From a virus, in the IMG/VR virus record IMGVR_UViG_3300009514_000064, positions 1 to 34,827 of that record: DNA of 34,827 bases; one strand, 5' to 3'. Below, in pieces: positions 1-34,827 of the stretch. A model generated the notes under the pieces. The model made no database searches. It saw nothing but the letters and a program-made list of their open reading frames with translations, and was not told the DNA's origin. A program made the translations under genes and the position numbers. Each line of letters begins with the position of its first letter. The first letter of the stretch is position 1.

Positions 1-177
1 AAGGCTCGTGAGGAGGCTAAGACTTGGAAGGAAGACCACAATAAGCTCTTGGCTGAGGTGGCTGGACTCCTGGGAGAGACGCAAGACCGTGGTGTAGTTG
101 TAGCCGAGATTAAAAGGCTTATTCTCTTGGAAGACAAACTTAAAAACATACATATCAAGATTCCGTATGGCGACTGA
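1..177 (+). CDS. C-terminal end of an unidentified phage protein (partial)
   Basis: Reading frame 1 is open from the first base to a TGA at 175-177 and gives the last 58 residues of a protein whose start lies off the window. The visible tail is charged and looks alpha-helical (many Lys, Glu and Leu), compatible with a coiled coil. It gives no recognisable family signature. The next gene starts inside it, so the stop is overlapped by 11 bases, which implies translational coupling. By hand count its first 120 bases are about 52 % GC, whereas bases 181-300 are about 29 %, so this gene may have a different composition or history from its neighbours. Function unknown. Confidence 0.7.
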   Translation, partial: KAREEAKTWKEDHNKLLAEVAGLLGETQDRGVVVAEIKRLILLEDKLKNIHIKIPYGD

Positions 178-556
178 TGCAATTGAAATTTTGGACGGAG
201 AGATTCTTAATATTGGAATTAACTTCAGCATTTTAACAAATCCAGACTTTAATAAATCTGAAGTTTTGGCAAATTGCATCAATGCATTGAGAGAGTTTTT
301 CGACATTGAGAAGTGGCAAATAAATCAGCCAATTAACATTACTAAAATATACAAGGTGATAAGCGATGTTCCTGGTGTGTTGTCTTTAATTGATTTGAAT
401 TTTATAAATAGAGTTGGAAATTTTGATTCAAGGTCGTACTCAACTTCTGTTCACAATATTGCTGAAAATACGCAGAATGGAATTATTTATTCAAAAGAAA
501 ACGCAATATATGAAGTTCGCTATCCCAACAAAGACATTGTAGGAACCGCTAAATAA
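167..556 (+). CDS. Small baseplate protein resembling the C-terminal domain of gp6/J wedge proteins
   Basis: This 129-residue protein has the alternating strand-helix-strand pattern seen at the C-terminus of baseplate J / T4 gp6 proteins. An N-terminal strand is followed by a helix (residues about 28-45), a segment reading INITKIYKVISDVPGV (about 56-71), and a strand containing FINRVG. In that family the 'i..i..V.GV..v' stretch is typical. The family forms the wedge ring of contractile-tail baseplates. Here the domain stands alone: upstream DNA in its frame is closed by TAG at 95-97 and 101-103, and the preceding gene is in another frame. ATG at 167 overlaps the upstream stop. The next gene begins in its TAA (TAATG). 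The family call is by pattern only; the large wedge partner should lie upstream. Confidence 0.5.
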   Translation: MATDAIEILDGEILNIGINFSILTNPDFNKSEVLANCINALREFFDIEKWQINQPINITKIYKVISDVPGVLSLIDLNFINRVGNFDSRSYSTSVHNIAENTQNGIIYSKENAIYEVRYPNKDIVGTAK

Positions 557-1941
557 TGGGGCTTTTTAGATCATATTCTTCCAAAGATTCGTGGATTACA
601 AATCGTATTTTAGGTAACGATGTTACTGTAAAATCAACTGGCTCAAACCACGGTCTATCTCCTTCTTTGAACGTTTTTTCTGATGATACTGGACTTCCTT
701 CTGGTACGCTTGGCTTGGCGAGGTCTTTAATCCAATTTGATATTACGGAATTGTCTGGAAAAATCTATGATGAAGGAGTGGTTCCATCTTCAAGCGTAAA
801 TTATGTCCTAAGTATGTTTGATCTTGTTCACGGAGACACTATCCCTGAAAGTTTTGATTTGTTTGTATTTCCGCTATCACGTAGTTGGGACGAAGGCAAG
901 GGACTTGATGACGACAGAGACAGAGACAGGGGTGCTGTCAATTGGATTCAACCCACATCGACTGAGAGCTGGTTGGTAACTGGTTCTGACTTTCTTTCCG
1001 TAGGTTTCGGCAGTGCATCTCAACACTTCGATAGAGGTAGTGAGAATTTAGAAGTAGACATAACTGACATCGTTGTTAACTGGCTGACAGGAGCAATTGA
1101 AAACAATGGACTTATCGTTAAGCTAGGTAACGTTGAGGAGAGTGGAACTTCTGGCTCTTATTTTAGGAAAGCGTTTCATTCTAGAGAGACTAAGTTCATA
1201 GATCGCTTACCGTATGTTGAAGCTCGTTGGAACGATGTGATAAAGGATAATAGAAAGAATTTTGCATATGATGCAGAAAGTTTTCTGTATTTATACAACT
1301 TCGTAAGAGGAGAACTCGAAGACCTATCTGAGCCTGTGACTGTAACTCTTCGTGATCACTCTGTGTCTGTTTCATCATCTTATGAGCAAGACTTTGTAGC
1401 ACAAAGGGTTTCCACTGGCATATACGCTATGTCGGCCAGCATTTCCTGTTCAGCCAGTTTTTCCTCTTCTTGGGTAGATATTTGGCACTCTGGTTCACGA
1501 GCCTATATGACTGGAACGTTCAATCCTCTGGTGTTGACCTCATCGATTGTAGATCAATACGATGAATTCGACATTGCAGTAACCAACTTAAGGGCGGTTT
1601 ACGGAGTTGACGAAGAAGCTCGCTTGATTGTTAGCGTTAGAAAGAGAGATTACGTTACTCACAGAGGGTTTGTTACGAGCGGATCCTTAGATATGGAAAG
1701 AGAATATATAGAGAAGCTATACTATAGCGTAGAAAATGACGAAACTGGCGAAGTCGTCGTCTCTTATGGGACGGGTTCTGTTCCTCATACTCAACTTTCT
1801 TATAATGGAGATGGCAACTACTTTAACATATGTATGAAAAGCTTTGTTCCTGGATTTAGATATAGACTTAAGTTTTTGATCGATATCAACAGGTATGACA
1901 AGAAAATCATAGATGATAATTTTACATTTAAGGTAGTTTAA
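556..1941 (+). CDS. DNRLRE-like (CBM96-type) phage structural protein
   Basis: A 461-residue, Ser-rich virion-type protein. Residues about 10-225 fit the DNRLRE / CBM96-type beta-sandwich pattern. They contain a strand around ARSLIQFDITEL, a Trp-rich stretch near W111 and W130 (RGAVNWIQP), then a strand-helix stretch reading VDITDIVVNWLTG and a closing strand ending LPYVEARW. Such domains occur in surface and cell-wall-associated proteins and in phage tail proteins, where they probably bind glycans. The rest (about 240-461) is beta-rich with Ser-rich tracts and no recognised domain. A short Asp-Arg repeat lies at about 119-125. Start ATG overlaps the previous TAA by one base, and the stop overlaps the next start the same way. 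A baseplate or tail role is inferred from position. Confidence 0.6.
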   Translation: MGLFRSYSSKDSWITNRILGNDVTVKSTGSNHGLSPSLNVFSDDTGLPSGTLGLARSLIQFDITELSGKIYDEGVVPSSSVNYVLSMFDLVHGDTIPESFDLFVFPLSRSWDEGKGLDDDRDRDRGAVNWIQPTSTESWLVTGSDFLSVGFGSASQHFDRGSENLEVDITDIVVNWLTGAIENNGLIVKLGNVEESGTSGSYFRKAFHSRETKFIDRLPYVEARWNDVIKDNRKNFAYDAESFLYLYNFVRGELEDLSEPVTVTLRDHSVSVSSSYEQDFVAQRVSTGIYAMSASISCSASFSSSWVDIWHSGSRAYMTGTFNPLVLTSSIVDQYDEFDIAVTNLRAVYGVDEEARLIVSVRKRDYVTHRGFVTSGSLDMEREYIEKLYYSVENDETGEVVVSYGTGSVPHTQLSYNGDGNYFNICMKSFVPGFRYRLKFLIDINRYDKKIIDDNFTFKVV

Positions 1942-4900
1942 TGGCAAAGAAGATCGAATCTGGTTTTCAAATAACCTTTCCAGAAAACCTAAAGAAAGAT
2001 ACAAACATCTCAACCACAGAGAAGCTATCTTTCGACGATCTTGGAGACTTCATTGACGAACGTGAAAAGATCAAGCGTATGCTTGATCGTGCTGGTGAAA
2101 CAAAATTAAGAATTGATTATTCAAATTTCTCTAATCATGTCTTTTTTGATTCCGCTGTTCAGAAGTTCGGAATTGCTCAAGATAGAATATTGCAAAAATA
2201 TCCATTCAATGGAACTTTAGAAGAGAAAGAGGCATTTAACTTAACAGGTTCAGATTACGAAGAATATGTTTTGGATGAATGGCCAAAGTATGTAGGCTAT
2301 GTTAATTTAAGTGCTTCAAATGCTCAGTTCATAAGCTCGTCAGACGTAGATAATAAGTTGTGGATGTCTACGTCTTCCCTTTACGTATCTGCCTGGACTA
2401 AGCCATCAATTACCGATCAACACATGGTAATTCAAGTGATGAGTGCATCGACAGGTCCCATATTGAAGCAGGGTTACGAACTATACTTTTCTGGCGCATC
2501 TGATCCTCATGTTAAATTTTCCATATATTCTGGTTCTGAAGTTGTTTCTGTTAGTGCTTCGTATTCAGATGCTGTAGGGTTCAATAATGTTGCCGTCATA
2601 TACGACCGCCCAGCAAATTTATTATCATTGTATGTAAACGAATCTAAGCAAGCGTCTAGCTCTGTTGGCTTTGGTTCTATCGAATTTGCTCCATCGAACT
2701 TGCTGGTTGGCAGCGGTAGTCAGCATACAGCAGCTTCCAGCAGTTTCGGATTTTATTCAGGTTCGTTGAGTGAGATAAGGATCGCTCACACAGCTAGTGA
2801 AGTGCTTCATGTAAAGAACTTTAGTAGACCAATTCATTCTGAGCCATACTGGAAGGCTCATTATAAATTTAACGAAGGAATTACAGACATAGATTCTGTA
2901 AATGAAATTGTCATTGACTATTCTAAATCTGGATTGCACGGGAAAATATTGAACTATTCTTCGTCAGTTAGGAAGTCGGGATCTGTTATGAGTTCGGATC
3001 CTGGGGATCCCATTTTATACAGTTTTCATTCCGATGTTGTGTCGTTCTCTTCTAGCGTTGGTCTGTCTGCCTCTCTTCACGATCTACGCAATAATAATAT
3101 GATTTTCAATATCATTCCAGAAGGGATGCTACTAGAAGACGAAGCATCAGAAGGATTATATAGGTCATTTACATTAGCTTTGGCAAGATTCTTCGATCAG
3201 ACAAAACTGTATATTGACCAGTTTGATAATCTTAGAGTAACAAACTACGACAGCATAGACGAGACCCCAGACTTGTTTTTGTCTAATCTTCAGAAATATT
3301 TTGGATGGAAAGTAACTGAGCACTTTAGTGATTCTAATCCGTTGCAGTTCTTTTTTGGAGAAAATATTTTATCTTCAGGAAGTTTAGACATTTCTTTATT
3401 TGAAATTCGAAATCAATTTTGGAGAAGGATTTTGAACAATTTGCCTTATTTGTTGAAGACGAAAGGCAAACGACATGGATTGGATGCTTTTTTCAATGTT
3501 TTGGGAATTAACAAAGAGAACATAAGAATAAAAGAATATGGATATCTCCCCGGAGGTTCTATCCAAGATGATCGAATTGAAAGACAGAAGGTACAGTCCT
3601 TCTTAGGAATTGGGACTGGAAGTTTGGGAAGTAATAGCGGAAGTTTCGTAAAGGCATTTCCTTCTTTTTCGGTTGACGCTACGACGAGCGATTTTACGGT
3701 TGAGGCGATGATTCAATTGCCGTTTGTGAGTGCTTCTTATTCTGGTAGTGCCATAACGGGTTCAGTTTGGCAATTAGATGATTCTCAAACTAGAGCTATT
3801 CATCTTTATTGGATTAGAAATAGCATTCTTGATGAGTCCGGGAAATTTATCTTAAGTGGCACTAATTCTGGTGCTTCTGCGTTCTTTAGTAGCAGTGAAC
3901 TTGATATTTTCGATGGAGAAAAAATTCATATATCGGCAGGAAGAAATATTTCTGGATTGCCATTTATTAGCTTACGAGGGATTGAAGGTTGCGACATTAC
4001 GTTAAGCGAAGATTTTAGTGGCAGTGCAGCGTTTGATATGAATGGTACTGGAACCTACGACTTCATTATGGGTGCTGGTTCTGGTTCTTTAAGTGTTGGT
4101 GATACTCAAGGATTCTTTGGCGAATATAGGCTTTGGAATCGTGCATTGTCTGGTTCCGAACTTGACGATCATGCCTTGCATTTCGAGAGCATTGGAACCA
4201 AAGATCCATTAGAGGTTCCAAATCCGCTGATTGGACATTGGCCCCTAAATGACGAGATTGTGACCAACTCTTCTACAGAAATCAATGGGATAACAGACCT
4301 ATCTCGCAATGGGCTGACTGCCACAGGTTCTCAGTTTCCGTCTGGCGAGAATGCTTACCAAAAGTTTTTGACTAATTACAATTATTTGAGTCCTTCAGTT
4401 GATTTGAAGTGGACAGAGAATAAAGTAAGAATTAGAAATAAAACGGAATTAACAATCGATGATGTAGCGAGCGATACCAACGAAATGTCTTTAGAATTCA
4501 ACTTCGTTGACTCTCTGAATGAAGACATCACAAAGATATTTTCCAGCTTTGATATAATTAATGACGTTATTGGTCAACCAGTAATGAAATATAGAGATGA
4601 ATACTCAGATTTAGAAGGATATAGGAGAGTTTATTTCGACAGACTGGGAGATAGCATAAACTTTACTAGATTTTTCAATCTATTTCGATGGTTCGATAAG
4701 AAAATTAGCAACTCTATTAAGCAGCTTCTTCCCGCCAGAGTTAAGTTTATTGGAGGAGAACAAGTCGTTGAATCTCACTTCTTGGAGAGACCAAGATATA
4801 AATTTCAATATCCTGTCTTTAGAACTCCTCAAGAGGTGCCTGAAGCTATTATTGATTTTACAGCAAGTTTCACGGCAGACCTTATGCCAGTACATGAAGC

Positions 4901-5213
4901 AGAAGGCTCTGTGCAGAGTCAATTTGTGAGATCGATTCAAGAAGATGCAGATAGGTATTCGTCAATTTCTTCTCGTCCATCTTCTGTAGATATTTCTGGA
5001 GATGTATTTAATCCAAATATTGTATCTAAGTTTTCTGCTGGATCTGAAGTTGTTGATAAAATATCTCTTCAAACAACGTCTGGCCCTGTATTTAGAAGGA
5101 TAAAAGTAAGCGGAGACACAAAACAAGATATTAGTGACTCTGCTTCAGGAGTTAATTCTAGGAATGAGTTTGCTCGTCGTGTGTTGCAGAAAAAAGAAAG
5201 AGATAACGAATAA
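1941..5213 (+). CDS. Large tail/baseplate protein with two LamG-like domains and a P2 gpI-like segment
   Basis: A 1090-residue virion protein. Residues about 115-290 and 565-750 each look like a concanavalin/LamG jelly roll: alternating strands, then a closing motif such as GFYSGSLSEIRIAHTASEV or GFFGEYRLWNRALSGSEL. Between them, about 400-540 resembles tail protein I / gpI-type proteins, with helices ending in FWRRILNNLPYLLKTKGKRH followed by LDAFFNVLGI. The region 880-970 (FFNLFRWFDKKI, QLLPARVKF, then ESHFLERP) is a C-terminal motif I associate with LamG-bearing structural proteins of T4-like aquatic phages. The C-terminal ~100 residues are low in structure. Length is close to T4 gp7 (1032 residues) and it follows a gp6-like gene, but I see no sequence match to gp7. 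Glycan binding by LamG is family knowledge. Confidence 0.65.
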   Translation: MAKKIESGFQITFPENLKKDTNISTTEKLSFDDLGDFIDEREKIKRMLDRAGETKLRIDYSNFSNHVFFDSAVQKFGIAQDRILQKYPFNGTLEEKEAFNLTGSDYEEYVLDEWPKYVGYVNLSASNAQFISSSDVDNKLWMSTSSLYVSAWTKPSITDQHMVIQVMSASTGPILKQGYELYFSGASDPHVKFSIYSGSEVVSVSASYSDAVGFNNVAVIYDRPANLLSLYVNESKQASSSVGFGSIEFAPSNLLVGSGSQHTAASSSFGFYSGSLSEIRIAHTASEVLHVKNFSRPIHSEPYWKAHYKFNEGITDIDSVNEIVIDYSKSGLHGKILNYSSSVRKSGSVMSSDPGDPILYSFHSDVVSFSSSVGLSASLHDLRNNNMIFNIIPEGMLLEDEASEGLYRSFTLALARFFDQTKLYIDQFDNLRVTNYDSIDETPDLFLSNLQKYFGWKVTEHFSDSNPLQFFFGENILSSGSLDISLFEIRNQFWRRILNNLPYLLKTKGKRHGLDAFFNVLGINKENIRIKEYGYLPGGSIQDDRIERQKVQSFLGIGTGSLGSNSGSFVKAFPSFSVDATTSDFTVEAMIQLPFVSASYSGSAITGSVWQLDDSQTRAIHLYWIRNSILDESGKFILSGTNSGASAFFSSSELDIFDGEKIHISAGRNISGLPFISLRGIEGCDITLSEDFSGSAAFDMNGTGTYDFIMGAGSGSLSVGDTQGFFGEYRLWNRALSGSELDDHALHFESIGTKDPLEVPNPLIGHWPLNDEIVTNSSTEINGITDLSRNGLTATGSQFPSGENAYQKFLTNYNYLSPSVDLKWTENKVRIRNKTELTIDDVASDTNEMSLEFNFVDSLNEDITKIFSSFDIINDVIGQPVMKYRDEYSDLEGYRRVYFDRLGDSINFTRFFNLFRWFDKKISNSIKQLLPARVKFIGGEQVVESHFLERPRYKFQYPVFRTPQEVPEAIIDFTASFTADLMPVHEAEGSVQSQFVRSIQEDADRYSSISSRPSSVDISGDVFNPNIVSKFSAGSEVVDKISLQTTSGPVFRRIKVSGDTKQDISDSASGVNSRNEFARRVLQKKERDNE

Positions 5214-7006
5214 TGACTTTCATCAACAAAAAGCTTGGAAACGGATTTAGATTTAAAACTGCTGATTCTAGCTTAGATCAAGAACACTACTTTGGAGGAG
5301 CAAGGAAGAGTCTAATATTGGCTGCTCGTCCGAACTTGTTTTCAGACTCAATCATTCTCGAAAGAAACGAGGCTCCATTTGGATCTGGTTGCAAGGGTGT
5401 TTTCGTAAGGTCTACAAACGATTATTTTGCATCTTCCGATAGTGAAATGATGAGATCTATTGATTCTGGCCAAACTTGGATTCATATGACTTCTTCCACT
5501 AAAGTCGTGGGATTTGCTGTTACTGAAAATTATATTTGGACAGCATCAAGAGCTACTGGAGCGGCCACCAATCACTGGGTTGTCGCCAGGGCACATCTAT
5601 CTTCGGCACTAACGTCCTCAGACTTCGAAGTGGTCGATACGCTAGATTCAGGTTCCAATCCCAACGGTCATGTTGGCGTATTTACTATTGAGTCAATTAA
5701 GGCAGAATCTGATGATGTTGTCTACGTGGGTGGATATGCTATGTCAGGCGCTACAGGGACCACAGGACCGCTGTTAAGGAGAACGATAGACGGGACTAGC
5801 GGAACTCCCACTTGGACGACTGTGGACTATTCTCCGAGCACTGACGCCAATTTTACGAATGGTTCCGATACAATAACTGACATTAGTTTGACTGGAGCGA
5901 TAATTTATTGCGGTAGGTTTGATAGCGATTGGTTAGTAAGAAGTTCTAGCGATGGTTCTGTAGGATCTTTTGGCACCATTGACTTAGATGCGTCTCTGGA
6001 AATAGCCAATGCAATTTTAGTCACTGTTAGTGGGGCAATTTTTGTTGGAGGAAGCGACAATTCATCGCCAGAGATGGCTACGGTGAAGAAGGCTCACCTA
6101 TCAGCTACAGCCGTCTGGGATACGGTCGACTCTTATGTTGGTGTTGCGTCTGGAACCCTAAATGAGTGCGTAAATTTGGTAGAAAATACAGAAACTGGAG
6201 ATGTGTTCTCTGCCATGAGAACATCTGACGGAGAGACCAACACAAACTATAGATCCGTTACTATTCGTAAATCGGCAGACAGAGGAAGTAATTGGCATAC
6301 GTTCTATAGGTTGAATCCAGTAAGAGAATCTCCAGATGTATTTCAGGTGCAAGCAGATATGGACATGGTAGCTTCTGGGAACTTGTTTTTGGTTGGGTTT
6401 GGGGCTGGTGGGGCAGTCGCCACTAATCCAGAATTGGTCGTCCGCCGCATAGAAAAGTCTGATCAAATTGTATTTACCGCAAGTGTAGACAATACTGCAA
6501 CAGGTCAGTTTAGGTTTGAGGCAGAATTTCCTACAGAAATAAGAGATTCAAACAATAATCATGTCTTTAGAGATTCTGCTTTCGCAACTTCTGTATTTGG
6601 TATTAGTTCCAGTCAATTTCAAGAAAAGCCTTTGCCTGCGGACATATTCTTCAAGGTATCTGCGTCTGACGTTGTGTTTACGGGCAGCGAACTTTATGTA
6701 GGGTTTAAAGATGGAGTCAATCATCCTTCTTACAAGTCTCTCACGGAAGTTGGGACATTCTTCCCCTTATCTGATGGTGTGTTTGAGTATCGAGGCCGCT
6801 TATTGTTGAATCCTTCTTTTGCGCTCGACAATACGGAACCATCAATAAGAATTAGTTCTTCAATAGGTGTCCATAGATTGTTTGACTTTGAAATGGAGTT
6901 TCATCAACCTCTCACCGATGAAGGTGTGAGAATATTTAAAGAAATAGACAATCAAAATTTAGAATTCGAGTATGTTAATTTTGGATTACTTAAGGGCATA
7001 GAGTAA
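5213..7006 (+). CDS. Beta-propeller (BNR/Asp-box) structural protein A
   Basis: A 597-residue protein with sialidase-type Asp-boxes (S-x-D-x-G-x-x-W): SIDSGQTW at residues 82-89 and SADRGSNW at 354-361, plus degenerate copies. Between them runs a series of strands reading VVYVGGY, GAIFVGGS and LFLVGFG, as in a bladed propeller. Residues about 430-597 form a separate beta-rich C-terminal region. Asp-box propellers bind or cleave glycans; I see no sialidase Arg triad or other catalytic set, so a binding or spike role is more likely than an enzymatic one. The downstream gene is a second propeller of similar size. ATG overlaps the previous TAA. The stop is a tandem TAA-TAG. Confidence 0.65.
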   Translation: MTFINKKLGNGFRFKTADSSLDQEHYFGGARKSLILAARPNLFSDSIILERNEAPFGSGCKGVFVRSTNDYFASSDSEMMRSIDSGQTWIHMTSSTKVVGFAVTENYIWTASRATGAATNHWVVARAHLSSALTSSDFEVVDTLDSGSNPNGHVGVFTIESIKAESDDVVYVGGYAMSGATGTTGPLLRRTIDGTSGTPTWTTVDYSPSTDANFTNGSDTITDISLTGAIIYCGRFDSDWLVRSSSDGSVGSFGTIDLDASLEIANAILVTVSGAIFVGGSDNSSPEMATVKKAHLSATAVWDTVDSYVGVASGTLNECVNLVENTETGDVFSAMRTSDGETNTNYRSVTIRKSADRGSNWHTFYRLNPVRESPDVFQVQADMDMVASGNLFLVGFGAGGAVATNPELVVRRIEKSDQIVFTASVDNTATGQFRFEAEFPTEIRDSNNNHVFRDSAFATSVFGISSSQFQEKPLPADIFFKVSASDVVFTGSELYVGFKDGVNHPSYKSLTEVGTFFPLSDGVFEYRGRLLLNPSFALDNTEPSIRISSSIGVHRLFDFEMEFHQPLTDEGVRIFKEIDNQNLEFEYVNFGLLKGIE

Positions 7007-7010
7007 TAGC

Positions 7011-8915
7011 ATGGGTTTTAGAGAGACAAGTTATTATGGTTGGCAAAATGTATTGGAAAGAAGTCCAAATACATCTAGGGCCAGTTCTTCTTTTGTTGAT
7101 TCGGTGATAGATGTTAGCGGAAACATATATGTTGTCGGAAGCACTTTTGAGTTAGATGGGACCAAATCTTGGAATACGTTAAAGTCTGAAAACGATGGCA
7201 AAACTTGGTCTGAAATAGATAGTTTCTCTTCTAGTTCAATCATACCTCAAGCAATTGATGTCGATTCAAGCGGAGCGATTTATGTAGTTGGATGTCCGAC
7301 ATTTGGAGAAGACTCTACGAGAAGTTTAGTTAGGAAGTCTCATATTTCAGCTAGTTCCGATTGGTTCACTTCAGCTAATGGTAGTTTGTTTGTTTCTGGA
7401 ACAACGGGAGGCTCAGACTATAAAGCAAAAACTCTAAGCAATATAGCGATAGATTCAAACGACAACATTTATATTGTAGGAAGGAATGGATATTCTAATG
7501 GATTTGCTCAAGTTTGGAAATCTTTAGATAGGGGCGTAAGTTTTTCTGCATCTATAGCGGGAGGTGGATATGAGATTCCTAGTAATAGTCATTATTACTC
7601 TGAGTTCCACGCCATTCATATAACTTCGAACGACAAGTTGTTTGTTGGAGGCCGAGCTTCCGATGAAGTTGGTGATGCATCTTGGGCAATTCTATCTTCT
7701 TCAGATGGAAATACGTGGGAGTTATGCGACTACTATCATGACCCCAGCGATCCTAGCCTGATAGCTATTTGGACTATTGGTGAAGATTCTTCTGGAAACT
7801 TATACGCTGGAGGAAGTAGTGGAGGACTTGGGTATGGATATCAGCCGTGGTGGTTTGTTAGGAAGTCATCAACTGGTGTTACTGGTAGTTGGTCAACTGT
7901 TTTGTCTGGTGTTTTTGGTAGCGCTTTGGAGATGGCTGCTGACAGTATGGGTTCTGTATATTTTGTCGGATACTCTACTACTGGAAGTTATATCAGGGAA
8001 TCAAGCAAGAGGGGAAGCCATAATTCATCACGTTTGCAAGTTTACAAAACAGTTGACGGATCCTCTTTTATTGAAGTAGACAATATTCCACTTGCTCCTG
8101 GTGGACACGCTACCTCGATCGTCATAGATAATGACGACAATGTTTATACCATTGGAGTCCTAGAAAGTAAACGAGGAATTGTTCGAAAAGGCAAGCTAAC
8201 TGCTAATTCCGCTTCGTTGGGACCATCCATGTTAGCTACTTCTGTTGGATATGTTTTTTCTGAAACTTCTGGAACTACTAACGAAAGATTTAAGCTTAAC
8301 AATATTTCTGAGTTTCCCCACGCCGGAGGCGCATTTCAGATGCGCAATATGATTTTAGGGACAGTTGACAGTGGGAAGATCGGAAACACTGACGATAGCA
8401 TTGTTCAAGTTCAATATTTTGGCTCTGTCGTAAATGTTTTGTGGCCAAAACAATCAGATCAGAATACCTTAGTCAAAGGGTTTGGAGATTTGGCTCCCGG
8501 ACAAAGAGCCGGAAAACTAACTACAACCTTTGAACCTGGTGATTCGGTTGATGTTACAAAGTATGATCACTTGGCCCTGTATTGCATGTTACAAAAACGA
8601 GTTAGCGGGACTCTCGACAACATAGAAATAAAAATAGAAAGAAGGCCACTTAAAAGTACTGGATTTTCTGTTGAGCAAAATATTGAACTTTCAACTTCTG
8701 GTAGCTATTCTGTTGCGGAACTTCAGGACGTTGTATATAAAAAGGCGATTAATTATGGGGACTTAAGTATTTCTGAAGTTGGATTTCCGATAGATGTTCC
8801 TTTGGAAAATTCAAAAGAAATAAGAGTTCAAGTTCGGCACACAAACGGCCAAGACGAAGAAAATAAAAACTTAATTATTTGGGGCCGCTTCATCAAGTCT
8901 GAAGAAGAAACCTAA
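7011..8915 (+). CDS. Beta-propeller (Asp-box/SBBP-like) structural protein B
   Basis: A 634-residue protein built from recurring units of the form 'D-s-x-G-x-(I/L)-Y-V-(V/G)-G'. Examples are GNIYVVGS, GAIYVVGC, DNIYIVGR, DKLFVGGR, GNLYAGGS, GSVYFVGY and DNVYTIGV, about seven blades across residues 30-390. Asp-box-like turns are interleaved (SENDGKTW at about 59-66, SSDGNTW, SLDRGVSF, KTVDGSSF). The C-terminal third (about 400-634) is beta-rich and does not show the repeat. It starts five bases after the tandem stop of the preceding propeller gene, which it resembles in architecture, so duplication and divergence is likely. Probably a tail or spike component contacting cell-surface glycans; this is inferred from fold type and position. 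Confidence 0.65.
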   Translation: MGFRETSYYGWQNVLERSPNTSRASSSFVDSVIDVSGNIYVVGSTFELDGTKSWNTLKSENDGKTWSEIDSFSSSSIIPQAIDVDSSGAIYVVGCPTFGEDSTRSLVRKSHISASSDWFTSANGSLFVSGTTGGSDYKAKTLSNIAIDSNDNIYIVGRNGYSNGFAQVWKSLDRGVSFSASIAGGGYEIPSNSHYYSEFHAIHITSNDKLFVGGRASDEVGDASWAILSSSDGNTWELCDYYHDPSDPSLIAIWTIGEDSSGNLYAGGSSGGLGYGYQPWWFVRKSSTGVTGSWSTVLSGVFGSALEMAADSMGSVYFVGYSTTGSYIRESSKRGSHNSSRLQVYKTVDGSSFIEVDNIPLAPGGHATSIVIDNDDNVYTIGVLESKRGIVRKGKLTANSASLGPSMLATSVGYVFSETSGTTNERFKLNNISEFPHAGGAFQMRNMILGTVDSGKIGNTDDSIVQVQYFGSVVNVLWPKQSDQNTLVKGFGDLAPGQRAGKLTTTFEPGDSVDVTKYDHLALYCMLQKRVSGTLDNIEIKIERRPLKSTGFSVEQNIELSTSGSYSVAELQDVVYKKAINYGDLSISEVGFPIDVPLENSKEIRVQVRHTNGQDEENKNLIIWGRFIKSEEET

Positions 8916-8919
8916 ACTA

Positions 8920-10944
8920 ATGACCAGAAGCAGAAAGAGAAATTTCAATACTTCCATTGGTTCGGTTGAATCACCAGGAAGACAAGTAACCAAACTAAAG
9001 CTAAACAAACAGCAGCTTCTTGACGAAGGGTTCGTAAGTGGTAGTTTGATTGCTGGTGGAGATCATACGTCACTCATATATGCTTCTGGCTCTCATTTGT
9101 TGCTGTCGTCTTCTGCGGGTTCATGGGTGGTTACGAGCGGAGCTTTTGCGGCTACTAATCGCATCTTGGTTGGAACCAGTGATCCTGGTGTTTTTGGGTC
9201 AGCGTATCAATTCCTTATAGATAGTCGTGAGCTAAATACCACGCCACGAATGGTATGTATTGCAGGCAGCTCATCGCTTGACATGGGACACATTGAAGGT
9301 CGTGACGAAACTGGCTCAAGACATTGGTTAGTGAATTTAGGAGACAGAAGTCAAAACAATAATTTTCAAATTTGGAGCGATACAGCCTCAGTTTATGTTC
9401 TTTCTGTGACTTCTACGAAAAGAGTCGGAATTGGAAATAATATCGATAGTCCTCAGAGTACGCTAGATGTTGATGGAAACTTAACAGTTGGAGATACATA
9501 CGCAGAAAATAATGCTGCCCCTACTGACGGGATGATTGTGGAGGGAAATGTAGGTATTGGTACAAATAGTCCAAACGAACGTATGGAGATTTCTCAAGGA
9601 GGCAATTATCAGTTACGTCTTGATAATCCCGATACAGGTGGCGGTTATTGGAATATTGCTCAAACGGACAATGCTTTTGCCGCAGGCGGGGGTAAACTTG
9701 TTTTTGTCCCCGACTCTACAACATCTACAAATGCGGTGTTTGTCATAGAAAATTCCAGCGGAGATGTTGGCATTGGAGTCCTTGCGCCTGCTGCTAAATT
9801 GGAAATAGAATCATCGACCTATCCAGTATCTAGGACGACAAGAACAAGCACGCAAACGACAGCTAGAAGAGCAGTTACGGCAATTCAACACAAAACATCG
9901 AACAATATGGGCGATGGATTTGGTGCCGTCATTGCTTTCGAAGCATCTGATAGTGGAGTTTCCAACTATACACTTGGTCAAATTTCATCAACTAGGAAAA
10001 ATGGAAGCGATACCTCTAGCGACATTATTTTTACAGTTAAGGATGCTGGAGTAACTGACGATGCAGTAGTAATAGACTACAATAGCAATGTTGGTATAGG
10101 AGATACCTCTCCGATTGCCAGGCTTCATGTTAGCAACGGAGATTCTGGAATAACATCGCTTGCTCTAGGTTCTGACGAACTCTTAGTTGAAAACTCTGGA
10201 GATGCAGGACTAACTATTGCCACACCAAATACTAGCGTTGGTAGGATTAGTTTTGGAGATCCTGACAACAATAATCCTGGAAGAATCGCCTATGATCATT
10301 CGATAGACGATATGTATCTTTATTCAGGAGATAGCATTCGAGTAACAATAGAAGGAAACACTGGAGACGTGGGTATAGGGACTACCAGTCCTGCTCAGAG
10401 GTTGGATGTGGAAGATGATACATCTGGGGGATATACAGCTAGATTTCAAAATGACGGAAACAATGCAGATAGGTATGGAATTGGGATTGCTGCTGGATTA
10501 GATGTTCCTTCTGTAACCGGAGATATTAGATGGATAGCTCTTGAAGATGGTAACGGAACAGATCAATCATATGTTCAGTTTTTATCGACATCGCCAAACG
10601 CTCAGTTTGCTGCAGCCTCAGACGAAAGACTTAAGAAAAATATATCTCCCACAAAGGTTGATGGGTTAGATATCATTAGAAAATTAGAACTCGTAGAGTT
10701 CGAATGGAAAGATTCGAAGCGTGGAAAGAAACAAGAAATCGGTTATATCGGCCAGCAAGTAAGAGAAGTTTACCCACCTATGGTTTCGAAAGCTTGGTCA
10801 AAAGACATTGAGGATGAAATTTTGCTTGTGGGTGATTCGTGTCTTGTTTCTGTTTTGGTCCGGGCCGTTCAGCAGCAACAGGAAAAAATAGAAGAAATGG
10901 AAAAAAAGATAAAGGAAATTAAAGATGCCAATATTATTAAGTGA
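8920..10944 (+). CDS. Tail fibre/spike with C-terminal S74 intramolecular chaperone
   Basis: A 674-residue fibre. Residues about 165-500 hold the repeat typical of such fibres, 'VGIG-x(2-3)-SP-x(3)-LDV', at about 167, 211, 283, 391 and 484. The C-terminus is a peptidase S74 (endosialidase chaperone) domain starting SDERLKKNI, followed by FEWK, EIGYIGQQVREVYP and a terminal coiled coil (QQQEKIEEMEKK). In the endosialidase family the Ser and Lys of S-D-x-R-L-K are the autocleavage dyad; here they are S567 and K572 with the same spacing. Cleavage before S567 would release a chaperone of about 108 residues after trimerisation. The gene's last 20 bases overlap the next gene. Likely the receptor-binding fibre. 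Confidence 0.85.
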   Translation: MTRSRKRNFNTSIGSVESPGRQVTKLKLNKQQLLDEGFVSGSLIAGGDHTSLIYASGSHLLLSSSAGSWVVTSGAFAATNRILVGTSDPGVFGSAYQFLIDSRELNTTPRMVCIAGSSSLDMGHIEGRDETGSRHWLVNLGDRSQNNNFQIWSDTASVYVLSVTSTKRVGIGNNIDSPQSTLDVDGNLTVGDTYAENNAAPTDGMIVEGNVGIGTNSPNERMEISQGGNYQLRLDNPDTGGGYWNIAQTDNAFAAGGGKLVFVPDSTTSTNAVFVIENSSGDVGIGVLAPAAKLEIESSTYPVSRTTRTSTQTTARRAVTAIQHKTSNNMGDGFGAVIAFEASDSGVSNYTLGQISSTRKNGSDTSSDIIFTVKDAGVTDDAVVIDYNSNVGIGDTSPIARLHVSNGDSGITSLALGSDELLVENSGDAGLTIATPNTSVGRISFGDPDNNNPGRIAYDHSIDDMYLYSGDSIRVTIEGNTGDVGIGTTSPAQRLDVEDDTSGGYTARFQNDGNNADRYGIGIAAGLDVPSVTGDIRWIALEDGNGTDQSYVQFLSTSPNAQFAAASDERLKKNISPTKVDGLDIIRKLELVEFEWKDSKRGKKQEIGYIGQQVREVYPPMVSKAWSKDIEDEILLVGDSCLVSVLVRAVQQQQEKIEEMEKKIKEIKDANIIK

Positions 10945-11242
10945 AGCCTTTAGCAGTGGAGATAGTGCATATGGCTCTGGGTCGATGTACCCTAGAGCTA
11001 AAATTATTGAATTCAGACACAATACAAAGATTAGAGTATGGCTCCAGCTTGGGGACACAATTAGTGGTAGCTGGGTCCGTGGATCAGGCGTTGATGTATT
11101 TGAATTTTCAATAACTGGATCTGATTACTCCACGATGGTGAGTATTTCAGGTTCTGATTCTTTATCTATTTATGGTAATGCCAAAAAAGAATTATATGAA
11201 TGGTTGACAGAACATACTAGGTTTTCTGGAACAATTGAATAA
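10925..11242 (+). CDS. Small hypothetical protein overlapping the fibre gene
   Basis: A 105-residue protein that I do not recognise. It is beta-rich in the middle (KIRVWLQLGD, VFEFSITGSDYSTMVSISGSD) and ends in a short helix (AKKELYEWLTEHTRF). The Ser/Gly-rich style matches the surrounding virion genes. Its ATG lies 20 bases inside the 3' end of the S74 fibre gene. An AAAGGA tract a few bases upstream acts as a plausible ribosome binding site, so co-translation with the fibre is likely. A head-fibre connector, fibre-assembly or attachment role is possible from position only. Confidence 0.6.
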   Translation: MPILLSEAFSSGDSAYGSGSMYPRAKIIEFRHNTKIRVWLQLGDTISGSWVRGSGVDVFEFSITGSDYSTMVSISGSDSLSIYGNAKKELYEWLTEHTRFSGTIE

Positions 11243-11250
11243 TTATAGAT

Positions 11251-12138
11251 ATGGCATTTCTCGATCCTAAAGAAAGAATATTAGATATCGTCCTTACGAA
11301 TAAAGGAAGAGAATTGCTATCTAAGAATAGCTTAAGATTTGAGTTTTACGCATTCTCTGACGAAGGAATAGATTATAGTGGCTCATTATCTGCTTCTGTA
11401 GCTTTGTCACGTTCCTTGGATGATTATGTTTATCGGAACTTCTCTTTCGAAGCAGATCAAAGAAAAAACGGATTATCGCTACCAAAAAACAATGATTTGA
11501 AAAGTTTTCTATTTACAATTCCTCCAAAAAGCAGGACCCTTCCTGTTTTTCGACCTAGTGTTGAAGATGATTTGCCCATTAATTTGAGTAGAAAGTTCTT
11601 CATTGATACATTAATCCTTCATACCAGAAAAAGAAATAGAATTAGAAAACCAATTGGAGCTATAGTTAGAGCTACGGTCCCTAAACGAACTTTGTCTCGC
11701 AGAATGCAAAACTATGTAATTGAGCAGCGATGCAAACAAGTTGAGCAAAGATTCAAGGAAGGAAGAAGCATTGCAGGACTACCCGTCTCAAGAAACTTAA
11801 TTGCTCTTTCTCGAAATATTGCACTAAACGTACATACAGGCGGCGCAGTGCCTTTTGGCTCAAAATGGTTTAGTGAAGATAAAGGAAATACTGTAGATAG
11901 CTATAGCATAAAGCGAGAAATAGAAATTATTGCTGGAACCGACAAACAAAAGATTGGATTGAAACTTAAGAACGCTGATGGAGAAGTCTTTGCAAAAGAT
12001 GGGTTTTTGATCGAAGTGTTTTTAAGTAGTTCTGATGGAAAATTAACTAAAATCAATAAGGTTGAGAAAGTCGACTTCTTGGATGACGAAACCAAACAAG
12101 ATGGTTTTAGAGAATTTTTGATATTGAGGAATAAATAA
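11251..12138 (+). CDS. Structural protein sharing an N-terminal domain with the gene at 18815
   Basis: A 295-residue protein. Residues 1-45 (M-A-F-L-D, then ILDIVLTNKGRELLSKNS, then FEFYAFSDEGIDYSGS) align by eye with the start of the gene at 18815: the LD, ILxxVLT, GREfL, FE, F, DE and DYS positions are shared. The rest differs. Residues 85-170 are rich in Arg and Lys (RKRNRIRKP, VPKRTLSRR), and a C-terminal part from about 215 is beta-rich (IEIIAGTDKQKIGLKLKN). No enzymatic motif is seen. The stop overlaps the next start as TAATG, so it is coupled to the FN3 gene set that follows. There is no strong ribosome binding site in front of its own ATG. A tail-associated role is inferred. Confidence 0.55.
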   Translation: MAFLDPKERILDIVLTNKGRELLSKNSLRFEFYAFSDEGIDYSGSLSASVALSRSLDDYVYRNFSFEADQRKNGLSLPKNNDLKSFLFTIPPKSRTLPVFRPSVEDDLPINLSRKFFIDTLILHTRKRNRIRKPIGAIVRATVPKRTLSRRMQNYVIEQRCKQVEQRFKEGRSIAGLPVSRNLIALSRNIALNVHTGGAVPFGSKWFSEDKGNTVDSYSIKREIEIIAGTDKQKIGLKLKNADGEVFAKDGFLIEVFLSSSDGKLTKINKVEKVDFLDDETKQDGFREFLILRNK

Positions 12139-14423
12139 TGTTTTCGAAAGAAGTAAGTTTTTCTGTCGACCTTGAAGAGCTTGAAGCGCAACTTCAAGAG
12201 CGTCGTGAAGAAGAACTTAAAGATCAAGAAGGCATCAATGTTAGGTCGACTGTATTTTCTTTAGGTAAAGATCCTCGTGTTTCTGCGCAGCAGCAAGTAA
12301 ATGCTCCAGAGATTTCGACTCTCGAAATATTGAAGGATGGATTAGATAACCAATTTATTCAAGTAAACTGGAGAGTAGCTAGATACGATGTAGACTCAGG
12401 TGGTGTCGTTGGCTTTCGTATTTTTAGGCGAAAATTAATGATGGATGAGGTTTTTTCGGAAAAAAGAAGAGATCGTCGTGTACCTCGCAATTTGAGCAGG
12501 TTTGCGTTCGATAGGCTTTCACGAAAAATTCCTAAAAGAGGAAAGTTTTCCGCAGACAAAAAAGCTATTTCTGGAGTTCGCAGAAGTCTTATTCCTCGTG
12601 ATATCTTGAATTCTAATCTCGCTTCTTCCGTAGATACAGCCAGGGCTCGCTTTGAGTCGAGTTTAGATGAGTCTGAAGGATTTTTGGATCGTCCCGGTAA
12701 GTTTGAGAAGATTTTTGGCAGGAAACAATTTCAGGAAATTGGATACGTAGATTACAGCGGGTTCTTGAGCAAAGAGCGAAAGAAGTTTGTTCAAGTTACA
12801 GAGAGAGAATTTGTTGAATTATCCTTTAGAGATAAATCAATAAACTTAGGCGATGCATATGAATATTATGTTTGTTCTGTAGTAAAAGACAATAGAGAAA
12901 GTTACAGATCGAATACAATTACTGTCTTAGTAGAAGATAATACGCCAATTGATCCTCCGAAAATGACTGTTCGACAAGTGCATGGAACAGAAATTAGGCT
13001 GAGAATTTGTACCGAACCAACTTCAGACATCTCTAAGATCATGTTATTCAGGAAGGCCGAGGATGAAATTGCATATTCTAGGATAGCAGACGTAAATAAC
13101 GTCAACGATTGTATTAATATTGCTGATTCTGCAATAAGATATGGACTTGAGTATGAATATAGAGTCTTTGCGCAAAACATTCATGGGACTTTATCTGAAG
13201 CTGAAGAGGTAGAGACAACCTCGACAGTTCAACGGATAACTCCTCAAAGTCGCTCAAACACTCTTAAGATTCCGATTCTTAGTGCGGTTCAGGATCAAAA
13301 CTCCGACTTCATAAAGATTACGATATCTCCTAATGATTCTGATGTTTCGATATATACATTAGAGAGAAAGGATCTGACAATTAATGAAAAGAAATTTACA
13401 GTTCCATCTAGACTTACCACAAACTACGGTGGTGATGGCTGGATTACTAATCAATTTTTCGTGGAGAGACCCAGAGACATCATTGGGAATGAAATCGAAA
13501 AGGATAGCGATTTATTAAATCGAGACTCTATTGCTGAAGAAATTGTATTTTTGGATAATACTGTATCTAAAGATCATCTTTATCAATATAGAGTTAGAGG
13601 ATCAGACTTATTTGGGAACGTTAGTTCTCACGCTTTTTCGGCGACAAAGGCCGTAGGGAAGAAGCCATTGAGGTCGCCGATTAATTTGAGAACTTCAGTA
13701 ATTAGAAATAACCCCTTAAGAGTAAAAGTTGAGTGGGATGATGACAATTTATCAGAAAAGTTCACTAATAAGGAACTATTTTCTGGAAGTTCAGAGATAG
13801 ACGCAAAAGAGAATAAGATTTTGTACGAAGTTCAGAGGAGAGAGTTTGGCGAAACACGATATAAGTCTTTTCCAATAACTGCGAATACTTTTGTTGTAGA
13901 TGAAGTACCAACAAATGATGCTATCCCCTTTAGTTCAGAAAAAGTAGCAGAGATACCTGCTACGCAGCCCGATAGAGAAGAAGCTGAAGAAGAAGTTTCG
14001 TTTATTAGGCCATTCAGCATCCCAGAATTCTTGAAATTGAATAAGATATATTTTTATAGAATTGCAGCTAAATCATCAAATGGTGATGAAAGTAATTTTA
14101 CAGAAGAATTTTCTGTTGCCGCTTTGCCAGAATTATCTCAGCCAGAAGAATTGAAAGTAGAAGTTACAGATACAAGAATCAGACCTTTGTTGGCTCGTTT
14201 AAGTTGGTCTTTTGCTAAGAATAAATTTAAGCCAGACTTTGTTGTGATTCAACGAAAAATTGATGTTGATACAGATTCGTTTGAAGAAATAGGAAAAGCT
14301 TATATCGAAAATTTCTTTTTTGACCATGACTTAGAGGCAGGGAACACCTACGTCTATAGAGCTAAGTCCGTAGATACTTTAGATAGAGAGTCGAAATTTG
14401 TCGAAGTGAGATTGACAGTTTAA
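12138..14423 (+). CDS. Multi-domain fibronectin-III-like structural protein
   Basis: A 761-residue protein with about five FN3-like units: residues about 70-267, 273-362, 375-505, 512-660 and 668-761. Each shows an early strand with Trp or an equivalent (IQVNWRV, RVKVEWDD, LARLSWSF), a 'Y-x-v-x-R-k' strand (FRIFRRK, IYTLERK, YEVQRRE, FVVIQRK) and a late 'g-x-x-Y-x-Y-R-v' strand (YEYRVFAQN, YQYRVRGSD, YFYRIAAKS, YVYRAKSVD). The first unit is split by a basic insert of about 85 residues (105-190). A charged N-terminal helix precedes it. FN3 modules are common in tail proteins and often mediate surface contacts. A GAGG sequence 8 bases upstream, plus TAATG overlap, supports the start. It heads four FN3-type genes in a row. 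Confidence 0.6.
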   Translation: MFSKEVSFSVDLEELEAQLQERREEELKDQEGINVRSTVFSLGKDPRVSAQQQVNAPEISTLEILKDGLDNQFIQVNWRVARYDVDSGGVVGFRIFRRKLMMDEVFSEKRRDRRVPRNLSRFAFDRLSRKIPKRGKFSADKKAISGVRRSLIPRDILNSNLASSVDTARARFESSLDESEGFLDRPGKFEKIFGRKQFQEIGYVDYSGFLSKERKKFVQVTEREFVELSFRDKSINLGDAYEYYVCSVVKDNRESYRSNTITVLVEDNTPIDPPKMTVRQVHGTEIRLRICTEPTSDISKIMLFRKAEDEIAYSRIADVNNVNDCINIADSAIRYGLEYEYRVFAQNIHGTLSEAEEVETTSTVQRITPQSRSNTLKIPILSAVQDQNSDFIKITISPNDSDVSIYTLERKDLTINEKKFTVPSRLTTNYGGDGWITNQFFVERPRDIIGNEIEKDSDLLNRDSIAEEIVFLDNTVSKDHLYQYRVRGSDLFGNVSSHAFSATKAVGKKPLRSPINLRTSVIRNNPLRVKVEWDDDNLSEKFTNKELFSGSSEIDAKENKILYEVQRREFGETRYKSFPITANTFVVDEVPTNDAIPFSSEKVAEIPATQPDREEAEEEVSFIRPFSIPEFLKLNKIYFYRIAAKSSNGDESNFTEEFSVAALPELSQPEELKVEVTDTRIRPLLARLSWSFAKNKFKPDFVVIQRKIDVDTDSFEEIGKAYIENFFFDHDLEAGNTYVYRAKSVDTLDRESKFVEVRLTV

Positions 14424-15976
14424 TGTTTCCTTTATTTTTAAATATTAAGAAAAACATGGCCCATGTTGCCCAGGTGGTTTCTCAAGCGCAACAATCAAAA
14501 AAAGCTAAAAAGAGTCCTCTCTCTAAAGTTGAGCCTGCGGTCCCACTGCCACTTTCTAGATTTTCGGAGTCTGTTGCTTCAGAAGCAAAGTTCAACGAAA
14601 TAAGGAAAGTTGGTGTTCTTGGGGTAATAAAGAAGGAATATCCAGAGTTTGAAAGGTTTGCTAAAAACTATATTAATGATGACCCTGAAATATTGTTTGT
14701 TTCAGAATATATTGTTGAAGATCATTTTGCAGGAGTTTTGGTTGTTTGGGAAAAATATCACGACTCAACTCATTACGAGGTCTTTAAGCGGAATATTTTC
14801 AATTCAAACGAAGAATTTGATAGAGTTTTGTTTTTAGATACAGCAAACCTAGAAGAAGAAAAAGAGCATTATGCAGACTATATTCGTGATACTCTCAACT
14901 TTGTTGACTTAGATAAGAGCGAATACTATGTCATGCTAGACACTGTACTAAAAGATGATCGAATATATGAATATAAGATTTCAGCCACTAGAGTACCAAA
15001 GAACGCTAAAGAAGTAGACTACGATTTAATATTGGAGAGCAAAGGCTTTTTAAATAATCTTGGAGTAAATGCGACCAGTCAAAATACAATATTCGATTTT
15101 TCCAAAGGAAGCTTGGGCTCTAAAGATTTGGCTTGGGCAGTTGCTATGACGAATGAATTTTTGCCTTTTTTTGGACTTGCTGCTGCAGAAAGACCTATGA
15201 TCAACTTTGCTACGAGCGAAAATGTTTTTAAAGACACCCTCCAGGTCATGATTGCAAAAAACCTTAATGATATTCGTTGTATAATTGGAGAATCAGTTGG
15301 TCTTTTTGGAGCAACTGAAACTTTCAGTCATGTTATTGATGTTTTGGGTGGTCTCCCTACGTTATTTAAAGAGTCGTTTATATTTGGATTAGATGAAACA
15401 AGAAATGTATTTTCGTATGATCAATTTAAAGAAAGTATAGGTCCCAAAATTCCGGTGTTGCAAAGGATTTTTGAAATTGCAGAATCTGGAGATGCGAAGT
15501 CACTCAATGAACTTTCGGACTTATCGATCGTTACTCCTTTAAATAAGGGTACAGAATCTTTATCGGCGATGGTTGGGTTGAGTAGGGTATTTAAATTTGT
15601 TAATGATTATTATTTGGCAGTATCTTACGCCCAAGAACGAGGAAATATCGATAAGATAGCAGAAATACAAAGAGAAGTTGAAGAAAGAAGAGAAAAACAG
15701 TCCGCTGAAGACTCTGCATTGCAAGCGGCAAAAGAAATTAGAGACGACATCGAAGATAGATCGGAGTCAATATCTGCAGCTATTTCTTCGCTTTTTGGTG
15801 TAGATTTGGGCAAAAAGAAAAACAAAAAGGACAAAAAGAGAAAAATGCCAACCGCAAACACTCCTGTTGATGATTCTGCCACATCTGCATCCGTGCAAGT
15901 AGCAACAGGTAACCAAGCTGTTACAAAGGATGCTACCGCTGGAAACAACACAATACGTGGAGTTAAAGTTTTTTAA
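14423..15976 (+). CDS. Structural protein with one FN3-like unit and a coiled-coil, Lys-rich tail
   Basis: A 517-residue protein, family not recognised. Residues about 95-210 resemble a single divergent FN3 unit (FAGVLVVWEKY, then HYEVFKRNIF, then RIYEYKISATR), in the same style as the preceding gene. Residues 225-400 are helical with conserved-looking turns but no catalytic motif. Residues 400-455 form a probable coiled coil (IAEIQREVEERREKQSAED). The last 60 residues are Lys-rich, then Thr/Ala-rich and disordered. ATG 14423 overlaps the previous TAA; an alternative Met twelve codons in (14456) lacks a ribosome binding site. Likely part of one complex with its three neighbours, as inferred from coupling. 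Confidence 0.5.
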   Translation: MFPLFLNIKKNMAHVAQVVSQAQQSKKAKKSPLSKVEPAVPLPLSRFSESVASEAKFNEIRKVGVLGVIKKEYPEFERFAKNYINDDPEILFVSEYIVEDHFAGVLVVWEKYHDSTHYEVFKRNIFNSNEEFDRVLFLDTANLEEEKEHYADYIRDTLNFVDLDKSEYYVMLDTVLKDDRIYEYKISATRVPKNAKEVDYDLILESKGFLNNLGVNATSQNTIFDFSKGSLGSKDLAWAVAMTNEFLPFFGLAAAERPMINFATSENVFKDTLQVMIAKNLNDIRCIIGESVGLFGATETFSHVIDVLGGLPTLFKESFIFGLDETRNVFSYDQFKESIGPKIPVLQRIFEIAESGDAKSLNELSDLSIVTPLNKGTESLSAMVGLSRVFKFVNDYYLAVSYAQERGNIDKIAEIQREVEERREKQSAEDSALQAAKEIRDDIEDRSESISAAISSLFGVDLGKKKNKKDKKRKMPTANTPVDDSATSASVQVATGNQAVTKDATAGNNTIRGVKVF

Positions 15977-17353
15977 ATGCCTTTTCCTGGTTCTTTTGGA
16001 GGAGTGAAGCTTGGGACTTATTCAAAGAAGTCAAAGCCTAAATCTGACACTAAGTCTTCTGAAAAAAAGAAGACAGAAAGCACAAGCCAGACCTATGGGC
16101 AGATGATATTGAAGTCGGCAGTCTCTTCGACAAACGTTAATTCATCCGTATCTAACGTAGGCGTCGGATCAGTTCACCCCATTGCATCAGCAATAACTAA
16201 ATCCACAAAATCCTCTTCAGCACCGTTAGTTGATTCCGTAATTAAAGGAAAAGGTATTAAAGGTTCCCCAGGAATGGTGACGAAACCTGCCATCCCATCG
16301 CATCCATCAATTTTGCCAATTATTCAGCAACCACTGGTTGCTCCAAAGGATACGATCGTACAAGTAATACAAGAGACCGGAGATGTTGTATCAGAGTCGC
16401 TTAGATCTCGTCGAGATCAGAGAATTAGAACTTCAGACGACGAACTAAAGACGGCCTTAATAAGATTTGGTTCTGCTGGTTCGTTTTCTTGCAAGGCGAA
16501 ATCTAATATTGCCGTAGCGGCAGCATCTACGAACAAGAGTGCTGCAGTAGTTTTACCAAAAAAAGGCAAACGAAAAAACGAGACTCCAAGCCTTCTTTTT
16601 GGTGCGCTATTTAATGACTTCTCTAATGTTGCAAGAAACGTTGTAGAGCAAGTCGTCGTTGTCGGCAGTAATACAAAAACGAAAGAAGAGGTAAAAAAAT
16701 CTCTAACCGAAGCTCAAAAAGTTGATCTAACTATTTCTTTGAAATCTAGAGACTCTGAATCTGTAGAATTTAATAACCTAAAGGTTCCTGAAATTGATGC
16801 TGATTTTCAATACAATTTCTTTACCGAAACAGAAGAAGACATTCTAGAGCAGGAGGATCCAGCCAAAGACCCTCTTTTAGTTAGACGCCCGTTAGATATT
16901 CCGAGATACATAGAGCTAAGGTGGGATATGGCTCAAGTTACAGAGCCTTTATCTCAAGATTCACCGTCTCCAGAGAAAAAAGAAATTACAGAATTAAAGA
17001 AAGAAGCGTTTAAGCGACACCGTGGCGTCGCCGGATATACTAAGGCAACTTCAAAAAGAGAATCAAATAGAAGCGAAAAAAGAATAAAGCCATTGAATCG
17101 AGAAGGGCTAAGTTTTAAAATTCCAGAAATACATGAGCCAGAAAGAGTATTTAACTCTATCTCTAATCATAGGGTTTTTGCAAACTCTATTGGCAGCGTA
17201 GTTAATATCAGTAAGCAAAAAAACATTTTAGACACTCTTCCTATTCTTGCTGGTCGTCTAGGTTTGTCTTCGCTAGATTCTGCGCCTGAACCTCCAAACA
17301 GTGAACCTGGTAAAGGAAGATTTGAAGCAGAAGAAGATGGTGACAAGAAATAA
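15977..17353 (+). CDS. Largely disordered, basic structural protein
   Basis: A 458-residue protein of unknown family. The first ~170 residues are low-complexity Lys/Ser/Thr/Pro sequence (KKSKPKSDTKSSEKKK and onward), probably disordered. The centre (residues about 175-270) has short hydrophobic segments. A stretch at about 310-316 reads RYIELRWD, which looks like the first strand of an FN3 unit, but no complete unit follows. The C-terminus is acidic (EAEEDGDKK). Its ATG directly abuts the previous TAA, and its TAA overlaps the next ATG. It sits between two FN3-bearing genes, so a linker or assembly role in the same structure is possible. No enzymatic signature is visible. Confidence 0.5.
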   Translation: MPFPGSFGGVKLGTYSKKSKPKSDTKSSEKKKTESTSQTYGQMILKSAVSSTNVNSSVSNVGVGSVHPIASAITKSTKSSSAPLVDSVIKGKGIKGSPGMVTKPAIPSHPSILPIIQQPLVAPKDTIVQVIQETGDVVSESLRSRRDQRIRTSDDELKTALIRFGSAGSFSCKAKSNIAVAAASTNKSAAVVLPKKGKRKNETPSLLFGALFNDFSNVARNVVEQVVVVGSNTKTKEEVKKSLTEAQKVDLTISLKSRDSESVEFNNLKVPEIDADFQYNFFTETEEDILEQEDPAKDPLLVRRPLDIPRYIELRWDMAQVTEPLSQDSPSPEKKEITELKKEAFKRHRGVAGYTKATSKRESNRSEKRIKPLNREGLSFKIPEIHEPERVFNSISNHRVFANSIGSVVNISKQKNILDTLPILAGRLGLSSLDSAPEPPNSEPGKGRFEAEEDGDKK

Positions 17354-18762
17354 TGACTTTTGATTTAAAAATAAATAAGCCTCAAAACTTTGTAAGAGTG
17401 TCTTTTAGCAATAGAGGTCTCTCTAGAGTAATTAAATCAAAAAGAAGCCTGAAGGAAGAGTCTCTAGACAAAGATACGATAGTTAATATTGCTGAAATAT
17501 TTAGAGACGTTAGAGTCAAGAAGGAACCCCCATTAGAAACAAAATCTATACCCGAACTTTTAGGGATAGAATATATCGGATACATCATTGATAAAGAGCG
17601 GTACAGCAAAGATACTGGCGAATGGCTCAGGATAGATGAATATAGGATACTGGGATCGGAGTCGACAAACTTCAAGGACAGCAGAGTTGCATATGGAGAG
17701 ACGTATCGCTATCGAATTAAGTCGATAATAAAAGCTACTCTTTCGATCGTAAAGGAAAGTACAGAGAACCTAGAGTCAATAGAGGACATTAAGCGATTTG
17801 AGAAGCAGAGAATAATAAAACAGCTTAAATCTAGAGAATCTGTAATAGCTTCTATTGATAGAATCACCAATAGAGGACTAAGTGCAAAGAAAGCTACAGG
17901 AAAGAAGGTAACTAAATTTGACTTAATCAAAGGTCTTAGTATAGAGGCGACAGGAAAAAAGACTAGATTACGTAAATCGAAAGTTACAGATACTCGTAAG
18001 AAAACAAGAGATATCAAAAGGCTCAAAAATCTGAGAACTACAGATCTAGACTTCATGAAAGGAACGATTTCTAGAGAAAAACTTCAAAAGCTAATAAATA
18101 AGAATCTTGATAAATTTAGAGATACTAAAATAGAATATGTATCGAGATACTATGAGAGTGAACCTAGCAAAAATTGGATTGTCGTTCACATTGCAGAAGG
18201 CGAACCTCCTCCTCCTCCATCGTCTATAAAAATTACTCCAAATTCTGTCAGAGGAGATATATGTGTAACGTGGCTTAAGCCAGGCAATATACAGAGAGAC
18301 ATTAAGTTTTTCAAACTTTATCATCGCAATAAAGTTGGCGAAGAATGGAGCTTGTTAACTACTTTACCTGAGAACGAGAATGTGTTTGTGAGTGAATTTC
18401 CGAAGGATAAAAAGCATATTTTCGCCCTTGCCTCTGTTGATGCTCATGATATTGAATCATTTTTGTCATCTCAAGTACAGGCAGAATTTAATCAAAACTT
18501 CTTGATAGAAAAGAGAGAAAAAGACCTAAAGTTCATAAGCGGACCAGGGACAAAGCCTTCAGAGGTAAATTTGATCTTGAAGAAGTTCTTTGTCCCCAAA
18601 GAGCAAATTATTGCAAAAAAATCTATTTTGTTGCGACCTACGAAGGAATTCAACGAAGCTAAGAGAGATTTAGTTGTTCGTATCACGTCTTTAGATACTC
18701 ACGAGCAAAAAGAATACAAAGTGAGTCTAAGGAATACAAATATTAGAGATGAGAATGACTAA
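17353..18762 (+). CDS. FN3-like structural protein with a long basic insert
   Basis: A 469-residue protein. Residues about 70-125 (YIGYIIDKERY, then EWLRIDEYRIL, then GETYRYRIKSIIKA) form the core of one FN3-like unit. It appears interrupted by a very basic helical insert of about 130 residues (130-260) before the closing strand (NWIVVHIAEGE). After a Pro run (PPPPPSS) comes a second, cleaner FN3 unit at about 285-380 (ICVTWLKPG, FKLYHRNKVGEEW, HIFALASVDAHDIES). The first unit with a long Lys/Arg insert parallels the gene at 12138. It is the last of the four coupled genes; a 52-base gap with a possible promoter follows. Confidence 0.55.
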   Translation: MTFDLKINKPQNFVRVSFSNRGLSRVIKSKRSLKEESLDKDTIVNIAEIFRDVRVKKEPPLETKSIPELLGIEYIGYIIDKERYSKDTGEWLRIDEYRILGSESTNFKDSRVAYGETYRYRIKSIIKATLSIVKESTENLESIEDIKRFEKQRIIKQLKSRESVIASIDRITNRGLSAKKATGKKVTKFDLIKGLSIEATGKKTRLRKSKVTDTRKKTRDIKRLKNLRTTDLDFMKGTISREKLQKLINKNLDKFRDTKIEYVSRYYESEPSKNWIVVHIAEGEPPPPPSSIKITPNSVRGDICVTWLKPGNIQRDIKFFKLYHRNKVGEEWSLLTTLPENENVFVSEFPKDKKHIFALASVDAHDIESFLSSQVQAEFNQNFLIEKREKDLKFISGPGTKPSEVNLILKKFFVPKEQIIAKKSILLRPTKEFNEAKRDLVVRITSLDTHEQKEYKVSLRNTNIRDEND

Positions 18763-18777
18763 AATAAGAATTAGTTA

Positions 18778-18788
18778 ATAATTATAAG
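18778..18788 (+). promoter_or_regulatory. Candidate promoter element ATAATTATAAG
   Basis: The 52-base gap between 18762 and 18815 contains ATAATTATAAG, 26 bases before the start codon. The identical 11-mer recurs at 31885-31895, in the other clear gap in front of a gene. T4-type late promoters are a single AT-rich element (TATAAATA) near -10 without a -35, so an ATTATAAG-like variant is conceivable. In AT-rich DNA this may be chance. A GGAG ribosome binding site follows at 18803-18806. Confidence 0.25.
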
Positions 18789-18814
18789 CACAACCAAAGA
18801 GTGGAGATATATTA

Positions 18815-19516
18815 ATGGGATTACTTGACAATAGTGGAGACATATTAATTGACGCTGTATTGACAGATGTTGGTAGAGAATTCTTAGCAAGAAATGATGG
18901 AAGCTTTGAAGTAGTTAGATTTGCTCTTGGCGATGATGAGGTTGACTATAGTCTATTTAATCCTAACACAGGCTCTCTCCAACAAGACGTAAGTATCTTG
19001 AATACTCCAGTCTTTGAAGCATTTGTGAACGAAAAGATTGCGTTAAAAGATCAGCTACTAACCATTGCGAATCCTGATTTAAAATACCTCCCAAAACTAG
19101 AACCTGGAGTGGCGTCTTTGACTCTGGGAGAGCAGACGGATGCCCAAATTGGTAAGACGCTTGAATTTAAACAAAAAACCACAAGTGGTCAAACAGTTGC
19201 TTCCGAAATTGTCGATGGATCATTCTTGGTACAAATTAATAGCGACCTTCTTTTTATCGAGAAGCAAACTCCTGTTAATATAGCTCCATTTGGTACTGCA
19301 CAATTTGTTTTACCAAGAACTTCCATTGGTGCGAACCAAGGTGCGCAAATAGCGTTTAATATAGCTGTTGCGTCATTATCGAATGATCTATGGAGCACTC
19401 TTGGCCAGGGAAGCGTTGGATCTAGAACAATTAGCACAAAAATAAGATGTCAGGGAGCTTTATCTGGCTTGAGTGCGGAAATATCTGTGACTATTAGCGA
19501 AGAATTTACGAGGTAA
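18815..19516 (+). CDS. Structural protein sharing an N-terminal domain with the gene at 11251
   Basis: A 233-residue protein. Residues 1-50 (MGLLDNSGDILIDAVLTDVG, REFLARND, FEVVRFALGDDEVDYS) match the N-terminus of the gene at 11251. The pattern 'LD-x(5)-ILxD-x-VLT-x-x-GRe-x-L' is one I associate with virion proteins of T4-like aquatic phages, without an assigned function. Residues 100-233 are beta-rich and end as a compact strand-rich domain (TISTKIRCQGALSGLSAEIS). GGAG lies 8 bases before the ATG. It closes the FN3 module on the right as its paralogue opens it on the left, and probably begins a new transcriptional or translational unit. Confidence 0.6.
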   Translation: MGLLDNSGDILIDAVLTDVGREFLARNDGSFEVVRFALGDDEVDYSLFNPNTGSLQQDVSILNTPVFEAFVNEKIALKDQLLTIANPDLKYLPKLEPGVASLTLGEQTDAQIGKTLEFKQKTTSGQTVASEIVDGSFLVQINSDLLFIEKQTPVNIAPFGTAQFVLPRTSIGANQGAQIAFNIAVASLSNDLWSTLGQGSVGSRTISTKIRCQGALSGLSAEISVTISEEFTR

Positions 19517-19521
19517 TAAAA

Positions 19522-20532
19522 GTGTCATTTAAAGAACTTGATCAATCGACCGATGTGTCTACACAACTATCTGCTATTAATGAGGTAATCCCTCTTACAG
19601 GAACGTTCTTCTCTGGATCGGACGCTTTTTATGTAAAAAGCTATGAGAATATTACATCCGGCTCGGCAGTGTCCGGGGGATTTTGGGAGACAGTATTCGA
19701 TGGATCTCCTACTTCCATCTCTTCTTCTGCGTTGGTCGACTTCACTTATGGTCAAAGTTCCGCATCATTAAATGCGACTCCTTCTGAGTTATTTTTAGGT
19801 GACGAAAAGAAGAGAGTATATAAAGAGATGGCTCAATTGTTGTTGGGCGATCCAAATTCTGTTTTTCAATTTGGAGACACGCCTTATCATGAACTCTTTT
19901 TCGTGTCGACAAAAAGAAGAATATACAAAGACGAAATTAAGAAAGGTTCGGTGTCTATCCAGCTACAAGTTAGCGGAGGCGTAGACGATACACTGGCCTT
20001 AGCAGACACTGGTGCTGCTTCTTCGTTTGTTGTTGGTCCTGCCGGTGACGAAGCGCCGCTGTTTTCTGGTTCAACAGTCGTTGGTAAGGTATATTATAAT
20101 GCTGGCATAATAGCGTTTAATACAGGTTCATTTTTGGACTCTGCCACAGGAACTGAAACAATTCATTGGTCTGGATCCACAAATAACAATTTAAATCAAG
20201 TGGTTGTTTCAGGAAACATCAATCACATTGTTGATGGATTCAGAAATAGAATTAATGATATTCAGTTTCAAAATCAGACGAATCTACATTCTACAATTTA
20301 CTTTTGTCGTGCTTTAAATTCTGAATTTAATTATTCATCTAATTCTACATTCGTTGATGGCGATGGTAGGATTATCGTAACTTCTGGCACTGACAACCAA
20401 ACTAGATCATACATTACGACTGTTGGACTCTATGATATTAACGACAATCTTTTGGCAGTAGCTAAGACATCTGAGCCTGTCAAGAAGTCTCCTGATAACG
20501 AAGTTGTATTCAGAGTCAAACTGAGCTATTAA
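19522..20532 (+). CDS. Structural protein, first of a tandem paralogous pair
   Basis: A 336-residue protein starting with GTG, with GAGG at 19510-19513 eight bases upstream. The centre and C-terminus match the next gene by eye: KKRVYKEMAQLLL / QKQLYKSILELY, then VGKVYYNAGIIAFNTGS / VGNIFYSEGLIVLKGNG, then YFCRALNSEFNYSSN / FRCRAPAGQLNASNN, then ITTVGLYDINDNLLAVAK / VTAVGLYNEDYELVGLAK, and the final VFRVKLSY / LFRLRLDF. No enzymatic motif is visible. The style is that of virion proteins of T4-like aquatic phages, probably tail or baseplate. It follows the gene at 18815 with only five bases between. Confidence 0.6.
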   Translation: MSFKELDQSTDVSTQLSAINEVIPLTGTFFSGSDAFYVKSYENITSGSAVSGGFWETVFDGSPTSISSSALVDFTYGQSSASLNATPSELFLGDEKKRVYKEMAQLLLGDPNSVFQFGDTPYHELFFVSTKRRIYKDEIKKGSVSIQLQVSGGVDDTLALADTGAASSFVVGPAGDEAPLFSGSTVVGKVYYNAGIIAFNTGSFLDSATGTETIHWSGSTNNNLNQVVVSGNINHIVDGFRNRINDIQFQNQTNLHSTIYFCRALNSEFNYSSNSTFVDGDGRIIVTSGTDNQTRSYITTVGLYDINDNLLAVAKTSEPVKKSPDNEVVFRVKLSY

Positions 20533-20562
20533 TTTTCTGTATTTTTGTTCTCTAGTGCAATG
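20530..20562 (+). repeat. 3' flank copy 1 of the duplicated gene pair
   Basis: From the stop codon of the first paralogue onward, TAATTTTCT, a T-rich TTTTTGTT run and GCAATG occur in this order over about 33 bases. The same three blocks occur with similar spacing after the second paralogue (21462-21495). This suggests the duplication unit included downstream DNA. The T-rich run has no stem in front, so I do not call it a terminator. A GTAGG ribosome binding site overlaps its end and serves the gene at 20571. Confidence 0.4.
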
Positions 20563-20570
20563 TAGGTTTT

Positions 20571-21464
20571 ATGAGTTTTTTTCGATTCAAAGATGAAGAC
20601 ATAATACTTTCAACCATTCAAGCTCATCCGTTTTATTGCGTACAGCGCAATGGCAATCAAGTAACTGGAAGTGTTCACCTAGAAAAGGAGTTTCTAGACT
20701 CCAATTTGTCAACTAGGCTATGGAAAGGACTATCCCTAAAGGAAGGTGGATTAGTTCAAAAGACTGGTCCTTTCACTTCGTCAATAGATATTGTCGATGC
20801 AGAACTGGGTGCAACACAAAAACAACTATACAAATCAATCTTAGAGTTATATAACTACTATAGCTTAATCAACAACGACTATACCCCTAACTTTACTGGC
20901 TCTGAGACGACAAGATTCAGGGTCATTACCGTCCCCGAAATATACTATGATAGAAGTATTTTGACAGGCTCTTTTTCCGCATCTGATCACGATAACGCTG
21001 GAGATGAAAGGAGTTTATTCGACAATGGTCGAGGTGGCATCTATAGCGGATCTTTAACCGGAACCTTAGTTGGTAATATCTTTTATTCTGAAGGTCTAAT
21101 TGTCTTAAAAGGCAATGGACTTAACGATGAGGCTTCGGGAAATGATTTTGGAGAAAGCTCTTCAGACAATTTTAAGTGGAAAGTTAGCCTCAAAGGAGTA
21201 CACAATATTCCAACAAAGATTTTCCGGTGCCGTGCTCCAGCAGGTCAGTTAAACGCAAGCAATAATCCAACGTATTACCATGTCCCAGATAGTGGCTCCT
21301 TTAAAAATCAGAGGGAAATCGTTCTGCCAGAAAATGTAACCTACGTTACGGCAGTCGGCTTGTATAACGAAGATTATGAATTAGTTGGTCTAGCTAAGTT
21401 GGCACAGCCGATCAAGAAAGAGGAAAAACAGGACATATTGTTTAGACTCAGGCTGGATTTCTAA
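20571..21464 (+). CDS. Structural protein, second of a tandem paralogous pair
   Basis: A 297-residue paralogue of the gene at 19522, with the shared blocks listed there. It differs mainly at the N-terminus (FRFKDEDIILSTIQAHPFYC) and in a Gly/Ser-rich middle loop. The C-terminal ~80 residues, from the F-R-C-R-A motif to the final FRLRLDF, are the best conserved part, so this is likely the shared assembly or docking domain. GTAGG lies five bases before the ATG. It is the last virion-type gene before the DNA-metabolism genes. Function unknown; a tail or baseplate role is inferred from neighbours. Confidence 0.6.
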   Translation: MSFFRFKDEDIILSTIQAHPFYCVQRNGNQVTGSVHLEKEFLDSNLSTRLWKGLSLKEGGLVQKTGPFTSSIDIVDAELGATQKQLYKSILELYNYYSLINNDYTPNFTGSETTRFRVITVPEIYYDRSILTGSFSASDHDNAGDERSLFDNGRGGIYSGSLTGTLVGNIFYSEGLIVLKGNGLNDEASGNDFGESSSDNFKWKVSLKGVHNIPTKIFRCRAPAGQLNASNNPTYYHVPDSGSFKNQREIVLPENVTYVTAVGLYNEDYELVGLAKLAQPIKKEEKQDILFRLRLDF

Positions 21465-21495
21465 TTTTCTAAAAATAATTTTTTGTTTTGCAATG
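21462..21495 (+). repeat. 3' flank copy 2 of the duplicated gene pair
   Basis: TAATTTTCT, TTTTTTGTT and GCAATG recur after the second paralogue as they do after the first (20530-20562). Here the terminal ATG of GCAATG is the start codon of the resolvase gene at 21493, while in copy 1 the equivalent ATG is followed at once by TAG. No good Shine-Dalgarno sequence precedes the resolvase start, so this duplicated flank may have supplied its leader. Confidence 0.4.
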
Positions 21496-22026
21496 ATTTT
21501 TGGATTAGATGTTAGTACATCTTATGTTGGCTGGTGTCTTCTAGGAGAAGACGCTACAGTTATAGATATTGGACATATAGATTTGCATTTATGTAAAAAC
21601 TTTTATCATAAATGTGATAAAATTCAAAATTTTATTCATGAGTATTTTGTTCGTCGAAAGGGTGACGTAAAACAAATATGGGTAGAAGAGCCAGTAAAGA
21701 TGTACCAATCGAACGCATCAATGGCTCAAACAATCACTAAGCTTCAGCGATTCAACGCAGTTTGTTGCTGGATTTTGAGGAGTTATTTTGACATTGAGCC
21801 ACAATTTATTATGGCAACTTCGGCTCGCAAGAAAGCTGGAATCAAAATACCCAAAGGCACAAAAGGAAAAGAAACCAAAAAATATATCCTACAATACGTT
21901 CAAAGCCTGAAAGTAATCCCTGAAGAAAAATGGAACTACAAGAAGACCGGAACACCTAAAGATTGGTGTTTTGATCAAGCTGATGCATATGTAGTTGCCG
22001 TGTCGGGATTGAATAGTGAACAATAA
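21493..22026 (+). CDS. RuvC-like Holliday junction resolvase
   Basis: A 177-residue RNase H-fold nuclease of the RuvC family. D6 lies in the first strand (IFGLDVSTS), the second acid is E65 or E66 after a strand (IWVEEPV), and the C-terminal helix has D161 and D164 (FDQADAYVVAV). This is the D-E-D-D set used by RuvC to hold two metal ions and cut four-way junctions. A basic stretch at about 102-120 could contact DNA. It would resolve branched replicative DNA before packaging, the job done in T4 by the unrelated endonuclease VII (gp49). It overlaps the next gene by 11 bases and stands upstream of primase and SbcCD. No clear ribosome binding site precedes ATG 21493. Confidence 0.85.
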   Translation: MIFGLDVSTSYVGWCLLGEDATVIDIGHIDLHLCKNFYHKCDKIQNFIHEYFVRRKGDVKQIWVEEPVKMYQSNASMAQTITKLQRFNAVCCWILRSYFDIEPQFIMATSARKKAGIKIPKGTKGKETKKYILQYVQSLKVIPEEKWNYKKTGTPKDWCFDQADAYVVAVSGLNSEQ

Positions 22027-22219
22027 GATCGTAAAAGGTGATAATTTCTACATGCTTCCAGGAGATATGTTGGAAATCGATATAGATCGTGAACTCGATA
22101 AGATAATTCGTGGACAAAGCGACCAAAATGATATAGAATGTGAGTGTGGTTCTGATGCCGTATATAAGGGAAAAGCACCATCCCATTCTAGTTGGTGTCC
22201 TAAACACGAATCTTTATGA
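22016..22219 (+). CDS. Small zinc-knuckle-like protein
   Basis: A 67-residue protein starting with GTG inside the end of the resolvase gene and ending with an ATGA overlap into the primase gene. The C-terminus carries C42, C44, H57, C61 and H64 in the pattern C-x-C-G-x(n)-H-S-x-W-C-x-x-H, a likely single zinc-binding site. Small T4-like phage proteins with a similar 'CxCG...HSxWC' ending occur, with no function that I know of. The N-terminus is acidic (LEIDIDRELDK). An alternative ATG at 22052 with AAAGGTG upstream would shorten it by twelve residues and keep the zinc site. A nucleic-acid-binding or adaptor role beside primase is possible. Confidence 0.6.
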   Translation: MNNKIVKGDNFYMLPGDMLEIDIDRELDKIIRGQSDQNDIECECGSDAVYKGKAPSHSSWCPKHESL

Positions 22220-23166
22220 GTAATTATCGTAATAAACTCAGCTTTTTAGAAAATTTATTAGGTTCAGCTAATTTTAGCTCAGGAACTAATGAAGCTTTAT
22301 TTTCTTGTCCGTTTTGCAAACATCACAAAAAAAAGCTTTCTATCAATTTAGAGCTTGATCTCTGGCAGTGTTGGCCTTGCGGAAAAGCAGGGAAGAACTT
22401 AGGATTTTTAATAAGAAAAGTTGGATCATCAAGAGATGTAGATCTTTATGTTCAGAAGTATAAATCTAAGCATTCCAATTTTGTTGCCAACAAGCAGGAA
22501 GGAGAAGTATATAGACCATCATTGCCGGAAGAATTTGTTCCGCTAATTCATTGCAAAGACTCTTTCATGGGAAAAAAGATATACTCATGGTTGACTGGAA
22601 TAAGGAAGGTGGAAGAAGAAGACATCTTACGACACAAGATAGGCACAGCTATGTCTGGTCGGTTACAGGGGACCGTAATTATGCCATCGTTCGACTCTAA
22701 AGGTCTCCTCAACTTATATACGTCTAGGTTTCTTGATGGTGGAATTAGGAAGTACCACACACCTAGCTTTCCGAAGGGATATAAAAATAGTATTATTCTA
22801 AACGAATTAAATATTGATTGGGAGCAACCCGTAGTTATTGTTGAGGCATTCTTAGACATGATGAAGAGTGTACCTAATACAGTTCCGTTGTTTGGGAGTT
22901 CATTGAAGGAAGAGAGTTTATTATTTCAGACGATTGTTAGAAATAATTCTTCTGTGTTTTTAGCATTAGACGCCGACGCAAAAAGCAAGAGCAATAAAAT
23001 TGCAGAAGAGTTTATGAAATGGGACATTTCGGTGTATAATGTTGATATTGTTCCTTACGGAGATGTAGGCGAAATGTCTAAGAAAGAATTTACAAAGAGA
23101 TACGAATGTGCAGAATTGGTATCTCACCAAAGTGTGTTTCGTGATAAGTTGAGGAACTTATGTTGA
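22216..23166 (+). CDS. DnaG-type DNA primase
   Basis: A 316-residue primase. The N-terminal zinc site has C31 and C34 (CPFCKHHKKK) and C52 and C55 (CWPCGKAGKN), as in CHC2-type zinc ribbons that recognise priming sites. A Toprim fold follows, with the first acid E210 after a strand (PVVIVEAFLD) and the D-x-D pair D252/D254 (FLALDADAKS); these bind the catalytic metals. The overall size and layout match T4 gp61, which works with the gp41 helicase; no helicase is visible in this window. The start overlaps the preceding stop (ATGA). It is the middle gene of a resolvase-primase-SbcCD island. Confidence 0.85.
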   Translation: MSNYRNKLSFLENLLGSANFSSGTNEALFSCPFCKHHKKKLSINLELDLWQCWPCGKAGKNLGFLIRKVGSSRDVDLYVQKYKSKHSNFVANKQEGEVYRPSLPEEFVPLIHCKDSFMGKKIYSWLTGIRKVEEEDILRHKIGTAMSGRLQGTVIMPSFDSKGLLNLYTSRFLDGGIRKYHTPSFPKGYKNSIILNELNIDWEQPVVIVEAFLDMMKSVPNTVPLFGSSLKEESLLFQTIVRNNSSVFLALDADAKSKSNKIAEEFMKWDISVYNVDIVPYGDVGEMSKKEFTKRYECAELVSHQSVFRDKLRNLC

Positions 23167-23174
23167 GAGCGCTC
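23167..23174. other. 8-base perfect palindrome after the primase stop
   Basis: GAGCGCTC follows directly on the TGA of the primase gene, in a 43-base gap. It is GC-rich against an AT-rich background. It is too short for a stable terminator and no T-run follows. It could be a protein-binding or restriction-type site, or chance. Confidence 0.2.
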
Positions 23175-23197
23175 GAAAGAAATGATTGTCAATAATA

Positions 23198-23202
23198 AAA
23201 GG
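23198..23202 (+). promoter_or_regulatory. Ribosome binding site deciding the SbcCD start
   Basis: AAAGG lies seven bases before ATG 23210. An in-frame TTG at 23186 would add eight residues (MSIIKGRK) and has no such site. Mre11/SbcD proteins normally begin just before the first catalytic strand, as they do from ATG 23210 (MLRISHLSDTQ), so the ATG is preferred. Confidence 0.6.
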
Positions 23203-23209
23203 CAGAAAG

Positions 23210-26200
23210 ATGCTTAGAATTTCTCACTTAAGCGATACGCAAATGAGAAACTTTCAGCGTCATGCTGAATTTCGTGAATCATATAAAAACCTCTATAATT
23301 CCCTAAAGGATCATGAACCTGACGTTATAGTCATTGCAGGTGACATTGCTCATACAAAAACTCAAATCTCACCAGAGTTCGTTCAGCTTTGCTCTGAGTA
23401 TTTTACGAACTTAGCAAACATCGCTCCAACCGTGATAATCCCAGGAAATCATGATGGAAATCTTCAAAATTTATCTCGGCTAGATGCGCTCACTCCAGTT
23501 GTGTCTGCTTTGAATAATCCGAACATTCATTACTTTAAGGAGTCAGGAAATTATACAGTACCTGGCATAGGTGCTATTTTTTCTGTGTTTTCGTGCTTTG
23601 ATGACGAATCTGAGTGGCCCACTTCAAGACCTGAAACGAAGCTTCCTGTAATTGGATTATATCATGGATTTGTTCAAGGCGCAGTTCTTCAAAATGGTAT
23701 GACAATAGAAGACGATCCGCATAAGGTGGAGGACTTTTTAAAGATGGTGGACTATTTGATGCTTGGAGATATCCATCGTATGCAAATTTTAGACCACCAA
23801 TATCGTTCAGCGTATTGTGGCTCGTACCCACAACAAGGTTATGGAGAATCTACTACCAAGGGATATTTGATTTGGGAAATTGAGTCCAAAGATAAACATG
23901 ATGTTGATTTTGTAGAACTGCCAAACGTGTGTCCTTATTACACATTGGAGCTGAAGGATGATTTAAAGATCCCTGATTTACGCAAGGTAATGCAACAAAA
24001 AGGGCGAGTAAGAATTTTGTCCCGACAGCTTACTCCATTTGAAAAAGATAGTTTGCGAGAGAGGGTAGAAGAGCTATATGACCCTGTTGAAGTTAGATTT
24101 TTAGATAACGCTAGTGGACATAGGCAAGCGTTGAGAATAGAATCCGATGGAGCTACGATTGAAGATTTGAGTCAATTGGGAGTTCAAGAAAAACTCATAC
24201 GTCAATTTTTGAAGCCCTATAAACTGACGAAAGAGCTGGTAGATAAAGTATTGGAAATTAATCGTCAATATAACTCTGCAGCAAAGAAACAAGATGACAC
24301 ACTGAGGAACGTACAATATCGAATCAAGAAGCTACGTTATGATAATTTATGCAGTTACGGAGAAGGCAATGAAATTGATTTCTCTAAATATCGAGGTACT
24401 TTAGGTATCTTTGGAAAAAGTGGTGTTGGAAAAAGTACGCTTGCTGTTGATGCACCCAGTTATGCCATTTACAACAAAATATCCAAGAAAGTCACCAAGA
24501 ATGATTCTCTGATAAACGAAAATAAAGATTTTTGCGGAGCTAGCATAGAGGTTGAAGTTGACAATAAAACATTCAAAATCAAAAGAAATACAACCGTATA
24601 TACGAAATCAGGAAAAAGAAAGAATAAACCGGTCACTCAAGGTAAGACCGATGTGGATTTTAGGATCGTACATCCAGATGGAACTGAAGAAGATAGGAAC
24701 GGAGAAGAAAGAGGAGTAACGGATGGCGACGAGATTAGGAAGATTTTTGGTACTTACGAAGACTTTGTAGCTACCTCGACCGCTCCTCAATGGCAACTTC
24801 TCAACTTCCTTAACAAAGGAGCTACCGAAAGACAAAAGGTCATAGGACGCTATTTCGACATCGATATTTTCGATCGTAAGCACCGCCTTGCAAAGGACCA
24901 TCTAAAGGGCGTAAAAAGCAACCTCAAGCTTCTGGAGGGCACTAATTTCGAGGATGTCATTCAAAAGTACGAGGCAATTGCTACAAACATCTCTGAAGAA
25001 CTGAGAGAAATTAATGTTGCGCTTAAAGAGAGTTCAAAAAAGAAGCAAGAAAAAGAAAACCTCATTGACAAACTTCGGTCACAAGTTAAGTCCGTAGACG
25101 CCGAGCAAGGTCTGTCACTTAGCGTCATAAGCGCAGGAGCGAATGTCGCCAAGGCTGCATTAATTGATCAAGAGAATAAGCTGGAAAACATTCGGAACGA
25201 CATTGAGAAAAAAACAGCTAAGATTAAAAAAATCGAACACTACATGTCTATGCTTGAGATAGACAAACTAACAGCTTGTTTAGAATCATTTAGAGAAAAT
25301 CAAGCTAAACTATCAAAGATTCAAACCGAAAAGAATCTAACAATTAGTCAGCTTGAGCAAGCTAACACTAAACTAAAGGACCTTGATAAATACGTCTGCA
25401 TCAAAAACTCGGATTGCTGCATGTTAGAGGAAATAAATAAAGCAAAGTCTCACAAAGAACTTGTTCAAGAAAAGCATGACAAGTTAAAGGACCTTGAGGA
25501 TGCACTAAGCGAAAAAGATGTCAACATCGAAGAGATACAAAAGAAAATAAACCTTTACGAACGGAGTGAACGTGAGTTGTTGGTAGAAAAACCCGCCCTT
25601 ACCCATATCCAGGAGAAACTCGAAACAGAGACAAACTACATACCCATGTTAAAAGACTCCGTTGAAGAGTGGAATAAAAAGCGAGAAATATTCACTAATC
25701 ATGAAAATCAGCTCAAAAAAAACGAGGAGTTGGAAAATCAAATTATTGAAAAAAAGAGAGAAAAAAACATCTTAGAAAAAGGAATCGCAAGCCTCAACGA
25801 TCAAGTTGTGAAGTTAACTGGAGAGAAGTCTTCAGCAGAAGCCTTTCTAGAAAAAGGCAAAGAAAATAAAAAACAGTATGACGACTTGCGAGCTAAATAC
25901 GAAGCATATGACTACTTTATTCGAATCATGGGCAAGGACGGCCTTTCAAAAACTATCATCGCAAATAACCTTGAGATCATAAATAAACAGATTAAAAACA
26001 TTCTCTCTAGTGCAGTAGATTTTAGCGTCGAGTTTTCCAATGATGGTAAAGAGATTTATTTCAAGAGCCCCAAGAGCCCAAAGAGAGAAATAGAACTTTG
26101 TAGCGGCATGGAAAATACGATAGCCGCTCTTTCGATTAGAGCTGCTTTGGTAAGTGTAACTACTTTGCCAAAGTCTAATCTCTTTGTTTTAGATGAAGTT

Positions 26201-26374
26201 TTTGGTGCTTTGGACTCGGAATATATGGATGCGGCTGTAAAGATTTTGGATTATTTAAAACTATTGTTTGACACCGTTATAGTAATTACTCACACAGATG
26301 TCTTGAAGGATGTCGTAGATCATGTCATTGAGATTCAGCGAGACGAAAGAGGATATTCTATAATTTGCGAGTAA
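23210..26374 (+). CDS. Fused SbcD-SbcC (Mre11-Rad50, gp47-gp46-like) recombination nuclease
   Basis: One 1054-residue polypeptide holds both subunits of an SbcCD complex. Residues 1-350 are the Mre11/SbcD phosphoesterase: HLSDTQ (D9), GDIAH (D45), GNHD (N80-D82), YHGF (H152) and GDIH (D187, H189) are the metal-binding motifs. From about 372 the SbcC/Rad50 ATPase begins: LRYDNLCSYGE, Walker A GKSGVGKST (402-410), two coiled-coil arms (about 580-890) meeting at a cysteine-bearing turn (C730, C736, C737), signature-like LCSGMENTIA (about 963-972), Walker B NLFVLDEVFGALD (990-1002) and the H-loop ITHTD. T4 encodes these as separate genes 47 and 46. The complex resects ends for recombination-dependent replication and host DNA breakdown. 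No stop or frameshift separates the halves. Confidence 0.9.
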   Translation: MLRISHLSDTQMRNFQRHAEFRESYKNLYNSLKDHEPDVIVIAGDIAHTKTQISPEFVQLCSEYFTNLANIAPTVIIPGNHDGNLQNLSRLDALTPVVSALNNPNIHYFKESGNYTVPGIGAIFSVFSCFDDESEWPTSRPETKLPVIGLYHGFVQGAVLQNGMTIEDDPHKVEDFLKMVDYLMLGDIHRMQILDHQYRSAYCGSYPQQGYGESTTKGYLIWEIESKDKHDVDFVELPNVCPYYTLELKDDLKIPDLRKVMQQKGRVRILSRQLTPFEKDSLRERVEELYDPVEVRFLDNASGHRQALRIESDGATIEDLSQLGVQEKLIRQFLKPYKLTKELVDKVLEINRQYNSAAKKQDDTLRNVQYRIKKLRYDNLCSYGEGNEIDFSKYRGTLGIFGKSGVGKSTLAVDAPSYAIYNKISKKVTKNDSLINENKDFCGASIEVEVDNKTFKIKRNTTVYTKSGKRKNKPVTQGKTDVDFRIVHPDGTEEDRNGEERGVTDGDEIRKIFGTYEDFVATSTAPQWQLLNFLNKGATERQKVIGRYFDIDIFDRKHRLAKDHLKGVKSNLKLLEGTNFEDVIQKYEAIATNISEELREINVALKESSKKKQEKENLIDKLRSQVKSVDAEQGLSLSVISAGANVAKAALIDQENKLENIRNDIEKKTAKIKKIEHYMSMLEIDKLTACLESFRENQAKLSKIQTEKNLTISQLEQANTKLKDLDKYVCIKNSDCCMLEEINKAKSHKELVQEKHDKLKDLEDALSEKDVNIEEIQKKINLYERSERELLVEKPALTHIQEKLETETNYIPMLKDSVEEWNKKREIFTNHENQLKKNEELENQIIEKKREKNILEKGIASLNDQVVKLTGEKSSAEAFLEKGKENKKQYDDLRAKYEAYDYFIRIMGKDGLSKTIIANNLEIINKQIKNILSSAVDFSVEFSNDGKEIYFKSPKSPKREIELCSGMENTIAALSIRAALVSVTTLPKSNLFVLDEVFGALDSEYMDAAVKILDYLKLLFDTVIVITHTDVLKDVVDHVIEIQRDERGYSIICE

Positions 26375-26375
26375 T

Positions 26376-26380
26376 GGAGA
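26376..26380 (+). promoter_or_regulatory. Ribosome binding site deciding the holin-candidate start
   Basis: GGAGA is ten bases before ATG 26391 but only one base before an in-frame TTG at 26382. The ATG is therefore the likely start. Confidence 0.5.
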
Positions 26381-26390
26381 ATTGAATAAA

Positions 26391-26660
26391 ATGTGGATTA
26401 AAAATACAGGTGGAGAAGAAGATTCAATGTTGACTTTTGCGTTAGGAGGGTTTATTGTATCCACTTATGCTATAGTTGCGTCAACTTTGGAAGAATTTGC
26501 TATTGGCGGGTTCGAACTGACATTTAGGACGCCAGATGCTACAATGGTATCTGCACTGTTAGGCGCAACTTTATTGGCATATGTGAATCGAAGAAATAAG
26601 AAACTGGACGCAGAAGTTGAAATGAAGAAATTAAAAATTCAATCTGGAATTATTGAATGA
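26391..26660 (+). CDS. Two-helix membrane protein, holin candidate
   Basis: An 89-residue protein. Two hydrophobic segments, about residues 13-32 (MLTFALGGFIVSTYAIVAST) and 50-65 (ATMVSALLGATLLAYV), are separated by an acidic and aromatic loop. A highly charged tail starting NRRNKKLDAEVEMKK follows. Size, two membrane spans and a charged C-terminus are typical of class II holins, which time host lysis by opening the inner membrane. The next gene is a membrane-anchored coiled-coil protein that could act as a spanin, which supports a lysis role. No endolysin is recognisable in the window. It could also be an unrelated small membrane protein. Confidence 0.5.
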   Translation: MWIKNTGGEEDSMLTFALGGFIVSTYAIVASTLEEFAIGGFELTFRTPDATMVSALLGATLLAYVNRRNKKLDAEVEMKKLKIQSGIIE

Positions 26661-26695
26661 AAAAATTAGGTATCGAAGGTTTGGTGAGGTAAGTT

Positions 26696-27493
26696 ATGTA
26701 CAAGTATGTTTCTGTTATTTTTCTTGTAGTTGTAGTTTTTTTAGGTGGTATGCTTTATTTTGAAAAACGAGCACATGCTGACTCCAAGAAAGAACTCTCA
26801 AACGAAATTGCCAAACTAGAAGGAGTTGTGCAAGAAACTGAAACTGCATTTTCTCGCAGAGCAATTGAAGTAAGGAACTTGAAATCAGAAAACAAAGAAC
26901 TTCAAGTAAAAATCAAAGACAGAGAAGAAGACATTATTGCGCTAACTGAAGCGAACATTGTGATTAAGAAGAAATTAATCAAGATAGAAAATGCCAACCA
27001 AATTGTTGTGAATCAAGAAGGAGAGGAAGTCCCTCCTGATCCTAGTTGTGACGATTGTTTTGCTGAGAGTAGGTTTAAGGTAGAGTTCGAAAAAGAGGTA
27101 GACCCGTATAGAGTTAAAGGGTTTACGCTCACAAATCCAGCGTATGCAGAGCTGAGTGTTGAGTGGATGAGGGATTTAGAGCTGGAAGTTATTCTAACTA
27201 AAGATGATGATGGCAACTTTAGAGCTTATCTTGACTCTAAAGACAAAGAAATTGTTCCAGCAGAACTCAAACTCCAGGTTGATCCTACCGTCTTAAAGAG
27301 GAAATGGTACGAAAATATCGGAATTGGATCCGACTTAATGTTTGGAAAGCACGGAGGAACATTTAGCATTAAATTATTTTACGAAATCATGGAACAGTGG
27401 TACTTGGGTCCAAGTTTTATGGTAATGTATGACGGAAAGAAAGCAAAAACATTTTACGGCATTACTGCGGGATGGTACATGTTCAGATGGTGA
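26696..27493 (+). CDS. Membrane-anchored coiled-coil protein with beta-rich C-terminus, spanin-like candidate
   Basis: A 265-residue protein. Residues 4-22 are a strongly hydrophobic segment (YVSVIFLVVVVFLGGMLYF) with a short N-terminus, so an inner-membrane anchor or signal sequence; AHA at 26-28 could be a signal-peptidase site. Residues 30-100 form a long coiled coil. C118 and C121 (PSCDDC) could make disulphides. Residues 125-265 are beta-rich, with FTLTNPAYAELSVEW, and end in amphipathic, aromatic strands (FYGITAGWYMFRW) with a terminal Trp like outer-membrane proteins. An N-terminal anchor, periplasmic coiled coil and outer-membrane-like end suggest a spanin-type bridge. There is no lipobox and no separate Rz1. 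GAGG precedes the ATG. Confidence 0.45.
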   Translation: MYKYVSVIFLVVVVFLGGMLYFEKRAHADSKKELSNEIAKLEGVVQETETAFSRRAIEVRNLKSENKELQVKIKDREEDIIALTEANIVIKKKLIKIENANQIVVNQEGEEVPPDPSCDDCFAESRFKVEFEKEVDPYRVKGFTLTNPAYAELSVEWMRDLELEVILTKDDDGNFRAYLDSKDKEIVPAELKLQVDPTVLKRKWYENIGIGSDLMFGKHGGTFSIKLFYEIMEQWYLGPSFMVMYDGKKAKTFYGITAGWYMFRW

Positions 27494-27732
27494 AAGAAGA
27501 TAGACCAGGCTGGGACTGGGTAGAGACTGGTTCTGGTGGGTTTTGGACCAAACAAAAAGGCCCATCGCATAGTCATAAGTTAGATTTCTTTTGTCCTCAT
27601 TGCAAAAGAATCACAGGCACAATCGACGACAAATACCTGGAAGAATACGGATTTTGCGCAGAATGTTACGTCATGTATGTTGATGAACGCTCAAAACCTG
27701 CCATAGATTTGTCTAAATACAAAAAAAAGTGA
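27472..27732 (+). CDS. Small zinc-ribbon protein
   Basis: An 86-residue protein with two Cys pairs, C41/C44 (FFCPHCKRI) and C62/C65 (GFCAECYVMY), separated by a short helix (DDKYLEEYG): a classic zinc-ribbon layout. The N-terminus is Trp-rich (GWDWVETGSGGFWTKQKG) and the C-terminus is basic. It overlaps the end of the preceding gene by 22 bases. A second in-frame ATG at 27487 overlaps the upstream stop more tightly and could be the true start. Function unknown. Position just before the packaging genes is compatible with a role in DNA handling or late transcription, but nothing in the sequence proves it. Confidence 0.55.
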   Translation: MVHVQMVKEDRPGWDWVETGSGGFWTKQKGPSHSHKLDFFCPHCKRITGTIDDKYLEEYGFCAECYVMYVDERSKPAIDLSKYKKK

Positions 27733-27748
27733 ATCTCATTTTGTAATT

Positions 27749-27768
27749 TTCCTATTTAGTATTAGGAA
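27749..27768 (+). other. Small hairpin in the gap before the packaging genes
   Basis: TTCCTA and TAGGAA pair around an 8-base loop (27755-27762), followed by a T-rich stretch (TTTATGTTTTTC). The stem is only six pairs and AT-rich, so a weak terminator or mRNA processing site is possible. The 73-base gap is the longest intergenic space in the window. It ends with a strong AGGAG at 27792-27796 for the next gene. Confidence 0.3.
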
Positions 27769-27805
27769 GCTTTATGTTTTTCTGCATTTTTAGGAGAAGT
27801 TTAAT

Positions 27806-28312
27806 ATGACCGTTTTATCCTATGGAGATAAAAATTATCAAAAAAAGAAGTCAATGTATGATGTATTGGCTCAAGTTCTTGAGGACCTAAAGTATGGAAC
27901 ATCGCATTCCGTTGCAGGTCAAAACGCCCTACATGGTGGAACGGCGTGGAATAAGCCAGTTCAGGAGCTTGAAGGCGTTACGATGAGATTGATGAATAAT
28001 GAGTACTTAAGCCTAACTCACCATCGATACGAAACAACTACTCACGAAGGACTATCTCACCTACCTGACGGAAGTGATGTACTGAGAGAACTCTCTAAAG
28101 AACTTAAAAAAGGTTTTAAAAATTATACCGGAAAAGCACTTAAATTGAAGGAAGTTAAATCTGATAGAAATTTTGAAAATCATCAAGTTGTACAGGCAGA
28201 TACGAGCTGGATGATGGGTTCTAGTCGATATGGATATGGTGGTCGTGGTCTTTCTAGGTATTTGATTCGAGATTCTTGTGTGTATGAGTTTTCGGCAAAA
28301 TTAGATGAGTAA
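27806..28312 (+). CDS. Unknown protein in the small-terminase (gp16) position
   Basis: A 168-residue protein of unrecognised family. AGGAG lies nine bases before the ATG, one of the best ribosome binding sites in the window, which suggests high expression. The N-terminal helix (SMYDVLAQVLEDLKYG) is followed by a His-rich polar region (SLTHHRYETTTHEGLSHL), a Lys-rich helix (LRELSKELKKGFKNYTGKAL) and a Gly/Tyr-rich end (RYGYGGRGLSRYLIRD). It precedes the large terminase with a TAATG overlap and has the size of T4 gp16 (164 residues), so a small terminase is the positional guess. I see no helix-turn-helix and no similarity to gp16. Confidence 0.5.
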   Translation: MTVLSYGDKNYQKKKSMYDVLAQVLEDLKYGTSHSVAGQNALHGGTAWNKPVQELEGVTMRLMNNEYLSLTHHRYETTTHEGLSHLPDGSDVLRELSKELKKGFKNYTGKALKLKEVKSDRNFENHQVVQADTSWMMGSSRYGYGGRGLSRYLIRDSCVYEFSAKLDE

Positions 28313-30006
28313 TGCCTAAACTTACAAGAAAGAATGCAATAAAAGAAATAATAAAGTGTGGTAGAGATCCTGTCTACTTTTTGCACAATTATGCTCGCAT
28401 TCAACATCCTACTAAAGGGCTAGTTCCCTTCAATACATATCATTATCAAGAGGATATTGTCAAGGCGTTTCTTGAAAATAGGATGAACATAATCCTAAAA
28501 GCTCGTCAGCTTGGGATTACAACAATTACTGCCGGATATATTGCTTGGTTAATATTGTTTCATAGAGACAAGAATGTCTTGATCGTTGCAACAAAACAAG
28601 ATACTGCCAAAAATATGGTGCGTATTGTTAAAAATATCTTCAAGTATTTGCCTAAGTGGATGAGCGCTTTAGGCCAAGGCTACGACGCCAACAATCGATT
28701 AGGAGTAGAACTTAATAATGGTTCTAGAGTGAAGGCTGTTACAACATCTTCGGACGCCGGTCGTTCTGAAGCTGTCTCGCTGCTTGTTGTGGATGAGGTG
28801 GCGCACATTAAAGGGTTTGATGAGATTTGGACGGGCCTTTGGCCTACAGTCAGCACAGGAGGATGTGTTGCTCTTTTCAGCACACCAAATGGTACTGGGA
28901 ATTTTTTCCACAAATGCTATAGGCAAGCCCAAAATAAAGAAAACGCTTTTAACTGTGATTTTGGAAACTATGTCAACCCTAGCAATCCCGAAGAGAAATA
29001 CAGAGACAGGATGATGTGGTGGGTCCATCCAGATCATGATGAAGACTGGTTCACTGCCGAAACAGCAGGAAAAGGCCCTAGAGAAATTGCTCAGGAATAC
29101 TTATGCAATTTCAATGCTTCTGGAGATACATTTGTTTGGCACGAAGATATAGCCAAGTTAGAGCAAGAAGTTTGTCATCCACCAGAATTATTCCGTTTTG
29201 ACAGAAACGTGTGGATATGGCAGCGTGCTCAACCTGAAGGATCATACTTGATTTCTTGCGATGTTTCTAGAGGAGATGCTCAAGATTATTCTGCATTTCA
29301 TGTCATTAGATACGATACGCATCCTCTCCTTCAGGTCGCAGAGTACAAGGGGAAAATTCGACCAGATCAATTAGGTTCTTTATTAGTTAGTGTATCTAAG
29401 GTATATAATAATGCTATAATTGCTCCTGAGAACAATTCAGGTTGGTCTGGACAAACCATACTCAAAATTCAAGAGGCCAATCATCCTTTCTTGTATTATT
29501 CTCGGAAAAGAAGTTCGAAGACTAAAAGTATGCACATGCCAGATCCTCACTACGCACAAGATAGAAATGATTATTTGGCAGGTTACTCAGTGACATCTGC
29601 AAATCGTTTGGAAATGCTTACCAAAATGGAACAATATCTTCGTTGCGGAGACATTGCAATTAACTCTCCTAGATTAGTTGCGGAACTGAAAACGTTCATT
29701 GTCAACCCAAATAATAAGCCTGAAGCACAAAGAGGAGAGAATGATGATTTAATTATGGCCTTAGCAGGAGGATTATGGGTGCGAGAAGAGTCTTTTCTGC
29801 ATACTTATAGAACAAGCGACGTTGCAAAAGCAATGTTAGATGGAATGTCGATATCAAGCACTCCCACGAGTCAGTATAAAGATCTTGGATATGACAACAA
29901 TATGTACAACAGATCAAGGATTCAGCAATACGTCAGAGAACAAAATAAGATAGTTTTGGGAAATGGTGACGTAGAAGATCTTGGATGGTTAATTACAAGC
30001 GGGTAA
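28312..30006 (+). CDS. Large terminase subunit (T4 gp17-like)
   Basis: A 564-residue packaging motor. The ATPase half has a Walker A variant KARQLGITT (K63-T71), an adenine-site glutamine (Q46 in YHYQED), Walker B SLLVVDE (D161, E162) and the coupling motif FSTPNGTGN (about 189-197). The nuclease half has the RNase H-like acids D317 (SCDVSRGD), E373 (APENNSG) and D478/D479 (ENDDLIMAL), matching the D-E-D set of gp17. It translocates genome DNA into the prohead through the portal and cuts the concatemer. Length is slightly under T4 gp17 (610). It is translationally coupled to the upstream gene, and the portal gene follows after three bases. Confidence 0.95.
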   Translation: MPKLTRKNAIKEIIKCGRDPVYFLHNYARIQHPTKGLVPFNTYHYQEDIVKAFLENRMNIILKARQLGITTITAGYIAWLILFHRDKNVLIVATKQDTAKNMVRIVKNIFKYLPKWMSALGQGYDANNRLGVELNNGSRVKAVTTSSDAGRSEAVSLLVVDEVAHIKGFDEIWTGLWPTVSTGGCVALFSTPNGTGNFFHKCYRQAQNKENAFNCDFGNYVNPSNPEEKYRDRMMWWVHPDHDEDWFTAETAGKGPREIAQEYLCNFNASGDTFVWHEDIAKLEQEVCHPPELFRFDRNVWIWQRAQPEGSYLISCDVSRGDAQDYSAFHVIRYDTHPLLQVAEYKGKIRPDQLGSLLVSVSKVYNNAIIAPENNSGWSGQTILKIQEANHPFLYYSRKRSSKTKSMHMPDPHYAQDRNDYLAGYSVTSANRLEMLTKMEQYLRCGDIAINSPRLVAELKTFIVNPNNKPEAQRGENDDLIMALAGGLWVREESFLHTYRTSDVAKAMLDGMSISSTPTSQYKDLGYDNNMYNRSRIQQYVREQNKIVLGNGDVEDLGWLITSG

Positions 30007-30009
30007 CGA

Positions 30010-31878
30010 ATGGCTGAAAATGGAGTAAAATTATTTTATCAGGATCTATCTCGTCTCTTTAGAGGCGGGCCTGTGGTCCGCCATAGAGTCGCTAATAAAA
30101 TAGCTTCTCCTGGGCAAGTTGGTGTTCCCGTTGGAACTGCGAGGGCCTTCCTTAAACATACTAACGTCTCTTATGCTAGCACATTGGCTTCTTACGGTCA
30201 ATATAATAGGCTAGCTAGGTACTCAGATTATAACGAAATGGAATCAATGGCAGAAATCAATTCTGCTTTGGATATTTATTCTGATGAAGTCTGCTCAAGA
30301 GATGAATATGGAAATATCATCAAAATTGAATCAGACAATTCGCAAATAAGAGAGGCTCTAGAGTTATTGTTCTATGATGTATTGAATATTGAGTTTAACG
30401 CTTGGACTTGGATTAGGAATTTATGTAAGTATGGCGACCAGTTTCTCATGGTTGACCACCACCCAGACTATGGAGTCATGAATGTTCTGCCTCTCCCGGT
30501 GAACGAAATGGAGAGAGAAGAAGGATATGATGAAGAAAATCCTCTGGCTTATCGTTATCGTTGGATTACTCAAGGAAATAGGGTCTTAGATAGTTGGCAA
30601 ATTATTCACTTTAGATTGATGGCGAATGATAATTTTCTTCCATATGGATCTTCTATTTTGGAGGGAGCTAGGAGAACTTGGCGACAGCTTATTTTAATGG
30701 AAGATGCTGTCATGGTGTATCGCATTGTGCGCAGTCCTGAACGTAGAGTATTTTATATTGATGTTGGAAACGTAGCTCCACAGGACATCCCAGCGTACAT
30801 AGAAAAAGTTAAAGGACAACTGAAGCGAAATCAGATCGTCGACTCAGACACTGGAAGAGTAGACCAAAGATATAATGCGCTTTCAACTGATGAGGACTAC
30901 TTTCTTCCACAGCGTGGTGCAGAAGGCGGCTCTCGAATAGATACTCTTGCAGGTGGTCAGTTTACTGGAGATATCGAGGACTTAAATTATATCCAAAACA
31001 AGCTATTCGCAGCATTAAAGATTCCTAAATCTTACTTAGGATATGAAGCCGATATTAGTTCAAAATCTACGTTAAGTCAAGAAGATGTTAGATTTGCAAG
31101 AACTATTCAAAGGATTCAGAGAGTGTTTGTTGCTGAGTTAAATAAGATTGCAGTTATTCATCTATTTTCCATGGGATTCAAGGGGAATGATTTGGTTAAC
31201 TTTGACATTGGCATGGCAAATCCATCTACCATCTCAGAAATACAGAAGCTAGAACTATGGAGAACAAAGTTTGAGGTAGCAAGTCTTTCTCAAGATGGAG
31301 TTTTAGATAAAAGTTTTGTTTACAGGAAGATATTTAGACTCTCCAATGAAGACATAGAGCAAGTCGAAGAAGGAAGACGAAAAGACAGGATGTTTGATCT
31401 TGAAGTTGAAGCAATGCAAGCTCCTCAAATAGAGACTCCTCCTCCTGCCGCACCACCACCACCAGAATCGGCAGCACCACCCGCTCCAGTCGAGCCTGGG
31501 CTTCCTCCTCCACCCGGAGAAGAGGCAGGCGGCGGGGCTCCAATTACATCAGCGAAAGATCCTAACAAACAATCAGCAGCGCCAAATGAGTTGATTCACG
31601 CCTTTCCTGGGAAAAAACCGAGCTATGCCATGCCAAATTTGAAGAATTATGCTTTCAATATGAAGAAGACCGCTATGGACCCAAAAAGAAGTTATTCTGA
31701 GTTGGGACGTTTTGCCAAAGCTCCTTTTGGAGAGTCTGTTGACGAAGGAACAGACATTGAAGAACAAGTTTTTAGAAAGAATGTTTCTCAGTTGCAGAGA
31801 ATTGCAAAAGAGATTGAAAACATCGATGCACTTAGGTCAATTTCAGAGAAAAAGACAAAAAAAGTTTTCTCTGATTAA
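30010..31878 (+). CDS. Portal vertex protein (T4 gp20-like)
   Basis: A 622-residue portal. Typical T4-type features are the sequence YNEMESMAEINSALDIYSDE near residue 75, the wing and stem region with 'RIVRSPERRVFYIDVGNV' (about 238-255), the clip/stem segment around DLNYIQNKLFAALKIPKSYL and the helix with SQEDVRFARTIQRIQ. Twelve copies form the DNA gate and the start point of prohead assembly, and dock the terminase. T4 gp20 is 524 residues; the extra ~100 here are a C-terminal tail beginning with a Pro/Ala-rich stretch at about 476-515, then a charged helical end. The tail is probably flexible and its role is unknown. Confidence 0.92.
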   Translation: MAENGVKLFYQDLSRLFRGGPVVRHRVANKIASPGQVGVPVGTARAFLKHTNVSYASTLASYGQYNRLARYSDYNEMESMAEINSALDIYSDEVCSRDEYGNIIKIESDNSQIREALELLFYDVLNIEFNAWTWIRNLCKYGDQFLMVDHHPDYGVMNVLPLPVNEMEREEGYDEENPLAYRYRWITQGNRVLDSWQIIHFRLMANDNFLPYGSSILEGARRTWRQLILMEDAVMVYRIVRSPERRVFYIDVGNVAPQDIPAYIEKVKGQLKRNQIVDSDTGRVDQRYNALSTDEDYFLPQRGAEGGSRIDTLAGGQFTGDIEDLNYIQNKLFAALKIPKSYLGYEADISSKSTLSQEDVRFARTIQRIQRVFVAELNKIAVIHLFSMGFKGNDLVNFDIGMANPSTISEIQKLELWRTKFEVASLSQDGVLDKSFVYRKIFRLSNEDIEQVEEGRRKDRMFDLEVEAMQAPQIETPPPAAPPPPESAAPPAPVEPGLPPPPGEEAGGGAPITSAKDPNKQSAAPNELIHAFPGKKPSYAMPNLKNYAFNMKKTAMDPKRSYSELGRFAKAPFGESVDEGTDIEEQVFRKNVSQLQRIAKEIENIDALRSISEKKTKKVFSD

Positions 31879-31884
31879 TTTGTC

Positions 31885-31895
31885 ATAATTATAAG
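31885..31895 (+). promoter_or_regulatory. Candidate promoter element ATAATTATAAG (second copy)
   Basis: Identical to the 11-mer at 18778-18788 and likewise in an intergenic gap, 20 bases before the ATG at 31916. An AGTAGGAG ribosome binding site (31897-31904) directly follows it, so if it is a promoter the leader would be very short. Two copies in AT-rich DNA are only suggestive. Confidence 0.25.
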
Positions 31896-31915
31896 AAGTA
31901 GGAGAATTTTCTTAG

Positions 31916-32764
31916 ATGCGACGACACAATAAGAAACGAAATTCAGCTCTCCTTTATGAATTTTTGATTCGACATATCTCTAGCTGTTTGCTCAACAAAG
32001 ATAAAGCAAGCGCAAATAAAGCGATGGATTTGTCGAAACGTTATTTCGGAAAGGGAGCACCTCTTCGTGAGGAGTTAGATCTTTTTAGGGCAGTTTTAGA
32101 TACGAAAGTCAAGTCACGACATTCTGCTCAAAAACTTTTGGGAGAAGTTGTTAGAAATGCATCTAAGATAAATTCTCGAAAGCTTAATGAAGAGAAAAAC
32201 AGACTCATTAAAGAAATTAATTATAATCTTTGTAATGATAAATTCTATGATCATAAGATATCAAACTATACAATCTATGCATCTATGCACTCTTTGATGT
32301 GTGAGAAGCGAAGCAAAAAGAAGGCTTTGTCTTCGATAGATAAAATTAAGCTAGAAGATAGCGTAGTTGAGTTCCTGGTTAAGGAAGGCAATTCGAAAGC
32401 AAGTAGTCTTAGAATTGATCCAAACTACAACAATGCTGTCTATAAACTTGTTGTAGACAGGTTTCATAAAAAATATAAAGAAAAACTCAGCGAAAATCAA
32501 AAGAAGCTGCTGGTTAAATATATTTTATCGGAAATTTCGCAAGACAAAGAAGGGTTGAAGAAAGAAATTCTAACCGAAGCGAAAGTCATTAGAGAAAAGA
32601 TCACAAATATAAGCGACACAGAGATATTGAGGGACCAATCTCTTGCGGACAAACTGAAGGAATGCTACAAGAAGTTTTCAAATGTAGACCTTAACGATAT
32701 TGGTGAATCTACAATCCTTGAAATCCTCCAGTATATGAGATTGGCTGAAGAGGTTTCATCTTAA
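31916..32764 (+). CDS. Helical protein of unknown function after the portal gene
   Basis: A 282-residue, basic, almost entirely helical protein. The N-terminus (MRRHNKKRNSALLYEFLIRH) and a segment KLNEEKNRLIKEINYNLCND recall hypothetical proteins found next to portal genes in T4-like aquatic phages; I know no function for them. It carries several Lys/Glu-rich helices and no catalytic motif. GGAG is eleven bases before the ATG. The gene occupies the place where T4 has prohead core genes 67/68, so a core or scaffold-related role is possible from position. It is followed directly by another unrecognised gene. Confidence 0.55.
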   Translation: MRRHNKKRNSALLYEFLIRHISSCLLNKDKASANKAMDLSKRYFGKGAPLREELDLFRAVLDTKVKSRHSAQKLLGEVVRNASKINSRKLNEEKNRLIKEINYNLCNDKFYDHKISNYTIYASMHSLMCEKRSKKKALSSIDKIKLEDSVVEFLVKEGNSKASSLRIDPNYNNAVYKLVVDRFHKKYKEKLSENQKKLLVKYILSEISQDKEGLKKEILTEAKVIREKITNISDTEILRDQSLADKLKECYKKFSNVDLNDIGESTILEILQYMRLAEEVSS

Positions 32765-32765
32765 T

Positions 32766-33965
32766 ATGAAAACAGATGTTCAAAAAGAGGCGTCTGTAGC
32801 ATCTGGTATTAAGGGCTTTTCTGCTCCATTCGGAGCGAAGCCAGCAAAAAGGCAAGGTAAGAAAAAGAAAAATCCTAGCAAACCGTATGATGAACCAGAG
32901 CTTTTTGAAAATGCTGTTGCCATGGCTCTTTTGGAAGATGAAGACGACGATGGCGACAAAAGAGATGAAGGTGATGACGTAGAGGAGGTCGTTCGCAAAA
33001 GAGGCGCTTCCTGGGCATTATTCGACGATGATACTGGCGCTGAAATAGGTTCATTCAAAGATAGAGAGACAGCGTGGGAACGCCAAAGAACAATGCGTCT
33101 TCAGAGATCTCGTGAAAAAGCGATGAAATCTGCAGAAACAAAACGGCAGATCCAAGCCCTCACACCAGTATTGGCTCCTAAAGCACAAACGCAAAGATCT
33201 GTAGTGCAAGCAAAGACGCCTAAGCGTCGAGAAGCTAACCCTGCACAAACTACGAAAGATACCAACAAAGCTAAACAGAGCCTTTCGAAAAAAACGAAGA
33301 GAGAGAGAATAGAGAGAATAAAAAAACTCTTTACAGAAGAGTTGAAAGAAAAAAAACAAATACAAGAACGTAGTATGATTTCTTACGTTTTTGAAAATAC
33401 TCCTGTGTCTGATGATTCGTCAATGTGGGATAAGTTTGTTGGTCGTCTCTCTAGGGAGACAGTTATGTCTGACCCCAAATTGAAGAAGATACTGCAAAAC
33501 ATGGCAAAAGCAGAAGCGAAGATGCTAGGAAAAGCAGTTGATGTTGTTGGATTTACCTTGAAGTCGACAGGTTCTTTCGAAGTTAAGCGTGGAAATGTCG
33601 ATCAAGATTCGAAAACTGGGGATATTAAAATAAACTTCGATGTAAAACTAAAAGATAATGATGTTGTTCTCTCATTTGCAATAAAGTTAGAAAATGGGCG
33701 GCCATTAATTCTCTTCCCAGATGAATCTCGAAGAGCAATCAATAATTTAGCCAACAATGAATCAAAATTATTGAGAGCAGAACTAATGCACGCTCAAGAA
33801 ACAGAACTAGACCGGATGGACGATGTGATTGCAGTTTCTTCTAAAAGAAATTCATATCTTCAAGGAATGGAAGAGCAACTCGATAAACTTTTAGTCAATA
33901 TGGCACCGTTAGAAATTGCTATGTTGAAGTATTTAATGAAGAACAAATATAAGGGAACTCGTTAA
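32766..33965 (+). CDS. Unknown protein with disordered charged N-terminus, possible core/scaffold component
   Basis: A 399-residue protein. Residues 1-75 are basic then very acidic (KRQGKKKK; LEDEDDDGDKRDEGDD). Residues about 79-110 (RGASWALFDDDTGAEIGSF, then KDRETAWERQR) look like a short beta-hairpin-helix unit of the 'W-x-(I/L)-x-d-x-x-TG-x-x-i-gsf' type seen in several phage proteins. Residues 110-205 are Lys/Gln/Ala-rich and likely disordered or helical. Residues about 205-399 look folded: a helical part, a beta sheet (KTGDIKINFDVKLKDNDVVL) and C-terminal helices. The location between portal and prohead protease, together with the charge pattern, would suit an internal core protein processed by the protease, but this is inference. 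Confidence 0.5.
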   Translation: MKTDVQKEASVASGIKGFSAPFGAKPAKRQGKKKKNPSKPYDEPELFENAVAMALLEDEDDDGDKRDEGDDVEEVVRKRGASWALFDDDTGAEIGSFKDRETAWERQRTMRLQRSREKAMKSAETKRQIQALTPVLAPKAQTQRSVVQAKTPKRREANPAQTTKDTNKAKQSLSKKTKRERIERIKKLFTEELKEKKQIQERSMISYVFENTPVSDDSSMWDKFVGRLSRETVMSDPKLKKILQNMAKAEAKMLGKAVDVVGFTLKSTGSFEVKRGNVDQDSKTGDIKINFDVKLKDNDVVLSFAIKLENGRPLILFPDESRRAINNLANNESKLLRAELMHAQETELDRMDDVIAVSSKRNSYLQGMEEQLDKLLVNMAPLEIAMLKYLMKNKYKGTR

Positions 33966-33978
33966 CGAGGAATAAATT

Positions 33979-34275
33979 ATGAAAAAAAGTGCTTTCAAAA
34001 CCATGGCAGAAGCCATCAATTCGGATCACGGTCTTAAGAATTTTAACTTGCCAACTTCTCGTGTTGATCGCCGACGATTAACTGTAGATGAAATTAAAGA
34101 GCATATTATGGAAGAGTTTGGAAAAGTTAAAGATTCTTCAGAAGTTGATTCAGAAGAAAACCCTAAAGGCTGGGGCGACGCTGATTTGGCTCACGAAATT
34201 GATTGGATAAAATCTCTAGATCTTAAAGAGGCGCTTTCTCTTCTAGTAAAAGAGAAAGACAAAGCGAGTAAATAA
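33979..34275 (+). CDS. Small acidic protein before the prohead protease
   Basis: A 98-residue protein with GAGG nine bases before its ATG. A basic N-terminal third (NLPTSRVDRRRLTVDEIKEH) is followed by an acidic stretch (KDSSEVDSEENPKGWGD) and a C-terminal helix (DWIKSLDLKEALSLLVKEKD). I do not recognise a family. Small core proteins in this place in T4 (gp67, gp68) assist prohead core assembly and are cleaved by gp21; length and position are compatible, sequence similarity is not evident. Five bases separate it from the protease gene, so they are probably translated together. Confidence 0.5.
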   Translation: MKKSAFKTMAEAINSDHGLKNFNLPTSRVDRRRLTVDEIKEHIMEEFGKVKDSSEVDSEENPKGWGDADLAHEIDWIKSLDLKEALSLLVKEKDKASK

Positions 34276-34279
34276 TACA

Positions 34280-34827
34280 ATGAGCAAGCTTTTGCGTGAA
34301 TATCATGGTCTTGTCTACAGTAGAGACACTATAAAAGAAGCCAAAGAGAAGAAAGAGCCAGTTGTCGTAAAGGCGCTTCTTCAGCGTGCGGACGCCAGAA
34401 ATCAAAATGGCAGAATTTATCCTGAAGAAATCCTTGTTCGTGAAGTAGAAAACTATAAAAAAGCGATTGAAGAAGGAAGAGCCACGGGCGAACTAGATCA
34501 TCCAGAAAGCTCTGTAGTTAATCTGTCCAACATTTCTCATTGTTTGCGTGAAATTTGGTGGGAAGGAAATGATGTCTTAGGGATGGTAGAGATTTTGCCA
34601 ACTCCAAAAGGCAAGATTGCGCTAGACCTTATGGGCGCCGGTATTAAGCTGGGCATCTCTAGTCGTGGAGTTGGTGAAACTCGAAAAAATGAAACTGGAG
34701 ATGATGTCGTTGAAGAAGATTTTATGTTGGTCTGTTCTAGCTATGGGTGGTGGTTTCTGTGCTTATCAAGAGTTCTGGTTCACATAACCTACAAAAAAAG
34801 ATATTTTTTCCCTAAACTTTTTGTCTC
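34280..34827 (+). CDS. Prohead core protease (T4 gp21-like), 3' partial and possibly disrupted
   Basis: The first 152 residues are typical of T4-type prohead proteases: RADARNQNGRIYPEEIL (about 36-52), the histidine motif GELDHP (H74), then ISHCLREIWWEG and the nucleophile motif GIKLGISSRGVG (S127 or S128), which with an acid forms the serine-type site. The enzyme matures the prohead by cutting core and capsid proteins, then itself. From about residue 153 (base 34736) the sequence (SSYGWWFLCLSRVLVHITYK) no longer resembles the family, which should continue with an 'FD-V-S-x-P-S' type stretch after LVC. The frame stays open to the window edge. A sequencing error, a chimera or an inserted element is likely. 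Confidence 0.8.
   Translation, partial: MSKLLREYHGLVYSRDTIKEAKEKKEPVVVKALLQRADARNQNGRIYPEEILVREVENYKKAIEEGRATGELDHPESSVVNLSNISHCLREIWWEGNDVLGMVEILPTPKGKIALDLMGAGIKLGISSRGVGETRKNETGDDVVEEDFMLVCSSYGWWFLCLSRVLVHITYKKRYFFPKLFV

Follow-up and report, generated by a model that had tools for sequence, protein, structure and literature searches.

A probable single-chain Mre11-Rad50 nuclease encoded by a tailed-phage genome fragment, with relatives in aquatic phages

The window, a stretch of viral DNA of 34,827 nucleotides, carries a gene in which an N-terminal Mre11 (SbcD) nuclease half and a C-terminal Rad50 (SbcC) ATPase half lie within one open frame. With a probability of about 0.88, we interpret its product as a tailed-phage nuclease in which Mre11 and Rad50 (SbcD and SbcC) form a single chain and which would process DNA ends in recombination and replication. 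In aquatic tailed phages, the fused form probably works as a single-chain Mre11-Rad50; it is widespread and conserved there rather than a curiosity of one genome, and a chain of ~1,050 amino acids holding the whole machine is handy for structural work.

Composition of the fused chain

At the composition of the window, random occurrence of 1,054 open codons was estimated at ~7e-35. Pfam Metallophos (PF00149) matched the N-terminal part of the protein (E 1e-9), and phrog_77, an SbcC-like phage family, matched residues 339 to 1050 (E 1e-53); at the C-terminus, the match to SbcC_Walker_B (E 7e-4) fell under the Pfam curated cut-off. A weaker match was obtained with phrog_35725, a family of 1,376 positions named metallo-phosphoesterase, over its coiled-coil and ATPase end. 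The length of this family and the part matched suggest that PHROGs may already hold a family of the fused protein. No further separate SbcC or SbcD was found in the 34,827-nt window. These matches at both ends bear out the sequence-only reading, which had placed both halves in one uninterrupted frame of 1,054 residues; its statement that T4 and bacteria keep the halves apart held for T4, E. coli, and most of the matching phages.

A profile scan of IMG/VR returned at least 591 related stretches, of which the best 80 each matched nearly the full query, whereas a scan of viral contigs with the single sequence returned 0 relatives, which marks a limit of the patterns. Of the best 80, 79 contigs were translated and one (L023), cut at the contig end, was excluded. 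All 79 contigs, which are independent and come from separate metagenomes, encoded the fusion in a single frame of 1,004 to 1,103 amino acids ending in a stop, so the count of fused homologues that had been called for stands at 79 of 79. The Microcystis phage Mel-JY01 likewise encodes a fusion of 1,066 amino acids in one frame.

An AlphaFold2 model built from an alignment of 57 rows had a mean pLDDT of 84 and a pTM of 0.54; the length of the coiled coil accounts for the moderate pTM. In the model, the phosphoesterase core is followed by a capping domain (up to residue 299), a helix pair, a short linker, and the ATPase halves around the coiled coil (Table 1). In a viral fold library, the best matches were fused or fusion-length proteins, including those of Tupanvirus, Harvfovirus, and phages pT24 and PTm1, with fusions of Mimivirus kin and Tenacibaculum phages at the top. 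A 1,009-amino-acid "recombination exonuclease" of Listeria phage LMTA-57 (A0A068CB47), also of fusion length, ranked 13th in this search.

Table 1. Coordinates of the fused gene, its parts, and its upstream neighbors in the window
Feature	Position	Strand	Basis
Possible RuvC-like nuclease	21493..22026	+	Found in 18/104 loci, nearer relatives; no Pfam match; name from reading the sequence
Primase-like protein (zinc ribbon, phrog_47), directly upstream of the fusion	22216..23166	+	PHROG match; conserved neighbor
Fused Mre11(SbcD)-Rad50(SbcC) gene	23210..26374	+	ATG to stop, 1,054 aa, single frame; likewise in 79/79 related contigs
Metallophosphoesterase core, residues 1-240	23210..23929	+	PF00149; SbcD structure alignment over residues 1-299; boundary at 240 approximate
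Motif I, D9-T10-Q11 (usual D-x-H)	23234..23242	+	Aligned fused proteins
Capping domain, residues 243-299	23936..24106	+	Predicted strands and helix; alignment with SbcD structures 7dog and 4lty extends up to residue 299
Helices 323-337 and 341-360, likely Rad50-binding helix-loop-helix	24176..24289	+	Predicted structure; role from position and Mre11 anatomy (PMC3175470)
Linker, residues 361-368, from nuclease half to first Rad50 strand	24290..24313	+	Predicted structure; Rad50 alignments start at model residue 368-370
Rad50 ATPase N-lobe, residues 369-551, Walker A 402-409	24314..24862	+	Predicted structure, structure alignment, conserved motifs
Antiparallel coiled coil, residues 552-933	24863..26008	+	Predicted helices
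Apex with wide hook C730-x5-C736-C737, no CxxC	25388..25420	+	Alignment of relatives
Rad50 ATPase C-lobe: signature 963-968, Walker B 991-996, D-loop 1001-1002, H1028	26009..26371	+	Sequence, model, alignment

The nuclease half had been described as short of much of the usual capping and Rad50-binding extension. This description did not hold, and a truncated capping domain was rejected on the model, the lengths, and the alignment to SbcD. The half comprises ~367 amino acids before the ATPase, compared with 339 for the whole of T4 gp47 and 400 for E. coli SbcD. The SbcD nuclease and capping structure 7dog aligned with model residues 1 to 299 (VIA-align; Z 24.5, rmsd 3.4, 277 aligned), which places a capping domain between the halves, and by its position the helix pair at residues 323 to 360 is likely the Rad50-binding helix-loop-helix.

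In the metal site, D-x-H...GD...GNHD...H...xxH, every position is present in the window protein except the motif I histidine, which is Gln, and the equivalent of H206 is Asp (D187). D9, D45, H48, N80, H81, D82, H152, D187, and H189 were invariant in the 57 aligned fused proteins. Thus, the motif residues listed by the sequence-only reading (D9, D45, N80-D82, H152, D187/H189) are all in place, but its claim that the motifs are complete passed over the His-to-Gln change at residue 11. The third residue of motif I was His in 51 and Gln in 6 of the 57 aligned rows, the window included; in locus L085, motif I reads HISDIH. Gln at this position could reduce or alter nuclease activity. A degenerate nuclease half, in a protein that serves mainly as an ATP-driven DNA tether, could also be read from this Gln, yet we consider it improbable: the remaining metal and catalytic residues, H81 among them, do not vary in the 57 proteins, and D-x-Q recurs in 6 of the 79 relatives taken from the best 80 of at least 591 (L028, L034, L036, L039, L053, and L071) with the rest of the site kept, which looks like substitution rather than decay. 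The distribution of His and Gln needs two changes on the tree, which also speaks against decay.

The Walker A, signature, Walker B, and D-loop motifs of a Rad50 ATPase are all present in the C-terminal half. Walker A reads G402-KSGV-G407-K408-S409, the signature is S965-G-M-E968, Walker B ends in D995-E996, and the D-loop and H-loop residues are D1002 and H1028. G407, K408, G966, E968, D995, E996, D1002, and H1028 were invariant in the 57 fused proteins, in agreement with the earlier assignment of SMC-type ATPase motifs to this frame. SbcCD/Rad50 heads aligned with the model from residue 368-370 to residue 1054; with 7yzo_D, 350 residues were aligned (VIA-align; Z 29.9, rmsd 3.4).

Proposed function, neighboring genes, and the junction

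We propose that two chains would pair through their ATPase heads, nuclease domains, and coiled-coil tip to form a covalent (MR)2 complex, its 2:2 content being like that of the canonical one. By binding and hydrolyzing ATP, the heads would gate the nuclease activity, and the complex would resect or open DNA ends and hairpins and tether ends for recombination-dependent replication and repair, in the manner of T4 gp46/gp47. That a covalent complex fixes the two halves at 1:1 is a fair deduction; the canonical M2R2 complex, however, is already 1:1. We found no experiments on any phage member of the fused proteins.

A search of 104 loci detected the primase-like gene in 90, each time on the same strand as the fusion and upstream of it. 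In the five loci L009 to L013, the order of the RuvC-like gene, primase-like gene, fusion, terminase, and portal was largely kept within contig reach; L009 is the nearest relative among the matches listed, at 42% (tblastn). A replication role is favored because this conserved neighbor is primase-like. According to their annotation, T4 gp46/gp47 are required not just for recombination but for the degradation of host DNA as well, which lends something to the view that the fused protein is an anti-defense or host-DNA-degrading factor rather than a replication or recombination protein; given the primase-like neighbor we regard that view as quite improbable, although the two roles are not exclusive.

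That the fusion is an artefact, produced by a false assembly join or by an overlooked stop or frameshift separating two neighboring genes, can be given almost no weight and is strongly contradicted. In E. coli and Vibrio phage D239, sbcD and sbcC share a 4-base overlap, so that one small error could join them, and the window is a 34.8-kb metagenomic fragment; yet fusions of similar length occur in isolate phage Mel-JY01 and in 79 of 79 relatives (from the best 80 of at least 591), all of which read through in one frame, and the residues flanking the junction align without a break on either side. The stop or frameshift at 24280-24350 contemplated by the sequence-only reading thus has no support.

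The cysteine hook at the coiled-coil apex

CXXC is the highly conserved hook motif of Rad50 (PMC9569753). The window protein has no CxxC and carries C730-x5-C736-C737 instead, an unusual hook missing from the earlier survey of motifs; its membership in the Rad50/SbcC family rests on the ATPase heads, not on the hook. Across the 79 relatives (of the best 80 of at least 591), the apex held CxxC in 65, C-G-x(3-6)-C in 12, and other spacings in 2 (L009 and L056), so that 14, like the window, are without CxxC. C736 was invariant in the 57 aligned rows, and C730 was common to the wide-hook rows only. CxxC was present in seven of seven separate SbcC/Rad50 proteins compared (T4, P-SSM2, Staphylococcus phage ESa1, CampHawk, Bacillus phage 043JT007, Vibrio phage D239, and E. 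coli) and in five of five fusions of the Tenacibaculum-PAU-LR756501 group. A single change accounts for the wide hook on the tree, from which the coiled coil was left out.

We tentatively suggest that a subclade of the phage fusions swapped CxxC for cysteines set further apart, in most cases P-C-G-x(3-6)-C and here C-x5-CC; this would alter how the two coiled-coil tips join, and the swap perhaps accompanied the move to a single chain. We lean somewhat against this full scenario. The variant hook may bind zinc. A limited search of the literature at title and abstract level recognized no non-CxxC or wide-form Rad50 hooks. What a zinc hook requires could be tested in the wide-hook subclade, and the wide hook is the part most worth following.

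Relation to known fusions, tree, and wider distribution

The type of fusion is not novel; it was described in 2011, when Yoshida, Claverie, and Ogata reported that Mimivirus R555 is an Mre11-Rad50 fusion and identified twelve more, including those of Bacillus phage 0305phi8-36, plasmids, bacteria, and eukaryotes (PMC3175470). In these fusions His206 is replaced by Asp, and the capping and helix-loop-helix regions are retained in most; the short distance from the C-terminus of one half to the N-terminus of the other was considered favorable to fusion (PMC3175470). Viral metagenomes from aquatic environments were rich in R555 homologues, which lay on scaffolds carrying phage primases; the authors argued that many of them may be phage genes, and they confirmed the full fusion in few long environmental sequences only (PMC3175470). 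The window protein fits this description and is another example of the type, sharing the nuclease-then-ATPase chain, the Asp for His206 (here D187), the capping and helix-loop-helix regions, and the association with viral metagenomes and phage primases. By comparison with its published description, R555 differs in length (1,351 versus 1,054 amino acids), and the window protein has the C-x5-CC hook and the D-x-Q motif I. The 79 full-length contigs extend and confirm the conclusion of 2011, which had been drawn from short reads of metagenomes.

The Mel-JY01 fusion (WWT39521.1) shares 28.5% identity over 99% of the query and has a primase-like gene just upstream; in contrast to the window protein, it has a canonical D-x-H motif I and a CxxC hook. 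T4 gp47/gp46 and E. coli SbcD/SbcC have the same domains and motifs but are encoded by two separate genes and bear CxxC. Tenacibaculum phages pT24 and PTm1, Chryseobacterium phage MA9V-1, Sphingomonas phage PAU (gp288), and huge phage LR756501 also encode the nuclease and ATPase in a single chain (1,202 to 1,326 amino acids); these proteins, annotated only as metallo-phosphoesterase or DNA repair, differ from that of the window in their CxxC hook and their separate place on the tree. The tree contained three groups, each lying to one side of a branch: the fused group of the window (95/97), the Tenacibaculum-PAU-LR756501 fused group (100/100), and the separate pairs (100/99). Fused versus separate organization needs one change on this tree, which is unrooted and in which two separate rows are long. 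A single origin of the fusion is possible and compatible with this tree; the wider sampling of 2011 argued for repeated fusion (PMC3175470).

A genome scan for cellular fusions yielded 17 loci, nearly all on short MAG contigs of viral look. One candidate lay in a WOR-3 chromosome (L092, CP070664.1), with a primase-like gene beside it and runs of N adjoining. We rejected it as evidence for a cellular fusion, and the stretch may be misplaced or masked phage DNA.

Several further features were observed in the phage genomes. Huge phage LR756508.1 has a gene related to the fusion (L004:4944-9169) that is split between GDIHKRQ and SGSLIQQN by an open reading frame of 305 amino acids (5665-6582) with a TnsA-like nuclease match; because of this match, the open reading frame is probably a homing-type insertion. 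Rfam returned no group I or group II intron match in the split gene. A few genes upstream, LR756508.1 carries a TnpB-like gene (L004:1298-2515) with OrfB_IS605 and Cas12f1-like_TNB matches. At the right end of the window (34276-34827), a prohead-protease-like frame, judged by eye, is lost near the contig end, likely through an end-of-contig error. Positions 8920-10944 of the window encode a tail-fibre-like protein, the C-terminus of which, also by eye, resembles an endosialidase-type intramolecular chaperone.
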